Origin: Hymenobacter metallicola
Lineage (GTDB): Bacteria; Bacteroidota; Bacteroidia; Cytophagales; Hymenobacteraceae
Length of the DNA stretch: 64,000 nucleotides
Assembly: GCF_004745645.1 (NCBI RefSeq)
Contig: NZ_SRMB01000001.1
Coordinates: 310,001-374,000 of the forward strand
Direction: 5' to 3'
In this document: piece after piece, positions 1 through 64,000 of the stretch
Layout of the letters: each line of letters begins with the position of its first letter
Position numbering within the stretch: the stretch's first letter is position 1
Position numbers and translations under genes: made by a program
Notes under the pieces: model-generated
What the model was told of the DNA's origin: nothing
What the model saw: the letters and a program-made list of their open reading frames with translations, nothing else
Databases searched by the model: none

Positions 1-2
1 TT

Positions 3-3000
3 TCGACGGCCTACACGTTCCGGGGCATTCTGCCTACGCTGCCGTATCTGGATAACTACAGCCCCGGCTTCAGCCCCGTGAAGCTGAATGAGAAAGTCAA
101 AGCCCTGCAAAACAATGGCTTGGCCGAGTGGACCGACTCCTATAACGAAGGCCAGGAAATGAACAAGCTGATTCAGACGGCCCGCATTGCCGATGAGGCC
201 GGCAACACCGAGGCCCGCGACAAAATCCTGACCACCATCAAGACGCGGCTGGAAGACTGGCTGTCGGTGGAAGGTGGGGAAAAGGCCTTTCTGTTTTACT
301 ACGACACCAAGTGGTCGACGCTGCTGGGCTACCCGGCCGGCCACCACCAGGACGACAACCTGAACGACCACCACTTCCACTGGGGCTACTTTATCCACGC
401 CGCTGCCTTCGTCGAGCAGTATCAGCCCGGCTGGGCCAGCCAGTGGAGCGAGATGGTGAATATGCTGATCCGCGACGCGGCCAACCCGAGCCGGACCGAC
501 ACCAAGTTTCCCTTCCTGCGCAACTTCGACCCCTACGCCGGCCACGCCTGGGCCGACGGGTTTGCCAGCTCGCCGATGGGCAACAACCAGGAGTCGACGT
601 CCGAGAGCATGCAGTTCAACTCGGCCCTGATTCACTGGGGCGCCATCACCGGCAACAAGGCCACCCGCGACCTGGGCATCTACCTCTACGCTACCGAGCA
701 AGTTGCCATTGAAGAGTACTGGTTCGACGTGAGGGACCGTACCTTCCAGCCCGACTATGCCTACAGCGCGACGGGCCGGGTGTGGGGCGCGGGCTACGAT
801 GCGGGCACTTTCTGGACCTCCGACATCCGGGCCGTCTATGGCATTCAGCTCTACCCCATGCACGGCGGCTCCCTGTATCTGGGCCAGAACAAGGCCTACG
901 TGCAGAAGCTCTGGACCGAAATTACCCAGAACACCGGTATTCTGCAGAACGAGGCCAACCCCAACACCTGGCACGACCTCTTGTGGGAATATCTGGCCTT
1001 TATTGACCCGGTGAAAGCTATTCAGCTCTACGATTCCTACCCCAACCGCGCTATTAAGTTCGGGGTGTCGGATGCCCAGACCTACTACTGGCTGCACGCC
1101 ATGAACGCCCTGGGCCAGCTGGACCCGACCGTGACGGCCAACAACCCCGAAGCGGTGGTGTTCAACAAAGCCGGCCAGAAAACCTACGTGGCCCATAACT
1201 ACTCCAGCGCGCCCATCACCGTGACTTTCTCGGATGGCTACTCGCTCCAGGTGCCCGCCCGCAAGCTGGCCACCAGCCGCGACGTGGCCGTGGCCGGTAC
1301 CATCCGGGCCAACGCAACGGAAGTAGCCGCCAACGGCAGCGTGACGCTGACGGTAGCCACCACCGGCACCGGCATTACGGGCGTGGAGTTTTTCGATGGC
1401 AGCACGTCCCTGGGCACGGTAACGGCCGCGCCCTACACCCGCACGGCTGCCAACCTGCCCGTGGCTATTCACAACTTCTACGCGAAAGTGTACGCCGGCT
1501 CCCTGTTTAAGGTAACCAATATTGCCGCGGTGCAGGTCGGTAAGCAGGCGTCCTACACGGGCACGCCCCAACCCATTCCGGGCACCATTGAGGCGGGCAA
1601 GTACGACACGTATCCGGGCGGCAAAGGCCAGGGCATCAGCTACAACGATGCCTCGGATGGCAACCAGGCCACGTATGAGCCAGCCCCGACGGTGGCTTTC
1701 CGCACCAATGAAAACGTGGATGCCGTGTCGGATGGGGCCGAAGGAGCTACCGTGGGCTGGGTGGATGCCGGTGAGTGGCTGGAGTACACTGTGAATGTGG
1801 CCACGGCCGGCACCCACACCCTGGCCCTGCGCTACGCGGCCGGCAACCCCAGCGGGGGCGGGCCGTTCTCGTTGTCGGTAGACGGCAACGTCATCAGCGC
1901 CGACCAGACCGTGACGACCACCAGCAACTGGGGTACCTGGGCCACCAAAACCATTACCGGCCTGAACCTGCCGGCCGGGGAGCATGTGCTGCGCCTGAGC
2001 TTCACGCAAGGGGGCCTGAACGTGGGCCGTCTGACGTTCACCTACACCGGCGCCTCCACCAACACGCCTCCTACGGTTAGTTTGACTTCGCCGGCCAACA
2101 ATGCCAGCTTCAGCGCGCCGGCTACTATCACCATCACGGCCAACGCGGCCGATGCTAACGGCACGGTGAGCAAGGTCGAGTTTTTTCAGGGTGCTACCAA
2201 GCTGGGCGAAGACCTGACTGCGCCCTACAGCTTCAGCTGGAGCGGTGTAGCCGCCGGCACCTATTCGGTTACGGCCAAGGCTACCGATAACGCCGGAGCT
2301 GTGACGACTTCCGCCGCCGTGAGCGTCACGGTGAACGGCACCACCAACCCGGGCGGCTCCTGCACCGGCGGCCCCACCAGCGGCGACTATACCTACGCGG
2401 TTTCGTCGGCCAGCAGCAACCCCACCCTTACCTTTGTGCCCGGTCGTACGGGTGTGGGCAGTACTACCTTGTTGCTGTACTACGGCACCAACGCTGCCGG
2501 GCCGTACCCGGGCTACGCGGTCCAGGCCAATACGCCCTTCACGCTGACGGCGGCTTCGGGCCAGACGGTATATTTCTACTACACCTACAGCGTGCCCGAA
2601 GGCGGGGAGAAAAATACCAGCCAAACGCCGCACAGCGTAGTAGTGGGCAGCTGCGGCAGCACGCCGCCGACCAACACCCCGCCGACGGTCAGCCTGACTT
2701 CGCCGGCCAACAACGCCAGCTTCAGCGCACCAGCTACTATCACCATCACGGCTAATGCGGCCGATGTCAATGGAAGCGTGAGTAAGGTCGAATTCTACCG
2801 GGGCACTACGCTACTCGGCACCGACACCTCGGCCCCCTACAGCTTCAGCTGGAGCGGTGTAGCGGCCGGCACGTATTCTCTGACGGCCAAGGCTACCGAC
2901 AATGCTGGTGCCGTCACGACTTCCGCGGCGGTGAGCGTCACGGTGAATGGCACCACCACGCCCGGCGGCTACTGCGCCACCACGGCCGATTTCAGCTACG

Positions 3001-3584
3001 GAGCCGTGACCAGCAACGGCAGCGTTACGTTTACTTTCCACCCGATTGGGGCTACGGTAGGCGGCAACCTGGCTATTCTGTATCTGCGCGAAGGCAGCGC
3101 GGGCGGCTACCCGGGCTACACCATGACCAAGAATGCGGCGGGGGATTTTACCTTCACCAAGGCCATTGCCAGCGGCACGGTGACCAGCCTTTACTTCACC
3201 TACCAAGTGGGCGCCGGCGGCCCCGAGCGCAACTCGGCGGCTACCCCCTTCAGCTATACGGTGGGCACTACCTGCTCGGGGCAGGCGCGCACCGCCTTGC
3301 CTACGGCAGAGGCTACGCTGTCGGCGGCAGCGCCGGAAATGCAGTTGGCCCCTAACCCCAGCGCGGGCCTGGTGCAGGTGTTCTTCACGCTACCGCAGGC
3401 CGGGGCTTACTCCCTGGCCCTCTACGATCTGCAAGGTCGCCTGGTGCGGCAGGTAGCTACCGGTACCGCCACGGGCACCAAGCAGGTAAGCCTGCTGGCC
3501 AGCTCGTATCCGGCGGGCGTGTATATGCTGCGCCTGGTAACGGAGGGGCATACGCTAACCCAACGCCTGGTACTCACGCGCTAA
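3..3584 (+). CDS. Secreted GH81 endo-beta-1,3-glucanase, 5' end outside window
   Basis: The frame is open from the first bases of the window, so the start lies upstream; the GTG at 78 is only an internal codon. The first part is a glycoside hydrolase family 81 catalytic domain: NDHHFHWGYF (about nt 363-392) and NNQESTSES (about 580-606) carry the Asp and Glu positions known to be catalytic in this family. It is followed by a CBM6-like module (about 1580-2050), an Ig-like Big_7 domain (2060-2340), a CBM56 beta-1,3-glucan-binding module (2380-2655), a second Ig (2670-2950), a second CBM56 (2985-3275) and a T9SS type A sorting domain ending in QRLVLTR. Product and substrate agree: a laminarin or fungal-glucan degrading enzyme exported through T9SS. 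The Ig-CBM56 pair is an internal duplication. Confidence 0.9.
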   Translation, partial: STAYTFRGILPTLPYLDNYSPGFSPVKLNEKVKALQNNGLAEWTDSYNEGQEMNKLIQTARIADEAGNTEARDKILTTIKTRLEDWLSVEGGEKAFLFYYDTKWSTLLGYPAGHHQDDNLNDHHFHWGYFIHAAAFVEQYQPGWASQWSEMVNMLIRDAANPSRTDTKFPFLRNFDPYAGHAWADGFASSPMGNNQESTSESMQFNSALIHWGAITGNKATRDLGIYLYATEQVAIEEYWFDVRDRTFQPDYAYSATGRVWGAGYDAGTFWTSDIRAVYGIQLYPMHGGSLYLGQNKAYVQKLWTEITQNTGILQNEANPNTWHDLLWEYLAFIDPVKAIQLYDSYPNRAIKFGVSDAQTYYWLHAMNALGQLDPTVTANNPEAVVFNKAGQKTYVAHNYSSAPITVTFSDGYSLQVPARKLATSRDVAVAGTIRANATEVAANGSVTLTVATTGTGITGVEFFDGSTSLGTVTAAPYTRTAANLPVAIHNFYAKVYAGSLFKVTNIAAVQVGKQASYTGTPQPIPGTIEAGKYDTYPGGKGQGISYNDASDGNQATYEPAPTVAFRTNENVDAVSDGAEGATVGWVDAGEWLEYTVNVATAGTHTLALRYAAGNPSGGGPFSLSVDGNVISADQTVTTTSNWGTWATKTITGLNLPAGEHVLRLSFTQGGLNVGRLTFTYTGASTNTPPTVSLTSPANNASFSAPATITITANAADANGTVSKVEFFQGATKLGEDLTAPYSFSWSGVAAGTYSVTAKATDNAGAVTTSAAVSVTVNGTTNPGGSCTGGPTSGDYTYAVSSASSNPTLTFVPGRTGVGSTTLLLYYGTNAAGPYPGYAVQANTPFTLTAASGQTVYFYYTYSVPEGGEKNTSQTPHSVVVGSCGSTPPTNTPPTVSLTSPANNASFSAPATITITANAADVNGSVSKVEFYRGTTLLGTDTSAPYSFSWSGVAAGTYSLTAKATDNAGAVTTSAAVSVTVNGTTTPGGYCATTADFSYGAVTSNGSVTFTFHPIGATVGGNLAILYLREGSAGGYPGYTMTKNAAGDFTFTKAIASGTVTSLYFTYQVGAGGPERNSAATPFSYTVGTTCSGQARTALPTAEATLSAAAPEMQLAPNPSAGLVQVFFTLPQAGAYSLALYDLQGRLVRQVATGTATGTKQVSLLASSYPAGVYMLRLVTEGHTLTQRLVLTR

Positions 3585-3611
3585 GGCCCGGCAGAACTAT
3601 CTGGTGTTTAC

Positions 3612-3646
3612 AAAAAAGCCCCGGCCTGCGCAGGCCGGGGCTTTTT
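3612..3646. terminator. Rho-independent terminator after the GH81 gene
   Basis: The stem AGCCCCGGCCTG / CAGGCCGGGGCT has a short loop and is flanked by A and T runs, so it can act in both directions. Confidence 0.85.
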
Positions 3647-3740
3647 GCGTACGGTCAGTAACTGCTGCTGAAGTAAAATACGAAGGGCGGCACCGGCATG
3701 TGTGGTAATCCGGCAGCCGCTACGCTCTGCCAGGGCTTTT

Positions 3741-4061
3741 CTAGGCGGCCGCGGGCAGGGTCCGGAATAGGGCGGTGAGCTTCAGCAAGGCCAGGCAGTG
3801 GTGCAGCACCGGAGTAACATTGCGCAGCCACACGTGGGCCCCGGCCCGGTGCAGAATCAGCAGCTCGGAAATGACGTGACTTACGCCCAGCGTACGAAGG
3901 CACTTCAGATTGCCGCAGTCGATGAGCAGACGTGGGTATCGTTGGCGGGTGCGCTGTAAGGTGCGTACTAGCTCGGTGGCGGCCGTGGTGTCCAGATTGA
4001 TGGACATGACCGGCAGGATTGGCAGCGGCGAGAATTTCGAGGTGACGGGAGGGAAGCGCAT
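3741..4061 (-). CDS. STAS-domain-like protein
   Basis: About 106 residues from the ATG at 4061; the open frame extends further upstream but that part looks non-coding. The segment RYPRLLIDCGNLKCLRTLGV followed by a helix (SHVISELLILHRAG) and HVWLRNVTPVL has the beta-alpha pattern of STAS / anti-sigma-factor-antagonist domains. The usual phosphorylated Ser is not evident, the corresponding loop reading LRTLGVSH. Such stand-alone STAS proteins are common in Hymenobacter. The partner is unknown, and no kinase or phosphatase lies next to it. A competing minus-strand frame (3655-4137) has no recognisable domain. Confidence 0.5.
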   Translation of the reverse strand: MRFPPVTSKFSPLPILPVMSINLDTTAATELVRTLQRTRQRYPRLLIDCGNLKCLRTLGVSHVISELLILHRAGAHVWLRNVTPVLHHCLALLKLTALFRTLPAAA

Positions 4062-4315
4062 GGCAAGACGGGGTAGGGGGCTGTGAAGACAAGACCACTG
4101 CTGCTCGGCTTTCGCAGCCAGATGATGCGTGCAGCAAGATGGTTGAAGCAGGTAGTGCAAAGCTAGCCAGCTAGTTGGCCCCGGCTATGAGTCTAAATCC
4201 TGATTTTGCGCTTACGTAATTGCCTCTGGGGCTTGGGTAGTTTTCCCGCCGGCTCCGGGCTTAGCACTGGCTCCGCCGGCGCGGTAGTGGCTTATACTGG
4301 AACTAGTGGAGCATC
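4062..4315. other. Intergenic, no gene seen
   Basis: The short open frames here are of atypical composition and lack recognisable domains. I see no RNA structure apart from the terminator at the right edge. Confidence 0.5.
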
Positions 4316-4344
4316 AAAAAGCCCCGGTCATGTCGGCTGGGGCT
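4316..4344 (-). terminator. Terminator for the 4377-4883 gene
   Basis: Read on the minus strand, the stem AGCCCC...GGGGCT is followed by a run of five T. Confidence 0.6.
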
Positions 4345-4376
4345 GTAGTAGAGACGGCCAGGCCGAAGAACTGGTC

Positions 4377-4883
4377 CTACTGATAGTCCTTTTCGGTCAG
4401 ATAATCATAGACAAAGTCTGGGAAGGAGTGGCCCTTTTCGTAGGCTTCCAGGCACTGATACAGCTTCTCGTTGTTGAAGCGGGCCAGCTTGCCGATGCCT
4501 ACGCTGCCAAACAAGCCTAGCAGCAGACCATAACCCAGGGGCGTAACTGTCGTGGTGGTGGTACCGGAGCTGGTCGTTTTTGAGCCGGTCTGGGCAGCTA
4601 CTAGCACAATGACCCCCGCGCCAGTGGCCAGCCACAGGGCCCCGCCGGTTTTTTTACGACCAAAGAGATGCACAACGGCCCGGGCCTCCTTGTCGTTGGC
4701 GTAGCGCTTGGTGAGGTAGTCCTTGTATTGTCCCCCCGTCACTTGGGCCGGCCGCAGCAGTGGAGTGGGCAAAGTCGGGGCGGGGCTGGCCGGAGCCGCT
4801 GGGGTGGAAGTTTGGGCGAAGCTGCCGACGGTCAGGCTGCTTACCAAAGCAGCGGTAAACAGGCTGCGGCGTAAAAATGACAT
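4377..4883 (-). CDS. Exported membrane-associated protein, unknown function
   Basis: 168 residues from the ATG at 4883 (the codon nine bases upstream is TTG). A signal peptide (MSFLRRSLFTAALVSSLTVG, cleavage after SFA-Q) is followed by a Pro/Ala/Thr-rich linker. A hydrophobic segment (GALWLATGAGVIVLVAAQTG) and a second one (GYGLLLGLFGSVGIGKL) suggest two membrane passes. The C-terminal part (ARFNNEKLYQCLEAYEKG) is charged and helical. Resembles the signal peptide plus two-pass hypothetical proteins frequent in this order; no family could be named. Confidence 0.7.
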   Translation of the reverse strand: MSFLRRSLFTAALVSSLTVGSFAQTSTPAAPASPAPTLPTPLLRPAQVTGGQYKDYLTKRYANDKEARAVVHLFGRKKTGGALWLATGAGVIVLVAAQTGSKTTSSGTTTTTVTPLGYGLLLGLFGSVGIGKLARFNNEKLYQCLEAYEKGHSFPDFVYDYLTEKDYQ

Positions 4884-4995
4884 CAAGTGCAAGCGTAAAA
4901 GGGGAAATCAGGTGAGCAAAATCCTGCTAATATACTAGGGTTTGCCCGCTGATGTGCTAACTCGGGACCCGGGCTGCTTTGCCCCAGGCCGGCCG

Positions 4996-5733
4996 TTACT
5001 TCCCCATGGCATACCGAATACCGCCCAGCAGATGCTGCAGAAAAGCCGGCTCCTGGTAGCTTTCGGGAGTGTGGCCGCCCGCCGTGTAAAACGCCCGGCC
5101 CCCGTCGTAGCGATGGTACCAGGCGAAAGGATGAGCCGCCCCGTTGGTCCCGCCCGAGTAGGTCGTCTCGTCGATGGTGGCCAGCACGGTGAGGTCGGGG
5201 GCTAGGCTGCGGAAGTTGTACCACTCGTCGGTGCGAAGCCAGGCGGCGGGCAAGTGGGCCGTGGCCGGGTGGCGCTGGTCGATGACGCGCACCGTGGCGG
5301 GCTGCACCTTCGGGTGGTTCACGAAGTAGGCCCCAACCAGGCCGCCGTACCAGGGCCAATCAAACTCCGTGTCGGAGGCGGCGTGCACCCCCACAAAGCC
5401 GTGGCCGGCGCGGATGTACTGCTCAAAAGCTGCTTGCTGGTCCGGGTTCAGTACATCGGCTGTCGTGTTCAGAAACACCACGGCGCGGTAGGCGCGCAGC
5501 TGGGCCAGCGTAAAGCGGGTATTGTCGGCAGTGGTATCTACGCGGAAACGGTTTTCCTGCCCCAGCTTCAGCAAGGCCCGCAGCCCGTCGGGAATAGACT
5601 TGTGCCGGAAACCGGCCGTTTTGTGAAATACCAGAATGGCTGGCTGCCGGACCGGGCTGGTAGCCGGAGCTGCGGCGGGAAGGCTGGCGCCGCCCAGCAA
5701 GCCACTCAATAGAAGCAAAATCAGAGCGTTCAT
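4996..5733 (-). CDS. Exported ThuA-like domain protein
   Basis: 245 residues with an N-terminal signal peptide (MNALILLLLSGLLGGASLPA). The body is a ThuA-type class-I glutamine amidotransferase-like fold: ILVFHKTAGFRHKSI at the start, AVVFLNTTADVLNPDQQAAF, the GFVGVHAASDTEFDWPWYGG loop and the C-terminal GGRAFYTAGGHTPESY. ThuA domains are linked to sugar catabolism in rhizobia and to secreted polysaccharide-utilisation proteins in Bacteroidota, but the reaction is not established. Stands alone between convergent and divergent neighbours. Confidence 0.85.
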   Translation of the reverse strand: MNALILLLLSGLLGGASLPAAAPATSPVRQPAILVFHKTAGFRHKSIPDGLRALLKLGQENRFRVDTTADNTRFTLAQLRAYRAVVFLNTTADVLNPDQQAAFEQYIRAGHGFVGVHAASDTEFDWPWYGGLVGAYFVNHPKVQPATVRVIDQRHPATAHLPAAWLRTDEWYNFRSLAPDLTVLATIDETTYSGGTNGAAHPFAWYHRYDGGRAFYTAGGHTPESYQEPAFLQHLLGGIRYAMGK

Positions 5734-5939
5734 AGGAAAGAAAAATATGGAGAAGCTGGGAGTCGAGTAAATAACGGCCCGCTATGGCCGCCGTCCAGCC
5801 ACCCTAGTCGGGACTACAACCAGACGGAGGACTTGGACCGTACTGTGGTTCGGCTTACGGCCCAACTGAGGTGCGGGCCACTGCCACGCAGAGCCGAAGC
5901 ACTACCTTGGTGCTCTAACCCGTTGAATATAGTACCCAT

Positions 5940-6770
5940 ATGCTATTTTCTGACCTTGCCCTGGCCCGGCGGCTGGAGCGTACCGAAGCCCAGGCCAACG
6001 CTAACTTCGTTGAGGCCCGGCAGCGCCTGTTTCCCGGCAGCGGCGCCAACTGGATAGCCGTGGCCGGCGCCTACGCCATGTTCGACGGGGTAGAGTCGCC
6101 CCTGACTCAGAGCTTTGGCCTGGGCTTGTTCGAGGCGGTAGGCGCCGCCGAGCTAACGCAGATAGAGCAGTTTTTCGCCGGGCACGGCGCCCCGGTTTAC
6201 CACGAAGTAAGCCCTCTGGCTGATGCGGCGCTGCTGGCCCTGCTGCCCACCCGCGGCTACGTTCCCATCGAGTATACCAACGTGCTTTACCGCGCCCTGA
6301 GCCCAGAGGAGGCCGCGCCTTCGCTGCCCACCCCGCAGCTGCGCACCCGCCGCATCGGCCCCGACGAGGTACCGCTCTGGTCCCAGACCTCGGCCGCGGG
6401 CTGGGCCAGCGAGAGTCCCGGGCTGGAGGAATTCATGCGGGCCTATGGGCAGCTGAGCGCCAGCAGCGCAGGGGCCGCGCCGTTCTTGGCCGAGCTGCAG
6501 GGGCAGCCAATTGCTGCCGGGGGCCTGTTCATGCACGAGGGCGTAGCCTTGCTGATGGGCGCCAGCACCGTGCCCGCCGGTCGACGGCAGGGGGCTCAGT
6601 CGGCCTTGCTGGCTGCCCGCCTGCACTATGCGGCCCAGCAGGGCTGCACGCTGGCCATGATGGGCGCGCTGCCGGGCAGCCAGTCGCAGCGCAACGCCGA
6701 GAAAAATGGCTTCCGCGTGGCCTATACCCGCATGAAGTGGCAGCTGATGGCGGAAACCCAGCCAGCGTGA
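5940..6770 (+). CDS. GNAT-family N-acetyltransferase
   Basis: 276 residues starting at the ATG at 5940. The N-terminal half is a degenerate GNAT-like lobe (NWIAVAGAYAMFDGVESPLTQSFGLG). The C-terminal half has the acetyl-CoA binding signature VPAGRRQGAQSALLAARLHYA (Q/RxxGx-type loop) and the late strand FRVAYTRMKWQL. Two-lobed GNATs of this kind are common in the phylum; substrate unknown. Its 3' end faces the DinB gene. Confidence 0.8.
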   Translation: MLFSDLALARRLERTEAQANANFVEARQRLFPGSGANWIAVAGAYAMFDGVESPLTQSFGLGLFEAVGAAELTQIEQFFAGHGAPVYHEVSPLADAALLALLPTRGYVPIEYTNVLYRALSPEEAAPSLPTPQLRTRRIGPDEVPLWSQTSAAGWASESPGLEEFMRAYGQLSASSAGAAPFLAELQGQPIAAGGLFMHEGVALLMGASTVPAGRRQGAQSALLAARLHYAAQQGCTLAMMGALPGSQSQRNAEKNGFRVAYTRMKWQLMAETQPA

Positions 6771-6802
6771 GCAGCCCGACGTATGACTGACAGCCCTGCC
6801 GC

Positions 6803-7282
6803 TTACTCCCAGGCTCCCAGCAGACGGCGCACCAGAATCAGCTGGCCCATGTGGTAGGAGTTGTGGTCGGCGATGAGCATGGCCTCGCGCAGCAATGATT
6901 GGCCGGTGCCGTGGGGAAAGGAAGCCAGCAAATCCAGGCTCGGATCCTGCAGCAGGGCAATAAAAGCTTCCCGGTCGCGGGTGAGGCTGGCCAGCGTAGC
7001 CTGCCAGGTAGCTTCGTCCACGGGGTCGGCGCTGGGCCAGTAACCCTCGGGCCACTCGGGTGACGCATAGTCCGGGTTGCGGCTGAACTCCAGAATGTCC
7101 CACTGGGCGATGCGCAGGTGCTCGGCCAGCTGCCAGATGGTGTAGGGCACCTGCGGCACGGGCTGATTCACGAGGGGCAGGGGAAGGTTGGCGCAGGCTT
7201 CTTCGAGAGAGGCGTGGGCGTAGCCTTTTCTGAGCAGGGCCGTCAGTTCGGCTACCAGTGTGTTTCGGGTCGTGTGGTCCAT
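6803..7282 (-). CDS. DinB-like four-helix metalloprotein
   Basis: 159 residues from the ATG at 7282. WQLAEHLRIAQWDILEF and ADHNSYHMGQLILVRRLLG provide the His residues of the DinB / YfiT metal-binding triad at the expected spacing. The family covers metal-dependent thiol-dependent transferases and damage-inducible proteins; this member cannot be assigned a substrate. The longer frame up to 7324 adds residues without homology. Confidence 0.85.
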   Translation of the reverse strand: MDHTTRNTLVAELTALLRKGYAHASLEEACANLPLPLVNQPVPQVPYTIWQLAEHLRIAQWDILEFSRNPDYASPEWPEGYWPSADPVDEATWQATLASLTRDREAFIALLQDPSLDLLASFPHGTGQSLLREAMLIADHNSYHMGQLILVRRLLGAWE

Positions 7283-7515
7283 GAGAGGGAAAGAAAAGTG
7301 GTGGAAAGGAAATGGGTACTGCACCCGGTGGTGGTCGGCGAGTTTTCAAGAGCCAGGGCCGGTCAAGATAAGGGTCGCCGGGCAATTGGGGCCGGCCGGC
7401 GCTGCTCAGCTACTAGCTACGGGCTTGCTATTGGATGCAATACTAGTACCTTGCTACCCTATGCCAGAAATTGCCAGGCCTTTATTATAGTGTCCCATTC
7501 TTGCCCGCTTTACTT

Positions 7516-8241
7516 ATGAGACCGTACTCTTTACTCCTGATTGCCGGCCTGCTGGCCACGGCCTGCCAGAAACAAGAAGCCGTAGCGCCAGCCGAAGCGC
7601 CGGATCCGGATTGGATAAAGCTCGAAATTTCAACCGTGTTTTCCGGCGACGAAGCCTACTCCATGGCGGGCGACCTGGATAAAACCCTGCTGGTATCAAC
7701 CAATCAGAAAGTGTATTCGACTGCCGACCAGGGCAAAACCTGGCAGGAGTCGTACAACTTTTTCGGTCCCGTGCACCTGCTGCCCCGCCACGACACCGTG
7801 TTTGCCCTGCGAGCCTTACCCGCTCTGCTGGAGGGCGAGCCCCTGGCGGGCTACGCCGACATGTTTACGGTTGATTTGGGCAAAACCTGGACTTACACGA
7901 GTGTAGCGTATCCGAGAGGACAGTATCGCAACCTGACGCAGATTATCGGGCGCGTCGAAGCGGCGGGGATTACGTACCAGGTGCGGGAAAACTTCAAGCC
8001 CCAGCCCAACTCCACTTCCCGGCTGGTATTGGCTTCCGACCTGCTGCGCGTAGCGGGCAACGAATCGAAAGCCATGCGCCTGCCCGCCCGGCATTATCTT
8101 AACGGGGTGTACCTCGACTCGAACAACCGCCTGTATGTAGGAGCCTCCGGCCTGCGCTTTGATGAGGCTACCGGCGAGGTGATTACCCCAAAAGGCAAGC
8201 TGCCCGCCGTGATATACGTGTCGCGTAAGCCCTTGCCGTAG
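7516..8241 (+). CDS. Lipoprotein with Asp-box (BNR) repeats
   Basis: 241 residues from the ATG at 7516. A lipoprotein signal (SLLLIAGLLATAC) is followed by an acidic/Pro linker and a partial beta-propeller. Two Asp-box motifs are clear: STADQGKTW and TVDLGKTW. Such proteins resemble sialidase or photosystem-assembly type propellers without the catalytic residues. Probably surface-exposed and of unknown function. A strong terminator follows. Confidence 0.75.
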   Translation: MRPYSLLLIAGLLATACQKQEAVAPAEAPDPDWIKLEISTVFSGDEAYSMAGDLDKTLLVSTNQKVYSTADQGKTWQESYNFFGPVHLLPRHDTVFALRALPALLEGEPLAGYADMFTVDLGKTWTYTSVAYPRGQYRNLTQIIGRVEAAGITYQVRENFKPQPNSTSRLVLASDLLRVAGNESKAMRLPARHYLNGVYLDSNNRLYVGASGLRFDEATGEVITPKGKLPAVIYVSRKPLP

Positions 8242-8267
8242 CGGCCAGATCTGTTTTAGAGCCCTTC

Positions 8268-8303
8268 ACAGCGGCCCCGGTAGCTACCCGGGGCCGCTGT
8301 TTC
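8268..8303 (+). terminator. Terminator after BNR lipoprotein gene
   Basis: A 13-bp stem ACAGCGGCCCCGG / CCGGGGCCGCTGT with a loop of about seven bases, followed by a short T run. Confidence 0.7.
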
Positions 8304-8527
8304 TGTAGGGGCAAGTAGGTAAGTACACTACCGGGCCCGGCCCCGCACGCCGGCAAGGACCGGCGAAGGCGTAGAACAGGACTCGGCCGAAACAGGATAA
8401 GAAGCTCGTGGCTCACGCTGATTTAGCCTTCTTCCGGCTGCATAGCTGCGGTTAGTTGTGTAGCTTGCCGGTACCTATATGCAACTTGCTCTATCCTTCT
8501 TGTTCTACCCATCCTTTCTAGCTCATT

Positions 8528-10030
8528 ATGCTTAAAGTACTCCTGCCTTGCCTGGCGCTGACGGCCGGGGCGCCGCTTTCGGGTTTGGCCCAGGCCCCAA
8601 CGACGGGTTTCACTTCCTACGCCCAATTCAACGACACGCTGGTGGCCCGCTTCAACCGGGGCGACTTCCAGGCCATCGAGGCCTACGGCAGTCCGGCCCT
8701 GCAAAAGCTGGAACCCGCCGGCAGCATGACAGCTCTCCTGGGCCGCCTCCAGGCCAAAACCGGCCGTATCCTGGGTAGCAGCCCGGTGGCCGAGCGGCAG
8801 AACGTCCACGAGTTTGCCTGGCGGGGCGAAAAGCAGAACCTGCGGGTCCGCTGGGTATCGTCGGCCCCGGGCACGCTCGACGACTACTTCCTTTCCGACT
8901 TCATTGCCCAGCCCACGCCCCGGGCCACCCCGGTGCTGACCGACAACCGCCGCCGCACCCCGCTCGACCAGGCCGTCGACCGGGCCGCTACGCTCTACAT
9001 GCAGAATCCTGATGCGGTAGGCATGTCCATTGGGGTGTTTTGGCAGGGGCAGCGCTACTTCTACAATTATGGGGAGGTAGAAAAAGGCAGTGGCCGCCTG
9101 CCCTCGGCAACCACTTATTATAACATGGGCTCGGTGGCCAAAACCTTCGTGACCACGCTGCTGGCCCAGGCCGTGCTGGATAAAAAAGTGCAGCTCACCG
9201 ATGATATCCGCAAGTACTTGCCCGGGCAATATCCCAACCTGGAGTTTGAGGGGCAACCAGTGCGCCTGCTCGACCTGGCCACTCATACCTCGGGCATTCC
9301 CGGCCGGGCCCGGACCTATTCAAAGGAAACCCAGGCGAAATTCGACAAGGAGCACCAGGATATTAGAGTGAAAACGGCCTACTACAACCAGTTCACCGCC
9401 GACAGCCTGCTGCAGGCCATGCACGGCTTTCAGCTGGCCACCAAGCCCGGCACTACCTACCGCTACAACAACCTGGGCATCTTGGTGCTGCAGTTGGTCC
9501 TCGAGCGGGCGTACCAGCAGCCCTACGAGCAGCTGATTACTAGCTACGTCCAGTCGCGCTTCGGCATGAAAGACACCAAGCGGATCCTCTCGGACAAGGA
9601 GCAGACCCGCTTTGCTGTCGGCTACGAAGGCAGCCGGGCCCAGCATCATACCAATTACACCGGCTACTGGGGCGGCACCACCCTGAGCTCCACGCCCGCC
9701 GACCTGCTCACCTACGCGCAGGCCAACCTCTCGGAAAAGGAGCCCGCCGTGGAGCTGACCCATCAGCCGGCCTGGCAGGGCCGCATCGGGCTGGGCTGGA
9801 TGCTGGATACGGACCCCGCCGGGCAGCGGCGCATCTTCCATAATGGTCACTTCCCCGGCTTTAATACCCGCCTCGTGCTCTATCCCGAGCAGAATACGAG
9901 CTTCGTCATTCTGGTCAATGATAACATCAGCCAGGACCGGGTGACGGAAATGGAAGAATTCCTGAAACGGGAGTTGCCACCGGTAGCCGCTTCCAAGGGC
10001 AAGGACGCCAAGGCAGTGGGTCGCCGGTAA
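8528..10030 (+). CDS. Exported serine hydrolase, class C beta-lactamase / esterase fold
   Basis: 500 residues. A signal peptide (MLKVLLPCLALTAGAPLSGLAQA) is followed by a small N-terminal domain (residues about 25-135) resembling the DUF3887-type cystatin-like domain. The beta-lactamase domain follows. Catalytic SxxK is MGSVAKTF, the YxN motif is YRYNNLG, and the HxG of the third motif is HNGHFPGF. Members act as D-aminopeptidases, esterases or cell-wall carboxypeptidases, and rarely as true lactamases. Single-gene unit with its own terminator. Confidence 0.88.
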   Translation: MLKVLLPCLALTAGAPLSGLAQAPTTGFTSYAQFNDTLVARFNRGDFQAIEAYGSPALQKLEPAGSMTALLGRLQAKTGRILGSSPVAERQNVHEFAWRGEKQNLRVRWVSSAPGTLDDYFLSDFIAQPTPRATPVLTDNRRRTPLDQAVDRAATLYMQNPDAVGMSIGVFWQGQRYFYNYGEVEKGSGRLPSATTYYNMGSVAKTFVTTLLAQAVLDKKVQLTDDIRKYLPGQYPNLEFEGQPVRLLDLATHTSGIPGRARTYSKETQAKFDKEHQDIRVKTAYYNQFTADSLLQAMHGFQLATKPGTTYRYNNLGILVLQLVLERAYQQPYEQLITSYVQSRFGMKDTKRILSDKEQTRFAVGYEGSRAQHHTNYTGYWGGTTLSSTPADLLTYAQANLSEKEPAVELTHQPAWQGRIGLGWMLDTDPAGQRRIFHNGHFPGFNTRLVLYPEQNTSFVILVNDNISQDRVTEMEEFLKRELPPVAASKGKDAKAVGRR

Positions 10031-10051
10031 GTCGCTGCTATAGTCCTAAAG

Positions 10052-10082
10052 AAAAAGCTCTGGTTCTTGCCGGGGCTTTTTT
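10052..10082 (+). terminator. Terminator after serine hydrolase gene
   Basis: AAAAAGC...GCTTTTT with an imperfect CTCTGG/CCGGGG stem. Confidence 0.7.
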
Positions 10083-10274
10083 GTGCATGGGTAGCCTCCC
10101 AGACGGCGCTGTGCCCAGCGGCGCTAGGGAGAGGACAGACGGGTTGGCAGAGCCTGGGAAAATTTGTACTCAGGTAATACAGATGGCCAGAAACAATGGT
10201 AAGTTGCGGAACTTCCGCACGCACTTCTTTGCCCAGTCCATGGAACTTTTTTACTACCTGACTTCCTGCCCTGC

Positions 10275-10943
10275 ATGACCGACGAAGAGCGTATTACTGC
10301 CAAAATCGCCGAAATTGCTACCACAGCTGATGAGTACCCGGCCGTGGTGATTATCCACCACGTCCCGACCCGCACCGTGCGCTACCTTTCGCGCTGGGGC
10401 CTCGATTTACTGGGCGCTACCTTGGAGGAATTGATGGCCCTGGGGCCCGACTTTTCGCCCACGTATTTCAACCCCGTGGAGTCGGATGAGTACATGGCCC
10501 GGGTGTTCCAGCTCATGTACGAAAGTGGGGTACCCGACGTGCACACGTTCTACCAGCAGGTGCGCACCACCGAGCGGGAGGGCTGGAGCTGGTACCTGAC
10601 CTCCATGCGCCGCCTGCTGACCGACGAGCAGGGCGGCCCGTTGCTGGTAATGGGCATGGCCATTCCGCTGCACCCCGAAAACCACTTCGCCGCCAAGGTG
10701 CAGCGCCTGATCGACGAAAACCAGTTTTTGCGCCGCCACCGGACGGCTTTTTCCAGCCTCACAGCCCGGGAGCGGGATGTGCTGCGCCTGCTGGCCCTGG
10801 GTCACTCGGCGCCCGAAATAGCAAGCCTGCTGCATATTTCGGAACTGACTGCCGCCACCCACCGCCGCAACGTGCGTCAGAAGCTGGGCGCCACCACCGC
10901 CTTCGACCTAATGGAGTACGCCCGCGCCTTCGACCTGATTTAG
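10275..10943 (+). CDS. LuxR-family regulator with PAS-like sensor
   Basis: 222 residues. The N-terminal 140 residues form a PAS-like domain (YPAVVIIHHVPTRTVRYLSR...MGMAIPLHP). The C-terminal LuxR helix-turn-helix reads LTARERDVLRLLALGHSAPE and ends with THRRNVRQKLGA. This pairing is frequent in Bacteroidota one-component regulators that answer a small ligand. No target gene is adjacent apart from the unrelated SDR. Confidence 0.88.
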   Translation: MTDEERITAKIAEIATTADEYPAVVIIHHVPTRTVRYLSRWGLDLLGATLEELMALGPDFSPTYFNPVESDEYMARVFQLMYESGVPDVHTFYQQVRTTEREGWSWYLTSMRRLLTDEQGGPLLVMGMAIPLHPENHFAAKVQRLIDENQFLRRHRTAFSSLTARERDVLRLLALGHSAPEIASLLHISELTAATHRRNVRQKLGATTAFDLMEYARAFDLI

Positions 10944-10992
10944 CGGCGAGGCAGTGGAGCTACCTCCCGGTTATCGAAAGTATTTCACTAAT

Positions 10993-11020
10993 AAAGCCCG
11001 GCAGCCTGCTGGGCTTTTTT
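10993..11020 (+). terminator. Terminator after LuxR gene
   Basis: Stem AGCCCGGCAG / CTGCTGGGCT followed by six T. Confidence 0.8.
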
Positions 11021-11073
11021 ACTGGTATGCTGGGGGCGAAAGTCCGCTAGGAATTATGCAGGGGCCTTGCTGC

Positions 11074-12057
11074 TTAGTGGGCTTTGCGGGGCCAGGCCAG
11101 CAGCCCCACGGCCAGGCCAGCTACCAAGGCGGCCCCCAGCCACTGCCCGTTGCGCGGCGTAGCGGGCTGCCGCCACCCCCCGGAAATATCGGCTCCGTGC
11201 GGGGCAGGGTTGGGTTCAAACAGGCTGTTTTCGCCCACGGGCGCGGGTTTGGCTTGCTGGAAATAGGTGTCGAAGAGGCGGCGGCCGGCGTGGTCGATGA
11301 GGCCGGGAGCCAGGGCATAGGTCCAGCGCAGCAGATAGGCCGGCCAGCCCACCATGGTGGTGCGGCGTGGCCGCTTAGCCACCGCCACAATGGTATCGGC
11401 CACTTTCTGCGCTGGAAATACCGGTGGAGCGGGCTTGATAACGCGGCCCACATAGTTGGCTCCGTGCTGGAAGCCGGGCGTGTCGATATAGGAAGGGTGC
11501 ACGTCGCAGACGTGGATGCGGGGCTCGTTGCTGAGTTCGGTGCGCAGCGTGTCCATCAGGCCCCGCAGGCCATACTTGCTGGCGCTGTAGGAAGCCGTGT
11601 AGGCCTCGGGCACCCAGGCACCCAGCGAAATAACGTTGATGAGCGTGCCGTAGCCCTGGCGGCGAAAGTGGGGCAGGGCGCAGTGGGCCCCGTAGAGGTA
11701 GCCCAGCAGGTTGAGCTGAATAACCCGTTCGTGGGCATCTAGGGGCACTTCCTCAAACCGCCCAACGGCCCCGCTACCGGCATTATTAACCCAGATGTCA
11801 ATGTGGCCCGCAAACGCCAGGGCGGCTTTGGTCAGGTCCTGCACGGCGGCAGCATCGGTGACGTCGGTAGGCACGGCCAGGGCGCGGGCCCCCAGCTCCT
11901 CACACTCATCCACTACTTCGGCCAGGACGTGGGCCCGGCGGGCGGCCAGCACCAGCGTGGCACCGTGCTCGGCAAAGGTGAGGGCCGTGGCGCGGCCAAT
12001 GCCACTGGTGGCGCCGGTAATAACCACCACGGCGTGGCGAAGAGACAGGGGTTTCAT
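11074..12057 (-). CDS. Short-chain dehydrogenase/reductase with C-terminal hydrophobic tail
   Basis: 327 residues from the ATG at 12057. The Rossmann dinucleotide loop is TGATSGIG, the NNAG motif is VNNAGSG, the catalytic Ser lies in ISLGAW and YxxxK is YSASK. After the SDR core comes an extension ending in a hydrophobic stretch (LGAALVAGLAVGLLAW) and a basic end, suggesting a membrane anchor. Family knowledge: NAD(P)-dependent oxidoreductases; this subgroup is often annotated only as SDR. The upstream frame extension to 12210 is unlikely coding. Confidence 0.87.
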   Translation of the reverse strand: MKPLSLRHAVVVITGATSGIGRATALTFAEHGATLVLAARRAHVLAEVVDECEELGARALAVPTDVTDAAAVQDLTKAALAFAGHIDIWVNNAGSGAVGRFEEVPLDAHERVIQLNLLGYLYGAHCALPHFRRQGYGTLINVISLGAWVPEAYTASYSASKYGLRGLMDTLRTELSNEPRIHVCDVHPSYIDTPGFQHGANYVGRVIKPAPPVFPAQKVADTIVAVAKRPRRTTMVGWPAYLLRWTYALAPGLIDHAGRRLFDTYFQQAKPAPVGENSLFEPNPAPHGADISGGWRQPATPRNGQWLGAALVAGLAVGLLAWPRKAH

Positions 12058-12208
12058 AGCAGGGCGTAGCGGATAAGGTAGGCTTGGTTTAACGCGCCGT
12101 AGCCACTGGGGTTCAGCAGGAGGTGAAATGGGCGGCCAGCTGCGGTAGTGTTCGTAGCCATTCTGCGCGCCGCCACCCGCTATTTTGCACCGAAGCAGGT
12201 CTAAAAGC

Positions 12209-12250
12209 AAAAAAAGCCCTGTACCACCAACGTGGTACAGGGCTTTTTTT
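12209..12250. terminator. Bidirectional terminator downstream of amylase gene
   Basis: Stem AGCCCTGTACCAC / GTGGTACAGGGCT with A and T runs on either side. On the minus strand it follows the amylase stop. Confidence 0.85.
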
Positions 12251-12328
12251 GCGGCCTTGGAACAAGAGTCAAATTTCTTTTCGGCGCTACTCCTGGTTGG
12301 CCGCTAGCCGCTTACGGATGCTCACTGA

Positions 12329-14878
12329 CTAGTGAGTCACTTGCAGACGCTGCACTGACACGGCGCTGCCGGCCTGAATGCGCAAAAAGTAGACGCCCTG
12401 AGTCCAGGTGCTCGTATTCAGGGTGAGGCTCTTGCCGGCAAAAGATACGGTGTGCACCAGGCGCCCCTGCAGGTCGTAGACCTGCACCCGGGCGCTGGCC
12501 GCGGGCTGGCTTAACTCCAGCCGAACCTGCGCCTGGGCCGGGTTGGGGTAGAGCTGGGGCACAAAATTCGCCGAAGCGCCGGCCGTTGGGGTTGGCTGGG
12601 CGGGGACCAGTTGCAGCACCCAGGTCTGGTTGGCCCCCAGGGCGCTCAGGCTCGGCGTCCAGGTGCTGAAGCCGCCCTGGGCATTCAGCGTGACCGTGCC
12701 CGCGGCCTGCCCCGAGAGCAGCTCCGTAACGCGGTACGTACCGGCCGGCAGCGTCGAGATATTGACCGACAAGGCGGGGTTACTGACCGGGCTGTTACCC
12801 ATATTGGCCACCGTTACCACAGCCTCCTGGTTGAACACGCGCGCGTAGCCGAGCAAAGGCGTGGCCGAAGCCGTAACGGGCAGCACGTAGCCCTTGCGCA
12901 GGGCTTCGTGGGTGTTGCGCAGGCGAATCAGCTGCTTGTAGTGGTTGAATAGGGAAGTGGGGTCAGCCTGCTGGGTGGCTACGTTAAACTGGGCGTAGTT
13001 GCTGTTCAGGGCCCGCCAGGGCGTGCCGGTGGTAAAGCCCGCGTTGGGGCCCGCCGTCCACTGCATCGGCTTGCGCTTTTCCTCGTCGGCGCCGGCGCCG
13101 AGCATACCTACTTCCTCTCCGTAATACAGGAAGGGCACGCCGGGCATGGTCAGGTACAGGGCCGCGGCCTGCTTCATGCGGGCTTGGTCGCCGCCCAAGG
13201 TATTGAAGATGCGGTTCTGGTCGTGGTTGCTCAGGAACGTGCCGTACTGCAGGCGGGGGTAGCTGGCGTCCACGGTGGCCAGCTGGTTGCGCAGGGCGCT
13301 GGGGTTGCCGGCTTGCAGGCTGCTCACAATGGCGGCCGACAAGTCAAACTCGAAGCAGGCGTCGAGGCGCTGGTTTACCACGTAGGGCACGACCTGCGGG
13401 GTACTCGACCACGCCTCGCCGATGGTAAACGCGTTGGGGTTCACGGCGCGTACCGAGTCGTGGAATTCTTCCAGCACGCTGAAGGTGCCGGGCGTATTTT
13501 CGTTCACGGTGCCGTCTTCCACCAGGAATTTCACCGCGTCGAGGCGGTAGCCATCCACGCCCTTGCGCAGCCAGAAGCGCGTGGCATCCCACATGGCGGC
13601 CTTCAGCTGAGGGTTGCGCCAGTTTAGGTCGGGCATGCCGCTGTAGAAGTAGCCGTAGTAGTAGCTGCCGTTGCGCAGGTACCAGCCCAGGCCCGGGTTG
13701 GTGGTCGACCAGCGGTACCAGTCGCGGTAGGAGTTGGTCGGTGAGCTGGCCGCCTGCTGGAACCAGGGGTGCTGGTCGGAGGTGTGGTTGAGCACCAGGT
13801 CGATGATAACCTTGATGCCGCGGGCGTGGGCCGCGGCCAAAAACGCCTCAAACTCGGCCATCGTGCCGTAGTCGGCTTCGGTGGCTTTGTAGTTGGTCAC
13901 GTCGTAGCCGTGGTAGCTCGGCGACTCCATCATGGGCATCAGCCACAGGGCCGTTACGCCCAGGTCGGTCGTGGTGCTGGGGTTGCCGTCGTTGAGGTAG
14001 TCGAGCTTTTGAGTCAGGCCCACGAAGTCGCCTTTGCCGTCGCCGTTCGAGTCGTAGAAGCTGCGCACGAAGATTTCGTAGAACACCGCGTCGTTCCACC
14101 AGTGCGTGTCGTAGCCGGTAAGCGTGGGGCTGCAGGTCTGGCAGGTGCTAAAGCAAACCGCTGGGGCCGTGTTGGAAGCAGCCGTCGCTTCGTAGACGCG
14201 GGCCCGGGCCCCGGTTCCGGTCCCGTCGTCGAGGCCGCAGGCGGCGGGCACCGTCTCGGTGTCGGCGGCCGTGGTGCCGTTCACGAAGCGGTAGAGGAAG
14301 CGGCCGGGAGCGGGCAGGGCCACCTGGGCCTCGTAGATTTCGTCGCCGTTGGTGTCGGTCAGGGCAATGGAAGTAGGGTCCCAGTTGCCGGCGTAGCCCG
14401 CCAGAGTCTGAAAATTACCCATCACGTGCACCCCGGCCCGCGGCACCGTTTGCCCGCGCATGTTCACCTGGAACGTAACCAGGGTGGGGCAGCCGCCGAA
14501 GGCTACGGCCGGCAGGCGCAGGGCTGTGCTGCCCAACGTCACCTGACGGTTCACGTTGCCGCCGCCATCGGCCACGCCGCAGCTGGCGGGGGGCAGTTCG
14601 GCTCCGCCCCAGGCATTGCCGTTCACAAACTTGTAGAGGTAGATGCCCGCGGGCACGTTCACCGTCACCTCATATATCCGGTCATTGTCCGCGTCGGTGA
14701 GCTGGGTAGTCGCCGGGTTCCAGTCGGCGCCGAAGCCGGCGGCGGCCTGAAAGTTGCCGGCCACGTGTACGCCGCTGGCCGCCACGGTTTGCTGGCGCAT
14801 GTCGACGCGGAAAGTGAGTTGCACGGCCCGGGCGCCCAGGCTAGTGAGCAGCAGGGCAAGCAGTAAAATGTGTTTCAT
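12329..14878 (-). CDS. Secreted GH13 alpha-amylase with T9SS sorting domain
   Basis: 849 residues from the ATG at 14878 (signal MKHILLLALLLTSLGARA). Two tandem domains of about 110 residues, each beginning TFxVxMRxQTV, resemble starch-binding / N-terminal amylase modules. The GH13 barrel then starts near WWNDAVFYEIFVRSFYD. All four conserved regions are present: DLVLNHTSD (about residue 357), GYRLDAVKF (about 439), TIGEAW (about 486) and FLSNHDQN (about 551). A C-terminal beta domain and a T9SS tail (YPNPAQAQVRLEL...VQRLQVTH) follow. Extracellular starch or maltodextrin hydrolysis is the likely role. No SusC/D partners lie nearby. Confidence 0.92.
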   Translation of the reverse strand: MKHILLLALLLTSLGARAVQLTFRVDMRQQTVAASGVHVAGNFQAAAGFGADWNPATTQLTDADNDRIYEVTVNVPAGIYLYKFVNGNAWGGAELPPASCGVADGGGNVNRQVTLGSTALRLPAVAFGGCPTLVTFQVNMRGQTVPRAGVHVMGNFQTLAGYAGNWDPTSIALTDTNGDEIYEAQVALPAPGRFLYRFVNGTTAADTETVPAACGLDDGTGTGARARVYEATAASNTAPAVCFSTCQTCSPTLTGYDTHWWNDAVFYEIFVRSFYDSNGDGKGDFVGLTQKLDYLNDGNPSTTTDLGVTALWLMPMMESPSYHGYDVTNYKATEADYGTMAEFEAFLAAAHARGIKVIIDLVLNHTSDQHPWFQQAASSPTNSYRDWYRWSTTNPGLGWYLRNGSYYYGYFYSGMPDLNWRNPQLKAAMWDATRFWLRKGVDGYRLDAVKFLVEDGTVNENTPGTFSVLEEFHDSVRAVNPNAFTIGEAWSSTPQVVPYVVNQRLDACFEFDLSAAIVSSLQAGNPSALRNQLATVDASYPRLQYGTFLSNHDQNRIFNTLGGDQARMKQAAALYLTMPGVPFLYYGEEVGMLGAGADEEKRKPMQWTAGPNAGFTTGTPWRALNSNYAQFNVATQQADPTSLFNHYKQLIRLRNTHEALRKGYVLPVTASATPLLGYARVFNQEAVVTVANMGNSPVSNPALSVNISTLPAGTYRVTELLSGQAAGTVTLNAQGGFSTWTPSLSALGANQTWVLQLVPAQPTPTAGASANFVPQLYPNPAQAQVRLELSQPAASARVQVYDLQGRLVHTVSFAGKSLTLNTSTWTQGVYFLRIQAGSAVSVQRLQVTH

Positions 14879-15055
14879 TAAGCAGGTGTGAGAAGCAGAA
14901 AAAACAACGCAAGAAAAAACAGTCAACTATCCCACTAAAGATAGGGCGAAATCAGCAAATCGGCGGGAAATAAAGTTAGTTTGCCCGGGACATTGGCTCC
15001 ATCAAAAGCGCAAACGGCGTTACATTTAGGCTCCACCAACCTGATTTTTCTAGCC

Positions 15056-16837
15056 GTGAAGCACTTGATTCTGTCGGCGGCCCTGGCGGCCAGCCTGCTG
15101 GGTACCCTGATGAGCACCACCACTGCGCCCCCGGCGGCCGACTCGCCGGCCCTGGCCACTCTGTTCGACAAGTACTGGGACGAGCGGGCCAGGCTTTATC
15201 CGCTGGAGGCTACGTCCCAGGGCGACAACCGCTACAACGACCAGCTGCCCAACGACGGCACCCTGGCCTACCGCCAGGCCCAGCAGCAGTTTTTCCGGCA
15301 GTACCTCGACCAGCTCAAGAAGTTTGACCGCGCCAAGCTTTCTGAAAATGACCGGGTGAGCTACGACATCTTTCTCTACGAGATGCAGATGCGCCTGGAA
15401 GGCCTCAAGCTCAATTCCTGGATGATGCCCTTCACCCAGTTTAGCGGCCTGCCGATTTCCCTGGCCCAGTACGGCGCCGGCTCGGGCAACCAGCCCTTTA
15501 AAACCACCCAGGACTACGACAACTGGCTGGGCCGGGTGCGGGCCTACCCCGTGTGGGCCGATACGGCCATCAGCAACTTTCGCCGCGGCATGAAAGCTGG
15601 CGTCGTGATGCCCCGCCCGCTGGTGGAAAAGATGCTGCCCCAGCTCCAGGCCATGGTCACGCCCGACCCAACCAAGAGCATTTTCTACGGCCCCGTAGCC
15701 AAGTTTCCGGCCGGGGTGCCCGCCGCCGACCAGCAACGCCTGACTGCGGCCTACCAGCAGGCCATCAAGGAGCAGGTGGTGCCCACCTACCAGAAACTGC
15801 ACGACTTTCTGAAAAACGAGTACCTGCCCAAGGCCCGTACCACGACCGGCATTTCGGCCGTGCCCGGCGGCCCCGATATGTACCGCTACGCCGTCAAGTT
15901 CTGGACTACCACGGATAAAAAGCCCGAGGAAATCTACCAGACTGGTCTGGCCGAGGTGAAGCGCATCCGGCAGGAGATGGAGAAAATCAAGGCGGAAGTG
16001 GGCTTCAAAGGCGACCTGAACGCCTTCTTTGCCTACCTTAATACCGACCCCAAGTTCATGCCCTTCAAAACGGCCGACGAGGTGCTGAACAACTACCGGA
16101 GCATTCAGGCCAAAATTGACCCCAATCTGAAGAAGATGTTTGGCCGGGTGCCCAAAACCGGCTTCGAGGTGCGGCAGACGGAAGCCTTCCGCGCGGCCTC
16201 GGCCTCGGCCCAGTACAACCGCGGCCTGGCCGACGGCTCCCGGCCCGGCATTTTCTACGTGCCCATCCTCGACCCTGCCAAGTACAACGTGACCCGGGGC
16301 ATGGAGTCGTTGTTTTTGCACGAGGCTATTCCGGGCCACCACTACCAGATTGCCCTGCAGCAGGAAAACGAGCAACTGCCCAAATTTCGCCGCTTCGGCT
16401 TTTACAGCGCCTTTAGCGAAGGGTGGGCGCTCTACACCGAGAGCCTGGGCAAAGAGCTGGGCCTCTACACCGACCCGTACCAGCGCATGGGGGCCCTGAA
16501 CGGGGAGATGCACCGGGCCATTCGCCTCGTGGTCGACGTGGGCATGCATACCAAGAATATGACCCGCGAGCAGGCCATTCAGTACATGATGGCCAACCGT
16601 TCCATCGACGAGCAGGCGGCTACAGCCGAAATTGAGCGGTATATGGCCTGGCCGGGGCAGGCGTTGGCTTACAAGACCGGGCAGATGAAAATTATCGGCC
16701 TGCGCAGCAAGTATCAGCAGCAGCTAGGCGCGAAGTTCAAGCTCAGCGCCTTCCACGACGAGTTGCTGGAAAATGCCGCCATGCCCCTCGACCTGGCCGA
16801 GAAGACCATGGACGCCTGGGCCGCCACGCAGAAGTAA
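15056..16837 (+). CDS. DUF885 family exported protein
   Basis: About 593 residues if translation starts at the GTG at 15056, which gives a signal peptide (KHLILSAALAASLLGTLMS); the ATG at 14981 would add 25 residues before it. The family signature HEAIPGHHYQIAL (about nt 16320-16355) is present, together with FSEGWALYTESLG shortly after, the pattern of zinc-peptidase-like DUF885 proteins. Length matches the family. Presumed periplasmic or lipid-facing peptidase; the substrate is not known. Confidence 0.85.
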   Translation: MKHLILSAALAASLLGTLMSTTTAPPAADSPALATLFDKYWDERARLYPLEATSQGDNRYNDQLPNDGTLAYRQAQQQFFRQYLDQLKKFDRAKLSENDRVSYDIFLYEMQMRLEGLKLNSWMMPFTQFSGLPISLAQYGAGSGNQPFKTTQDYDNWLGRVRAYPVWADTAISNFRRGMKAGVVMPRPLVEKMLPQLQAMVTPDPTKSIFYGPVAKFPAGVPAADQQRLTAAYQQAIKEQVVPTYQKLHDFLKNEYLPKARTTTGISAVPGGPDMYRYAVKFWTTTDKKPEEIYQTGLAEVKRIRQEMEKIKAEVGFKGDLNAFFAYLNTDPKFMPFKTADEVLNNYRSIQAKIDPNLKKMFGRVPKTGFEVRQTEAFRAASASAQYNRGLADGSRPGIFYVPILDPAKYNVTRGMESLFLHEAIPGHHYQIALQQENEQLPKFRRFGFYSAFSEGWALYTESLGKELGLYTDPYQRMGALNGEMHRAIRLVVDVGMHTKNMTREQAIQYMMANRSIDEQAATAEIERYMAWPGQALAYKTGQMKIIGLRSKYQQQLGAKFKLSAFHDELLENAAMPLDLAEKTMDAWAATQK

Positions 16838-16868
16838 AGAATGAGCCAAGCCGGATAGCTCGTTGAGC

Positions 16869-16902
16869 AAAGCCCTGTGCCGAACGGTACAGGGCTTTTT
16901 TT
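16869..16902 (+). terminator. Terminator after DUF885 gene
   Basis: Stem AGCCCTGT / ACAGGGCT followed by seven T. Confidence 0.8.
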
Positions 16903-17194
16903 ATGCGGCATACTTTCGGTGAAGCTGCCAGGAGCCGAACGGGCTTGCAGTGTCGACGAGACAAAAACTAAATGTTCTGGGTTTAGAAACAAGGATGCCT
17001 CTGCCACCGCGTTGCCTACCCGCAAGGGCGGGCTTGGGCCACCTGCGGAAAGCCCACCACGAACTGGCCACAGACGCGCTTTGCCGAGCGCCAGAGACGC
17101 TAGGACGAATAGCAGGGCTTATAGGCAGTATTTGGGTAACTGCGAAGGTACTTCTGCCCGTAAACAGGTACACCAAACCAAAACTCCTATAGCT

Positions 17195-18202
17195 ATGAAA
17201 GAAGATACCATGCTCAGCCGCCGCAAAGTAATTAGTGGGCTAGGCGCCAGTTTGGCGGTGGCCGCCGTGAGCCCCGTGCTGGGCGCTGATGATGCTAGCA
17301 ATGCCGCCGAAACGGCCGCCGAACCTCTGAAAGACCCCACTACTGCCTACCCCAAGCCGCCGTTTAAGAGTCAGTCGCAGCCCTGGCCGGGCCTGGCTTC
17401 GCAAATGGACCCCAAGCCCGACCACGGCGAGAAAAGCTACAAAGGCTCGGGCCGCCTCAAGGGCCGCAAAGCCCTGATTACCGGCGGCGACTCGGGCATG
17501 GGCCGGGCCGCGGCCATAGCCTACGCCCGCGAAGGCGCCGACGTGGCCATCAACTACCTGCCCGCTGAAGAGGCCGATGCCAAGGAGGTTATTGCCCTAA
17601 TCAAGGCCGAAGGCCGCAAGGCCGTAGCCATTCCCGGCGACCTGCGCGACGAGGCTTTCTGCAAACGCATGGTCGATGAGGCCGTGCGGCAGCTCGGCGG
17701 CCTGGATATTCTGGTCAACAACGCCGCCCGGCAACAGCAGCGCCAGTCGATTCTGGACCTGACGACGGAGGACTTCGACGCGACGATGAAAACCAATATC
17801 TACGCCCCGTTCTGGACCATTAAAGCGGCCTTGCCTCACCTGAAGCCGGGCTCGGCCATTATCGGCACGACCTCTGAGCAGGCGACCGACCCGTCGGAAA
17901 ACCTCTACGACTACGCCCAAACCAAAGCCGCCACGACCAACTACGTTCGTTCCCTAGCCAAACAGCTCGCCCCGAAAGGCATTCGGGTCAACGGCGTGGC
18001 GCCGGGCCCCATCTGGACGCCCCTGCAGGTGAGCGGCGGGGCCACGCAGGAGAAGCTGGTGAAGTTCGGCGGCGACACGCCCATGAAGCGCCCCGGCCAG
18101 CCGGCCGAGCTGGCCTCCATCTACGTGCAGCTCGCCGACCCCATGGCGAGCTACGCCACCGGCCAGGTGTACGGTGCCAGCGGCGGTGCCGGCATGCCGT
18201 AG
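17195..18202 (+). CDS. Tat-exported short-chain dehydrogenase
   Basis: 335 residues from the ATG at 17195. The N-terminus holds a twin-arginine-like signal: SRRKVISGLGASLAVAAV. A Pro-rich linker is followed by an SDR core: TGGDSGMG loop, LVNNAARQ, catalytic YDYAQTK (YxxxK) and VAPGPIWTP. The closest described relatives are the YghA/GspO-like general stress SDRs, which share the linker KPPFKSQSQPWPG and the DHGEKSYKGSG entry. Export of a folded, cofactor-loaded SDR would explain the Tat signal. The 290 bp upstream hold no recognised gene. Confidence 0.88.
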   Translation: MKEDTMLSRRKVISGLGASLAVAAVSPVLGADDASNAAETAAEPLKDPTTAYPKPPFKSQSQPWPGLASQMDPKPDHGEKSYKGSGRLKGRKALITGGDSGMGRAAAIAYAREGADVAINYLPAEEADAKEVIALIKAEGRKAVAIPGDLRDEAFCKRMVDEAVRQLGGLDILVNNAARQQQRQSILDLTTEDFDATMKTNIYAPFWTIKAALPHLKPGSAIIGTTSEQATDPSENLYDYAQTKAATTNYVRSLAKQLAPKGIRVNGVAPGPIWTPLQVSGGATQEKLVKFGGDTPMKRPGQPAELASIYVQLADPMASYATGQVYGASGGAGMP

Positions 18203-18221
18203 GCAACCTGCCTTTCGTAGG

Positions 18222-18257
18222 AAAAGCGCCCTGGTGGAAGCCGAGGCGCTTTTTTTA
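18222..18257 (+). terminator. Terminator after Tat-SDR gene
   Basis: AAAAGCGCC...GGCGCTTTTTTT. The loop is long, but the outer stem and U-tract are good. Confidence 0.7.
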
Positions 18258-18270
18258 TGGAGTCCGGGGC

Positions 18271-18690
18271 CTAATCGGTAACTAAGGAAAGAGCGAAAAG
18301 CAGCCCACTCAGAAACAAAAATCCACCGGCCAGCAGCGGAACAATTTCTTTGTGTGGGGCCACGTCGTCGGCCAGGGCTACGCGCTGGGGGCGGCGCGGG
18401 TCGTAATACAGGCGCAGGTAGGCCCCCACGAAGCAATCAGCGTCGACGAGCAGGGTAGTAGTCAGGGGGGCAGTGGCTTCCGGGTGGTAGCTGATCTGGG
18501 CGCGGTAGGCGGTGCCGCGCTGCCCTCGAGTAGCGCTGATGCTGGTAACGCGGCCGGTAGTTTGGCGGCCCTGGGCCAGAAAATACTGATTCTGCCGACG
18601 TAACAGCAGGCCCGCAACCAGGATCCAGGTGCCGGGCAGGAGCGCCAGCACAGCTTTCAGATACGGTAGCAGGAACGTGAAAAAAGACAT
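18271..18690 (-). CDS. DUF3592 membrane protein
   Basis: 139 residues from the ATG at 18690. There are transmembrane segments at both ends (LLPYLKAVLALLPGTWILVAGLLL and VPLLAGGFLFLSGLLFALSL). Between them lies a DUF3592-type beta domain: TGRVTSISATRGQ, AYRAQISYHP, AYLRLYYDPRRPQRVAL. Function of the family is unknown. Two further DUF3592 genes occur at 25.4-26.3 kb. Confidence 0.8.
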   Translation of the reverse strand: MSFFTFLLPYLKAVLALLPGTWILVAGLLLRRQNQYFLAQGRQTTGRVTSISATRGQRGTAYRAQISYHPEATAPLTTTLLVDADCFVGAYLRLYYDPRRPQRVALADDVAPHKEIVPLLAGGFLFLSGLLFALSLVTD

Positions 18691-18912
18691 CTGAGACAAA
18701 CGGAGGCGGCAAATTAAGCGAAACTGGAAATACGACCCGGGGAAGATAAGCCGGCTTGCATTTTACCCGTTCACTAAAAAAAGCAGCCGGCTTGAAGCGG
18801 CGCATGCAACCGTCCCTTCGGTATTGGACTCCTCCCCTGGGATGCCTGCCCGGTGGCGTGGCTTCCGAATGCCTCAAAACCTACTCTATCATTCTGAAAC
18901 TACCCTTACGCC

Positions 18913-19071
18913 ATGAAACTATCCCAAGCCTTACTCGGCGCTATTTTGGTGGGAATGGTCGCCCAAACCACCACGAGCTGCAAAAAAGACGCCCCCGGCC
19001 CCAAGAAGGAGGAGGGGACCGTCAAAGGCAAAAAAGTGCCCGATAACTGCCCAGCCTGCGGCATGGGCTAG
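18913..19071 (+). CDS. 52-residue Cys-containing lipopeptide, candidate MNIO substrate
   Basis: A small gene: ATG at 18913, TAG at 19069-19071. The peptide begins with a lipoprotein-type signal (MKLSQALLGAILVGMVAQ) and a Bacteroidota lipobox TTTSC-KKD with Cys23. A Lys/Pro/Gly/Glu-rich stretch follows, then the end VPDNCPACGMG with Cys46 and Cys49. The next start codon (GTG, 19075) is only three bases after the stop, so translation of the MNIO enzyme is probably coupled to it. Precursors of MNIO-modified peptides are short, Cys-containing and usually sit directly upstream of the enzyme gene; this fits. The C-terminal CPAC pair is the likely modification or metal site. That it is a substrate is inference. 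Confidence 0.75.
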   Translation: MKLSQALLGAILVGMVAQTTTSCKKDAPGPKKEEGTVKGKKVPDNCPACGMG

Positions 19072-19074
19072 GTC

Positions 19075-20235
19075 GTGGCTGAGCAACTACAACCGGTAGG
19101 GGCCAGCGCCGGCACTCCTGATATTCTGTCGGCCATAGCTTGCAACCTGGACGCCGATATCCTGTCGGCGTCCTTTCCGTTGTTGGAAGTCGGGCGGGTG
19201 GAGGCCCTGGAATGGTCGTTCGATACGCTTTTCTGGGCCGAACAAGTGCCCGAATGGTTTACCGAGCTGCTGCTCACCTACAGCCAGCAGCAGCGGCTGG
19301 TAGGCCATGGGGTATATTTCTCCCTGCTTTCGGGCCGGTGGACGGCCGAACAGCAACAGTGGTTGCAGCAGTTGCAAGAGCTGACCAAGCGCTTTGCCTT
19401 CGACCACATCACCGAGCATTTTGGCTTTTTCACGGGCCAGAACTTTCACTCCGGGGCCCCACTTCCCATTCCCTACACCCGCTCGGCCCTGCACCTGGGC
19501 CAAGACCGGCTGCAGCGTATCCAACAGGCCTGCGGGTGCCCGGTGGGACTGGAGAATCTGGCCTTTGCCTACTCCCTGGACGAAGTGCAACGGCACGGCG
19601 AGTTTCTTGATGAACTGGTGGAGCCGGTAAATGGTTTCCTGATTCTGGATGTGCACAACCTGTTCTGCCAGCTCCACAACTTTGCCGTTCCGTACGAGGA
19701 GCTCATCAGGCGCTATCCCCTGGACCGGGTGCGGGAAATTCACATTTCGGGTGGCAGCTGGGACGATTCGGGCCCGACGCCCGGCCGGCCGGTGCGGCGC
19801 GACACCCACGATGGGGCCGTGCCGGAAGAGGTGTTTCAACTGCTGGAACAGACCATGCCCCGCTGCCCCAACCTGCGCTACGTGGTGCTGGAGCAACTCG
19901 GCAACGCCCTCAAAACCGACGCTCAGCACACCCAGTTTCGCGCCGACTTCTGCCGCATGGAGGCCCTGGTAACTCGGCACCGCTCCCGGGCCGCTGGTCG
20001 GGCGGGGCAGCTGTTTCTGCCGCTGCAGCCCGGCGCTGCCGGACCGGTGGCCGAGGACGAGTCGCTGTATGCCCAGCAGCAGCAGCTTTCCCGCATTTTG
20101 GAAACGGCTCCTACCTTCGAGGAAGCCCGGCGGCAACTTCAGGCCTCACCGCTGGCGCACTCCGCCTGGAAAATTGAGGAGTGGGAGCCTCACATGCTGG
20201 AAACGGCCCGGCGCATCGCTCAGAAATGGCAGTAA
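19075..20235 (+). CDS. DUF692 / MNIO-family multinuclear iron oxidase
   Basis: 386 residues, GTG start. The MNIO TIM-barrel metal ligand pattern is complete: HGVYFSLL (His78), DHITEHFGF (residues 110-118), GLENLAF (Glu160, Asn161), LDVHNLFCQLHNF (Asp192, Asn195, His201), REIHISGG (His223) and DTHDGAVPEEVF (Asp243, His245). Known members include MbnB (methanobactin), TglH, ChrH (chryseobasin) and the bufferin enzymes, which oxidise Cys or other residues in ribosomal peptides using two or three irons. Residues about 300-386 form an extra helical C-terminal domain that might bind the peptide. No DUF2063 partner or transporter lies next to it; the unit is just precursor plus enzyme. Confidence 0.88.
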   Translation: MAEQLQPVGASAGTPDILSAIACNLDADILSASFPLLEVGRVEALEWSFDTLFWAEQVPEWFTELLLTYSQQQRLVGHGVYFSLLSGRWTAEQQQWLQQLQELTKRFAFDHITEHFGFFTGQNFHSGAPLPIPYTRSALHLGQDRLQRIQQACGCPVGLENLAFAYSLDEVQRHGEFLDELVEPVNGFLILDVHNLFCQLHNFAVPYEELIRRYPLDRVREIHISGGSWDDSGPTPGRPVRRDTHDGAVPEEVFQLLEQTMPRCPNLRYVVLEQLGNALKTDAQHTQFRADFCRMEALVTRHRSRAAGRAGQLFLPLQPGAAGPVAEDESLYAQQQQLSRILETAPTFEEARRQLQASPLAHSAWKIEEWEPHMLETARRIAQKWQ

Positions 20236-20379
20236 CCCGCCCTCGCCCGCCGATGGCACCAGCTGCCGGTGCGATAGGGACTGCCGGGCACAAAAGCTAC
20301 TCGTTGAAGTGCCGGCGCACCGCGGCCAAGTATCGGCTAAGCGGGTCGCGCTGCCACAAAGAGGCACGGAGCGGCTGTT

Positions 20380-21171
20380 CTAAATGGCCCGCAGGAAGCC
20401 CAGCACAATTGCCGCAAAGCGTTCCGGCTGGTCGAGCTGGAGCGTGTGCCCGGCTGCCTGGATTTGTTCAACTCGTAAAGCAGGATTGAGCCGCTGTAAG
20501 TCTTTCGCAACCGCCGCTGAGACAACCCCTTTGTCACCGAATACAAGCAGGGTTGGGACGTCTGTCTGCCGCATCAGCTGCTGGTAGTCCGGGTTGGGAG
20601 GCATGAGCACCTCGAAGGCTCGCAGGCTGGTTTGCCGGCGGGCCCGGGCAAAGAGCGCCAACGTTTCCGCCGACCGGTGCGGGTGCCGGGCTCGGGCGCT
20701 GGCCACTACCTCCTCCAAGGGTAAAGCCAGCATCTGCCGGTGCTGCTCGGCCACGTCGCTGTTCCATACTTCGCGTTGCACTTGCGGGCTGAGAAACGTG
20801 GGGTCCGCCAAGACTAGGCCCCGAAGTAAGGTAGGGGCCTGGTTGGCTACCACGGCAGCGGTCATTCCTCCCATGGAGTGGCCGAGCAGAACGGGCGTTG
20901 GAAGCCGGAGAGCCTGAATCAGACCGATAAGGTCGGCGGCGTGGTCTTCGTAGCGGTAGCCTGCAGTGGGCACGCTCGATTGCCCATGCCCCCGGGCATC
21001 GGGCATAATGACGTCGTACTCGGCCTCCAGAGTCCGGACCAACTCCGTCCAGCACAGGCCGTTCGTCATTAAGCCGTGGAGCAGAACAATCGGCGGTTTG
21101 TCGCCCCCGGTGCGGGTGTAGTGGATCCGGATACCGTTCCTGTCGCAGATGGCGGCGGGCCAAGTGGTCAT
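20380..21171 (-). CDS. Alpha/beta hydrolase
   Basis: 263 residues. IVLLHGLMTNGLCW oxyanion region, nucleophile elbow GHSMGG, the acid region LLVFGDKG and catalytic His in AAGHTLQLD are all in order. Soluble, with no signal peptide. Substrate not predictable. Its 3' end faces the MNIO gene. Confidence 0.9.
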   Translation of the reverse strand: MTTWPAAICDRNGIRIHYTRTGGDKPPIVLLHGLMTNGLCWTELVRTLEAEYDVIMPDARGHGQSSVPTAGYRYEDHAADLIGLIQALRLPTPVLLGHSMGGMTAAVVANQAPTLLRGLVLADPTFLSPQVQREVWNSDVAEQHRQMLALPLEEVVASARARHPHRSAETLALFARARRQTSLRAFEVLMPPNPDYQQLMRQTDVPTLLVFGDKGVVSAAVAKDLQRLNPALRVEQIQAAGHTLQLDQPERFAAIVLGFLRAI

Positions 21172-21474
21172 GGGGTGTATTGAGAAGCTCGAGGAGGCTG
21201 TAATATGCTAAGGCAGCGGTTTGGAAAAGGGTATGGGGCAATGATGACAAAAAAAATAGACAGTTTGCGCCTACTTACCTTTGCTTTCCAGCCTGTGCTC
21301 CTCCTGGCCAAGCAGCTAACCGGTCTGCTCCGGCCGGGAGCAAGGGTGAAAACAGGTGAATACCGTAGCTGGCTAGCTTGAGGCCCGCCACTGGCTTTCG
21401 TAAAACCGGCACTGCTTTCTGCTTGTTAGCTGGCCAACGCTCTACTCCGCTAGCGCGCTCAAAAACTCTGCCTT
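21172..21474. other. Divergent intergenic region, weak promoter-like site only
   Basis: The 303 bp between the hydrolase and map genes contain TACCTTTG at 21276-21283, a match to the Bacteroidota -7 element TAnnTTTG, but no convincing -33 TTTG at the right distance. Nothing else is evident. Confidence 0.35.
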
Positions 21475-22239
21475 ATGTCCATTACCTCGCAAGAAGAATT
21501 AGCCGGCCTGCAGCGCATCAGCCAGGCCGTTGGTATTACCCTAAAGCAAATGCGCGAGTACGCCCGGCCGGGCATAACGACCAAGGAGCTGGACGACTAT
21601 GGCGGCAGCATTCTGGCAGAATTAGGTGCCAAATCGGCCCCGCGGCTGACCTATGGCTTTCCGGGCTGGACCTGCATCAGCGTCAACAACGAGGTGGCGC
21701 ACGGCATTCCGTCGGCGCGGAAGGTGCTGCAGGAGGGCGACCTGGTGAACGTGGATGTATCGGCCGAGCTGGGCGGCTTCTGGGCCGATAACGGCGGCTC
21801 TTTCGTCCTGGGCCAGGATCTGCACAACCACCAGCCCCTCGTAGATGCCTCCCGGCAGATTCTGCGCACGGCCCTGAGCCGTATCCGCGGGGGCGTGCGC
21901 ATAGCCGACATCGGCGGACTAATTGAAAGTGAAGCGCGCAAGGCGGGGTTTCGGGTGATTAAGAACCTGGTGGGGCACGGCGTGGGGCGCAGCTTGCACG
22001 AGGAGCCCTCAGAAATTCCCTGCTACTACGACCGGCACAACCTGAAGCGCTTCAAGAAGAACTCGGTAGTCGCCGTCGAAACCTTTATTTCCACCCGCGC
22101 CTCCATTGCCCACCAGCTCAATGACGGCTGGACGCTGGCTACCAAAGACGGCAGCTTCGTAGCCCAGCACGAGCATACCATCGTCATCACCGACGGCCCG
22201 CCCCTGATCCTGACCGAGGCCAACCAGATTTGGGAGTAA
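21475..22239 (+). CDS. map: Type I methionine aminopeptidase
   Basis: 254 residues, normal length for bacterial MetAP I. The metal-binding set is visible: Asp in VNVDVSAELGGFWADN (two Asp), His in NLVGHGVGRSLHEEP, Glu in VAVETFIS and Glu in VAQHEHTIVIT. Removes the initiator Met from nascent proteins. It is not in the ribosomal-protein operon here, so it may be a second copy in the genome. Strong terminator downstream. Confidence 0.93.
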   Translation: MSITSQEELAGLQRISQAVGITLKQMREYARPGITTKELDDYGGSILAELGAKSAPRLTYGFPGWTCISVNNEVAHGIPSARKVLQEGDLVNVDVSAELGGFWADNGGSFVLGQDLHNHQPLVDASRQILRTALSRIRGGVRIADIGGLIESEARKAGFRVIKNLVGHGVGRSLHEEPSEIPCYYDRHNLKRFKKNSVVAVETFISTRASIAHQLNDGWTLATKDGSFVAQHEHTIVITDGPPLILTEANQIWE

Positions 22240-22285
22240 GTCGCTCTGGCCGCTGAAAGAGGGCTGTCAAGCGGGATAAAGCTCC

Positions 22286-22323
22286 GAAAAAAGCGCCCCG
22301 GCTTCGGCCAGGGCGCTTTTTTT
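22286..22323 (+). terminator. Terminator after map
   Basis: AAGCGCCCCGGC / GGCCAGGGCGCTT with A and T tracts. Confidence 0.85.
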
Positions 22324-22424
22324 AAATTGAACCGGTGGCCATACTATTTAAGCGGCGGACCCAACCCGGCTTCTTTCCTCTGGGCTGCGTTAAACTCTCT
22401 TTTCCGCGCTTGATTCCCGTCGTC

Positions 22425-24020
22425 ATGAATTCTACTGAGGCTCTTGCCCGGCAGCTGCAGGCCCTCGAAACGGTCCCCGATTCCTACATAGTTGTATCGC
22501 CCGAGCTGATTATTCTCACGGCCAGCAACGCCTACCTGGCCGATACCCTGACTCAGCGCGAGCAGCTGGTGGGCCGCTACCTGTTCGACGTCTTTCCCGA
22601 TAACCCCGCCGCGCCCGAAGCCAATGCCGTGCGCAACTGGCGCGCCTCCCTGGAGCGGGTTATTGCCACGGGCCAGCCCCACCAGATGGACCAGCAGCAC
22701 TACGACGTGCCCGACCCCGAGCGGCCGGGCCACTTCGTGGAACGCCACTGGCAGCCGCTCAACACGCCCGTCTTCGATTCGCAAGGCCGCCTGCACTACA
22801 TCATTCACAGCAGCGTCAATATCACCGAGGAGGTGCAGGCCCGCCGGGCTCTGGAAGTAAGCCAGCACCGGGAGCACGACGCCCTGGTCGAGGCCGAGCG
22901 GGAGCGGCTGCGGCTCAGCCACCTGGTTATGCAGGCCCCGGCCGCCCTCTGCATCCACGCGGGCCCGGCGCTGACCTATGAGCTCGTCAACCCGGGTTAC
23001 GAACGGCTGTTTCCGGGCCGGCAGCTGCTAGGCCGGCCCATCCTGGAAGCCCTGCCCGAGCTGCGCGATACGGGGGTGTGGGAGCAGCTGCGGGAAGTGT
23101 ACCGCACCGGCCACACGCGCCAGTCGCACGAGGTGCTGGTGCCGCTCCACAGCACGCCCGATGGCCAGCGGGAAGACCGGTATTTCAACTATACGTTTCA
23201 GGCCCGCCGCAACGAGCACGAGCAGGTCGATGGCGTGTACGTGTTTGCCTTTGAGGTAACCGAGCAGGTGCGGGCCCGCCAGCAGGTGCAGGCCCTGAAC
23301 CAGGAGCTCGACCAGGCCAACCGCCAGCTCACCCGCGTCAATGCCGACCTCGACAGCTTTGTCTACATGGCCGCCCATGACCTGAAAGGGCCCATCAACA
23401 ACCTGGAAGGACTGGTGCAGGCCCTGAGCGAGGAGCTGCCCGCCCCGCCCGACGCCCCGGCCCGCCCTTTGCTGCACATGATGCAGGACGCGGTGGGGCG
23501 CTTTCAACGGACCCTAGCTCAGCTCAGCGACGTGCTACAGCTGCACCAGGCCCACGACCCGGCGGCCCCGCCCGTGGAGCTGGGCGCGGTGGTCGACGAC
23601 CTGCGCCAGGACCTGTTGCCGGCCCTGCAGCAAACCGGCGGGCAGCTGGAAGTAGACGCAGTAGCCTGCCCCGTGGTAGCCATGCCGGCCAAGAGTCTGC
23701 GCTCGGTGCTCTACAACCTGCTCAGCAATGCCCTCAAGTACCGCCACCCCGACCGGCCGCCCCTGGTGCGCCTGAACTGCCGCACCGAGGACGGGTTTTG
23801 GCATCTTACCGTGCAAGACAACGGTCTGGGCCTCGATGCCACCCAGCAGGCGTCGCTATTTGCCTTGTTCCGCCGCTTTCACGACCACGTGGAAGGCACC
23901 GGCCTGGGGCTGTACACGGTCAAGAAAATCGTGGAAAACCTAGGGGGCCGGGTGCAGGTGCAAAGCGAGCTGGGCGTGGGGTCTACCTTTTCGGTGTACA
24001 TCCCCAACGCGGCCACCTAG
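22425..24020 (+). CDS. PAS-containing sensor histidine kinase
   Basis: 531 residues from the ATG at 22425; the frame is open from 22335, but the upstream part overlaps the terminator zone. Two PAS domains (residues about 1-130 and 165-285) precede a coiled linker (QVQALNQELDQANRQLTRV). The phosphoacceptor region is YMAAHDLKGPINN. The ATPase boxes are NLLSNALKYRH (N), DNGLGLD (G1) and GTGLGLYTVKKI (G2). No membrane segments, so a cytoplasmic sensor. No response regulator is adjacent, making it an orphan kinase. Confidence 0.9.
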   Translation: MNSTEALARQLQALETVPDSYIVVSPELIILTASNAYLADTLTQREQLVGRYLFDVFPDNPAAPEANAVRNWRASLERVIATGQPHQMDQQHYDVPDPERPGHFVERHWQPLNTPVFDSQGRLHYIIHSSVNITEEVQARRALEVSQHREHDALVEAERERLRLSHLVMQAPAALCIHAGPALTYELVNPGYERLFPGRQLLGRPILEALPELRDTGVWEQLREVYRTGHTRQSHEVLVPLHSTPDGQREDRYFNYTFQARRNEHEQVDGVYVFAFEVTEQVRARQQVQALNQELDQANRQLTRVNADLDSFVYMAAHDLKGPINNLEGLVQALSEELPAPPDAPARPLLHMMQDAVGRFQRTLAQLSDVLQLHQAHDPAAPPVELGAVVDDLRQDLLPALQQTGGQLEVDAVACPVVAMPAKSLRSVLYNLLSNALKYRHPDRPPLVRLNCRTEDGFWHLTVQDNGLGLDATQQASLFALFRRFHDHVEGTGLGLYTVKKIVENLGGRVQVQSELGVGSTFSVYIPNAAT

Positions 24021-24046
24021 CGGGCGGAGCCTGCCGTGGGCCCGGC

Positions 24047-24583
24047 TCAGATACCGGTGGGCTTGCCGTCGATGCTGCGGGCGTTGCGGGTGTGCCAATA
24101 CTGCGCTACCTGCTCGGGGCCGCCCTGCTCCATGTAGTCGTTTAGCTCGTCGCGCTCGGCCCGGTACTCGAAGAAGGGCACGGCCATGCCGCAGGAAGTT
24201 TGCACCAGATCCACCGTTACCACAACTATCTGCCGGGAGCCGGGCAGGGGCGGGAACAGCGGGAGCAGCTCGGCCCACTCCGCGTCGCGGGGGTGGTACA
24301 CGGTGGCAGTGCCGTAGAGGCGCAGAATGTTGGGCTTGCCCTCGAAGGCGCACCACATCAGGGTAATGCGGTTTACCTCCAGCAGGTGGGCGGCGGTTTC
24401 GTTGCCGCTGCCGGTCAGGTTCAGCCAGGCCACGCGGTTGGCATCGAGCACGCGCAGGGTGTCATGGCCCTTGGGCGAGATATTGACGCGCCCATCCGCG
24501 GCGGCCGTGCCCACGAAAAACATGTGCTGTTGTTCGATAAAGGCTTGGATGTCGGCGCTGATGGTAGTGTATTGCTTGCCCAT
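24047..24583 (-). CDS. Pyridoxamine 5'-phosphate oxidase-like FMN-binding protein
   Basis: 178 residues from the ATG at 24583. The split-barrel pattern FIEQQHMFFVGTAAADGRVN, SPKGHDTLRVL, RVAWLNLTGSGNETAAHLLE and RITLMWCAFEGKPNILRLYG is typical of PNPOx-like general stress proteins. Likely binds FMN; no evidence it makes pyridoxal phosphate. Ends 27 bp from the kinase gene, convergent. Confidence 0.85.
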   Translation of the reverse strand: MGKQYTTISADIQAFIEQQHMFFVGTAAADGRVNISPKGHDTLRVLDANRVAWLNLTGSGNETAAHLLEVNRITLMWCAFEGKPNILRLYGTATVYHPRDAEWAELLPLFPPLPGSRQIVVVTVDLVQTSCGMAVPFFEYRAERDELNDYMEQGGPEQVAQYWHTRNARSIDGKPTGI

Positions 24584-24741
24584 GAGGAAGAGGAGTTTGG
24601 TGGGTGAGCAAGGTAGGGCCGGGACGGGCTGGTACCAAGTATTCAAGAACAAGCCTACGCAGTAATAGAAGCGTTAGTGTAGCTTGAAATTCTTGTGGTA
24701 TTATGAATAAATGCGCCCTTATGATAGGTGGGCGTAGGCTT

Positions 24742-25236
24742 CTATAGCTGCACTGATAGTTGCCAACTGGAAGACTTGGCCCGACTGATAATTTCTGGCA
24801 CAGAGGTCATATAAGTTTCGCCCGTGAGGTTGTTACGCAGCGCTACCCGATGGCGGGAACCTAGTGCGTCGGCAGCAGCTATTTCGCTTTCGGTCAGGGC
24901 AAAGAAGAAGCCGGAGAAATCTGCTTTTACGCGAGCTTGGTTGGCGGTTTTCACCTCAATGAATATCATCTGAGGCAGTACTTTTCGTACTGCTTCCTCA
25001 TCCGTAAAATCTACCTGCACGGCGTAGGGTAGTTCAATAGCGTCGAAGCTACTGGCCTTTATACTGATACCAGTGTCGCGCAGGGCTGCCAGCAGAGTCT
25101 TCAACTCTTTACCACGGGGCCTTGGCATCCAATTACTCATATTGTTAAGCGCCTGGATTTCACCGGCCGCTCCCTGTTGGTTGGCCAAGCGGGCCAGGTG
25201 AACACGCTTGGCATTTATTACATCAAGGGGCTTCAT
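24742..25236 (-). CDS. Small PD-(D/E)XK nuclease-fold-like protein
   Basis: 164 residues. SSFDAIELPYAVQVDFTDEE followed by QMIFIEVKTANQARVKADF gives the D...ExK spacing of the restriction-endonuclease-like fold, and GFFFALTESEIAAADALGSR followed by HRVALRN is a frequent C-terminal pattern in DUF3883-like nuclease domains. The N-terminus is helical. Composition is noticeably less GC-rich than the flanks, suggesting transfer. No methylase or specificity subunit lies nearby. Fold call is from pattern only. Confidence 0.5.
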   Translation of the reverse strand: MKPLDVINAKRVHLARLANQQGAAGEIQALNNMSNWMPRPRGKELKTLLAALRDTGISIKASSFDAIELPYAVQVDFTDEEAVRKVLPQMIFIEVKTANQARVKADFSGFFFALTESEIAAADALGSRHRVALRNNLTGETYMTSVPEIISRAKSSSWQLSVQL

Positions 25237-25290
25237 GCGAGGTGAGTTTAGGGTTAGAAAGGAAGTTGACGCGGCTGGTAATTAGCGTCA

Positions 25291-25381
25291 GCGGTAGAGA
25301 TGTTTCGACAAGCTCAGCATGACAGTTAGCATGGCAACGTCAGCCAAGTGAGCTGGCTCCCGCTGGTCGACATGACAGGCT
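25291..25381. repeat. Dispersed repeat of the TTTCGACAAGCTCAGCATGACA type
   Basis: Segment around GAGATGTTTCGACAAGCTCA followed by GCATGACA, and later GGTCGACATGACAGG. Interspersed elements with this core occur many times in Hymenobacter and relatives; only this copy is seen here. No gene lies between 25237 and 25382. Confidence 0.45.
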
Positions 25382-25382
25382 T

Positions 25383-25793
25383 TTACTTGCTACGTCTTCC
25401 GGATCGGGGTTCTTGCCCTTTGGCAAGGCGGTAAGTTTTTGGTTGGGTTCTAGATTTTACCAACACATCAAGACCTGCTACTATCACAAACTGCTCGGGT
25501 GCTGCTGGGAGGTAACATACTTCTACTGTTTGGCCTTTTTGAAAGTCGGTAACATGAACTCTTTCCTTCGAAGTCTGAGTCAGTATCCGACCATCAGTTG
25601 TCTTAAATCGGACGATAGGGTAACGGTGGAGTAGATCTAGACCGACAAAGTCCATCGCTATAACCTCGCCCTGCGTGCGGATGCCCTGTCTTAAAATATG
25701 TATTCTGCCGTAGGATTTTTTATTCGAAGAGAAGAGAGCAAACGCCATCATCAGGACAATAAAAGCACCCCAGGTAATAAAGATTAAGTCCAT
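25383..25793 (-). CDS. DUF3592 membrane protein, duplicated copy
   Basis: 136 residues. One N-terminal transmembrane helix (LIFITWGAFIVLMMAFALF), then QGIRTQGEVIAMDF, YPIVRFKTTDGRI and GQTVEVCYLPAAPEQFVI, the DUF3592 strand order. It lacks the second transmembrane helix seen in the neighbouring paralogue. Its ATG overlaps by one base (TAATG) the stop of a copied fragment of the AAA+ ATPase gene. Confidence 0.75.
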   Translation of the reverse strand: MDLIFITWGAFIVLMMAFALFSSNKKSYGRIHILRQGIRTQGEVIAMDFVGLDLLHRYPIVRFKTTDGRILTQTSKERVHVTDFQKGQTVEVCYLPAAPEQFVIVAGLDVLVKSRTQPKTYRLAKGQEPRSGRRSK

Positions 25794-25893
25794 TATCCCC
25801 GCTTTAACGCCTCCCGAGCCCCACTTAGGCCACCGGCAATGCTTTCCAGCTTATCGAGCATCTGTAGGAGTTGGCCGGCGCCGGAGTTGCCGA
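25793..25893 (-). pseudogene. Duplicated 3' tail of the large AAA+ ATPase gene
   Basis: Minus-strand translation ends GNSGAGQLLQMLDKLESIAG and then GLSGAREALKRG, then stop. The genuine ATPase (26344-31266) ends RNSGAGQLLQMLDKLESIAG and then GLSGIREVLKRE. The match begins abruptly at about 25893 just after the stop of the next DUF3592 gene. It marks a tandem duplication of the unit [ATPase 3' end + DUF3592]. Confidence 0.85.
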
Positions 25894-25910
25894 ATAAGTT
25901 GGTTGTTGGT

Positions 25911-26333
25911 TTACTGAGCTTTTGCCAAGCTAACAACTCCGGCTGTGAACAAGCTGGCACCGGCTAGTAGACAAAGCCATATAGTAGTACTTGACTCATC
26001 TACAGGGATAATAAAGTCTTTGTAATTGGTTGGGTCATAGCGTAGCAGAATGGTTTGCCCTGTTTGTAATTTATTGGCGAGGTTGCCACCCTCGTAAGGA
26101 AGGGTAATCCAATGCATATCTTGGGTGCTAAAGCTCACAATCGGAATACGAAGAATGTGTTCCTCCTCTTTTCTCTCCTCAACCCGAACAACAATTCCTT
26201 CCGCCTCAATGCCATACCTACGGAAGTATACCTTCCTACGCCAGTCTTTAAAAGCCGTGTAGAGGAATACAGGGCTTGCTAAGAGCAGTGCCCCTGGCGC
26301 TAGAGCATCAAGAATTGTGTCGATAGAATACAC
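25911..26333 (-). CDS. DUF3592 membrane protein
   Basis: 140 residues from a GTG at 26333, ten bases after the ATPase stop. Two transmembrane helices (APGALLLASPVFLYTAF and IWLCLLAGASLFTAGVVSLA) bracket the soluble part GIEAEGIVVRVEERKEEEHI, PIVSFSTQD and GQTILLRYDPTNYKDFIIP. Position suggests it is the last gene of the membrane-stress operon. Confidence 0.75.
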   Translation of the reverse strand: MYSIDTILDALAPGALLLASPVFLYTAFKDWRRKVYFRRYGIEAEGIVVRVEERKEEEHILRIPIVSFSTQDMHWITLPYEGGNLANKLQTGQTILLRYDPTNYKDFIIPVDESSTTIWLCLLAGASLFTAGVVSLAKAQ

Positions 26334-26343
26334 TGTCGTAGAA

Positions 26344-29300
26344 TTACTCCCGCTTTAACACCTCCCGAATCCCACTCAGCCCACCAGCAATGCTTTCGAG
26401 CTTATCCAGCATCTGCAGGAGCTGGCCGGCGCCGGAGTTGCGGAGGTTGTCGCGGAAGGTGGCTTTGATTTCCTGCCAGCGGGTTTCCTCGGCGGGGGTG
26501 AGCCAGCCTAGCAACTCGCGCAGCTTGAGCAGGTTGGCTTCAGTGGCGCTGGTCAGGGTTTGGGCTTCGCTTTCGTAGTGAGCGGCCAGCAGGTCGGTTA
26601 TTTCCTGGTCGTTCATCACGGGGCGCACCTTCTCGGCCAGCTTGTTCATGTTGCGGTAGGAGCCCTGCAACTTAAACGGCGGCTCGGTACGGTAGGCGTC
26701 GGCCTGGGCGGCGCTGGCAATGTAGGCCGCATTCACGCGGGCCACCACGTCGCGCAGGCGCAGCAGCTTTTGCAGCACCGCCACGTACTCGTTTAGCTCC
26801 TCGGGCGAGTGGTTGCCCTCCAGGCTCAGGCCGTCCTGCTGCCCGGTTTCGGCCAGGCGGATGAGGGCGGGCACGTCCTGGGGGCTCTGGGTGGCGAGGC
26901 GGCCCAGGGCGGCGTTGCTGGTGAGGGCGTTTTCGAGGTAGGAGAGGCGGAAGGCTTCCTCGGAGCCGGTGCTCAGGATGTCGCCGAGGTTGTAGATGTC
27001 GGCGCGGTTGGCCAGCATGTCGGGCAGCTGAAACACGTCGCCGCTTTCGGTGTAGGGGTTGCCGGCCATCACCACCGCTACCTTGCGGCCGCGGAAGTCG
27101 TAGGTGCGGGCGCGGCCCTCGTACACGCCCTCAATCTTGCGCTGGGCGTCGCAGAGCGAGATGAACTTCTGCAGAAACTCGGGGTTGCAGTGCTGGATGT
27201 CGTCCACGTAAATCATCACGTTGTCGCCCATCTCGAAGGCTAGGTTCAGCTTTTCCAGCTCCTGCCGCGCTCCGGCGTTGGGGGCCTGGGCGGGGTCTAC
27301 GCTGGTTACGGCGTGCCCAATGGCCGGCCCGTTGATCTTCATGAAGATGAGGCCCAGGCGGTTAGCTACGTACTCCATGAGCGTAGTTTTGCCGTAGCCG
27401 GGCGGCGAGATGAGCAGGAGCAGGCCCATGAGGTCGGTGCGCTTGCCCTCGCCCGCCGTCCCGATCTGCTTGGCCAGGTTGGCCCCAATCAGCGGCAGAT
27501 ACACTTTATCAATCAGTTGATTGCGCACGAACGAGGTAAGCACCCGCGGGCGGAAATCTTCGAGGCGCATATCCTGGGCGGCCCGCACCAGCAGCTGCTT
27601 CTTCAGCTCCTGAAACTGTTCGAACTGTGGCACCAGCACCCGATCGTAGTGCAGTAGCCGGCGCCTGAAGTCGGGGAAGTTGAGGTGGTATTGGTTGGTG
27701 GTTTGTGGTTGTTGGTTGTTGGTTTCAATGCGCGGGTGGCTACCCTGGAAGCCGCTGAGGATTTCGCGCAGGGGCGTGTGCACCACCCGCGCCGAATCAT
27801 ACGTGCCGGTGAGCAGGAGCACGGCGCACTCGTTGCAGAAATCGGAGAGGGTAGCAGCGGCCGGGGCTTGGCGCAGGTAGGCCTGCAGCCACTGCCGGAT
27901 CAGGGGCAGCTGGGCGGCGGGCTGGTCCTGTAGGCCCGTCACCGACTGCTGGAACAGCTCCGTGGCCTGGCGCTCCTGCAGCTGCTTTTGGAACTGCTGG
28001 TACAGCTCGGCGGCTTCGGCGGCAATGATGAAGGTGCCGGTGTGGGTCAGCTCGTGGAAAAGGTAGTCGCCGGCTTCCGCTACCTGGCCTAGGGTGAAGA
28101 GGCCGGTTTGCTGGGCAAAGGTTTCCACGGCGGCTTGCAGCTCGGTTTTCAGCTCATCGAACTCCTGCGAATCGGGGAACACCTGCAGCAGCACCCCAAT
28201 GCCCTGAAGCTGCCGCTCCCAGTGGGCGCGCTGGTCGGGGTCGGCGAAGCGCAGCCAGTAGAGGGCCGCGGCGGCGCGGGTGTCGGCGGGGTAGCGGAGC
28301 AGGTCGGCGGTGCGGGTGAGGCGCACCAGGGCCGTGAGCAGCAGGGTGGCGTCGTGGTCGTGCACGCCTTTGAGGTAGCCTTCCTGGTAGCGCGCGGCCA
28401 TGAACTGCTGCACGTAGGCCAGGAGTTCGGCAGCGCTGAGGTGGCCTAGCTCCGTTACGGACAGCACGGCGGGGCGGCCCGCTTCCGCATCGGCGGGCGC
28501 AGGGTGCTGGGCCGCCTGCAGAATGCGCCAGGCCAAAAACTCGGCCCGGTACACGTCCTGGTTTTCCGACACCACGGTTTGCTCCCACACTGGCCTAGCG
28601 GCCAGCAGGGTAGGGTCGGTTATCTTCTGGAAGAAATTAGTGCCGGTGAGGTGGTAGTGCAGGGCGTCGTCGCGCAGCACTACGGTCAGCTCCAGGGGCT
28701 GGGTATTCACGGTGAAGGCGTGGGGGCCGAACTTGAGGGTCTGGCCGCCATCGGCAAACAGGTCGGCCCGGTCGCGGAGCTGGCGCACGGCGTCTTCGCG
28801 CAGGGTTTTGAGGCGGCTCTGCACGTCGTCGGCCTTCACCGAGTCGCCGAGGTTAAGCAATTCCTGGGCGGTCTGGCGCACCTTCTCCACCATCACATCG
28901 GCGGCAAAGTACCCGTTGATATCCGCCACCGATTCCAGGCGGGTGAGGCGGCTCTGCACCGCTTTCAGCAGCCGCTCGGCGCTTTGCAGCAAGGCCGTGG
29001 CGCGCTGGTTGCGGGCGGCTACCAGGGCGGTTTTCTTCGACTCGAAGGCTTCTACCACCTGCTCGCGGCGGGTGGTGAGCTGCTCAATAAACTGGTCGAA
29101 GTCGGGAAACTTGCCTTCCAGCTCCTCCAGCTGCACCATGAGCTTGGTCAGGTACTCGTCGCACTTGGCGGGCGTGTCGGCCAGATCGAGGTAGTTGGTG
29201 AGGGCCTGTTCCAGCAGCTTGAGCTGGGCGGTAAACTCCGCCTGGGCCTCCGTGCCAGCCAGCGCCTGCCGCCGCCGTTTCAGCGCCGCCCGAATCTGGT

Positions 29301-31266
29301 TGAAGCGGGCGTACACCGTCGAGATGTTGTCGATGATGGCCGTGGTCTGGGTGGGGTCGGGGATGGGCAGGTTGCTCACTACCTCAATCAGCAGCTCCAG
29401 CTCCTGGGCCACGGCGGTGGCTTCCTGCTCGCGCTGGTCGGCCTCGATGGTTTTCTGCACCTGCTCCACGCCGTCGGCAATGGCCTGCACGCGCTGGGCG
29501 TAGGGCAGGAGGGCATCGAGCCTGAGCAGGAAATCCACGGTTTGGGTGGCTACTTCCTTGCTTAGCTCCCCTAGGCCAGTGGCGTGCTGTTCCACGGCCG
29601 GCAGCTCCACGTAGCGCAGCTCCTTCAGGGAAATTACCTCGCCCCGCACCCCGCGCAGCTCGCCCAGCAGCTGCACAAACTCCGTCACGGTGTCGGGCGC
29701 CGAGCGGCGGATGCGGCCCACCAGCTCGTCGGCCTTCTGGAAAACGGTTTGGGTTTGCTGGGCGGTGTTTTTGCGGATGCTCTGCACCTTCTCAAACTCC
29801 TCCACAGCGGCCGTGGCCGTCTGCCGGATGTCGCCCAGCGGCTCAGCCAGGGCCTGAGCGGCGGGCTCGCGCAGCCAGTGGTAGGCGTCGGTGAGGCTGG
29901 TCGTCTGGCGAATCAGGTCGAGGTAGAGGCCGGCGTAGGAATCGTCCTTGCTGGTCAGCGTCAGGACTTCCTGCACCTCACTCATGGCCCGCACAATCTC
30001 CTTGTTGCCCAGCTTGTAGAGGTAGGAATCGGAGGTGACGGGCAACTCGAAATCCGGGGCCGTGTAGGGCGTCTGCCAGATCTGCACGGCGTGGTGCTTC
30101 TTGGGCTCGTCGTCGGCGCGGAAGTAGCACAGCTCCCCATTCTCAAACAGGGCATAGCCGTGGCATACAATGGGGTTGTCGACGCGCTGGGCAATGCGGT
30201 TGTAGCTCAGCAGCAGGTAGGTGCCCTGGTCCTTGTTGTAGAACACGTACAGGAAATCCTCCCCGTTCGGCGACACCACGCGCTTTTCAAACAGCATCTC
30301 CCGCAGGCCGTTGTCGAAGAGCTTGTTGTCGCCGGTTTGCAGGTAGAAGCCGTGCGGAAAAATTAAGCCCTGCCCATCGGGCAGCAGCACGCAGGCATCG
30401 GCCAGGGCATCGAGGCGCTGCGCGGTTTTGAGCTTGAAGTTGAAGATGAAGTAGCGGTACTGCTGCTCCTGGTAAGGCCGGATCTTGAGCAGAATCAGGT
30501 TGCCCACTACCGCAAAGTAGATTTCCGAGTCGTCGAGGGTCTGGTCCTTGTCATCCACCGGCTCGCTCAGAATGCCCTGCCCGGTGCTGGTGTTGTCCTC
30601 AACTTTGATGGTCAGGTCGCCGCCAATGGTTTCCACGAACACCTTGTCCTCGATGCTGATGTGGGGGTGCTTGCCACCACGCTGCATGTCGCGGGTGGCT
30701 CGCTTCCACTGAAACTCGTGCTGGGGCGGAAAGGTGTACTCGTGGTCGGAGCGGTTGTCGAGGTAGGTGAGCGTGTCGCCCTGCACGAGCCACTTGAACG
30801 TCTTCACATCCGAGGCGCTCTTGCCCACCCGAAACACCATGAACAGGTGCGTGCCCAGCACCGCAAACTTCACGAACTGGGTGTTCTTGTAGTAGCGGTA
30901 CAGGTTGCGAAACTCCTCCAGAAACTGCGGGTTCTGCAGCAGCTCCAGCCCCAGCGGCCGGAAGTCGTGCTCCGCGTACTCGTACACCCCAAACACGTCC
31001 GCTAAATCCGGCTCCGCCTTCAGCCCCAGCACCACGTTATACCCAAAGATGAACCGTTGCCCCACCGACACCATGTCCCAGGGCACGCAGTTGTTTTCCG
31101 TCGTAATGCGGCCGGTGCCTAGCAGGCGCGTATCCACGGCCCCAAACACCTGCTTGCGCTCCGTATTCAGCTTATCGAGGCGCTGGCGCAAGTCGGTGCT
31201 ACTCTTGAGCAGGCGGTTGCGCAGGATTTCGTAGGTGCCGGTTTCGAGTTGGGTAGTTTGTTCCAT
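26344..31266 (-). CDS. Giant AAA+ ATPase of the DUF3686 / 'DNA repair ATPase' type
   Basis: 1640 residues. The N-terminal 500 or so residues are beta-rich (propeller-like, e.g. GDLTIKVEDN, YRYFIFNFKLKTAQRL), matching the DUF3686 region. Long coiled-coil helices occupy about residues 500-900. The C-terminal AAA+ module has Walker A PPGYGKTTLMEYVANRLG (near residue 1290), Walker B NVMIYVDDIQHCNPE (near 1350) and sensor-like VVMAGNPYTESGDVF. Orthologues sit next to flotillin and PspA genes in many bacteria, as here; a role in membrane or envelope remodelling is more likely than DNA repair, despite the usual name. The linker near nt 27684-27724 contains a GTTG/TTG-rich simple repeat encoding TNNQQPQTTNQ. 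Confidence 0.85.
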   Translation of the reverse strand: MEQTTQLETGTYEILRNRLLKSSTDLRQRLDKLNTERKQVFGAVDTRLLGTGRITTENNCVPWDMVSVGQRFIFGYNVVLGLKAEPDLADVFGVYEYAEHDFRPLGLELLQNPQFLEEFRNLYRYYKNTQFVKFAVLGTHLFMVFRVGKSASDVKTFKWLVQGDTLTYLDNRSDHEYTFPPQHEFQWKRATRDMQRGGKHPHISIEDKVFVETIGGDLTIKVEDNTSTGQGILSEPVDDKDQTLDDSEIYFAVVGNLILLKIRPYQEQQYRYFIFNFKLKTAQRLDALADACVLLPDGQGLIFPHGFYLQTGDNKLFDNGLREMLFEKRVVSPNGEDFLYVFYNKDQGTYLLLSYNRIAQRVDNPIVCHGYALFENGELCYFRADDEPKKHHAVQIWQTPYTAPDFELPVTSDSYLYKLGNKEIVRAMSEVQEVLTLTSKDDSYAGLYLDLIRQTTSLTDAYHWLREPAAQALAEPLGDIRQTATAAVEEFEKVQSIRKNTAQQTQTVFQKADELVGRIRRSAPDTVTEFVQLLGELRGVRGEVISLKELRYVELPAVEQHATGLGELSKEVATQTVDFLLRLDALLPYAQRVQAIADGVEQVQKTIEADQREQEATAVAQELELLIEVVSNLPIPDPTQTTAIIDNISTVYARFNQIRAALKRRRQALAGTEAQAEFTAQLKLLEQALTNYLDLADTPAKCDEYLTKLMVQLEELEGKFPDFDQFIEQLTTRREQVVEAFESKKTALVAARNQRATALLQSAERLLKAVQSRLTRLESVADINGYFAADVMVEKVRQTAQELLNLGDSVKADDVQSRLKTLREDAVRQLRDRADLFADGGQTLKFGPHAFTVNTQPLELTVVLRDDALHYHLTGTNFFQKITDPTLLAARPVWEQTVVSENQDVYRAEFLAWRILQAAQHPAPADAEAGRPAVLSVTELGHLSAAELLAYVQQFMAARYQEGYLKGVHDHDATLLLTALVRLTRTADLLRYPADTRAAAALYWLRFADPDQRAHWERQLQGIGVLLQVFPDSQEFDELKTELQAAVETFAQQTGLFTLGQVAEAGDYLFHELTHTGTFIIAAEAAELYQQFQKQLQERQATELFQQSVTGLQDQPAAQLPLIRQWLQAYLRQAPAAATLSDFCNECAVLLLTGTYDSARVVHTPLREILSGFQGSHPRIETNNQQPQTTNQYHLNFPDFRRRLLHYDRVLVPQFEQFQELKKQLLVRAAQDMRLEDFRPRVLTSFVRNQLIDKVYLPLIGANLAKQIGTAGEGKRTDLMGLLLLISPPGYGKTTLMEYVANRLGLIFMKINGPAIGHAVTSVDPAQAPNAGARQELEKLNLAFEMGDNVMIYVDDIQHCNPEFLQKFISLCDAQRKIEGVYEGRARTYDFRGRKVAVVMAGNPYTESGDVFQLPDMLANRADIYNLGDILSTGSEEAFRLSYLENALTSNAALGRLATQSPQDVPALIRLAETGQQDGLSLEGNHSPEELNEYVAVLQKLLRLRDVVARVNAAYIASAAQADAYRTEPPFKLQGSYRNMNKLAEKVRPVMNDQEITDLLAAHYESEAQTLTSATEANLLKLRELLGWLTPAEETRWQEIKATFRDNLRNSGAGQLLQMLDKLESIAGGLSGIREVLKRE

Positions 31267-31300
31267 AAAAGCAGCCCGAACATCAGCTAGAGCTAAGGCT

Positions 31301-31347
31301 AGAAACTAGTTCCCCTCCTCAGATGAGGAGGGGCTAGGGGTGGTTGA
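31301..31347 (+). repeat. 47-bp palindromic repeat, copy A
   Basis: AGAAACTAGTTCCCCTCCTC then AGATGAGGAGGGGCTAGGGG then TGGTTGA; the centre CCCCTCCTCAGATGAGGAGGGG is a hairpin. Lies at the 3' end of the DUF559 gene. Confidence 0.85.
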
Positions 31348-31728
31348 TGATGGTAGAAAGGGATTCTGAAAGGCCGCTTCAATGGCAGCCAATACACTTT
31401 CGATATGCTGCACGACTAGATTATTCTCAAACCGCAACACTTTCAACCCTAGACTGCTTAAGTAAGCGTCCCGCTCCGCATCCCGCGCCTCGCCGCTAGC
31501 CGTGAAGTGTCCCGCTCCGTCTAGTTCTACCACCAGCTTTTCAGCCGGACAGTAGAAATCCACGATGTAAGGCCCGATTCCGTGCTGGCGGCGGAACTTG
31601 CGGCCGGCTAGCTGGCTGCGTTGGAGTGCTTTCCAGAGTAAGGCTTCTGCCGGAGTGAGGTTGCTGCGGAGCGTGCGACGGGTAGCCTCTTGATAGCCTA
31701 GGTTATGAATGTGATTTGTATCGGGCAT
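31306..31728 (-). CDS. DUF559 (Vsr-like) endonuclease domain protein
   Basis: 140 residues. TRRTLRSNLTPAEALLWKAL, GRKFRRQHGIGPYIVDFYCP, KLVVELDGAGHF, RDAERDAYLSSLGLKVLRFE are the hallmark blocks of DUF559, a PD-(D/E)XK relative of very-short-patch repair nucleases. Its C-terminal codons run into repeat copy A. The gene sits between flotillin and ATPase genes that are usually adjacent, so it is probably an insertion. Such genes are often ringed by short G/C-rich palindromes, as here. Confidence 0.88.
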   Translation of the reverse strand: MPDTNHIHNLGYQEATRRTLRSNLTPAEALLWKALQRSQLAGRKFRRQHGIGPYIVDFYCPAEKLVVELDGAGHFTASGEARDAERDAYLSSLGLKVLRFENNLVVQHIESVLAAIEAAFQNPFLPSSTTPSPSSSEEGN

Positions 31729-31742
31729 AGCTATAGAAGCCT

Positions 31743-31789
31743 AAAGACTAGTTCCCCTCCTTAGATAAGGAGGGGCTAGGGGTGGTTGA
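31743..31789 (+). repeat. 47-bp palindromic repeat, copy B
   Basis: AAAGACTAGTTCCCCTCCTT then AGATAAGGAGGGGCTAGGGG then TGGTTGA. Same orientation as copy A, located just upstream of the DUF559 start; the hairpin pair C/G to T/A change keeps the palindrome. Confidence 0.85.
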
Positions 31790-31838
31790 AGCACTAGAGC
31801 TAGAAAACTAGAACTAGTAGGATGTTCAGACGCGCTGG

Positions 31839-31885
31839 TCAACCACCCCCAACCCCTCCTCATCTGAGGAGGGGAGCTAGTTTCT
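31839..31885 (-). repeat. 47-bp palindromic repeat, copy C (inverted)
   Basis: Reverse complement reads AGAAACTAGCTCCCCTCCTC then AGATGAGGAGGGGTTGGGGG then TGGTTGA, nearly identical to copy A. A and C thus form terminal inverted repeats about 585 bp apart around the DUF559 gene. Confidence 0.85.
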
Positions 31886-31903
31886 AGCAGAGGTAGTCGC
31901 TCT

Positions 31904-34072
31904 TTACTTCAGCTCCAGCATCTTGGCCGGCTTATCCCCAATCCCCAGGGCCGTGGCCGTACTAGCCAGCTCCGTGATGGTGTTACGGGTTGTATCGTCG
32001 CCGGCTTTGTGCATCATCTTCAGCAGCAGGGCCGAGACGCTCAGGTTCTTCATTTCCTCGGCCGAGAAGCCGAACTGGTCCACGAAGCGGCGCAGGTTGG
32101 TTTTGAAGTCGCCACCGCCATCCTGGGAGAAGAAGGCGTCTTTCACGGTGCCCAGCACTTCGCTGTTGTGCACGGTACGGTCCACCATCTTGCCTTTGGT
32201 GATGGAGCCGATGATCTGGTCGAAGAACATAGTTTCCCCACCCACGATGTCGATTTTGGCGGCTTTGAGGGCCTCGCCAATCACCTCGGCCTGCGAAGCG
32301 GCAATGTCTTTCTGAATGTTGATCTGGGCCAGCTCCACCGACTTGTCCTTGTCGAGGCGCAGCTTGAATTCCTCGTGGTCTTTGCCCACGCCGTCGAGCT
32401 TCTTCATGGCGTCGGCCTTGGCTTCGATGCCCTTGGCTTCCACGGCGAATTTCTGCTCTGATACGGCCGCTTCGGCCAAACCTTTCTTCTGGTCGGCGTC
32501 GGCTTTGGCCTGGATGATGTCGGCGTCGGCCAGGCCTTTCTCCCGGTTGATTTTGGCGGCTACCAGGCCCAGCTTCTCGTCGGCTTCGGCCTGGGCGCCG
32601 GCCTTGGCCTGAATGGCCTGAGCTTCGGCGGCGGCGGTGAGCTGCAATACGTTGGCCTGGGTTTCACCTTCCTTTTGGCGGGCGGTGGCCTTGGCCTGCA
32701 TCACCTGGGCTTCGGCCAAACCCACGGCCGTGGCTTTGCTGGCTTCGGCTTCGGCCAGGGTCCGGATGGCCTGGCCCTTGAACTCGGCGGCGGCCTTTTC
32801 GGCTTCGGCGTCAATCAGGGCCTGCTTGGCGCGGAACTCAGCGGCCTGGCGCTCCATGTCGGCGTTGCCCACCAGGGCCACGGTGGCGGCTTCGGCCTGC
32901 TGCTTGGCGGCCGTGAGGGCTACGAGCTTTTCCCGCTCGGCCTGGGCCTGGGCGCGGGTATCCTTGATTTTCTCTTCTTCCTGCACCGTGGCTTTTTCCA
33001 CCACCACCCGCTCCCGGATGATGGTCTGGATGTTCTTCCGCTCTTCTTCCAGGGCCTTTTCCTTTTCAATCTGGGCCAGGGCCACAATCCGCTCCCGCTC
33101 GTTGGCTTCCAGGGCTTTGGCCTGGGCTACCCGCTCGGTTTCCACCGCGTCGGTGCGCTGCTTGTTGCGCTCGGCTACCAGCACCTGCCGGTCCCGGTTC
33201 TGCTCGGCGATGCGCACTTCTTCCTCGGTGGCAATGCGGGCCTTTTCGCCCTTCAGGCGCTCTTCCTGCAAGACTTTTTCGGTTTCGGCCAGCTCCCGGG
33301 CCTTGATGTTGGCAATTTCCCGCTTCTGCTTTTCCTGGTTTTCCACCAGCTGCTTTTCGAGCTGCAGGATGGTTTCCTGAGCCTCCACGTCCTGCTTCTT
33401 GATGGTTTTCTGCTGCTCGCGCTGGATGGAGTTGGCCTGAATCTTCTGCTCCGAGGTCAGGGCAATGATTTTCTTGATGCCCTCGGCGTCCAGAATGTTA
33501 TCCTGGTTCAGGGCCGTGAGCGGGGTTTGTTCCAGGTAATCAATGGCGCAGTCGTCGAGGACGTAGCCGTTGAGGTCGGTGCCGATGATGCGCAGGATTT
33601 CCTGTTTGAACTGCTCCCGGGAATTATACAGCTCAATAAAGTCGAAGTGCTTACCAACCGTTTTGAGGGCTTCGGAGAACTTGGCGTCGAAGAGGTTTTC
33701 CAGGGCGGCCGGGTCGGAGGCGCGGTGGGCCCCGATGCTCTGGGCCACGTTGAGCACGTCCTCGTGGGTTTTGTTGACCCGCACGAAGAAGTTCACCTTC
33801 ACGTCGGCCCGCAGGTTGTCCTTACACACGAGGCCTTCGGAGCCGGCCCGCTGAATGATGATGGTCTTGAGCTTGATGTCCATTACCTCCATCTTGTGGA
33901 GTACGGGCACGATGAAGATACCGGTAAACGACACCTTCGTGTCGCCCATGCCGGTGCGCACCAGGGCCTCACCCTGCACGGCTTTCTTGTACATGCGCGC
34001 CACCACGGCAATGATGCCGAGCAGGAATACGCCGAGCAGCACCAGCACGGCGAGGGAAAGTTGACCAATCAT
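31904..34072 (-). CDS. Flotillin-like (YqiK-type) band-7 membrane protein
   Basis: 722 residues. An N-terminal membrane anchor (LSLAVLVLLGVFLLGIIAVV) is followed by a band-7/SPFH domain (GEALVRTGMGDTKVSFTGIF, KTIIIQRAGSEGLVCKDNLR). A long Ala/Glu/Lys-rich coiled coil (about residues 200-600, with many EAEKAAAEFK-like repeats) leads to a globular C-terminus. Flotillins assemble into membrane microdomain scaffolds. Its neighbours (PspA, YqiJ-like OB protein, AAA+ ATPase) support an envelope-stress complex. Confidence 0.9.
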   Translation of the reverse strand: MIGQLSLAVLVLLGVFLLGIIAVVARMYKKAVQGEALVRTGMGDTKVSFTGIFIVPVLHKMEVMDIKLKTIIIQRAGSEGLVCKDNLRADVKVNFFVRVNKTHEDVLNVAQSIGAHRASDPAALENLFDAKFSEALKTVGKHFDFIELYNSREQFKQEILRIIGTDLNGYVLDDCAIDYLEQTPLTALNQDNILDAEGIKKIIALTSEQKIQANSIQREQQKTIKKQDVEAQETILQLEKQLVENQEKQKREIANIKARELAETEKVLQEERLKGEKARIATEEEVRIAEQNRDRQVLVAERNKQRTDAVETERVAQAKALEANERERIVALAQIEKEKALEEERKNIQTIIRERVVVEKATVQEEEKIKDTRAQAQAEREKLVALTAAKQQAEAATVALVGNADMERQAAEFRAKQALIDAEAEKAAAEFKGQAIRTLAEAEASKATAVGLAEAQVMQAKATARQKEGETQANVLQLTAAAEAQAIQAKAGAQAEADEKLGLVAAKINREKGLADADIIQAKADADQKKGLAEAAVSEQKFAVEAKGIEAKADAMKKLDGVGKDHEEFKLRLDKDKSVELAQINIQKDIAASQAEVIGEALKAAKIDIVGGETMFFDQIIGSITKGKMVDRTVHNSEVLGTVKDAFFSQDGGGDFKTNLRRFVDQFGFSAEEMKNLSVSALLLKMMHKAGDDTTRNTITELASTATALGIGDKPAKMLELK

Positions 34073-34143
34073 AGGAGGGGAGGAGTAAAGTAGAATCAGT
34101 AGAAGAGGCGGTGAATTGTAAAAAACGACCAGGTCAGCCGGCT

Positions 34144-34800
34144 TTAGCGGGCGTCGTCGTGGTCGTAGGGCTCAATCAAATAGCAGCGGCTGCGGGCACT
34201 GTAGTCGATAATCAGGGCCGTGTCGCCCTTGTGCAGCTCGGTGGCGGCCGAGGCGGCTTTCACGTTGAGCATCAGCGTGTCGCCGTTGGCTTTTACCACG
34301 GCCTGGCCCAGGTGTTCGTGCGAGGCCGGCAGCAGCACCGTGCACACCTTGCCGATGGGGTTGGTGCCCGCCTGGTCTTTTTCCAGCACGGCGAAAAGCT
34401 TGACGAAGGGCGTAGTCAGCACCTTGGCTACCAGTAGGCTGCCGACAAACAGCGGCAGGCAAAACGCCAAACCCAGCAGCCAGGAGGTATTGTGGGTGTA
34501 GTAGTTGGTCAGGATGCTGCCCACCCAGAGCGGCAGAGCCACGAAGCTCACGAACACCATCAGCGGCACCCGGCCCAGGTTGAAAAAGGCCAGGGCGCTG
34601 TTGAGCCAGGCCACGCTCAGGTGCGGGTCGTTGGGCGCTTCGGTCAGGCCGCCGTCGGGGTCGAGGTGCAGGTCCAGGGTTTTAAAGTCGAGCAGCCCGA
34701 GAATAACCGTCAGCCAGTAGAGCAGCACGAAAATCAGCAAGCTCGTGGCCACCAGATTAGGCGGGGAAAGTGCGGCTTGGGCTAATTCGGTCATGGGCAT
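34144..34800 (-). CDS. YqiJ-like membrane protein with OB (NfeD-type) domain
   Basis: 218 residues (ATG at 34800; a second ATG at 34794 is equally possible). Transmembrane helices at VATSLLIFVLLYWLTVILGL, LGRVPLMVFVSFVALPLWVG and SWLLGLAFCLPLFVGSLLVA. The C-terminal soluble part (GTNPIGKVCTVLLPASHEHL, AVVKANGDTLMLNVKAA, KGDTALIIDY) is an OB-fold of the NfeD/YqiJ kind. Partner of flotillins in many genomes. Confidence 0.8.
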   Translation of the reverse strand: MPMTELAQAALSPPNLVATSLLIFVLLYWLTVILGLLDFKTLDLHLDPDGGLTEAPNDPHLSVAWLNSALAFFNLGRVPLMVFVSFVALPLWVGSILTNYYTHNTSWLLGLAFCLPLFVGSLLVAKVLTTPFVKLFAVLEKDQAGTNPIGKVCTVLLPASHEHLGQAVVKANGDTLMLNVKAASAATELHKGDTALIIDYSARSRCYLIEPYDHDDAR

Positions 34801-34854
34801 AAAGAGGGCAGCTTAAAGGTAGAAAAAAGGCTGCGCGGGTCAACCATCAGCGGC

Positions 34855-35571
34855 TTATTGCGGGGGCGAATTCAGGCCCAGCTTGTCTTTCAGGGCCTGT
34901 AAGTCGGTGGCGGCCTGCCCGGCGCCGCTCTGCTGCAGGGCCTTGTCGATTTGCTGGTCGACGGTGCGGCTTTGCTGGGCAATCTGCCCGTAGGATTCAG
35001 CCAGGGCTTCTTCGGCGGCTACCCGCTCCTTCATTCGCTCCAGCAAGCTTACCGTGCCCGAGGAGTCAATCTGGGCCAGCTGCTGGTTGATGGTCTTGGT
35101 GGCGGTGCTCACCGTGACGCGGGCCTTGAGCGTTTTCAGCTCGTTTTCCCACTGGCTGATGGTTTGCTTGAGCTGCTGCACGTTCTGGTCGAGCTGGGCG
35201 GCCGAGGCGGCAAACTTCTCCTGGTCGGTGCTGCTGCGGGTGGCGTGGGCCTCGTTTTCGGCCTTTTTCAGCAGGGCTTCCCCGGCCAGCCGGTCAGCTT
35301 CGGCCGTGGGCAGGTCGCCCTTGTGGGCGCGCTGGAGCAGCAGCACGGCCTTGTTTTCGTAGTCCAGGGCCTTGGCGCGGAAGTCCTCGCCCTCGTTACG
35401 GGCCCGAATCACCATGGCCTTCACCTCGGCCAGGGCGTGCAGGCTCTTATCGAGGTCCTGGCGCAGGTCGCGCAGGCCCTGCTCGGTCATTTTGATAGGG
35501 TTTTCGAGCTGGTCGACGGCGGAATGGGCTTCCGACTGCCCGATTTTAAAGAGGCGGCTGAAAATGTTCAT
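34855..35571 (-). CDS. PspA/IM30 phage-shock protein
   Basis: 238 residues, almost entirely helical. MNIFSRLFKIGQSEAHSAVD, QLENPIKMTEQGLRDLRQDL and the following coiled coil match PspA/Vipp1, an ESCRT-III-like membrane-repair scaffold. The C-terminus ends shortly after GQAATDLQALKDKLGL without the helix 7 extension of Vipp1. Sits directly behind the small gene 35592-35990. Confidence 0.9.
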   Translation of the reverse strand: MNIFSRLFKIGQSEAHSAVDQLENPIKMTEQGLRDLRQDLDKSLHALAEVKAMVIRARNEGEDFRAKALDYENKAVLLLQRAHKGDLPTAEADRLAGEALLKKAENEAHATRSSTDQEKFAASAAQLDQNVQQLKQTISQWENELKTLKARVTVSTATKTINQQLAQIDSSGTVSLLERMKERVAAEEALAESYGQIAQQSRTVDQQIDKALQQSGAGQAATDLQALKDKLGLNSPPQ

Positions 35572-35591
35572 GGCGGTTGGGCTACGGGGAT

Positions 35592-35990
35592 TTACGCTTT
35601 CGAAAAGGCAATCAGCTCGTCGCCGAATTCGCTCAGCAGCAGAGCCAGGGAGTTGAACACCGCTTCCAGCTCGGGCAAATCGAGGTGCTCAAGCTGGAGG
35701 GTGTCGCGGAAAATGACCTTGCGGCCCGAGTCGTCGAGCACGAAGGCGCCGTGGATGATGTCGCGGTTTTTCTGGAGCAGGCGCTGGTACACCTCGCAGC
35801 TCGGGCCGGGCAAATCCAGCAGGTGCTGCTCCAGAATCAGCAGGGGCTCGCCGCAGCCCAGCACCAGGTGCTCGATGCCCAGCTCGGGCCGGCTCACGAC
35901 CAGAATATGTGCGGCCGGGTCCTGGTGGTGAATGTCGAAGCCGAGCTCCAGTAAGTAGCGGTAAATTTTGAGGAAGTAGGCGTCGGCCAT
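35592..35990 (-). CDS. Small PspA-operon protein (YjfI/DUF2170- or YbjN-like)
   Basis: 132 residues and first gene of the operon. A helix (YFLKIYRYLLELGF), an antiparallel sheet (AAHILVVSRPELGIEHLVLG, LLILEQHLLD), a helix (SCEVYQRLLQKNRD) and a final strand-helix (KVIFRDTLQLEHLDLPELEA) are the order seen in type III chaperone-like YbjN/DUF2170 proteins. E. coli YjfI is a comparable small protein next to the PspA paralogue YjfJ. Assignment by pattern and position. Confidence 0.6.
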   Translation of the reverse strand: MADAYFLKIYRYLLELGFDIHHQDPAAHILVVSRPELGIEHLVLGCGEPLLILEQHLLDLPGPSCEVYQRLLQKNRDIIHGAFVLDDSGRKVIFRDTLQLEHLDLPELEAVFNSLALLLSEFGDELIAFSKA

Positions 35991-36142
35991 AGCAAGTACT
36001 GAGGTGGAAGAATAGGCGTAAAAGGTAAGGAAAGCTGGGCGGTTGGCGGCGCGGAGGGAGGATTGTTAGCTAATGGCTCAAGAAAATAGCCAATTGATAA
36101 ATGTAGTTGGTGGTTATGTGGTAGCTTTACGGTGCAAGTGTA

Positions 36143-36155
36143 CTCAAAGTTTGAG
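36143..36155. promoter_or_regulatory. Operator-like palindrome 1, CTCAA-AGT-TTGAG
   Basis: Perfect 13-bp inverted repeat 39 bp upstream of the XRE regulator start, in the divergent region shared with the PspA operon. Confidence 0.65.
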
Positions 36156-36160
36156 AGGTG

Positions 36161-36173
36161 CTCAAGTTTTGAG
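36161..36173. promoter_or_regulatory. Operator-like palindrome 2, CTCAA-GTT-TTGAG
   Basis: Same half-sites as palindrome 1, start-to-start distance 18 bp; flanking G/C extends it to 15 bp. A further lone CTCAA half-site occurs at 36077. Confidence 0.65.
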
Positions 36174-36193
36174 CGAAATATTTTTTCCCTGCT

Positions 36194-36985
36194 ATGTCCT
36201 ACGTTGGTAAGAACATCCGCAAGATTCGAACGGTTAAGAAGCTGAGTCAGGCGGCTTTTGCCGAATTATTTGGGTTGGCCCGGCCCAGCGTGGGTGCCTA
36301 CGAAGAAGGCCGCTCCGAACCCAAAATGGAGACCTTGATTCAGATTGCTCAGCATTTTGGCTTGTCCGTCGACTTGCTACTAACAAAAGAGCTAACGGTA
36401 AATGAGCTCTACCACTTCGATATTTACCAGAAAGAAGCCCTGCCCGCACCTACCGCTCAGCCCGCCGCCCGGGCCGACCAGCAGCCCAGCGTGACGCCCT
36501 TCGTGCCAGCCGCCCGTTTGCTCGAATACATTGTGCAGCACCACAGCGCGGCCTTCCTCGACGCGCTGCCCCCGCTTACTTTTCCGCACAGCCTGGGGCC
36601 AGCTACCCGGGCCTTTGAAATCGTAGGGGCCGAAATGCAGCACCAGCAGCAGGGGCTGCGCCACCAGGACGTTATTCTGTGCCGCCGCGTGGATCTGGCC
36701 GCGCCCAACCTGCGGGTACAGCGCATCTACGCCTTCGTCACCCAGAGCAAGCTGCTGGTGCGCCGCCTCTCCGAGCGCCTCTCCGACACCCGTCTGCGGC
36801 TGCGGGCTGATAACCCCGACTACGGCTCCGAGGAATTTGCCCTCGACCAGGCCCTGGAAATCTGGGAGGTAAAGGCCGTATTTACCACTCATTTACGGCC
36901 CCCATCCACGATGGAAGAGCGGCTCACGCGCCTGGAGCGGCAGGTGGAAGAGTTGCTGGCCCGCCTGGGTGAGCAGGAGGACTAA
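36194..36985 (+). CDS. XRE-family regulator with S24-like C-terminal domain
   Basis: 263 residues. The N-terminal HTH is NIRKIRTVKKLSQAAFAELF followed by GLARPSVGAYEEGRSEP. The C-terminal domain follows the LexA/CI S24 fold: FEIVGAEMQ at the position of GDSM, then LRHQDVILCRRVD, IYAFVTQSKLLVRRLSERL and LRADNPDYGSEEF. The nucleophilic Ser and the Lys are not conserved, so self-cleavage is unlikely; the domain probably senses or dimerises. A C-terminal coiled coil follows. Two palindromes upstream are its likely operators, and it may also control the divergent PspA operon. Confidence 0.82.
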   Translation: MSYVGKNIRKIRTVKKLSQAAFAELFGLARPSVGAYEEGRSEPKMETLIQIAQHFGLSVDLLLTKELTVNELYHFDIYQKEALPAPTAQPAARADQQPSVTPFVPAARLLEYIVQHHSAAFLDALPPLTFPHSLGPATRAFEIVGAEMQHQQQGLRHQDVILCRRVDLAAPNLRVQRIYAFVTQSKLLVRRLSERLSDTRLRLRADNPDYGSEEFALDQALEIWEVKAVFTTHLRPPSTMEERLTRLERQVEELLARLGEQED

Positions 36986-37019
36986 GCCAGAGTCGGCGGG
37001 AGTGCGGATATTTGCTCGT

Positions 37020-37892
37020 ATGACACCCCCCATTACACCGGCGCCGGTGCCAACGGCCCTAAAGCTGCTCCGGCTGAAGTTTCGGTTGTTGACCGTTATT
37101 TCTACCACAGTCGCCTTTCAATCAGCGTGGCGGCTGTTTACCACGCCGCGTAAGCTAGCAGTCAAGGTTTGGGAAGCCGCGGCCCTGGCTGATGCTCGGC
37201 GGTTTGAAGTGCCGTTTGAGCAGGGGCACGTAGTTGCCTACGAGTGGAACCCCGCGGGGAAGCGCACCGTGCTGCTGGTGCACGGCTGGGAACACCGGGC
37301 CAGCTTCTGGGGGGCCTTTGCCCAAGGCTTAGTAGCGGCCGGCTACCGGGTAATAGCCTTTGATGGGCCGGCCCACGGTGCTTCCTCGGGCCGGCGCACT
37401 ACCCTGCCCATGTTTGGAGCTGCCATTCAGACCGTGGCTGACCAAGTAGGGCCAATCTGGGGCGTGGTGGCGCACTCGTTTGGGGCCGCGGCCACGGCGG
37501 GGCTGCCAGTGCACTTTAATAATGGCCAGTTGCTGCCACGGCTAGTGCTGCTGAGTGTGCCGGGCAGCACGCCGGCCGTGTTTCAGCGCTTTGCCGACCT
37601 GCTCGAGCTGCCCGGCAGTGTATTGGCCCGCATGACGGAGTTTGCCGAGGCCCGGCACGGCCGCCGCTCCGAAAGCTACAGCCTAACCCAGGTGGGCCAC
37701 CAAGTGCCGGCCGAGCGGGCCTTGCTGCTCCACGACCGGGCCGACGAAACCATTCCTTTCCACGAAGCCGAGGCCATTGCCCGCAGTTGGCCCGGCCTCG
37801 ACTTCCGACCCACCACCGGGCTGGGTCACAACCGCATCATGCGCGACCCGGACGTAATCAGCCAGGTAGTAGCGTTTTTGCAGCCCGAATGA
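37020..37892 (+). CDS. Alpha/beta hydrolase
   Basis: 290 residues from the ATG at 37020; a GTG at 36969 would overlap the regulator gene by 17 bp. VLLVHGWEHRASFWGAFAQG, DGPAHGAS, nucleophile elbow VVAHSFGAAA, Asp region LLHDRADETIPF and His in TTGLGHNRIM. Likely cotranscribed with the XRE gene. Substrate unknown. Confidence 0.85.
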   Translation: MTPPITPAPVPTALKLLRLKFRLLTVISTTVAFQSAWRLFTTPRKLAVKVWEAAALADARRFEVPFEQGHVVAYEWNPAGKRTVLLVHGWEHRASFWGAFAQGLVAAGYRVIAFDGPAHGASSGRRTTLPMFGAAIQTVADQVGPIWGVVAHSFGAAATAGLPVHFNNGQLLPRLVLLSVPGSTPAVFQRFADLLELPGSVLARMTEFAEARHGRRSESYSLTQVGHQVPAERALLLHDRADETIPFHEAEAIARSWPGLDFRPTTGLGHNRIMRDPDVISQVVAFLQPE

Positions 37893-37927
37893 GGTGCCGC
37901 TGCGGCGGGCAGTGTGCTACACCACGT

Positions 37928-37990
37928 GTCCTTGTGAGGAGGTACGACATTCCGCGCATCAAGCGGCGTCAATCCGTCCGCGGAAATGTG
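37928..37990 (+). repeat. 63-bp dispersed repeat, copy 1
   Basis: Begins GTCCTTGTGAGGAGGTACGA and ends ATCCGTCCGCGGAAATGTG. A second full copy is at 50577-50639 with about seven differences. Confidence 0.7.
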
Positions 37991-38007
37991 CGGAGCAACC
38001 TTAACTG

Positions 38008-38041
38008 AAAAGCCCTTACTACACGCAGTAGTAAGGGCTTT
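38008..38041. terminator. Terminator after hydrolase gene
   Basis: AAAGCCCTTACTAC / GTAGTAAGGGCTTT around a five-base loop. Confidence 0.85.
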
Positions 38042-38071
38042 CTGGTAAAAGAGTATTGGTCACTGCGCAGA

Positions 38072-38103
38072 GGCCGGATTGCTTCGTTCCTCGCAACGGC
38101 ACG
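38072..38103. repeat. Short repeat containing GGATTGCTTCGTTCCTCGCAA
   Basis: Core GATTGCTTCGTTCCTCGCAA resembles a short interspersed element (TTGCGAGGAACGAAGCAATC) present in many bacterial genomes. One copy here, downstream of the terminator. Confidence 0.4.
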
Positions 38104-38138
38104 TTTTTCTATTGCTCCCATTCAACCACCTCGATACA

Positions 38139-39131
38139 CTAAATAGTGTCATGGCCCTCGGCGGCGAGTTGGCGGAGCAGGTCGCGCATCTCGGTGGGTT
38201 CTTGGAGTAGGGGCAGGATGCGCTGTAGATATTCGGCTTCGGCCCGCAGGTGGCGCTTCACCTGACGCAGCTCGGCTTCCTGCTTTTTGCCGGTGGCCGC
38301 AAAGGCGTTGCTCGTGCCGTATTTAAGTTCATTCATACGCTGCTTGAGTTCGTCCTGCTGTTGGCGCAGGGCCTTGGTATAGCGAGCCAGCAAGTCTTCC
38401 GACTCGGAGTCGGTGCTGCCGGGCGCGTGCTCGGAAAGCAGCTGTAATAGGGTGTACAGGTCGTTGGCCTCGTAAGCCCGGGTGATTTGCTGCATCCGCT
38501 CGGTTTTTTCCTGGGCCAGGGCGGGGTCGCGCTCCAGGTCGGGGTGGTTGGCCCGGGCCAGCTGCCGATACAGATTCTTGGTGTTGCCCAGCAGCTTCTG
38601 CTGCTCTTCCAACGCTGCTTTTTCGGCCTCCCGGGCTTTTTTGCTCTTGGCTTGGCGCTTTTGCGGTCCGGAGGCACCCGGGCTAGTTGCCGCCGAATCG
38701 ACTGGTGGCTGGTCGGCGGTTTTTTCCGGCGAATTCATAGCTCGTGCAGCTGCGTGACGCTGCACGATATCCGCTACGTCTTCCCCAAACCGGTTTTGCA
38801 GCGACTTGGCATTGTTCAGAATCAACTCTTCAATCTGGCGGTGCTCGGCGCGGCTGAAGTAGGGCAGGAGCAGGGCTTCTTCCAGCGGTTCAAACAAGCC
38901 GCGGCGGGCCGCTACTACCGTTTGCGCCAGGGGCCCGACCTGCTGCCAGTAGCGGCGCCGGCCCTCCGCTTGCCCGGTTTCCAGCTCCCGCAGCCGTTCC
39001 CGCAGGTTTTCCACATCCTGAATGGCCTGGCGGAACGCCTGCTGAGCGGGCGTGCCCGGGGCTGTTTCCGGTACGCGGGTTGGCAAAGCGTTGGCAGCGG
39101 GCAAGTCGGTGGCGGGGTTGTGCAGGTTCAT
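38139..39131 (-). CDS. J-domain-like protein
   Basis: 330 residues from the ATG at 39131. Two long helical segments flank a J-like module: NTKNLYRQLARANHPDLERD with the HPD signature, then EKTERMQQITRAYEANDLYT. The linker (residues about 145-185) is Pro/Ser/Lys-rich. The C-terminal coiled coil is ARYTKALRQQQDELKQRMNE. Probably a DnaK co-chaperone of unknown client; the 5' end overlaps nothing, but the histone-deacetylase gene lies 125 bp upstream on the same strand. Confidence 0.7.
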   Translation of the reverse strand: MNLHNPATDLPAANALPTRVPETAPGTPAQQAFRQAIQDVENLRERLRELETGQAEGRRRYWQQVGPLAQTVVAARRGLFEPLEEALLLPYFSRAEHRQIEELILNNAKSLQNRFGEDVADIVQRHAAARAMNSPEKTADQPPVDSAATSPGASGPQKRQAKSKKAREAEKAALEEQQKLLGNTKNLYRQLARANHPDLERDPALAQEKTERMQQITRAYEANDLYTLLQLLSEHAPGSTDSESEDLLARYTKALRQQQDELKQRMNELKYGTSNAFAATGKKQEAELRQVKRHLRAEAEYLQRILPLLQEPTEMRDLLRQLAAEGHDTI

Positions 39132-39256
39132 AGCGCAAAGGTAACGCAGCAAACCAGGTGTAAGGCGAAGTGGCACTTCGCGAATCGTTGCACGACAACC
39201 GGTAGGGCAGTAGCAAGGGCTTGCCAAATGCAGCTTCGCTTGGTAAGCGTACTTGC

Positions 39257-40159
39257 TCACCCAAACAGCTCGTACGCTACCCGAAAGGTGTTGCAGTGGG
39301 CATCCACAATGTCGCCGATTCGCTCGGAGTAGCCCCCGCCCATGCTCACGGCCACGGGCAGGCGGTGTTGCTTACACAGGCCCAGCACAAACTCGTCCCG
39401 GGCCCGACAGCCGGCTTGGGTCAGGGCCAGTTTGCCGAGCTTGTCGGTGGCCAGTACATCCACGCCGGCCTGGAAAAATACGAAATCAGGCTCCACCTGC
39501 TCCAGCAGACCCGGCAGCACGGCCGTAAGCTGCTGCAGATACCCCGCATCGTCAAGACCCAGGGGTAGGGCCACGTCCAGGTCCGACTGCTCCTTGCGCA
39601 GCGGGTAGTTGGCTCCGGCGTGCATGCTGAAGGTAAACACACGGGGCTCGTGCTGGAAAATGCGGGCCGTGCCGTCGCCTTGGTGCACGTCCAGATCCAC
39701 GACCAGCACCTGCTGTGCCAGTCCGTGGTGCAGCAGGTGGGCGGCGGCAATGGCAAGGTCGTTGAGGACGCAGAATCCTTCGCCCCGGTCGGCAAAGGCA
39801 TGGTGGGTTCCGCCGGCCAGATTCAGGCCAATACCATCGAGCAGAGCCCGCCGCGCCGACTGCAGCGTGCCCGCCGAGCTGCTCAACGAGCGAAGCACGA
39901 GCCGCTCGCTCTGCGGCAACCCCAGGCGGCGCACTTCCTGAATCGAAAGCTGCTGGTCGCGCACCCTGCGCCAGTACTCGGGGGTGTGCACCCGCAGCAC
40001 GTCTTCCTCACTGCACAGCCCCGGGTCGTAGAAGTCGTGGGGTGGGGCAATGCCTTGCCAGAGCAGCTGCTCCCGAATCAGTTCGTACTTGGCAATGGGA
40101 AAACGGTGGCCGGCGGGTAAGTCTAACGTATAACGCTCGGATGTGGCAAGGCAGGGCAT
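39257..40159 (-). CDS. Histone deacetylase superfamily enzyme
   Basis: 300 residues. LNLAGGTHHAFADRGEGFCV, DLDVHQGDGTARIF with the zinc Asp-x-His pair, TFSMHAGANYP, FFQAGVDVLATDKLG (second zinc Asp) and the GGGYS motif are all present. Bacterial members act on acetylpolyamines, acetoin-related or acetylated small molecules and proteins. Substrate unknown. Monocistronic or joined with the J-domain gene. Confidence 0.92.
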   Translation of the reverse strand: MPCLATSERYTLDLPAGHRFPIAKYELIREQLLWQGIAPPHDFYDPGLCSEEDVLRVHTPEYWRRVRDQQLSIQEVRRLGLPQSERLVLRSLSSSAGTLQSARRALLDGIGLNLAGGTHHAFADRGEGFCVLNDLAIAAAHLLHHGLAQQVLVVDLDVHQGDGTARIFQHEPRVFTFSMHAGANYPLRKEQSDLDVALPLGLDDAGYLQQLTAVLPGLLEQVEPDFVFFQAGVDVLATDKLGKLALTQAGCRARDEFVLGLCKQHRLPVAVSMGGGYSERIGDIVDAHCNTFRVAYELFG

Positions 40160-40479
40160 AACTCGGCAAAACAGGGAGGCAGGAACGTCCTTCTACGGCA
40201 GCGCCGGCCCGCGGGGGCAAATGGCTTCTGCCGTTACCCTAGGGGCATTGGTGATTATCTTAGGTAAACTAGGACCGCCTGTTCTACCCGATATTCAGTT
40301 GCTGCGGCAGCCTAACGCACGTTGTTGTGTGACTATTTTTTATTCGAACAGGAAAGCCATGCTGAATTTATGTAGTGTTCCTGAGCGATATGCATACTCG
40401 TTGAACTAGTCTATTCGTAACTCAATCATTGAACCTGTTTTGCGCTGAAAAAAAATATTTAAATTATTTTTCGAACTTA
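40160..40479. other. Intergenic, increasingly AT-rich, no gene seen
   Basis: GC-rich at the left and strongly AT-rich from about 40320 on. No domain-bearing frame on either strand. The AT-rich part probably is upstream promoter sequence for the small transcript at 40.5 kb. Confidence 0.5.
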
Positions 40480-40511
40480 TTTGGTGGATACAAAAACTCC
40501 CTTCATATTTG
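40480..40511 (+). promoter_or_regulatory. Bacteroidota-type promoter
   Basis: TTTG at 40480-40483, twenty bases, then CATATTTG at 40504-40511, close to the TTTG / TAnnTTTG consensus for the primary sigma factor of the phylum. It would start transcription about 25 bases before the small ORF at 40545. Confidence 0.5.
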
Positions 40512-40544
40512 CATCACTCAACCACTAAACGACAACTCAAAACC

Positions 40545-40622
40545 ATGCTCCGCTCCTTTAACTACACCAGCAAGCAAGAAGGTATGAAGCCAGGGGCTTC
40601 CGCCTCGGTTCGGTATAGCTAA
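40545..40622 (+). CDS. 25-residue leader peptide or small protein
   Basis: MLRSFNYTSKQEGMKPGASA then SVRYS, stop at 40622. It has a promoter-like element in front and a strong hairpin terminator 29 bases behind, so a transcript of about 170 nt is expected. Could be a leader peptide, a short sRNA with incidental ORF, or a genuine microprotein. No homologue recognised. Confidence 0.4.
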   Translation: MLRSFNYTSKQEGMKPGASASVRYS

Positions 40623-40650
40623 GTAGCAGCAGGTTTTCCTGATACTTCCG

Positions 40651-40687
40651 CCACCCGAACCCCAGAAGGTTCGGGTGGTTTGTTTTT
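40651..40687 (+). terminator. Strong terminator of the small transcript
   Basis: CCACCCGAAC / GTTCGGGTGG stem with a T-rich tail TTTGTTTTT. Confidence 0.85.
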
Positions 40688-40709
40688 CAGCCCTTTATAT
40701 CCTTCGGCC

Positions 40710-40820
40710 ATGTACCTCTTGCAGGACAGCTTTACTCACCAATCGGAATCCAAACGGCCACTGCGCCGGGACTGGAACGGGTGCGGCCGGGATTTTTTGT
40801 CGAACAATTCTCGTAGGTAA
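40710..40820 (+). CDS. 36-residue ORF between two terminators
   Basis: MYLLQDSFTHQSESKRPLRR then DWNGCGRDFLSNNSRR, stop at 40820, followed by a terminator at 40841. Basic, one Cys. Only the position between two terminators speaks for it. Low confidence. Confidence 0.25.
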   Translation: MYLLQDSFTHQSESKRPLRRDWNGCGRDFLSNNSRR

Positions 40821-40840
40821 ATACTACGTGACTGATTCGT

Positions 40841-40877
40841 AAAAAAGCCCGGTTTCTCCCTGAAGCCGGGCTTTTTT
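40841..40877. terminator. Terminator upstream of the PcfJ-like gene
   Basis: AGCCCGG / CCGGGCT stem with A6 and T6 flanks. It isolates the RNA-repair operon from upstream transcription. Confidence 0.85.
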
Positions 40878-41015
40878 ATACTTATAAATTCGCGGAAAAA
40901 TAATTTCCCGCGACGCGGAAAAGCTATGCCTAATTGGTAAAGTATTAAATTAAGAATCGCGTCAAATTTGCGATAAATGCGAATTTAATTTCCCGCTCTT
41001 TTAAAATAAAACATC

Positions 41016-41180
41016 ATGTACGAAAGCTTCAGAATTTTACTCGCTACGCCTACTGCCAAGGCCACGTCTCACTCTGATTTTTCAATCGGTAATATCCCTC
41101 GTGCAGGGAATCCACCCGGATGTCTAACCGCCACAAGCCCGTACCCTATTCCCTCTGGGAAGCCCAACAGGCCCGCATAG
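41016..41180 (+). CDS. 54-residue ORF overlapping the start of the PcfJ-like gene
   Basis: Begins MYESFRILLATPTAKATSHS in an AT-rich context (TAAAATAAAACATCATG) and runs 61 bp into the next gene in another frame. May be a leader ORF that couples translation, or chance. No domain. Confidence 0.25.
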   Translation: MYESFRILLATPTAKATSHSDFSIGNIPRAGNPPGCLTATSPYPIPSGKPNRPA

Positions 41181-42421
41181 TACTTGCCGCGTCTAAGCGC
41201 CTGAACTGGCGCCGCTGGACTCTCCCCGAGCAGGTCGAGCACCTGCTCTCCCTCTACGGCCCGCTGCCGCTCATCGAAGCCCGATTGGGTGAACAATCGG
41301 CGCTGACTGCCTTTTACCGCCACTGCCTGCACGAAAAGCAAGGCCCGTGGCGTGACCAGTGCGCCGGCTTGCTCCGGGGCCTGGCCCAGAAACGGACCGA
41401 GCTATTGTGGCGGCCCGAACTGGCCCCAGCCCTGGCAGCAGTGGCCAAGTGTATGCCCCACCGCTGCCGGCAACTGGCCGACTGGCACCCCCGCAGCCGC
41501 AACCCGTTTCGGCAGCTGGAAAGCCTGGTGCGCCACCTCTTCGACCAGTACGGCGACGTGCCGGCCTGGCTGATCAACTCCTGGACGGCGGGCCGCCTGC
41601 ACGACGGCCTCGACGTGGCTGCCCTGACCGTTCACCTCGGGCGGGGAGAAGCGCTACGCACCTTTCCGGGGCTGCCAGTGCCGCTGAGTCGCAAGACGGA
41701 ACACTACCTGCGCCTGGCCCCAGCGGGCTACACGTTTCTGCACGCTTTGCGCTACGCCCAGCTCGCCGCCCGCGACCAACTCGGCTGGCTCGGGCCGGTG
41801 CTCGACTCCCGCCTGGGCCGGTGCCTGGGGCGCGACGATGAGTTCTGGCTGCGCGTGGTGGACTTTTTTGCCGCGGCCCCCATGGTCGACCCCTACCAGC
41901 TGGGGCCCGTGTGCGACTGGATTCACCAGAAGCGGACCGTGGGCCTGGGCGACGAGCAGGCCCAGCCGGGCTTCTCGCTCAAGGGCCGCTCCATGCATAG
42001 TCTGCTGGCGCACACGGCGCAGTGGCACCAGCACCTCAGCCAAGCCGCCCGCCGGCCGCCCGAGCCCAGCCTGACGCTGAGCACAAGCTGGGAGCCGTTG
42101 CCGGTGCCCGACTTTGCCGGGGGCGGCAAGTTTCCGGTACGCATCACCCAGCTGCGCACCTACGGCGAGTTGCTAACGGAAGGCCGCAGCCTGCGGCACT
42201 GCGTGGCGTCTTATCTGGACGCCTGCCGGCGGGGGCGCAGCGGCATCTTTTCTCTGACCCTCAACGGCACCCGCACCGTGACGCTGGAAGTGCAGGCCAA
42301 CCGTACCGTGGTGCAAGCCCGGGGCCTGTTCAACCGCCGCCCCAACGATGAGGAAGCCCTCTGGGTGCAACGCTGGGCTGCCCATAACCGCCTGCTGGTG
42401 CCCAGGCACCTGCTGAGTTAG
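41120..42421 (+). CDS. PcfJ-like protein
   Basis: 433 residues. The C-terminal region holds the PcfJ-like signature: ITQLRTYGELLTEGRSLRHC then VASYLDACRRGRSGIFSLTL then RTVTLEVQANRTVVQARGLF and FNRRPNDEEALWVQRWAAHN. The N-terminal 300 residues are helical and rich in Arg/Trp/His. PcfJ-like proteins are found on plasmids and in accessory loci; their biochemical role is unknown. It stands 47 bp before the Ro60 gene on the same strand, so it is the likely first gene of the RNA-repair operon and may bind RNA. Confidence 0.75.
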   Translation: MSNRHKPVPYSLWEAQQARIVLAASKRLNWRRWTLPEQVEHLLSLYGPLPLIEARLGEQSALTAFYRHCLHEKQGPWRDQCAGLLRGLAQKRTELLWRPELAPALAAVAKCMPHRCRQLADWHPRSRNPFRQLESLVRHLFDQYGDVPAWLINSWTAGRLHDGLDVAALTVHLGRGEALRTFPGLPVPLSRKTEHYLRLAPAGYTFLHALRYAQLAARDQLGWLGPVLDSRLGRCLGRDDEFWLRVVDFFAAAPMVDPYQLGPVCDWIHQKRTVGLGDEQAQPGFSLKGRSMHSLLAHTAQWHQHLSQAARRPPEPSLTLSTSWEPLPVPDFAGGGKFPVRITQLRTYGELLTEGRSLRHCVASYLDACRRGRSGIFSLTLNGTRTVTLEVQANRTVVQARGLFNRRPNDEEALWVQRWAAHNRLLVPRHLLS

Positions 42422-42468
42422 GTAGCTGTCAGTCGCTGAAACTCAATATCTCACAACTTCACCCCGTC

Positions 42469-43992
42469 ATGCGCTTCAATCTACCCTTCCGCAAAGTGCA
42501 ACCGGTCCTCAACCACGAAGGCGCGGTAGCTTATACCCTCACGCCCCAGCTGGAGCTGTACGCGGCCGTAGCCACGGCCGCCCTGAGCGACCAGTTTTAC
42601 GAAAAAGCCGACACCCGCTTGCAACGCCTGCGCGAGTTGGTAGCCCGCAACGACCCCGAATTCGTGGCCCGGCTGGCCGTGTACGCCCGCGAGCAGCTTT
42701 ACCTGCGCACCGTACCCTTGGTGCTGACCGTGGAGCTGGCCCGCCGGCACCAAGGCAACAGCCTCGTGAGCCGCCTGGTGGCCCGGGTGGTGCAGCGCGC
42801 CGACGAAATCACCGAGCTGCTGGCCTACTACGCCCGGGCCAACGAGCGGGACGGAGCCAAAACCCTTAACCGTCTTTCCAAGCAAGTGCAGAAGGGCCTG
42901 GCTATGAGCTTCAACCGCTTCGACGGCTACCAGCTGGCCAAGTACGACCGGTCCGGGCCGGTGCGCCTGCGCGACGCCCTGTTCCTGGTGCACCCCACCG
43001 CCCGCGACGCCGAGCAGCAAGCCTTGTTCGACCAGCTCGTGCAGGGTACTTTGCCCACCCCTTACACCTGGGAAACCGAGTTGTCGGCCCTGGGCCAGCG
43101 GGGTTTTGCCTCGGCTGAAGAGCGGGCCGCGGCTTTCCGTAGCACCTGGGAAACCCTGATTAGCAGCGGCAAGCTGGGCTACATGGCCTTGCTGCGCAAC
43201 CTGCGCAATATCCTCGACGCCGGCGTGTCGGCTGGAGCCGTGGAGCGGGTGTGTGCTACGCTCAGCAACGAGCAGGCCGTGGGCCGCGCCAAGCAGCTGC
43301 CCTTCCGCTTCCTGGCCGCCTACCGCGAGGTGCTGGTCTTGAAGTCGGGCTACGTGAGCGTGGTGCTCGAAGCCCTAGAAACGGCCATTGCCCACAGCGT
43401 GGTCAACCTGCGTGGCTTCGCGGCCGATACCCGCGTGGTAGTGGCCTGCGACGTGTCGGGCTCGATGCAGCAGCCGGTGTCGGCGCGCAGCAAAGTACTG
43501 CTCTACGACGTAGGCCTGGTGCTCGGGATGCTGTTGCAGAGCCGCTGCGGCCACGTCGTGACGGGCATGTTCGGCGACACGTGGAAGCGCATCAGCCTGC
43601 CCCGGGGCCGGACCCTGCAAAACGTGCAGGAGTTCTACCGCCGCGAAGGCGAGGTGGGCTACAGCACCAACGGGCATCTGGTCATCAAGGACCTGGTGCA
43701 GCGCCGGGAGGTGGTAGATAAGGTGATGATCTTCACTGACTGCCAGCTCTGGAACAGCACCGGCGACGGCGGCACCCTGGCCCAGGCCTGGCTGGACTAC
43801 CGCCGCACCGTGGCGCCCCAGGCCCGGCTTTACCTCTTCGACTTGGCCGGCCACGGCTCGGCCCCGCTCGAAGTGCGCGAAGGCCACGGCGTGGCGCTGA
43901 TTGCCGGCTGGTCGGATAAAGTATTCGATGTGCTGCAGGCGCTGGAAAACCAGGGCTCGGCGCTAACTGAAATTGAAAAAATTGAACTGTAG
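42469..43992 (+). CDS. rsr: TROVE-domain Ro60/Rsr RNA-binding ring protein
   Basis: 507 residues, typical length for bacterial Ro (Rsr). The N-terminal two thirds form the TROVE HEAT-like ring (QLELYAAVATAALSDQFYEK, LARRHQGNSLVSRLVARVVQ, KLGYMALLRNLRNILDAGVS, AKQLPFRFLAAYREVL). The C-terminal third is a vWA domain with an intact MIDAS: ACDVSGSMQQ near residue 328, followed by GMFGDTW and MIFTDCQLWNSTGDGG. Ro rings bind misfolded RNAs and Y RNAs and can gate an exonuclease. The tRNA-like RNA array 1.2 kb downstream is its expected Y-RNA partner set. Confidence 0.95.
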   Translation: MRFNLPFRKVQPVLNHEGAVAYTLTPQLELYAAVATAALSDQFYEKADTRLQRLRELVARNDPEFVARLAVYAREQLYLRTVPLVLTVELARRHQGNSLVSRLVARVVQRADEITELLAYYARANERDGAKTLNRLSKQVQKGLAMSFNRFDGYQLAKYDRSGPVRLRDALFLVHPTARDAEQQALFDQLVQGTLPTPYTWETELSALGQRGFASAEERAAAFRSTWETLISSGKLGYMALLRNLRNILDAGVSAGAVERVCATLSNEQAVGRAKQLPFRFLAAYREVLVLKSGYVSVVLEALETAIAHSVVNLRGFAADTRVVVACDVSGSMQQPVSARSKVLLYDVGLVLGMLLQSRCGHVVTGMFGDTWKRISLPRGRTLQNVQEFYRREGEVGYSTNGHLVIKDLVQRREVVDKVMIFTDCQLWNSTGDGGTLAQAWLDYRRTVAPQARLYLFDLAGHGSAPLEVREGHGVALIAGWSDKVFDVLQALENQGSALTEIEKIEL

Positions 43993-44126
43993 GAGAGGGC
44001 CTGATTGAGTTCCGCTTTTCTCTTGCCATACTCCCCCCAACGCTACGACCCTTCAAGCGGTACGGAGCGGCGGTAATCCGGCCGCTGCTCCTCGCCTTAA
44101 GGAAGTCCGACTATTCCTGCCCCCTT

Positions 44127-44960
44127 ATGAACCGTGAACAACGTCAACACCTGGCCCGCCTCACCCTCGAAGCCCTCAACACCGGCCGTTACCATACGGG
44201 TAGCGGCACGGAAGTCAGCATCGAGGCCTGGCAACACGCTGCCATGCAAGGCAGTCTGCTCTACCGGCCGGCGGACGCCACAGCGGTGGGGCAGGAACCC
44301 GGACTCGCCGGAAACGCCCAGGGCGAAGTGCGCGTGTACCAGGCCACCACGCTCGAAGCGGCGGCGGCCCTGAGCCGGCAATTTGCCCGCGTCGGGGTGC
44401 TCAACTTTGCCTCGGCCCGCAACCCTGGCGGCGGGTTTTTGGGCGGAAGCCAGGCCCAGGAAGAAAGCCTGGCCCGCTCCTCCGGCCTGTATCCGTGCAT
44501 TGCCCAATTCCGGGAAATGTACGAGCACAACGCCCACCTCAACGGCTTCTACAGCGACTACGCCATCTACTCGCCCGGGGTGCCGGTGCTGCGTACCGAC
44601 GCTGGCGACTGGCTTTCGGAGCCCTACCGCGTCGACATCATCACCTCGCCGGCCGTGAATGCCGGGGCGCTGCGCCGCAATTCGCCCGAGCTGCTGCCGG
44701 AGCTGGAGCCCACCATGCGGCGGCGCATCCGGCAGGTGCTGGGCATGGCCGCCCGCCCCGGCTGCGAGGCCCTGGTGCTGGGCGCCTGGGGCTGCGGCGT
44801 CTTCGGCAACGACCCGGCTCAGGTGGCCCGGCTGTTTGCCGAAGCCCTGACCCAGCCTGGCTGGCGCAACCAGTTCAAGCGCATCGACTTTGCCATCTTC
44901 GACCCCAACGCTCCGCACGCCGTGCTTGGCGCGTTTGAGGCCGAGCTGGCCGGCGTGTAA
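44127..44960 (+). CDS. Bacterial-type poly(ADP-ribose) glycohydrolase / TIGR02452 macrodomain
   Basis: 277 residues. The PARG signature is present: NPGGGFLGGSQAQEESLAR (GGG-x6-QEE, residues about 100-118). Also characteristic are VLNFASARNPGG, SGLYPCI, VDIITSPAVNAGALR and ALVLGAWGCGVFGNDP. Such enzymes remove ADP-ribose from proteins or nucleic-acid ends. In this locus the substrate may be an ADP-ribosylated RNA end or a repair intermediate; that is inference from position between Ro60 and RtcB. Confidence 0.9.
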   Translation: MNREQRQHLARLTLEALNTGRYHTGSGTEVSIEAWQHAAMQGSLLYRPADATAVGQEPGLAGNAQGEVRVYQATTLEAAAALSRQFARVGVLNFASARNPGGGFLGGSQAQEESLARSSGLYPCIAQFREMYEHNAHLNGFYSDYAIYSPGVPVLRTDAGDWLSEPYRVDIITSPAVNAGALRRNSPELLPELEPTMRRRIRQVLGMAARPGCEALVLGAWGCGVFGNDPAQVARLFAEALTQPGWRNQFKRIDFAIFDPNAPHAVLGAFEAELAGV

Positions 44961-44976
44961 GCTCTGGGTTGACCGC

Positions 44977-45061
44977 TGTAGAGACGTATGCGTGCGTCTC
45001 CTCGTTGAACGACAATCCTACACCAGCCGCAACGGTGGAGACGCACGCATACGTCTCTACA
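44977..45061. repeat. MITE-like inverted repeat, 24-bp perfect arms
   Basis: Arms 44977-45000 and 45038-45061: TGTAGAGACGTATGCGTGCG + TCTC and its exact complement, separated by 37 nt. Short GTAGAGACG.../...CGTCTCTAC palindromes are dispersed in several phyla. It sits right after the PARG stop and before the RNA array. Confidence 0.75.
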
Positions 45062-45157
45062 CGCGGCTGGCACTCCCTTTCACTTCTAAAGCCAACCTAG
45101 TCGGGGGCCTAAATGCATAGCCAATCGGGCCGGGCCCGCCTCCGACTATTGGGTAAC

Positions 45158-45307
45158 CAACTCTTAGCCAGGTGCCGTAGCAGGGCGTTACTTCGGGGAG
45201 TTTTCAGGCTGTTCGGCAACGAGCGGTTACGGGTTCGAATCCCGCGCGGTGGTTTAGGCCGCCGTAGGAAAACATTCGCTGGCGTCTGTTGCCCTTGCTT
45301 TGGGTTG
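45158..45307 (+). ncRNA. Y-RNA-like unit 1 (permuted tRNA body)
   Basis: Outer stem: CAACTC (45158-45163) with GGGTTG (45302-45307). The Ro-stem core GGTG (45171-45174) pairs with TTG-C-CC (45289-45294), leaving C45292 bulged. 5' element GGTGCCGTAG at 45171. T-arm 45229-45245 with loop TTCGAAT, then an acceptor-like stem GCGGTGG / CCGCCGT (45246-45252 with 45259-45265) closed by loop TTTAGG. The D-arm side is degenerate. No anticodon loop or CCA. Confidence 0.65.
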
Positions 45308-45330
45308 ACTTTAGCAAGCAAAATATCCCG

Positions 45331-45467
45331 CCGGGTGTCGTCGGGAAGCGTTCCTTCGGGTCGCGGGTTCGAGTCCCGCCTGTTGCCGTCTGGTTCTTCA
45401 GCGGCGAGAGTAGCTCAGTTGGTTAGAGCGGAAAGGCTGCGGCCGCGCTTCCCTTTTATTACCCTGG
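45331..45467 (+). ncRNA. Y-RNA-like unit 2 (permuted tRNA body, type 2 stem)
   Basis: Stem CCGGG-T-G (45331-45337) with TT-A-C-CCTGG (45459-45467), C45462 bulged; U-A replaces the U-G of type 1. 5' element GGGTGTCGTCGGG, 3' element ATTACCC. T-arm 45363-45379 (GCGGG TTCGAGT CCCGC). Acceptor CTGTTGC (45380-45386) with GCGAGAG (45404-45410), six of seven pairs, loop of 17 nt. Canonical D-arm 45413-45429 GCTCAGTTGGTTAGAGC. An additional helix GGGAAGCG (45343) / CGCTTCCC (45446) is possible. Confidence 0.75.
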
Positions 45468-45484
45468 ATGGGGCGTTTTATCCG

Positions 45485-45643
45485 TTCTTTTTTCGGGTGC
45501 CGTAGGGGCGCAATCCTTCGTTCCGGGCTGGAAGCCGCAAGGCGTGCGGGTTCAACTCCCGCCCGGTGGCCGCGAGGCCGCCGGTGGCGAAAGGTAGACG
45601 CACCAGCAGTTAGGGCGCCCCGCCTGTTGCCCCGAAATCAGAA
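45485..45643 (+). ncRNA. Y-RNA-like unit 3 (Leu-type permuted tRNA body)
   Basis: Outer stem TTCTTTTTTCGGG (45485-45497) with CCCGAAATCAGAA (45631-45643), 11 of 13 pairs; bulged C45630; T45498-G45629. T-arm 45546-45562 with loop TTCAACT. The acceptor stem is a perfect nine-pair helix (one G-U) 45563-45571 / 45576-45584 capped by the GNRA tetraloop GCGA. The D-region TGGCGAAAGGTAGACGCACC matches the D-arm of leucine tRNAs. Confidence 0.8.
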
Positions 45644-45654
45644 TAGAATAGTAC

Positions 45655-45799
45655 CTCGTTGGGTGCCGTAGCCTAGCCTTACTTCGCACTTTTAATGCCC
45701 GGGTCGGGGGTTCGAGTCCCCCTCGTCACTCCCCGGATTGACGGTAGCTCAGCTGGGTAGAGCAGGATAACGGGCTGGGCACCCAGTTGCCCCAACGAG
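45655..45799 (+). ncRNA. Y-RNA-like unit 4 (permuted tRNA body)
   Basis: Outer stem CTCGTTGGG (45655-45663) and CCCAACGAG (45791-45799), nine perfect pairs; bulged C45790; T45664-G45789. T-arm 45706-45722 (GGGGG TTCGAGT CCCCC). Acceptor TCGTCA / TGACGG (45723-45728 with 45739-45744) with ten-base loop. Canonical D-arm 45747-45763 GCTCAGCTGGGTAGAGC. The pair GCCCG (45697) / CGGGC (45771) occupies the anticodon-stem position and continues toward the Ro stem. Confidence 0.82.
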
Positions 45800-45810
45800 T
45801 TTTGTTTGTA

Positions 45811-45957
45811 CTGCTTACCGGGTGCCGTAGGAAGGCGCTACTTCGGTGATTCTTTGGAAGAGCGGGTTCAACTCCCGCACCCCGCCGCTTCGGCGGCGGG
45901 AGCTGCGCCGGCCACGGCGCAGCGGCAACGCCCACCGTCCGTTGCCCCGGTAAGCAG
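45811..45957 (+). ncRNA. Y-RNA-like unit 5 (D-arm replaced by hairpin)
   Basis: Outer stem CTGCTTACCGGG (45811-45822) and CCCGGTAAGCAG (45946-45957), twelve perfect pairs; bulged C45945. T-arm 45862-45878 with loop TTCAACT. Acceptor CCCGCCGC / GCGGCGGG (45881-45888 with 45893-45900) capped by TTCG. Where a D-arm is expected there is a nine-pair hairpin GCTGCGCCG-GCCA-CGGCGCAGC (45902-45923). Confidence 0.78.
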
Positions 45958-45965
45958 CCTGGTTT

Positions 45966-46101
45966 TCCTGTCGTGGTGCCGTAGGGCCGCCTTTCTTCGG
46001 TTACTGAGGTCGTGGGTTCGAATCCCGCCTGCCAACTGGCAGTAGCCTAGTGGTTAGGGCGCAGTAAGGTATGGCTGCCCGCCTGGTTGCCCCCTGCAGG
46101 A
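45966..46101 (+). ncRNA. Y-RNA-like unit 6 (permuted tRNA body)
   Basis: Outer stem TCCTG (45966-45970) with CAGGA (46097-46101) continuing into GG/CC next to T45977-G46089; bulged C46090. T-arm 46012-46028 (GTGGG TTCGAAT CCCGC). Acceptor CTGCC / GGCAG (46029-46033 with 46038-46042) capped by AACT. D-arm 46045-46060 GCCTAGTGGTTAGGGC, like that of Glu/Gly-type tRNAs. Confidence 0.8.
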
Positions 46102-46102
46102 G

Positions 46103-46194
46103 CCGGGCCGGAAACGGTGTCGTCGGGTAGTATTCCTTCGTTCTGAAAATACGCCATCGGACTACCCTCTCTATTACCCGTTTCCTTAGCCCGG
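46103..46194 (+). ncRNA. Y-RNA-like unit 7 (type 2 stem, no tRNA body)
   Basis: Outer helices CCGGGC / GCCCGG (46103-46108 with 46189-46194) and GGAAACGG / CCGTTTCC (46110-46117 with 46178-46185). T46118-A46076-type pair is U-A (46118 with 46176), C46177 bulged. 5' element GTGTCGTCGGG, inner helix GGGTAGT / ACTACCC (46125-46131 with 46160-46166). Contains the type 2 3' signature TATTACCC shared with unit 2. No T-arm or D-arm. Confidence 0.65.
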
Positions 46195-46205
46195 CAGCGG
46201 CTTTT

Positions 46206-46299
46206 CCGGCCGGATGCCGTACGTCCGCGCTGCTTCGACCTGCCAATTTGGGAGTCACGCGAGTGCCCCAGGCGCGGGCGGCCCGTTGCTCCGGTCCGG
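46206..46299 (+). ncRNA. Y-RNA-like unit 8 (no tRNA body)
   Basis: Outer stem CCGG-CCGGA (46206-46214) with TCCGG-T-CCGG (46290-46299), one extra bulged T; T46215-G46288, bulged C46289. The A-U at 46214/46290 replaces the G-C of other units. 5' element ATGCCGTACG. Inner helix CCGCGC-TG / CA-G-GCGCGG. No T-arm visible. Confidence 0.6.
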
Positions 46300-46334
46300 A
46301 TTCGCTTTTCTTTTCTCGGCTACAACACGCGGCC

Positions 46335-46366
46335 GGCGGCGGCACCGAAATGTGGGTGCCGCCGCC
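46335..46366 (+). terminator. Twelve-pair hairpin between the RNA array and rtcB
   Basis: GGCGGCGGCACC / GGTGCCGCCGCC with loop GAAATGTG. No immediate U-tract (TTATTGCC follows), so it is either a partial terminator/processing element or an extra structured RNA; called a terminator with low certainty. Confidence 0.35.
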
Positions 46367-46416
46367 TTATTGCCAGCCGCTTTTTCTTTAACTTCTCGTC
46401 TGCGGACTCCTTTTTT

Positions 46417-47817
46417 ATGGCCCATCAATTACGCGGTAACGACCTGCGCCAGCTTGGCTTCCCCGAAGGCCGTGCCATCGGGCTGGCCCTGGCCCAGCTC
46501 CAGCGCAAGCACCTCAAGAAAATTTCCCTCACCGGCCAGCTGGCCCTGCTCCAGCACATCCTGGCCGCTCCCCACGACTTCTCGACTCACCTCGACTGGA
46601 GCCACGTAGCGGCCGCCCTGCTGCCGCCCCCGTCCCGCCACCTCGAACTGGTGGCCCGCAAGCCTTACACTCTCTACGGCGCCGAGCACATCGAGCCCGG
46701 CGCCCTGCACCAGATGGACACGGCCATGAAGCTGCCCGTGACCGTGGCCGGGGCCCTGATGCCCGATGCCCACCACGGCTACGGCCTGCCCATCGGCGGT
46801 GTGCTGGCTACCGATAACGCCGTGATTCCCTACGCCGTGGGCGTCGACATTGGCTGCCGCATGGCGTTGTCGGTGTTTGCTTTGCCGCCCAAGTTTATCA
46901 GCCAACGGGTGCAGGAGCTGCAAAAGTTGCTGCTCGACAATACCCGCTTCGGCAACCGCACCGGTTTCGACCGGGGCAAGAAACTAAGCCACGAAGTGCT
47001 CGACAGCGACACGTTCCGCGCCGTGCCCTTCCTGCGCAACAAGCAAGCCACGGCCGCCGAGCAAATCGGCACCTCGGGCTCGGGCAACCACTTCGTCGAG
47101 TTCGGCGTGGTCGACATCACCGACCCTAGCAACGAACTAGGCCTCGCCGTGGGGCAGTACGTGGGCCTCTTGTCGCACTCCGGCTCCCGCGGCCTGGGCG
47201 CCTCCGTGGCCAACCACTACACCAAGCTGGCTATGGAAAACTGCCAGCTCCCCCATGAGGCCAAGCACCTGGCTTGGTTGGGTCTGGATGGGGAGTTGGG
47301 GCAGGAATACTGGGCGGCCATGAGTCTGGCCGGCGACTTCGCCTCGGCCTGTCACCACCAGATTCACCAGCGCCTGGCCAAAGCCCTGGGCGAAAAGCCC
47401 CTGGCCAAGGTGGAAAACCACCACAACTTTGCCTGGAAAGAGCAGCTGCAGGATGGCCGCGAGGTTATTGTGCACCGCAAAGGCGCCACGCCGGCCGGCA
47501 AGGGCGTGCTGGGCATCATTCCCGGCTCGATGACGGCCCCCGGTTTTATCGTCCGGGGCCGGGGCGTGCCGGAGGCCCTGGGCTCCGCCTCCCACGGGGC
47601 CGGGCGGCTCATGTCGCGTACCCGGGCCAAGCAGGAGCTTACCGACGCTCAGGTGCGCCAGCATTTGAAAGCCCACGACGTGGTGCTGCAGGGCGGGGGC
47701 GTAGACGAAGCGCCCATGGCCTACAAGGACATTCACGCCGTGATGCAAAGCCAGCAGGAGTTGGTGGACGTGCTCGGCTCGTTTACGCCCAAAATTGTGC
47801 GCATGGATGGCGCGTGA
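46417..47817 (+). CDS. rtcB: RNA-splicing ligase RtcB, copy 1
   Basis: 466 residues. Manganese ligands VDIGCRM (Asp144, Cys147), SGSGNHFVEFG, LLSHSGSRG and KVENHHNFAW, plus the guanylylated-His motif SASHGAGR, are all intact. Joins RNA 3'-phosphate or 2',3'-cyclic phosphate ends to 5'-OH ends with GTP. Directly downstream of the Y-RNA-like array in the same orientation and closed by a terminator, so it is likely the last gene of the Ro/PARG/array unit. Archease and RtcA genes are absent from the window. Confidence 0.95.
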   Translation: MAHQLRGNDLRQLGFPEGRAIGLALAQLQRKHLKKISLTGQLALLQHILAAPHDFSTHLDWSHVAAALLPPPSRHLELVARKPYTLYGAEHIEPGALHQMDTAMKLPVTVAGALMPDAHHGYGLPIGGVLATDNAVIPYAVGVDIGCRMALSVFALPPKFISQRVQELQKLLLDNTRFGNRTGFDRGKKLSHEVLDSDTFRAVPFLRNKQATAAEQIGTSGSGNHFVEFGVVDITDPSNELGLAVGQYVGLLSHSGSRGLGASVANHYTKLAMENCQLPHEAKHLAWLGLDGELGQEYWAAMSLAGDFASACHHQIHQRLAKALGEKPLAKVENHHNFAWKEQLQDGREVIVHRKGATPAGKGVLGIIPGSMTAPGFIVRGRGVPEALGSASHGAGRLMSRTRAKQELTDAQVRQHLKAHDVVLQGGGVDEAPMAYKDIHAVMQSQQELVDVLGSFTPKIVRMDGA

Positions 47818-47833
47818 GTTGATCCTTGCCAAC

Positions 47834-47861
47834 AAGAGGCCCCGCCCGGGGCCTCTTTTTT
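47834..47861 (+). terminator. Terminator after rtcB copy 1
   Basis: AAGAGGCCCCG / CGGGGCCTCTT with two-base loop and T-run. Confidence 0.9.
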
Positions 47862-48046
47862 GTCCCTGCCGTTCGAATTACGCCGCATAGTTCTACAGCC
47901 ACAAGCTTGGACATTCACGGCCGGAGCCCGACGCCGGGCACCTTATCGGGAAAGTGTCTTTTCTTGCTGCTTCTGCGGGGCCTGACGGTTGAATCGTGGT
48001 ATTTTCGTCCCACCCAGAAAAACCATGGCTGCTACCCCCACTGACA

Positions 48047-48667
48047 ATGACTACAACCGTTGACTTTTATTTCACCGACGGCTGCGGCCGTTGCGCCCTG
48101 GTGAGCACCCCGGCCTGCAACGTCAATACGTGGAGGGCGGAGTTGCGCGAGCTAAGAGCCCTGGTGCTCGGCTGTGGCCTGACGGAAGAGCGGAAGTGGG
48201 GAGTGCCCTGCTACACCTTTCAGAAAAAGAACGTCCTGCTTATCCACGCTTTCAAGGACTATTGCGCCCTCAATTTCTTCCACGGCGCCCTGCTAGCCGA
48301 CCCTGCCGGCCTGCTGATGCAACAAACCGAAAACTCCCAGGCCACCCGCCAGATTCGGTTCACCGACGTCCGGGAAATAACCAGGCAGCAGGCCGTTGTG
48401 CAAGCCTATATTCAGGAGGCCATAGAAGTGGAAAAAGCGGGGTTGAAAGTTAGTTTCAAACCAACTTCAGAATACGTCCTGCCCGAGGAGCTCCAACACG
48501 CCTTGGCCAGTAACGCCGCGTTGAAAGCCGCTTTTAATACCTTGACCCCCGGCCGGCAACGCGGATATCTTCTTTATTTCGCGGCACCCAAGCAAGCCAA
48601 AACCCGGGCGGCCAGAATTGCGAAATACACTCCCCAGATCTTGCGGGGCAAGGGCCTGCATGACTAG
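48047..48667 (+). CDS. DUF1801 / YdeI-OmdA-like protein
   Basis: 206 residues from the ATG at 48047. The N-terminal DUF1801 part (WRAELRELRALVLGCGLTEE, WGVPCYTFQKKNVLLIHAFK) is joined to a C-terminal bacteriocin-protection YdeI/OmdA part (VLPEELQHALASNAALKAAF, LTPGRQRGYLLYFAAPKQAK, TRAARIAKYTPQILRGKG). Often found singly in Bacteroidota. No functional tie to RtcB evident. Confidence 0.85.
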   Translation: MTTTVDFYFTDGCGRCALVSTPACNVNTWRAELRELRALVLGCGLTEERKWGVPCYTFQKKNVLLIHAFKDYCALNFFHGALLADPAGLLMQQTENSQATRQIRFTDVREITRQQAVVQAYIQEAIEVEKAGLKVSFKPTSEYVLPEELQHALASNAALKAAFNTLTPGRQRGYLLYFAAPKQAKTRAARIAKYTPQILRGKGLHD

Positions 48668-48790
48668 CCGGTTGGCTCGGCCTCCGTACCCTGCCTCGCA
48701 GAACGAGCCGGGCGGGAACCAGGCTTAGGTCAAGACGGGGGGAGTTGGGCGCACGGGGAACGGCTAATCTACTGATTCACATACGTGTCT

Positions 48791-49687
48791 ATGACTGCCA
48801 ATAATGTCGTCTGCTTCGGCGAAATTCTCTGGGACGTGCTGCCCACCGGCAAGCAGCCGGGTGGGGCGCCCTGCAACGTGGCTGTGCACCTGCGGCAGCT
48901 CGGCGTACCGGCCCGGCTCATCAGCCGCGTCGGCGACGATGAGCTGGGTACCGAGCTGCTCGACTTTATCAGGTCCAAAGGCCTAAGCACTGCCTATGTG
49001 CAGGGCGACCAACACCAGCAGACCGGCGTCGTGGCAGTCAATGTGGACGACACCCACGAAGTAAGCTACGATATCGTCGGCCCCGTAGCCTGGGACTACG
49101 TGCAGCCCGAACCGGCTTTGGATGCGGCAGTGGAGCAGGCCGATATGTTTGTCTTTGGCAGCCTTGCCGCCCGCAGCCCCATTACCCGCGCCACGCTGTA
49201 CCGCCTGCTGGAGCACGCCCGGTTCCGTGTGTTCGACGTGAACCTGCGGCCCCCGCACTACACCAGAGAAGTCGTCGAATACTTGCTCAGCAAGGCCGAG
49301 CTCGTGAAAATGAACCACCACGAACTGGCCGAAATCATGAGTTGGGTTGGCCCGAAAACCGACCTGCCGATGGCCATGCAGGCGCTGGCCGCGCGTTTTC
49401 ACCTGCGGGCCGTGTGCGTGACGTGCGGGGCCGACGGGGCCCTGCTCTGGACCAACGGCCAGCTCTATCAGGCCCCCGGCCTGCGGGTCGAAGTTCAAGA
49501 CACCATCGGTAGCGGCGACGCCTTTCTGGCCGCCTTACTCAAAGGCTGGCAGCAGGGGCAGGAGTCGGGCGAGTGTCTGCGGTTTGCCTGCGCCGCCGGG
49601 GCCTTGGTAGCGACGCAGGCAGGGGCCACGCCCAGCTTCACCGACGCCGACGTGCGCGGGCTGCTGGCCGGGCCGGCTTCGCCGTAG
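48791..49687 (+). CDS. PfkB-family carbohydrate kinase (fructokinase-like)
   Basis: 298 residues from the ATG at 48791 (a GTG six bases earlier is possible). FGEILWDVLPTG and PGGAPCNVAVHLRQLG at the N-terminus, and the C-terminal PfkB signature DTIGSGDAFLAALLKG with the catalytic Asp. Probably phosphorylates fructose or a related sugar; specificity not determinable. Confidence 0.88.
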   Translation: MTANNVVCFGEILWDVLPTGKQPGGAPCNVAVHLRQLGVPARLISRVGDDELGTELLDFIRSKGLSTAYVQGDQHQQTGVVAVNVDDTHEVSYDIVGPVAWDYVQPEPALDAAVEQADMFVFGSLAARSPITRATLYRLLEHARFRVFDVNLRPPHYTREVVEYLLSKAELVKMNHHELAEIMSWVGPKTDLPMAMQALAARFHLRAVCVTCGADGALLWTNGQLYQAPGLRVEVQDTIGSGDAFLAALLKGWQQGQESGECLRFACAAGALVATQAGATPSFTDADVRGLLAGPASP

Positions 49688-49853
49688 GTTCAATACCCGC
49701 AAGTAAATGCCTGGGGGGAGCATCCGGTAGCTCCTGGTTTTCTCCGGATTACGGCCGCCACGCTGGCTTCCTCTCACATAGTCATGTGGGGTAGGTATAT
49801 CAATACGGCTATATCCTCTACTTTTAAGCCTCCAACATCCTTCCACACCCGCC

Positions 49854-50507
49854 ATGAGCAACCTGATTCAGTTTGTCGCCAACCACGACGACCTGTCCAC
49901 CGACAAAGGCTTTCAGTTTAAATTTTACTGCGACAAATGTCGCAACGGCCACATGTCGCGCTTTAGCCCCAACAGCATCGGCATTGCCGGGGAGCTGATG
50001 CGGGCCGCCGGCAGCCTTTTCGGCGGCCACTTCTCCGACGCCGGCAACGCGGCCTACCACGTGCAGCGCGCCATCGGGGGCAAGGCCCACGACGCAGCCC
50101 TGGAAAAAGCCGTGCAGGAAGGCAAGCAGTACTTCAAGCAGTGCACCCGCTGCGGCCACTGGGTGTGCCCCGACGTATGCTGGAACCACAAAGCCGGCCT
50201 CTGCGAAGACTGCGCCCCCGACGAGCACGAGGAGCTAGCCTCCCAGCAGCGCCAGGCCGCCAAAGAGCAGATTTACACCAAAACCCGGGAGCAGAACTAC
50301 ACCGGCAGCCTCGATTTCCTCAACAAAGGCAGCGTCGTGCAGTGCAACAACTGTCAGGCTACCCTCGACGCCAACAAGAAGTTCTGCCCCGAGTGCGGCA
50401 CCCCCAACGTCGCGGCCCAAACCAAGGAAAAGTTCTGCTCCGACTGCGGGGCCAGCGTCAAGCCCGGCCAGCGCTTCTGCGCCGAGTGCGGCAAGCCCCA
50501 GGCGTAG
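49854..50507 (+). CDS. Multi zinc-ribbon protein
   Basis: 217 residues with four Cys clusters: CDKCRNGH near the N-terminus, CTRCGHWVCPDVCWNHKAGL then CEDC, CNNCQATLDANKKFCPECG, and CSDCGASVKPGQRFCAECG. Each is a CxxC pair of zinc-ribbon type. Lies immediately before the second RtcB gene on the same strand, though a terminator separates them. May bind RNA or act as an adaptor; unknown. Confidence 0.8.
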   Translation: MSNLIQFVANHDDLSTDKGFQFKFYCDKCRNGHMSRFSPNSIGIAGELMRAAGSLFGGHFSDAGNAAYHVQRAIGGKAHDAALEKAVQEGKQYFKQCTRCGHWVCPDVCWNHKAGLCEDCAPDEHEELASQQRQAAKEQIYTKTREQNYTGSLDFLNKGSVVQCNNCQATLDANKKFCPECGTPNVAAQTKEKFCSDCGASVKPGQRFCAECGKPQA

Positions 50508-50576
50508 TGCTGAGATGGTGAACTAGTGAAATGCTGAGTTGACGTTCGAGCATCAACTGCGCGCCGTTTTCTCTGT

Positions 50577-50639
50577 GTCCTGGCGAGGCGGCACGACATT
50601 CCGCGCAGCAAGCGGCGGCCATCCGTCCGCGGAAATGTG
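50577..50639 (+). repeat. 63-bp dispersed repeat, copy 2
   Basis: Same element as 37928-37990. Here an inverted, partly deleted copy follows at 50712-50754, and a terminator lies between the two arms, so the region 50577-50754 can fold as one large inverted repeat. This and the next feature account for most of the 341-bp gap. Confidence 0.7.
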
Positions 50640-50656
50640 ACAAATGTCCTTTACTC

Positions 50657-50693
50657 AAAAAGCCCTTTATTCCAGCGGGAGTAAAGGGCTTTT
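50657..50693. terminator. Terminator between zinc-ribbon and rtcB copy 2
   Basis: AAAAGCCCTTTA / TAAAGGGCTTTT. Confidence 0.85.
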
Positions 50694-50711
50694 CAGTTTG
50701 AGAAGCTTTCT

Positions 50712-50754
50712 ACATTTCAGCGGACGGATGGCCGCGGCTGCGCCTCGCAAGGAC
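50712..50754 (-). repeat. Inverted partial copy of the 63-bp repeat
   Basis: Reverse complement starts GTCCTTGCGAGGCGCAGCCG and ends CCATCCGTCCGCTGAAATGT; it lacks the central 20 or so bases of copy 2. Confidence 0.65.
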
Positions 50755-50848
50755 AGCGCCAGCCGAACATCAGCTCACTAGTTCACCTCAACCATAACCC
50801 CACGCCCGTAATCCGCGCTACAACCGGGACCACCCATTACTCCCGGTT

Positions 50849-52276
50849 ATGTCTAAGCAAACGGTGCGCGGCAACGACCTGCGCAAGATTGGTTTTCCCG
50901 AAGGCCCCGCCATTGGCCGCGCCCTCGACGTGCTGGCCGACCGCCAGTTTAAAAAGCTCGACAAAGGCAGTGCCCTGGCTTTGCTCCAGCAAATCCAGGC
51001 CGACCCCTACAAGTTTCTGCGCGACGAAACCTGGCGCGACGTGGCCAAGGAACTCGTGCCCCAACCCAGCAACAACGTGGGCCTCAACCCCGAAATCAAG
51101 GATTACCGCCGCTACGGCGAGGAGTTTATCGAGGACGGGGCCCGCAAGCAGATGGACGTGGCCATGCAGCTGCCCGTGAGCATCGACGGGGCGCTGATGC
51201 CCGATGCCCACCAGGGCTACGGCCTGCCCATCGGCGGCGTGCTGGCCGTCGACAACGCCGTCATTCCCTACGGCGTGGGCATGGATATTGGCTGCCGCAT
51301 GGCCCTGTCGGTGTTTCCGCTGCCCGAGCACGAGCTGTATCAGCGGGCCAAGGAGCTGCGCAACATCATCCTGGCCAATACCCGCTTCGGCAACAAGTTC
51401 CCGGCCTTTGACAAGAAAATGGACGATGCCATTTTCGAGCGGCCCGAGTTCAAGGATATAGCCGTGCTGCGCGGCAAGCGCCAAACGGCCGTCGACCAGA
51501 TCGGCACCTCCGGCTCGGGCAACCACTTCGTCGAGTTCGGCGTGGTCGACATCACCGACCCCGACAACGAGCTAGACGTGCCCGTGGGCAAATACCTGGG
51601 GCTGCTCAGCCACTCGGGTTCCCGGGGCATCGGGGCGGCCGTGGCCCAGCACTACACCAAGCTGGCCATGAATGCCTGTCCGCTGCCACCCGAAGCCCGT
51701 CATTTGGCCTGGCTCAGCCTCGGCTCCCAGGCCGGACAGGAATACTGGGCGGCCATGAACCTGGCCGGCGACTACGCCTCGGCCTGCCACGACCAGATTC
51801 ACCGCCGCATCAGCCGGGCCCTGGGCGAAAAGCCGCTGGCCAAGGTGGAAAACCACCACAACTTCGCCTGGCGCGAAACGCTTTCCGACGGGCGCGAGGC
51901 CATTGTGCACCGCAAGGGCGCCACGCCGGCCGGCAAGGGCGTGCTGGGCGTGATACCCGGCTCGATGACCGCGCCCGGCTTTATCGTGCGGGGCCGGGGC
52001 GAACGGGACTCGCTACAGTCGGCTTCGCACGGGGCCGGGCGGCGCATGTCGCGGGGACAGGCCATGAAAACCCTGAAGGAAGGCGACGTGCGCCGGGAAC
52101 TCAAAGACCACGGCATCGAGCTGATGGGCGGTGGCCTGGATGAAGCGCCCATGGCCTACAAAGACATTCACCAGGTAATGGCCCACCAGCGCGACCTAGT
52201 GGATGTGCTGGGTTCCTTCACACCCAAAATTGTGCGCATGGATGCCGGCGGCAAGGGTGGTAAAGGAGGGGAGTAG
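50849..52276 (+). CDS. rtcB: RNA-splicing ligase RtcB, copy 2
   Basis: 475 residues, a close paralogue of the 46.4 kb copy with the same MDIGCRM, SGSGNHFVEFG, LLSHSGSRG, VENHHNFAW and SASHGAGR motifs. C-terminus has a Gly/Lys tail (GGKGGKGGE). Main differences are in the N-terminal 90 residues and in the segment after NTRFGN. Own terminator, and separated from copy 1 by three unrelated genes. Confidence 0.95.
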   Translation: MSKQTVRGNDLRKIGFPEGPAIGRALDVLADRQFKKLDKGSALALLQQIQADPYKFLRDETWRDVAKELVPQPSNNVGLNPEIKDYRRYGEEFIEDGARKQMDVAMQLPVSIDGALMPDAHQGYGLPIGGVLAVDNAVIPYGVGMDIGCRMALSVFPLPEHELYQRAKELRNIILANTRFGNKFPAFDKKMDDAIFERPEFKDIAVLRGKRQTAVDQIGTSGSGNHFVEFGVVDITDPDNELDVPVGKYLGLLSHSGSRGIGAAVAQHYTKLAMNACPLPPEARHLAWLSLGSQAGQEYWAAMNLAGDYASACHDQIHRRISRALGEKPLAKVENHHNFAWRETLSDGREAIVHRKGATPAGKGVLGVIPGSMTAPGFIVRGRGERDSLQSASHGAGRRMSRGQAMKTLKEGDVRRELKDHGIELMGGGLDEAPMAYKDIHQVMAHQRDLVDVLGSFTPKIVRMDAGGKGGKGGE

Positions 52277-52336
52277 TATACCTAAAAACGAGTTTTTCTA
52301 GCCTATTCTGAGCGCCTTACCAGCGTGCTGCTGGCA

Positions 52337-52405
52337 GTCGATACCCAAGCAAAAAGCCCGGCCGCGTTTGTCAGACGCGGCCGGGCTTTTTGCTTGGGTA
52401 TCGAC
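52337..52405. terminator. Bidirectional terminator with 30-bp perfect stem
   Basis: Arms 52337-52366 and 52376-52405 are exact complements around a nine-base loop; the core is AAAAAGCCCGGCCGCG. Separates rtcB copy 2 from the convergent T9SS remnant. Confidence 0.92.
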
Positions 52406-52406
52406 T

Positions 52407-52795
52407 TTACTCGACGATGAGACGGCAGGACTGGGTACCGCTGCGCACCAGGTAGATACCGGGCGCTACGTCGGTGGGCAGGCGCAGCTGCGCGGTACCA
52501 GCCGCATCGGCCGACTGCTGCGCTACCCGGCGACCGGTGGCCTCATACACCTCGATGAGCACACCAGGGGCAGCGCCTTCCACCGTCAGCAGGCCGTGGC
52601 CGGGTGTTGGGTTGGGGCCACTACCGGCCGGCGGGTCACGCCCACTGGTACAGTATAGGCAGTATAGGTTGGAGGAGCACCGGTAAACGAAAAAGTAGTG
52701 GCCGCCGGCAGCGTCGTCTGGACCAGGGTCAGATTGGATACGCAGAGCAGAAGCGCCAGCCAGAGGCGGCTAACCGGAAAAGTAGAAAAGAACAT
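52407..52795 (-). pseudogene. T9SS protein remnant with large internal deletion
   Basis: Minus-strand start MFFSTFPVSRLWLALLLCVS (signal peptide) runs into TTFSFTGAPPTYTAYTVPVG, the usual opening of secreted Gly-rich proteins in this phylum. The frame then breaks; a different frame gives PPAGSGPNPTPGHGLLTVEG and continues to VRSGTQSCRLIVE, a complete T9SS sorting domain, stop at 52407. The signal peptide and the sorting tail are thus out of frame, with the functional middle missing. Confidence 0.75.
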
Positions 52796-52964
52796 AAGCG
52801 GAAGCCTAAACAAAGCATAAAGCAAGAAGGCAAAGGGCGGCTCGATAAACCCCAGGGGAGGGAAAGGCAAGGGGGGATAAAGGCGGACAGTTTCTGGTTA
52901 TTGCCCATATTGGGTGCCCGTTGAGCTGACTTTGACTACCGAAATTCGCATCATACTGCCCCTC

Positions 52965-53630
52965 ATGCTGCACGCCGCCACGTTTACTTTTCTCGCCGAC
53001 TTACGCGCCAACAATAACAAAGCCTGGCTGGACGCCAACCGCCTGGCCTACGAAGCGGCCAAAGATGACTTTCTGGCCCTGGTAACCGAGGTGCTGGGCC
53101 AGCTCGAAGCTGCCGACCCGGCCATTGCCGAGTCGCACTTGCAGCCCAAAAAGTGCGTGTTTCGCCTCAACCGGGATATTCGTTTCTCGACGAATAAGAC
53201 GCCCTATAAAACCAACTTCGGCGCCTGGTTCAACGCCGGGGGCAAGGGCGCACCCACGGCCGGGTACTATCTTAACCTGGAGCCGGGCGGCTCGTTTGTG
53301 GCGGGGGGCATGTACATGCCCGAGGCCAAAACCCTGGCTACGCTGCGCCAGGAAATCGACTACAACCTGCCCGCTTTCGAGGCCCTGCTCACCGCGCCGG
53401 AGTTTCAGCGGCACTTTGCGGGACTAAGCCAGGAAACCAGCCTGAAGCGCCCTCCCAAGGGCTACGAGGCCAACAATCCGGCTCTGACCTACCTCAAGCT
53501 CAAAAGCTTCACGGCCTCCCATCCATTGGCTGATGCGGCCTTGCAACGCCCGGGCGTCAGCGGGCAGATTGCGGCAGCTTTTGGTGCCCTGCAGCCGCTG
53601 GTTTACTTTCTGAACCAGGCCCTGGACTAA
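52965..53630 (+). CDS. DUF2461 / TIGR02453 family protein
   Basis: 221 residues from the ATG at 52965. TFTFLADLRANNNKAWLDAN, KKCVFRLNRDIRFSTNKTPY, KTNFGAWFNAGGKGAPTAGY and YYLNLEPGGSFVAGGMYMPE are the family blocks. Function unknown; common in Bacteroidota and others. Confidence 0.9.
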   Translation: MLHAATFTFLADLRANNNKAWLDANRLAYEAAKDDFLALVTEVLGQLEAADPAIAESHLQPKKCVFRLNRDIRFSTNKTPYKTNFGAWFNAGGKGAPTAGYYLNLEPGGSFVAGGMYMPEAKTLATLRQEIDYNLPAFEALLTAPEFQRHFAGLSQETSLKRPPKGYEANNPALTYLKLKSFTASHPLADAALQRPGVSGQIAAAFGALQPLVYFLNQALD

Positions 53631-53662
53631 CCAACTATGGCGGCTCGCCCTGCCTTCCTTCG

Positions 53663-54196
53663 ATGATCCAACTGCTGCCCCTGCACCCTGACCAGGCCCC
53701 CACGTTCCACCGCTGGATGCGTGACCCCGAGGTCATTGTCTATTCCATGTCGGCTTTTCAGGACCTGAAAACCCTGGAGCAAGTAGCGCAGTGGCTCAAG
53801 CACACGCTAGCGGATTCAAAAAGCCTGAACCTGGGTATTTACCTGGCGGCAACCAACGAGCTGATCGGGTACGCGGGCATCAGCGGCATTTCGCGGGTCA
53901 ACCGCTCGGGCGAGTACTTTATTCTGCTGGGCGAGAAGCGCTACTGGGGCCAGGGCATCGGCACGGCCGTTACGCAGCAGGTTGTCAGCCGGGGCTTTCA
54001 GGAGCTGGGACTGAACCGCATCATGCTCACGGTTTCTGAGCCCAACGCGGGCGGGGTAAAAGCCTACCTGCGGGCCGGCTTTCAGCTGGAAGGCCGCCTG
54101 CGCAAGGCCTGCTACCGGCACAACGCCTTTCATGACAAGCTGGTGATGTCGGTGCTAAAGGAGGAGTGGCCCGAGGGAGCGGAGGGGAGCCGGTAG
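53663..54196 (+). CDS. RimJ/RimL-type GNAT acetyltransferase
   Basis: 177 residues. LHPDQAPTFHRWMRDPEVIV, YAGISGISRVNRSGEYFILL, acetyl-CoA loop GEKRYWGQGIGTAVTQQVV and LNRIMLTVSEPNAGGVKAYL then RAGFQLEGRLRKACYRHNAF. Acts on an amino group of unknown target. Confidence 0.92.
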   Translation: MIQLLPLHPDQAPTFHRWMRDPEVIVYSMSAFQDLKTLEQVAQWLKHTLADSKSLNLGIYLAATNELIGYAGISGISRVNRSGEYFILLGEKRYWGQGIGTAVTQQVVSRGFQELGLNRIMLTVSEPNAGGVKAYLRAGFQLEGRLRKACYRHNAFHDKLVMSVLKEEWPEGAEGSR

Positions 54197-54331
54197 AATT
54201 ACTCTGGTGTCGGCGCCTCAGTCCGCACGGCCCAATTCCGCGCAGTGCTGCCCGTCAATAAAGTACCGCAGTAGCTGCGTGCCAGGGAGTCGCCTGGTAG
54301 TAGGCCCCATCCCCCAACTATCCCTAAAACA

Positions 54332-54366
54332 ACAAGGGAGGCACTACCCGGTAGTGCCTCCCTTGT
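54332..54366. terminator. Terminator with 16-bp perfect stem
   Basis: ACAAGGGAGGCACTAC / GTAGTGCCTCCCTTGT, loop CCG. Lies between convergent genes. Confidence 0.8.
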
Positions 54367-54397
54367 CGGCTTAAACACGCCAGTAGCGGCCGACTAC

Positions 54398-54613
54398 TCA
54401 GCGCTGTTGGTGCCGGCGCAGGCGGCGCAGGCCGTAGGCGGCTCCGGCGGCCAGCAGCAACGAAGCGCCGCCATCAATGGGCGCGGCCGTAGCGCCGGGA
54501 CGGGGGCCGCCCGTACCGGGGCCCTGAGCCCGAGCCGGCTGGGCCAGACTGCTAAGCAGCACTACTGCCAAGGTGCCGATGGCCAGCCGTAGCGAGAAGA
54601 AGATATGATTCAT
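54398..54613 (-). CDS. Small exported protein with PID-CTERM sorting tail
   Basis: 71 residues from the ATG at 54613. A signal peptide (LRLAIGTLAVVLLSSLAQPARA) and a short Gly/Pro linker are followed by APIDGGASLLLAAGAAYGLR and a basic end RLRRHQQR. The PxDGG, hydrophobic helix, basic tail order is the PID-type C-terminal sorting signal of Bacteroidota. Almost nothing remains between the two signals, so the mature protein is tiny. It follows the large DUF4394 gene on the same strand. Confidence 0.75.
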   Translation of the reverse strand: MNHIFFSLRLAIGTLAVVLLSSLAQPARAQGPGTGGPRPGATAAPIDGGASLLLAAGAAYGLRRLRRHQQR

Positions 54614-54691
54614 AGGAAACAATGAAGGCTGGAAAAGAGAAACCCTAAGCCCCGGACGGCCCCAGGCCGTCCGGGAGAACAGGAAATTTGC

Positions 54692-57600
54692 TTATTCAAC
54701 GACCAGGCGTTTGTTGACTACTCCCTCGGCCGTGGTCAGGCGCAGGGTATACACGCCCTTGCGCACGCCCGTCAGGGGCAGCTGTTGGTCGGCGGCCGAG
54801 CGGCCGGACTGAAGCGTATCGCGCAGCACCACTTGTCCCAGGCTGTTCACGAGCGTAACAGCCACCGGTTGGGTGCGTAGGCTGGCGGGCAGGCTCAGAA
54901 ACACCGTCCGCGAGGCGGGGTTGGGGTACACGCTTACCAGCTGCGCCAGGGCAGCCGGCGCCGAGGCCAGCACCTTGCTCTGGGTGAGCAGCAGCGTGAA
55001 GCGGGGCGCTTGCGAACCGGCCGTGGCCACAAACGAGTAGCTAGGCTGCTGGGCCAGGTCGATGGTCGCGCCGGTCTGGGCGTCGCGCAGGTAGGCGAAG
55101 GTACCGGTGGGCAAGTTCAGCAAAGCCGCGGCCCGCAGCGTGTAGGTTCCGTTCTGATACACCTGCAGACGCAGGGGAACTGTCACGTCGGCGCTGCCCA
55201 GGGCCGGGAGGGCATTGATGGACAAGCGCAGGCTACCAGTGGTTTCCGTTGCCAGCGTGGGCGCCGTGCCGGCCGTGAGCTTGTACGCATCCAGAGCTGA
55301 GTCGAAGCCCGGGGAAGCGCCAGCATTAAAGTATACCAGGGCTTCATCGGCCGGGCCACTGCCGCCGCGCAGTTCCAGGCGGACCGAGGGGTCGGGGCTG
55401 GTGGTGCGCTGGAAGCCGGGCGTACGACCGTCGGTAATACGGGCCGCGTTGGTGAAGCTCACCTGCCCGTTGCTGGTGCCTGGCGTGCTGACGCGCACAA
55501 AGAAGCCCTGACCCAGGGCAATGGCATCGGTGCCGCCGTTGGTGCCCACGCCGCTGCCGGCCACGTAGCTGGAATACGTGCCTTCATACTGCCCCGAGGA
55601 ACGGTACACGTACACGGCGCCATCCACGTTCGAGCGGCCCACTTCGTCCCAGTCGATGGGCGACGGGTAGGGGTTGCCCAGCAGCTGCCAGCCCGAGGCA
55701 TCCTGGGTTGCCGGCGTACCGCCCGGGGCGGCGTTGCGGGCTAGGCCCCCGCGGGTGATGTTGCCACTGTTGGGAGTGCCCACGAAGTCCACCGTCTGGG
55801 AAGCGGGGATGTTGACCGTGTAGCCCCGGCCTACTTCCAGCCCGTCGCTCAGCGCGGCCGGTGATTGGAAGCCCTTGTCAAAGTCCATCACGTAGTCGCC
55901 GGTGAAAGGCACGCGGCTTTGCTCGTAGCTGAACACAGTGGGGAAGGGCGTTACCAGGCTAGGTTCAGCCGCCGAGTTGTAGGCCGGATTGACCACGGGC
56001 GTAAAGCCGGTAGTTGTCAGGTCGGCCACGGTGCTGCCCGTTACCGGCGACGAGTAATGCCGGTAGCCCGCCCCGCTGTTGGCTGCCCCGTCGATGTAGC
56101 GCTGCACGGTGGCCGTACCGATAACCGGTCCGTTGCCGGCCTGCAGGATGTTGGCCGTGCCCGTGGGGTTCGACAGCAGCGTCAGGTTGCCGTTGGTTAC
56201 CACCGCTCCGCTCACTACCAGCACCCGCTGAATCTGTACCGGGGCGTTCAGTACTAGGCCCCCGGCGTTGACGGTAAGGGTGTTGAAGAAGGTCGTCGTG
56301 CCGTTGATTTGCTGGGCCGAGGCGTTGGTTAGGTACACTTCGCCCCGGTCGCCGGCCCCGGTGGTGCCGCCATTGTTGGTAAAGTTGCCGCTGAGCGAGA
56401 GGATGCTGTTGGCCGCAATGGTAAACCGGGCCCCGCTGCCCAGGGTCAGGTTGTTGGCAAACTGGCTGCCCAGCAGCACCGGGTCGTTGGCCGTGTCCGG
56501 AATGGTCACGTCGTCGGTGGCGGTGGGTACCCGGTTGGGGCTCCAGTTGCCGGCCGTGCCCCAGTTGGTATCCACGGCGCCGGTCCAGGTGAGGCCCGCG
56601 GCGGCCGGCGCCGCCACGAAGGCGGCCAGGCCGCTCAGGTTGGTGCCGCTGCCGATGCGTCCCAGCTGGTTAAACGAGCCGTTGGCCAGGTTTACTTCCC
56701 ACAGCGACTCGGCGGTGGTGCCGGTCGGGGCCGCGGCGGCAAAGGCCGTGTTGGTCGGGTTGCTCGGGTTGGAAAGGTCCGAGTAGATGTCGAACTCGAC
56801 GCCGGTGGCCGGGTTCACCGTGATGTTGGAGCTGCCCACCGGCGTATTGGTGCCCGAGTTGGGGTCGCTGAACACCACGACCTGATTGGTGGTCTGGTCG
56901 TAGCCGTAGAGGGTGGTCGTGGTAGCCGGGTTGTTGTCGTTGTTGGTGTAGGCAGCAGCCGATACAGCCCGGCCAGTGGCGAGGTCGGTCGTTACGCCGC
57001 CCGTCAGCGGATGCACGCGGTAGTTCGTGCCGTTGCTGCCCGTCACCCGGATTCGGTCGACGGACGGGTTGAAATCGAAGCCGATGCCGCTGGCGGCGCC
57101 CAGGTTGTAGCTGCCCGGGCTGCCCACGGCCGTCAGCGCGCCCGTGCTCAGGTTCAGGGTGTAGAGCTGGGCAGTTTGGGCCGTGGCGTTGTAGCCCAGG
57201 GCGTACAGCTGCCCATCGAGGGGGCGGAAGTCGGCCCCGACGAGCACCTGCGAGCCATCGGCGGGCAGGCCCGTGATGTTCACGGCCGAGCGGATGTTGT
57301 TGGGCGTGCCCGAGTCAAACGAAATCAGGTTGCCGCCGGCCAGGCCGTACATCAGGCGGCCCGTCAGCATGGGCTGCGTCAGGGGCGCAATAGTAGCCGA
57401 CACGTCGCGCACCGGAATTCCCAGGCCGATAACCCCCACGGCCGTCGCCGAGCCGGCTGCCGTGTTCAGGGTATAGAGCGTGCTGAACGAAGCCGTCGTG
57501 GTGGCCGCATCCGCATTCGACACCAGGTAGCCCTGGTTGGTTTGGGTGGCCGCGTCGAAGTAGAAGTCCAGGTCGTTTACCGCCCCGCTGCTGGGCAGCA

Positions 57601-59158
57601 GGTTGCCCGCCCCGGAGCCCGACAGCTGGCCCGCGTTGGGGTTGCTTTGGGTGAAGAGCTGGTTACGCACGTCATCAATATCAAAGAGCGTGGTGCTGGT
57701 GCTGCCCGCGTAGGAGTTGGTGTAGGCCACTGCCCCGATGGAGGGCGTGCCGGTGGCCCCGCTCACAAAGTTCAGGTTGCCATCGGTGGCGGCCACGGCG
57801 CCGTTATTGGGGTTGAGGCGGTAGTTGCGCGTGTTCAGGCCCGTCACCCGGATGCGGTCCACGGTGGGGTTGAAGTCGAAGCCCACCGCGTTTAGCGCCT
57901 CGGGAGAGCTGCCCAGGTCCAGGAGCACCGGGCCCGGGCCCACGGCCGTGGCCACGGCCGTGCTGCGGTTGATGATGTAGAGGCGGGATTCGCCGGTGGT
58001 GGGGTTATAGCCCAGGCCAAACAATTCCCCAGTATTGGGGCGGAAGTCGGTGCCCACCAGGGTTTGTCCGGCCGTAATGCCCGTTATAGTCGTCGAGGAA
58101 AGCAAAAAGTCGGGCCGTCCGGAATAGAACGAAATCAGGTTGCCGGTGGGCGTGGTAGCGTAGAGCAGCTGCCCGCTGGGCGCGGGGGCCGTCCGCTCGA
58201 TGCGAATGGCAATGTCGGTGATGCCGGGGGCGGGGTTGGCATTCACGGGTGGGTCGAAGGGGCTGCCGCCCCCGATGCCGCCTTCCAGGGTCACGGTGCC
58301 GTCGGCCAGATTCAGCGCGTACAGGGCCGTCACAAACTGCCCGGCCCGCGTGGGGTCCGGGTCGGGGCCGTTGATGCTCAGATACGCTTTCTGGACGCGG
58401 GTAGTGGGGTTGGTAAAGATATCCAGGTCGGTGCTGACCCCGGGCGTATTCAGCGGAATCGGGGTTTTGATGGTTGTCACCGTGTTCTGGGTGCCATTGT
58501 TCGGCGGGTTCTGAATCAGCAGCAAGGAGCGCTGCTCATCCACGGTATAGAGCGTGGTAGCCGTCGAGCCGATAAAGCTGTTGGTGTAGCCCGCCGCCCC
58601 TATAAACGGGTTCTGACCGGCGTTGGTGTCGGTAGCGGCGTAGGCCACGGCCCCATCGGTAGCCGAGATGGTGCCGTCGTTGGGGTTGAGGCGGTAGTTG
58701 GCGTCGTTGGTGCTCACCACCCGGATGCGGTCCACGGTGGGGTTGAAGTCGAAGCCGATGCGCTCGGCCGTGCCGCCCAGGGCCAGGGTCTGGGCGCTGC
58801 CCACGGGCGTAGCGGCCGTGGTTTGCACGGCCAAAGGCGAATCAAAATTCAGCGTATACAGCTGGGCCTGCTGGGTAGCAGCGTTGTAGCCCAGGGTGTA
58901 GAGCTGCCCGGTGGCGGGCCGGAAATCCAGGCCCACCAGGATTTGCCCGGGCGTGATGCCGGTAATGGCCTTGCGGCTGCGGACCGTCGGGCTGGCCAGA
59001 TCCAGGGAGGTCAGGTCGGTGCCAGAAAGACCAAACACGGTTTGGGCCGTGGCCACCGGAGAGGCAGCCCCCAGCAGCAGGGCGCCCAGGGCGGCCCGCT
59101 GCCACCACAAACGTAAGCCTTCAGGACGCGCCAGGGGCGGGAGTAGGGGTATTGGCAT
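54692..59158 (-). CDS. Giant secreted DUF4394 repeat protein with T9SS tail
   Basis: 1488 residues. After the signal peptide come three DUF4394 domains (about residues 40-335, 340-605, 605-865), each with GFDFNPTVDRIRV-like and NYRLNPNDG-like motifs and a YTNS-type strand (for example GAAGYTNSFIGSTATTLY). Next is a region starting WTGAVDTNWGTAGNWSPNRV (T9SS-associated beta-helical part), then WQLLGNPYPSPIDWDEV, and the sorting domain YPNPASRTVFLSL...NKRLVVE. DUF4394 is a beta-propeller-like domain of unknown role. Likely a cell-surface or released protein. Confidence 0.9.
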   Translation of the reverse strand: MPIPLLPPLARPEGLRLWWQRAALGALLLGAASPVATAQTVFGLSGTDLTSLDLASPTVRSRKAITGITPGQILVGLDFRPATGQLYTLGYNAATQQAQLYTLNFDSPLAVQTTAATPVGSAQTLALGGTAERIGFDFNPTVDRIRVVSTNDANYRLNPNDGTISATDGAVAYAATDTNAGQNPFIGAAGYTNSFIGSTATTLYTVDEQRSLLLIQNPPNNGTQNTVTTIKTPIPLNTPGVSTDLDIFTNPTTRVQKAYLSINGPDPDPTRAGQFVTALYALNLADGTVTLEGGIGGGSPFDPPVNANPAPGITDIAIRIERTAPAPSGQLLYATTPTGNLISFYSGRPDFLLSSTTITGITAGQTLVGTDFRPNTGELFGLGYNPTTGESRLYIINRSTAVATAVGPGPVLLDLGSSPEALNAVGFDFNPTVDRIRVTGLNTRNYRLNPNNGAVAATDGNLNFVSGATGTPSIGAVAYTNSYAGSTSTTLFDIDDVRNQLFTQSNPNAGQLSGSGAGNLLPSSGAVNDLDFYFDAATQTNQGYLVSNADAATTTASFSTLYTLNTAAGSATAVGVIGLGIPVRDVSATIAPLTQPMLTGRLMYGLAGGNLISFDSGTPNNIRSAVNITGLPADGSQVLVGADFRPLDGQLYALGYNATAQTAQLYTLNLSTGALTAVGSPGSYNLGAASGIGFDFNPSVDRIRVTGSNGTNYRVHPLTGGVTTDLATGRAVSAAAYTNNDNNPATTTTLYGYDQTTNQVVVFSDPNSGTNTPVGSSNITVNPATGVEFDIYSDLSNPSNPTNTAFAAAAPTGTTAESLWEVNLANGSFNQLGRIGSGTNLSGLAAFVAAPAAAGLTWTGAVDTNWGTAGNWSPNRVPTATDDVTIPDTANDPVLLGSQFANNLTLGSGARFTIAANSILSLSGNFTNNGGTTGAGDRGEVYLTNASAQQINGTTTFFNTLTVNAGGLVLNAPVQIQRVLVVSGAVVTNGNLTLLSNPTGTANILQAGNGPVIGTATVQRYIDGAANSGAGYRHYSSPVTGSTVADLTTTGFTPVVNPAYNSAAEPSLVTPFPTVFSYEQSRVPFTGDYVMDFDKGFQSPAALSDGLEVGRGYTVNIPASQTVDFVGTPNSGNITRGGLARNAAPGGTPATQDASGWQLLGNPYPSPIDWDEVGRSNVDGAVYVYRSSGQYEGTYSSYVAGSGVGTNGGTDAIALGQGFFVRVSTPGTSNGQVSFTNAARITDGRTPGFQRTTSPDPSVRLELRGGSGPADEALVYFNAGASPGFDSALDAYKLTAGTAPTLATETTGSLRLSINALPALGSADVTVPLRLQVYQNGTYTLRAAALLNLPTGTFAYLRDAQTGATIDLAQQPSYSFVATAGSQAPRFTLLLTQSKVLASAPAALAQLVSVYPNPASRTVFLSLPASLRTQPVAVTLVNSLGQVVLRDTLQSGRSAADQQLPLTGVRKGVYTLRLTTAEGVVNKRLVVE

Positions 59159-59401
59159 GTAAACAGTAGAAATAGAGGTGAAAGGAATACGAGAAGTGGG
59201 CCGCCACGCTAAGCAGAGCCGTTGGGACGGGCAGAGTAGCTACGGAAGTGGCGCCGGGTTTGGATTGCAGAAAAAAGGATTAAAAAAAGATTAATAAGGT
59301 TGATTCCCATTAGGATGGAATGGCAGCGTGGCCGGTGGAATCTTTACCAAAGCCGTCGGGCTACGTATACCGGGTTGACGTGCCACCCTTGTTCTGCTGC
59401 T

Positions 59402-59875
59402 ATGCTGTTATCTACTTTTCTCCGGCCGGCCTCCGCCTTGCTGCTGCTCAGTGCGGTGGGCTGTAGCTTCGACTTGAATGAGCGCCCCAACGCCAACAAC
59501 GACGCCACGGCCACGACCGTACCCGCCGCTACCCTGCAGGAAGTGCGCTGGGAGCTGGTAGACCTGGCCGGACAGCCCGCCACCGCCGCCGAGCAAACCC
59601 CTTACCTGGTGCTGCAGGGCGGCCGGGCCCGGGCCGAGGGCCGGGCCGGCTGCAACCGCTTTTCCGGGCCGTATACGCTCTTTACCGCCGGCCGCCTGCG
59701 CCTGGGGCCCCTGGTCACCACCCGCAGCACCTGTCCCGATATTCAAACCGAGGTAAGCTTTCTGCAGGCCCTCAACCAGGCCCAGCGCTACCGCATCAGC
59801 GGCAATACCCTAACCTTGTTTACCGCCGACACGCTGGGTACCCCCCTGGCCCGCCTCAAGGCCGTGGCTGAGTAG
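59402..59875 (+). CDS. META-domain (HslJ-like) lipoprotein
   Basis: 157 residues from the ATG at 59402. Lipobox LSAVGC, then EVRWELVDLAGQPA, AEGRAGCNRFSGPYTLF, LRLGPLVTTRSTCPD and SGNTLTLFTAD, the META/HslJ pattern with its conserved Cys. In E. coli HslJ contributes to novobiocin resistance and heat shock; role here unknown. The open frame upstream to 59300 is not supported. Confidence 0.9.
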   Translation: MLLSTFLRPASALLLLSAVGCSFDLNERPNANNDATATTVPAATLQEVRWELVDLAGQPATAAEQTPYLVLQGGRARAEGRAGCNRFSGPYTLFTAGRLRLGPLVTTRSTCPDIQTEVSFLQALNQAQRYRISGNTLTLFTADTLGTPLARLKAVAE

Positions 59876-59907
59876 GTCGCGAAGAAAAGCGCGGGCCCGT
59901 TCCTAAG

Positions 59908-59966
59908 CGTCTCTCCATACAAAAAGCCCTGCCGGGAGTCGGCAGGGCTTTTTGTATGGAGAGACG
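59908..59966. terminator. Bidirectional terminator with 27-bp perfect stem
   Basis: Arms 59908-59934 and 59940-59966 are exact complements; core AAAAAGCCCTGCCG. Between convergent genes. Confidence 0.92.
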
Positions 59967-59983
59967 GCCGGGCTAGTGTCGGC

Positions 59984-61138
59984 TTAGCGGCTGCTTTGCT
60001 CTTCCATGTTCAGGTTTTTATCGAACGGGCTTTTGGTGAAGGGGTAGGTCAGCTGGTTCAGGTAGCCCTTGGGGTAGGAGCCCTCCCGCACGCCGGTAGC
60101 GGCCGGCCACTCGTTGCCGGGCAGGTAGTAGGTGCCAAAAATCCGGTCAATCAGGGGGAAGTGGATGGCGAAGTTCTTGCCGTAGTGGGCCGGGTCTTCG
60201 CAGTGGTGCCAGTGGTGAAACTGGGGCGTGACGAGCAGGTACTTCAGCCAGCCGAAGTTGAGGCTGGTATTGGCATGAATCAGCACCGCGTGAATGGACA
60301 CAAACAGGATGTAGGCGTTGAACGTCAGCTCCGAAAAGCCCAGCACATACAGCGGGATAAAGGAAATGGAGCGGGTCACGAAGATGTCCACGAAGTGGGT
60401 GCGCGAGCCGGCCAGCCAGTCCATAGCCTGGGTGGAGTGGTGAATGGAATGAAAGCGCCACAAATACACGTGGGAGTGAAACAGCCGGTGGGCAGCGTAC
60501 TGAAACAGGTCCGTCACGAACAAGGCCAGCAGAAAGCCCGCCACGAAGGGCAGCTGCTGCACCCAGTGCTGCAGCGGGGCCAGGCCCATCCAGCCAAACA
60601 GCAGCTTGGCCGGGGCCTGGGTAATGACGCCGAAAAATTGCACAAACAGGTGGCTGATGGTGAAGTACACCAGGTCGGTGCGCCATTCGGCGTGGAAGCG
60701 GGCCTGCTTCTCGTGGCGGGGAAAGGCCATTTCGATGGGCACGAAAATCACGGCCATCAGCAGCAGGTCGAGCAGCAGCCAGTCGAGGCCAATATGCCAG
60801 AAGGTTTTCTCCACGGCCCGGGGCTGCACCGAAAAGCCCCCAATGACCACGGCCATGGCCGACAGCACAATGCCCATGACGGCGTGCTGCTTGCGCCGGC
60901 TCAGCAGAAAGCTCAGCGTGGCAAAGAAGAAGGAAGCCACAATAACCGCGACCAGCAGGGTTTTCATCATTTCCCCGGTATAGATTTCCCGAAACTCGGG
61001 CGTGGTCAGGTATTCCGGATAATGAAAGCACAGCACGGCGCACAAGGCCAGCATCGAGAGGAAAATCGAGATATAGCCACTCACGTAGCCCTGGCCAAAG
61101 TAGAAGCGTTGCTTGAGGGAGGTAGTCTGGTTCGGCAT
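59984..61138 (-). CDS. Fatty-acid hydroxylase / sterol desaturase family membrane enzyme
   Basis: 384 residues from the ATG at 61138. Several transmembrane helices and the diiron His boxes HRLFH, HSIHHS and HHWHH in the usual order. Known members hydroxylate or desaturate sterols, carotenoids, sphingolipids or alkyl lipids. Bacterial substrate here unknown; the size exceeds the simplest members because of an extra N-terminal four-helix part. Confidence 0.9.
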   Translation of the reverse strand: MPNQTTSLKQRFYFGQGYVSGYISIFLSMLALCAVLCFHYPEYLTTPEFREIYTGEMMKTLLVAVIVASFFFATLSFLLSRRKQHAVMGIVLSAMAVVIGGFSVQPRAVEKTFWHIGLDWLLLDLLLMAVIFVPIEMAFPRHEKQARFHAEWRTDLVYFTISHLFVQFFGVITQAPAKLLFGWMGLAPLQHWVQQLPFVAGFLLALFVTDLFQYAAHRLFHSHVYLWRFHSIHHSTQAMDWLAGSRTHFVDIFVTRSISFIPLYVLGFSELTFNAYILFVSIHAVLIHANTSLNFGWLKYLLVTPQFHHWHHCEDPAHYGKNFAIHFPLIDRIFGTYYLPGNEWPAATGVREGSYPKGYLNQLTYPFTKSPFDKNLNMEEQSSR

Positions 61139-61189
61139 AGGATAGAATCGAAGTACGCCGACAAGTATAGGAGAATTGCTATTAAAAGC

Positions 61190-61246
61190 GGAAGTCAGCG
61201 GCACCGGCCGGTAGCGTGTGCTACTGCCGCCGGGCCGCTGACTTCC
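61190..61246. repeat. Imperfect hairpin upstream of the hydroxylase gene
   Basis: Arms GGAAGTCAGCGGC (61190-61202) and GCCGCTGACTTCC (61234-61246) with an inner GTAGC-gtgt-GCTAC. No U-tract. Could be a terminator of the next gene up or an operator. Confidence 0.5.
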
Positions 61247-61323
61247 ATCATCACTACTTACAACTGGTAGCGCCTGGCAAGAAGGTAAGCCAGGCTACCG
61301 GCTGGTCCTTGCCGGGCCGGACG

Positions 61324-62991
61324 TTACTCTACCACCACGCGGCCCGTCACGGGCTGGCCCTGGGCGTTGGTGGCGCGCAGGGTGTAGAGGCCCGGAACCA
61401 AGCCCCGCACCGACACTTGCGCCGCCGCCGAGACGCTGGTTTCGCGGGCTACGCGGCCCAGGGCGTCAATGAGCTGCACCGGGGTGCCACCGGGCAACGC
61501 GGGCAAGTGCAGTTGGTCGGAAGCCGGGTTGGGATACAGGCCCAGCTGCTGGGAGCGGGCCGCCTGGGTAGCCAGGGTGGGGTCGCCCAGGCGGGCCAGG
61601 AAGTTGGCTGTGGTCGTCGTAGTGCTGGTGACGGTTTGGAAACCAAAGGTGCAGGAGCCGACAAAGGTGCCAAACACGTAGAAGTAGGGTTGCCTGAACC
61701 CGACGTGGTAGCCCACGTCGGAGCCGGGGCCGCCGGCCTGCTGCACCCACTGGAGCTGGCCCTGGGGGGTGTAGGCGGCCACCACGATGTCGTTGCTGCC
61801 GACCGCCGTTAGCCTCTGGGTGCCCAGCTGGGCGCCGGTGCTGAAGTGCCCCGCCACGTGGGGCGAGCCGCCCGCGTCGAGGCTGACGCTGCCCCAGCCA
61901 TCGGAGCCGGGGCCCCCGTGGGGCTGTATCCAGAGCAGGGACCCCAGGGGCGAATACTTCGCCAGGTAGCCGTCGAGGCCGCCGGCCCCGGGCAGGTCAG
62001 TGTTGCTAAAGCTGGAGGCCCCGTTCAGGGTGCCGGTCAGGTAGAGGTTGCCGCTGGCGTCTGCTTCCGCGTCGGTTATGCGGTCCTCATTCGGACCGCC
62101 TTCCTGGCGTACCCACTCGGCCGTGCCCTGAGCGTTAAACTTCACCAGCAGCAGGTCGTTGTTGCCGCGCGAGGTGTAGGTAGTGCCGTTCAGGTCGATG
62201 GGCACGGTGAAGCTGCTGACCAGATACACGCTGCCGCTGGCCCCCGCGGCCAGGCGGGGCACCTGGTAGGTAGCCGGGCCCTGGGGCACCTGGTAATCGA
62301 AGGCCGCTACGGCCCCCCGGACGTCGCCGGTGGCGGCGCGCAGCTGGAGCAGAAACGTGCCGAAGCCCGTGCGGGTCGTGATTGCCGGAACCCCGTTGCC
62401 AAAATTGGCCGCGCCGGTATACAGGCCAGAAGCGTACACGTTGCCCAGGTCGTCGACGCCGATGGAGTGGCCATTGACTACGGTGGTGCCGCTGGCCGAG
62501 CTTTGCTGGGCCCACTCGGGCACACCCTGGGGCGACACGCGCACCACGAAGACCTTGCTGGCCGTGTTGGTACTGCTCAGGCTCACCCCGTTGGGCAGGG
62601 AGATGGGGCCGGTGAAGCTGCCCGTCACGTAGGCGTTGCCGGCCGCGTCGAGGGCGACGTCGGTGGCCGATTCATTGCCGGGCGTACTGAACGCAAAGAT
62701 CCAGGCCACCGCACCCGCGGACGTGTACTTGACCAGAAACCCGTCGTTCTGACCCTGACCGGTGAGCGTGGTGGTGCCGATGGTGATGCTGCCGGTAAAG
62801 GAGCCGGCCGCGTAGGTGTTGCCGGCCGCGTCGGTGGCCAGGGAGCTGGAGGTAGTGGGGGCAAAGCCCGGGGCGTAGGCATTCAGCCAGGAAGGCGGCG
62901 CGTATTGGGCCCGGGCTGCGGGTAGGGTAGCCCCACAGGCGGCCAGGGCGAGGGCCGCGCGAAGCAAGTAGGAGGGAGTAGAAATAGGCAT
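61324..62991 (-). CDS. Secreted SBBP-repeat protein with T9SS tail
   Basis: 555 residues from the ATG at 62991. After the signal peptide, repeats of the type DAAGNTYAAGSFTGSITIGT, AAGNAYVTGSFTGPISL and ASGNLYLTGTLNGASSFSNT form an SBBP-like beta-propeller. The sorting domain LYPNPASDQLHLPALPGGTP ends in VTGRVVVE. Function unknown; surface or secreted. Confidence 0.88.
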   Translation of the reverse strand: MPISTPSYLLRAALALAACGATLPAARAQYAPPSWLNAYAPGFAPTTSSSLATDAAGNTYAAGSFTGSITIGTTTLTGQGQNDGFLVKYTSAGAVAWIFAFSTPGNESATDVALDAAGNAYVTGSFTGPISLPNGVSLSSTNTASKVFVVRVSPQGVPEWAQQSSASGTTVVNGHSIGVDDLGNVYASGLYTGAANFGNGVPAITTRTGFGTFLLQLRAATGDVRGAVAAFDYQVPQGPATYQVPRLAAGASGSVYLVSSFTVPIDLNGTTYTSRGNNDLLLVKFNAQGTAEWVRQEGGPNEDRITDAEADASGNLYLTGTLNGASSFSNTDLPGAGGLDGYLAKYSPLGSLLWIQPHGGPGSDGWGSVSLDAGGSPHVAGHFSTGAQLGTQRLTAVGSNDIVVAAYTPQGQLQWVQQAGGPGSDVGYHVGFRQPYFYVFGTFVGSCTFGFQTVTSTTTTTANFLARLGDPTLATQAARSQQLGLYPNPASDQLHLPALPGGTPVQLIDALGRVARETSVSAAAQVSVRGLVPGLYTLRATNAQGQPVTGRVVVE

Positions 62992-63159
62992 GCTCAAAGA
63001 TTGCCAATGAAGGATAGCTGCGCAAGTCGGCGGTCCTGGCCGACTGCAAAAGAACTGCCTGAGGGGCCCTGGCTTGCATCCCCGCCCGAATTACCGACTT
63101 TCGCGGCGTGGGGCTACCGCCCGCGGGAGGCAGCTCCCGGCTTATCCATCCGTTATCAA

Positions 63160-63942
63160 ATGAAACTCCTGCTCCTAGCCGTTCTGCTTCTCTTACCCAC
63201 CTGCCTATACAGCCAAGACCTGCCGGCCATCGAGCGGGAGCTGGTCCGGGAGGCCCGGCGCATCTCGTACTGGGCCGAGTATGACGACAGCACGGGCACT
63301 GCCCACGTGGAGGATTCCCTGGCCCGGGCCAACAGCCGGTTCATGCGCCGGCTGCTGCACTACACCGCCACCGAGCCCGCCAGCCTGACCTACGCCTTTG
63401 CGGCCCTGCGGCGGGAGCACATTACCATCACGACCTCGGCCGACGGGCGCTTCCGTATCTACTCCTGGGACTCGCAGGAGGGCGGCACCATGCGCTTCTT
63501 CAACAATGTGTTTCAGTTCCGGGCCGGCGCCAAGGTGGCTGCCCGCAGCCTGACCGGCACCCGCCCCGACAACGACGCGGGCAAGCTGTACTTCGACATC
63601 TTCCAGGTGCAGAAGGGCAGCCAGACCTACTATCTGGCTTACGGGCAGGGCATCTACTCCAGCCACGACTCCTACCAGCACGTGAAGGCCTTTGCCGTGG
63701 AGGGCGGGCAGCTAAACCCCGAGGCCAAGCTGATCCAGACTGGCTCGGGGCTGCGCAACACCCTGGGCTTTGCCTTCGACTTCTTCTCGGTGGTCGACCG
63801 CCCCGAGCGGCCCGTGCGCCTGATTACCTACGACCCGAAAGCCCAGGTGCTGGCCATTCCGGTGGTGTGGGCCGATGGCAAGGTCACGGACAAGCGGATC
63901 CGCTACGGCTTCAACGGGGCGGTGTTTGCGAAGGTGAAATAA
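63160..63942 (+). CDS. Secreted protein of unknown function
   Basis: 260 residues from the ATG at 63160, with signal peptide MKLLLLAVLLLLPTCLYSQ. Soluble; motifs such as ITTSADGRFRIYSWDSQEGG, FQVQKGSQTYYLAYGQGIYS and IRYGFNGAVF suggest a beta-rich fold. No family recognised. The upstream open frame to 63001 overlaps the start of the divergent neighbour. The window ends 58 bases after it. Confidence 0.75.
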   Translation: MKLLLLAVLLLLPTCLYSQDLPAIERELVREARRISYWAEYDDSTGTAHVEDSLARANSRFMRRLLHYTATEPASLTYAFAALRREHITITTSADGRFRIYSWDSQEGGTMRFFNNVFQFRAGAKVAARSLTGTRPDNDAGKLYFDIFQVQKGSQTYYLAYGQGIYSSHDSYQHVKAFAVEGGQLNPEAKLIQTGSGLRNTLGFAFDFFSVVDRPERPVRLITYDPKAQVLAIPVVWADGKVTDKRIRYGFNGAVFAKVK

Positions 63943-64000
63943 GCCGGCCGCGGGTGGGGTGGGGGCCAGCTGGGCCGCAGCAGCCCGTGGGCAGCAAAAA

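Follow-up and report, generated by a model that had tools for sequence, protein, structure and literature searches.

Eight YrlA-like units between PARG and rtcB in Hymenobacter metallicola, one predicted as a complete circularly permuted tRNA

Gene content of the Ro60 locus

The window analysed is the whole stretch of 64,000 nucleotides of the Hymenobacter metallicola genome. Ro60, predicted Y RNA units and RtcB are found all together in this locus, with the following features.

42469..43992, forward strand: Ro60/Rsr protein (TROVE and Ro60 vWA; Pfam PF05731, 4.5e-31; PF25045, 4.7e-8)
44127..44960, forward strand: microbial-type PARG (Pfam PF10021, 8.5e-44)
45158..45307, forward strand: unit 1, Ro stem, T-arm 45229-45245, acceptor-like hairpin, no D-arm found, no in-register anticodon hairpin (core 45172; folding z -3.2)
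45326..45473, forward strand: unit 2, YrlA-like, T-arm 45363-45379, D-arm 45411-45429, no anticodon hairpin (core 45335; z -2.3; Rfam YrlA 33.0 bits, E 6.4e-5)
45491..45636, forward strand: unit 3, Leu-like, class II, long variable arm 45532-45545, T-arm 45546-45562, D-arm 45583-45606, CCAG:CTGG stem (core 45497; z -0.7)
45655..45799, forward strand: unit 4, predicted complete permuted tRNA with anticodon arm (core 45663; T-stem from 45706; z -1.7; Rfam YrlA 36.2 bits, E 7.3e-6; 82.5 bits with the permuted-tRNA model R1, whose own alignment includes this unit)
45686..45700, forward strand: anticodon arm of unit 4, nt 29-31 GCA, loop CTTTTAA (45689-45695), nt 39-43 TGCCC
45815..45953, forward strand: unit 5, T-arm 45862-45878 (TTCAACT loop), GC-rich acceptor hairpin, long hairpin in place of the D-arm (core 45822; z -5.0)
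45967..46099, forward strand: unit 6, YrlA-like, T-arm 46012-46028, D-arm 46045-46060 (core 45976; z +0.1; Rfam YrlA 38.4 bits, E 1.7e-6)
46102..46195, forward strand: unit 7, hairpin-type, without T-arm (core 46117; z -4.0)
46205..46300, forward strand: unit 8, hairpin-type, without T-arm, ATGCCG core (core 46214, allowed mismatch used; z -1.3 for 46198-46302)
46417..47817, forward strand: RtcB RNA ligase, first copy (Pfam PF01139, 1.1e-82)
50849..52276, forward strand: RtcB, second copy (Pfam PF01139, 2.9e-82)

The array was originally predicted as eight units between PARG and rtcB, and a search with the 5' core motif GTGYCGTN(9-13)YTTCG, one mismatch allowed, bears this out with eight cores between the end of PARG (44960) and the start of rtcB (46417). 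Eight further forward matches lie in the window outside the array, every one of them using the allowed mismatch, as the core of unit 8 also does. The sequence GGTGCCGTAGNNNNGC has two more exact matches in the own genome, without ACTTCG after them, which by eye look like coding sequence.

T-arms are present in six units as expected, the positions first given being T-stem starts and not loop starts. Of the D-arms claimed for units 2, 3, 4 and 6, a script recovered all but that of unit 3, which was identified by eye and called Leu-like, also by eye, from the tRNA-Leu pattern; no D-arm was found in units 1 and 5 and no T-arm in units 7 and 8. An anticodon loop had been said to be lacking, which is wrong for unit 4, the only one of the eight window units with a full anticodon arm and the only one with a complete cloverleaf in permuted order. 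In this unit nt 42-43 form base pairs with the GG of nt 27-28 (45765-45766), the acceptor has 6 of 7 pairs and the loop CUUUUAA is Lys-like, the best own-genome tRNA being Lys-TTT (85.5), followed by His (76.0). An in-register anticodon hairpin is absent from the window's other five T-arm units, and the apparent match of unit 2 (loop AAGCGTT) was dropped as a false positive inside its Ro stem, whose strands are of the GTGTCGTC/TATTAC variant. Unit 6 has a 5-bp anticodon stem, TACTG (46002-46006) with CAGTA (46062-46066), holding the Ro stem in place of the loop; its best own-genome tRNA is Pro-GGG (76.5), followed by Pro-CGG (68.0).

ARAGORN found no tRNA within the 64-kb window, and the own genome contains 46 tRNA matches, Lys-TTT among them. 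A sigma-70 promoter scan of 44900-46450 found none, and the same segment has four terminator-like sites against 2.8 expected. RtcR has a single match in the own genome, at the cut-off and on another contig.

Recurrence in related loci

Each of the 80 Ro60 loci retrieved from relatives has between 1 and 10 cores following Ro60. Absence from relatives had been named as refuting the original prediction; at least three cores lie in the 3.2 kb after Ro60 in 80 of 81 loci (window included), and a single core in the remaining one. Over the same 81 loci 488 cores are forward and 13 reverse. A core-independent scan of 88 sources on both strands gave 86 matches near Ro60 on its own strand, three far from it and none on the opposite strand. 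The predicted array is thus a recurrent feature of the Ro60 loci examined: it is real but not peculiar to the Hymenobacter metallicola locus. Ro60 of this locus is 84-89% identical to that of the four nearest Hymenobacter loci, and within 5 kb downstream of Ro60 a PARG match occurs in 22 of the 80 loci and RtcB in 63.

Model R1 was rejected as a genome-wide detector because tandem real tRNA genes match it too: 295 of 296 Bacteroidota genomes contain a match, the own-genome Val-Val tRNA pair scores 56.9 bits, and a tandem Thr tRNA pair passes the full criterion. At least 17 of the 21 TROVE genomes, a figure obtained by reading across two listings, have an R1 match within 3 kb of TROVE among the matches listed, two of these upstream. 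The TROVE survey missed Ro60 in two genomes (L161 and L162), where hmmscan of the ORF found it.

Outer stem and folding

The outer (Ro) stem was evaluated on 157 of the 168 units with both T-arm and D-arm (T+D units). The 3' motif used was always the first one following the D-arm, whether or not it pairs, and the 11 units without such a motif were left out. Of the cells in the 157 units 86.4% are paired; shuffling the partners gives 56.3%, and 59.9% at most. At least seven of eight pairs are formed in 118 of 157, against 16.7 on average after shuffling. Outer stems thus hold when nothing is chosen on pairing. Alignment A1 gives 96.0% on 66 units, a figure inflated because its rows were chosen partly for a long outer stem.

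Single-sequence folding was rejected as proof of the units, since the z values listed above are uneven and units 3, 6 and 8 are therefore not provable in this way. The minimum free energy fold of unit 4 (-60.3) does not contain the anticodon hairpin, the constrained tRNA-like fold reaching -53.9; among real tRNAs of the own genome the hairpin is present in this fold for only 17 of 41. The case for the predicted units is carried by comparative pairing, not by folding energy.

The anticodon arm across units

In the canonical tRNA register, with no free parameter, a hairpin of 3 bp and a 7-nt loop was identified in 89 of the 168 T+D units, the other 12 shifts of the same loop length giving 1-14 units and the next highest of all 65 loop and shift combinations giving 31. 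These 89 units were chosen on pairs 29-31:39-41 only, so that 27:43 and 28:42 stand outside the selection; five of them are false positives inside the Ro stem, still counted in the pair and letter figures on 89. Across the Ro stem nt 27:43 is paired in 86 of 89 (GC 59, CG 27) and nt 28:42 in 88 (GC 58, AT 23, CG 4), both with covariation, and double changes preserve these two pairs and the acceptor stem. The tRNA core letters are kept as U8 (88/89), A9 (87/89), A26 (82/89) and U33 (78/89), with a purine at nt 37 in 78 of 89. Acceptor pairing is weakest at the end (1:72 in 72 of 89; 3:70 and 2:71 in 74).

Alignment A2 omits by eye seven of the remaining 84 units (two near copies from L042 and odd rows from L011, L020, L029, L032 and L066), so that the 100% of its helix 2 is by choice and the fair figures for 27:43 and 28:42 are the 86 and 88 of 89 given above. 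Its helices 1, 3 and 5 (anticodon hairpin, T and D) are selection criteria, and the acceptor, 92.9% paired, is the sole helix free of selection.

About half of the T+D units in the loci examined thus have a predicted anticodon arm whose 5' strand is split by the end stem. As read from comparative pairing, each such unit is a complete tRNA in circular permutation, with the cut, and the entry of the Ro stem, lying between nt 28 and 29. A loop seals its acceptor end, so that the unit would not be chargeable as it stands. By the canonical 7-bp count this loop has 8 nt or fewer in 73 of 168 T+D units, an imperfect D-arm assignment implying loops of at least 53 nt in three units and of at most 2 nt in 28. 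The implied loops of at most 2 nt are shorter acceptors or errors.

The units contain 41 distinct anticodon loops, of which seven are identical to an own-genome tRNA loop against 2.4 expected (P 0.0025; three of 84 loops omitted, and the own-genome list of 36 loops without the tRNAs dropped by a length filter). Anticodons differ between close relatives. With relative pairs picked regardless of triplet and closing loop, the triplet changed in 32 of 99 and the closing loop in 85 of 273 at the 80% threshold (P 0.46), with P values of 0.42, 0.036 and 0.45 at 85, 90 and 94%. The triplet changes about as fast as the closing loop, so that selection for particular anticodons is not consistently indicated. 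Diversifying selection was rejected, the triplet being not consistently faster with unbiased pairs; earlier small P values for a fast triplet were biased because pairs had been chosen by identity outside the triplet.

Comparison with known systems

Y-RNA-like units with circularly permuted tRNA bodies had been proposed beside Ro60 and RtcB, and the Rfam YrlA model (RF02553), run on the region, agrees in matching units 6, 4 and 2, although no window unit reaches its gathering score of 69 bits. The permuted fold of YrlA is already published with a crystal structure, PDB 6CU1 (as described in PMC11472068). YrlA of Salmonella is likewise beside Ro60 and RtcB, and shares with the array units the end stem pairing the ends and the order T-arm, acceptor hairpin, D-arm; the end-stem strands are GTGCCGTAG/GTTGC in the array and CgaAUGC/cUuGucGC in YrlA. 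Between CUA and the helix enclosing the T-arm, where unit 4 has its full anticodon arm, the Rfam consensus shows no hairpin. A hairpin of this kind occurs as an unmodelled insert in two Rfam-matched YrlA relatives in L161 (59.4 bits, by script; 62.8 bits, by eye). The Rfam-matched YrlA relatives with the arm, in L161 and L158, lie under the cut-off. The rsr-yrlBA-rtcBA RNA repair operon of S. Typhimurium, in the account of PMC7790460, brings Ro60, Y RNAs and RtcB together as here, with two Y RNAs (yrlB and yrlA), whereas the Hymenobacter locus has PARG, eight Y units and two rtcB copies.

Permuted tRNA genes are known from algae and one archaeon (according to PMC3978253), with the 3' half before the 5' half and joined via the acceptor, as in unit 4. 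Unlike the genes described there, the units have ends extended into the Ro stem, a break within the anticodon stem at nt 28/29, a loop that closes off the acceptor, and an anticodon that is not retained.

Possible function of the array

The array would be transcribed and processed into single units, Ro60 would bind each through its end stem, and the tRNA face would be held out to enzymes. The reading we put forward, held to be evenly balanced between right and wrong, is that the eight YrlA-like units, with unit 4 as a complete permuted tRNA, are likely Ro60-bound tRNA look-alikes that would serve as decoys or tethers for enzymes handling tRNAs (anticodon nucleases, PNPase, tRNA-modifying enzymes). 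Anticodon nucleases may bind or cut the unit loop, and RtcB would then likely reseal cut units. Against decoys, two window units lack a T-arm, only one of the eight has a full anticodon arm, the anticodon triplet gives no consistent indication of selection, and the minimum free energy fold of unit 4 omits the anticodon hairpin. YrlA has been suggested as a possible competitive inhibitor of an anticodon nuclease, which favours the reading, and in S. Typhimurium it was not cut by the RecA-dependent tRNA nuclease, which tells against it (both in the account of PMC7790460).

The units could instead be plain YrlA tethers that gate Ro60 and tether PNPase as in Salmonella and Deinococcus, the copies giving dosage and the anticodon arm filling a three-way junction. 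This is a substantial possibility, though short of an even one: units 2, 4 and 6 match YrlA, RYPER tethering is the known role according to a review (PMC8394870), unit types are very diverse, and drift in the anticodon triplet is about as fast as in the closing loop. A filler, however, would have no need of U33, a purine at nt 37 or the precise 7-nt register of tRNA, nor of loops that coincide with real tRNA loops more often than by chance. That the units are permuted pre-tRNAs, cut at the end stem and acceptor loop and joined by RtcB from nt 28 to 29, is very improbable. The tRNA anatomy of unit 4 is complete, RtcB adjoins and such genes exist elsewhere, but the supply of working tRNAs by the array was rejected on the own tRNA set with its Lys-TTT, the acceptor mispairing towards the end and the anticodons changing between relatives; the short closing loops and the five window T-arm units without an in-register hairpin also speak against it. 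Hardly credible at all are decayed tandem tRNA genes without function: tandem real tRNA genes do match the permuted model, as the Val-Val and Thr pairs illustrate, but covariation at 27:43, 28:42 and in the acceptor stem weighs against decay, as do the ARAGORN result for the window and an end stem and core motif that are not tRNA parts.

A bolder form of the decoy reading is tentative and rather doubtful. Ro60 would here hold a swappable library of complete permuted tRNAs, its stem inserted on the 5' side of the anticodon stem and the acceptor sealed, with free-drifting loops as bait absorbing anticodon-cutting enzymes in bacteria and large phages and RtcB resealing them. A wide class of units that retain an anticodon arm, interrupted by the Ro60 stem, would link Ro60 and RtcB to tRNA damage in bacteria as well as in phages. 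The question then shifts from why Ro60 should wear a portion of a tRNA to which anticodon-reading or -cutting enzyme gets a fake, and the class supplies exact loops for testing. Phage tRNAs that withstand anticodon nucleases (as presented in PMC11455837) resemble the units as a tRNA-shaped answer to tRNA cleavage, but are working tRNAs, whereas the array units would be closed mimics, predicted to be Ro60-linked.

The complete permuted form was identified beside Ro60 in seven of 19 phage or plasmid regions picked by hand, and some phage Ro60 loci lie among tRNA genes. Counted in favour of the decoy reading are the contents of the viral contig L138 given below and those of L071, where Ro60 is accompanied by tRNA genes, Thg1, two RNA ligases and an RNase T-type exonuclease. 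Lys calls in L067, L071 and L082 were considered as mislabelled units and rejected, their sequences reading as genuine tRNA-Lys genes. Caution is needed, as some units are labelled as real tRNAs by one tRNA finder and in two GenBank records. The viral contig L138 comprises Ro60, RtcB and 18 tRNA calls, one of which (8019-8091) is the only call among those inspected that covers a permuted unit.

The array and its neighbourhood

Eight Y-RNA-like units lie in the intergenic DNA that separates PARG from the first rtcB, as the original prediction held, and a core pattern scan of the window recovered all eight. The flanking genes are those of a PcfJ-like protein, Ro60, PARG, RtcB and a second RtcB.

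Features of the window
41120-42421, PcfJ-like protein, directly upstream of Ro60
44977-45062, long inverted repeat GTAGAGACG...CGTCTCTAC, between PARG and the array
45172-46214, eight 5' cores, between PARG and the first rtcB

The 5' strand consensus of the units is GGTGCCGTAGGNNGGCCNTACTTCG (alignment of 66 units), and the 3' side comprises GTTGC, TATTAC or similar, and then the closing strand. The inverted repeat is possibly a REP or MITE-type element, and the motif of one of its arms was identified again at position 4348 of the window.

The Rfam scan of the window gave no family at gathering score and ARAGORN no tRNA. With permissive settings the covariance model of YrlA, a bacterial Y RNA, matched unit 6 (38.4 bits), unit 4 (36.2) and unit 2 (33.0), with E from 1.7e-6 to 6.4e-5; the proposed kinship with YrlA was thus borne out in these three units, all of them below the gathering score.

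Recurrence beside Ro60

The Ro60 protein scan was restricted to the best 80 of 376 relatives, and its loci are hence a set of near relatives: 52 are titled Hymenobacter and the others come from Pontibacter, Flavobacterium, Cesiribacter, Saprospiraceae and more. Cores were identified downstream of Ro60 in 80 of the 80 fetched loci, with a pattern derived from the window units and their relatives and one mismatch allowed; the array therefore recurs beside Ro60, as the original prediction would require. In the 3.2 kb downstream of Ro60, the 81 loci (80 plus the window) contain 488 forward-strand versus 13 reverse-strand cores, 1 to 10 per locus and at least three in 80 of the 81. RtcB lies at most 5 kb downstream of Ro60 in 63 of the 80 loci and PARG in 22, and a relative of the PcfJ-like protein at most 2 kb upstream in 23.

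Anatomy of the units

A script identified a T-arm in 306 of the 488 units, and both T- and D-arms in 168 (T+D units). The outer, or Ro, stem joining the two ends was paired in 86.4% of cells versus 56.3% with shuffled partners (157 of the 168 T+D units, no choice on pairing; maximum of 500 shuffles 59.9%). In 66 units, whose rows were partly picked for a long stem, it was 96.0% paired with strong covariation. TACTTCG, which links the Ro stem to the tRNA body, hardly varies across these 66 and played no part in their selection.

For the anticodon arm, tRNA numbering sets the positions of nt 29-31, 32-38 and 39-41 relative to the T-stem. Three pairs around a 7-nt loop were identified at this canonical register in 89 of the 168 T+D units; with loops of 7 nt the remaining 12 shifts yielded 1-14, and no other loop length exceeded 31. 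Pairs 27:43 (86 of 89) and 28:42 (88 of 89), of types GC, CG, AT and TA, were not selected on, and their partners lie beyond the T-arm, acceptor and D-arm. The letters of tRNA tertiary contacts were also present: U8 in 88, A9 in 87, A26 in 82, U33 in 78, G45 in 83, G46 in 87, U47 in 81 and C48 in 80 of the 89. Five of the 89 hits, window unit 2 among them, fall within the Ro stem and are false. The arm starts 1-3 nt before the core end in 81 of the remaining 84 units. Of these, 77 (seven omitted by eye) present double changes in every helix and 97.6% pairing versus 39-53% in slid controls; in this set, selection accounts for the pairing of the T and D helices and the anticodon hairpin, which leaves the acceptor, at 92.9%, as the free test. 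The register hairpin, the 27:43 and 28:42 pairs, the tertiary letters and the helix covariation together argue that the full-form units are whole permuted tRNAs, in which the break falls between nt 28 and 29 of the anticodon stem, at the entry of the predicted Ro stem, and the acceptor end is sealed.

Units of the window
Units 1 and 5, T-arm and acceptor hairpin, D-arm not found
Unit 2, YrlA-like, without anticodon arm
Unit 3, Leu-like in appearance, long variable arm, by eye
Unit 4, full form with anticodon arm, loop CTTTTAA
Unit 6, anticodon stem kept, Ro stem in place of the loop (YrlA form)
Units 7 and 8, hairpin-type, without T-arm

The original prediction had excluded an anticodon loop from the array; unit 4 contradicts this. 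Its re-ordered body is closest to tRNA-Lys(TTT) of the same genome (85.5), followed by His (76.0), and unit 6 is closest to tRNA-Pro. The assignment of unit 3 follows tRNA-Leu patterns. The register test gave no anticodon hairpin in units 1, 3, 5 and 6.

Anticodon loops and possible function

The 81 loops comprise 41 distinct 7-mers, the commonest being CTTTTAA (21). Seven are identical to a real tRNA loop of the genome that the window comes from (Lys, Asn, His, Gln, Glu and two Pro) versus 2.4 expected by column shuffling (P 0.0025). Between relatives, the closing loop and triplet 34-36 change about equally fast (triplet 32/99, closing loop 85/273; P below 0.05 at only one of four identity thresholds), while U33 and the stems are mostly kept. 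The loop thus appears constrained in shape and free in identity, a pattern that speaks against a decoding role and also against decoys matched to a single isotype.

The anatomy of permuted tRNA look-alikes is established at the level of sequence. In the preferred reading these units would dock on Ro60 as look-alikes, would there engage tRNA-handling enzymes and could be resealed by the RtcB repair close by. Its plainest rival takes them for YrlA-type tethers in which the anticodon arm is a filler. Y RNAs are already known to mimic tRNA in permuted form (PMC11472068). PMC7790460 describes a Salmonella operon that responds to tRNA fragments, and YrlA as a proposed competitive inhibitor of an anticodon nuclease that does not cut it in Salmonella. 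An incomplete coverage of the literature gave no published account of Y RNAs with an anticodon arm, or of arrays this size.

Phage, plasmid and YrlA relatives

Nineteen regions (15 phage, 4 plasmid) were picked by hand from 93 phage and 77 plasmid records, and 7 of them contain 11 full-form units.

Full-form units per region
Kikimora, CcrColossus, CcrPW and Olaya, 2 each
Bacillus phage G and Atuin, 1 each
Rhizobium leguminosarum plasmid, rtcR-rsr-Y-rtcB neighbourhood, 1

Stem-only forms alone were identified in three regions (Satis, Kabachok and csAssE-Sib), arm-less hits alone in two (Va1 and Halorussus), and no permuted unit in the other seven (HGTV-1, cr106_1, D. gobiensis, LR745206, phiLo, SRB7757 and A. 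silvanus). The YrlA model scores the Rhizobium unit at 60.3 bits. A Bacteroidota genome (L161) with RtcR, Ro60 and RtcB gives two YrlA matches (62.8 and 59.4 bits) that carry GCA-loop-TGCCC hairpins as inserts outside the Rfam model; the 59.4-bit one passed the script and the 62.8-bit one was identified by eye. The Rhizobium unit and the L161 inserts argue that the predicted anticodon arm occurs among YrlA relatives too.

Scanned independently of the core, 88 sources gave 86 full forms close to Ro60 and on the same strand as it, 3 distant ones and none on the opposite strand. Some of the 86 are false positives, window unit 2 for example, and near hits in loci with real tRNA clusters (such as two in L138) may instead represent tandem tRNA genes, since these can satisfy the full-form criterion. 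ACTTC precedes 73 of the 86.

Some permuted units carry tRNA labels: GenBank tRNA-Ser in Brevundimonas phage Kikimora (L143:3757-3831), GenBank tRNA-Gln in Caulobacter phage CcrColossus (L144:3152-3219) and an ARAGORN tRNA-Lys call at L138:8019-8091, one of 18 tRNA calls in a viral contig with Ro60 and RtcB. Locus L071, where Ro60 lies in a tRNA cluster (17 ARAGORN calls), resembles a tRNA-repair island: it also encodes Thg1, a reverse transcriptase, an RNase T-type exonuclease and two RNA ligases. The Kikimora region, with its permuted Y units, also contains a permuted tmRNA (L143:7332-7677; RF04321, 57.7 bits). L162:3946-4555 is another Y-RNA array, with classical YrlA strands: its 610 bases hold four YrlA matches and are flanked by a Ro60-domain ORF and an RtcB ORF.
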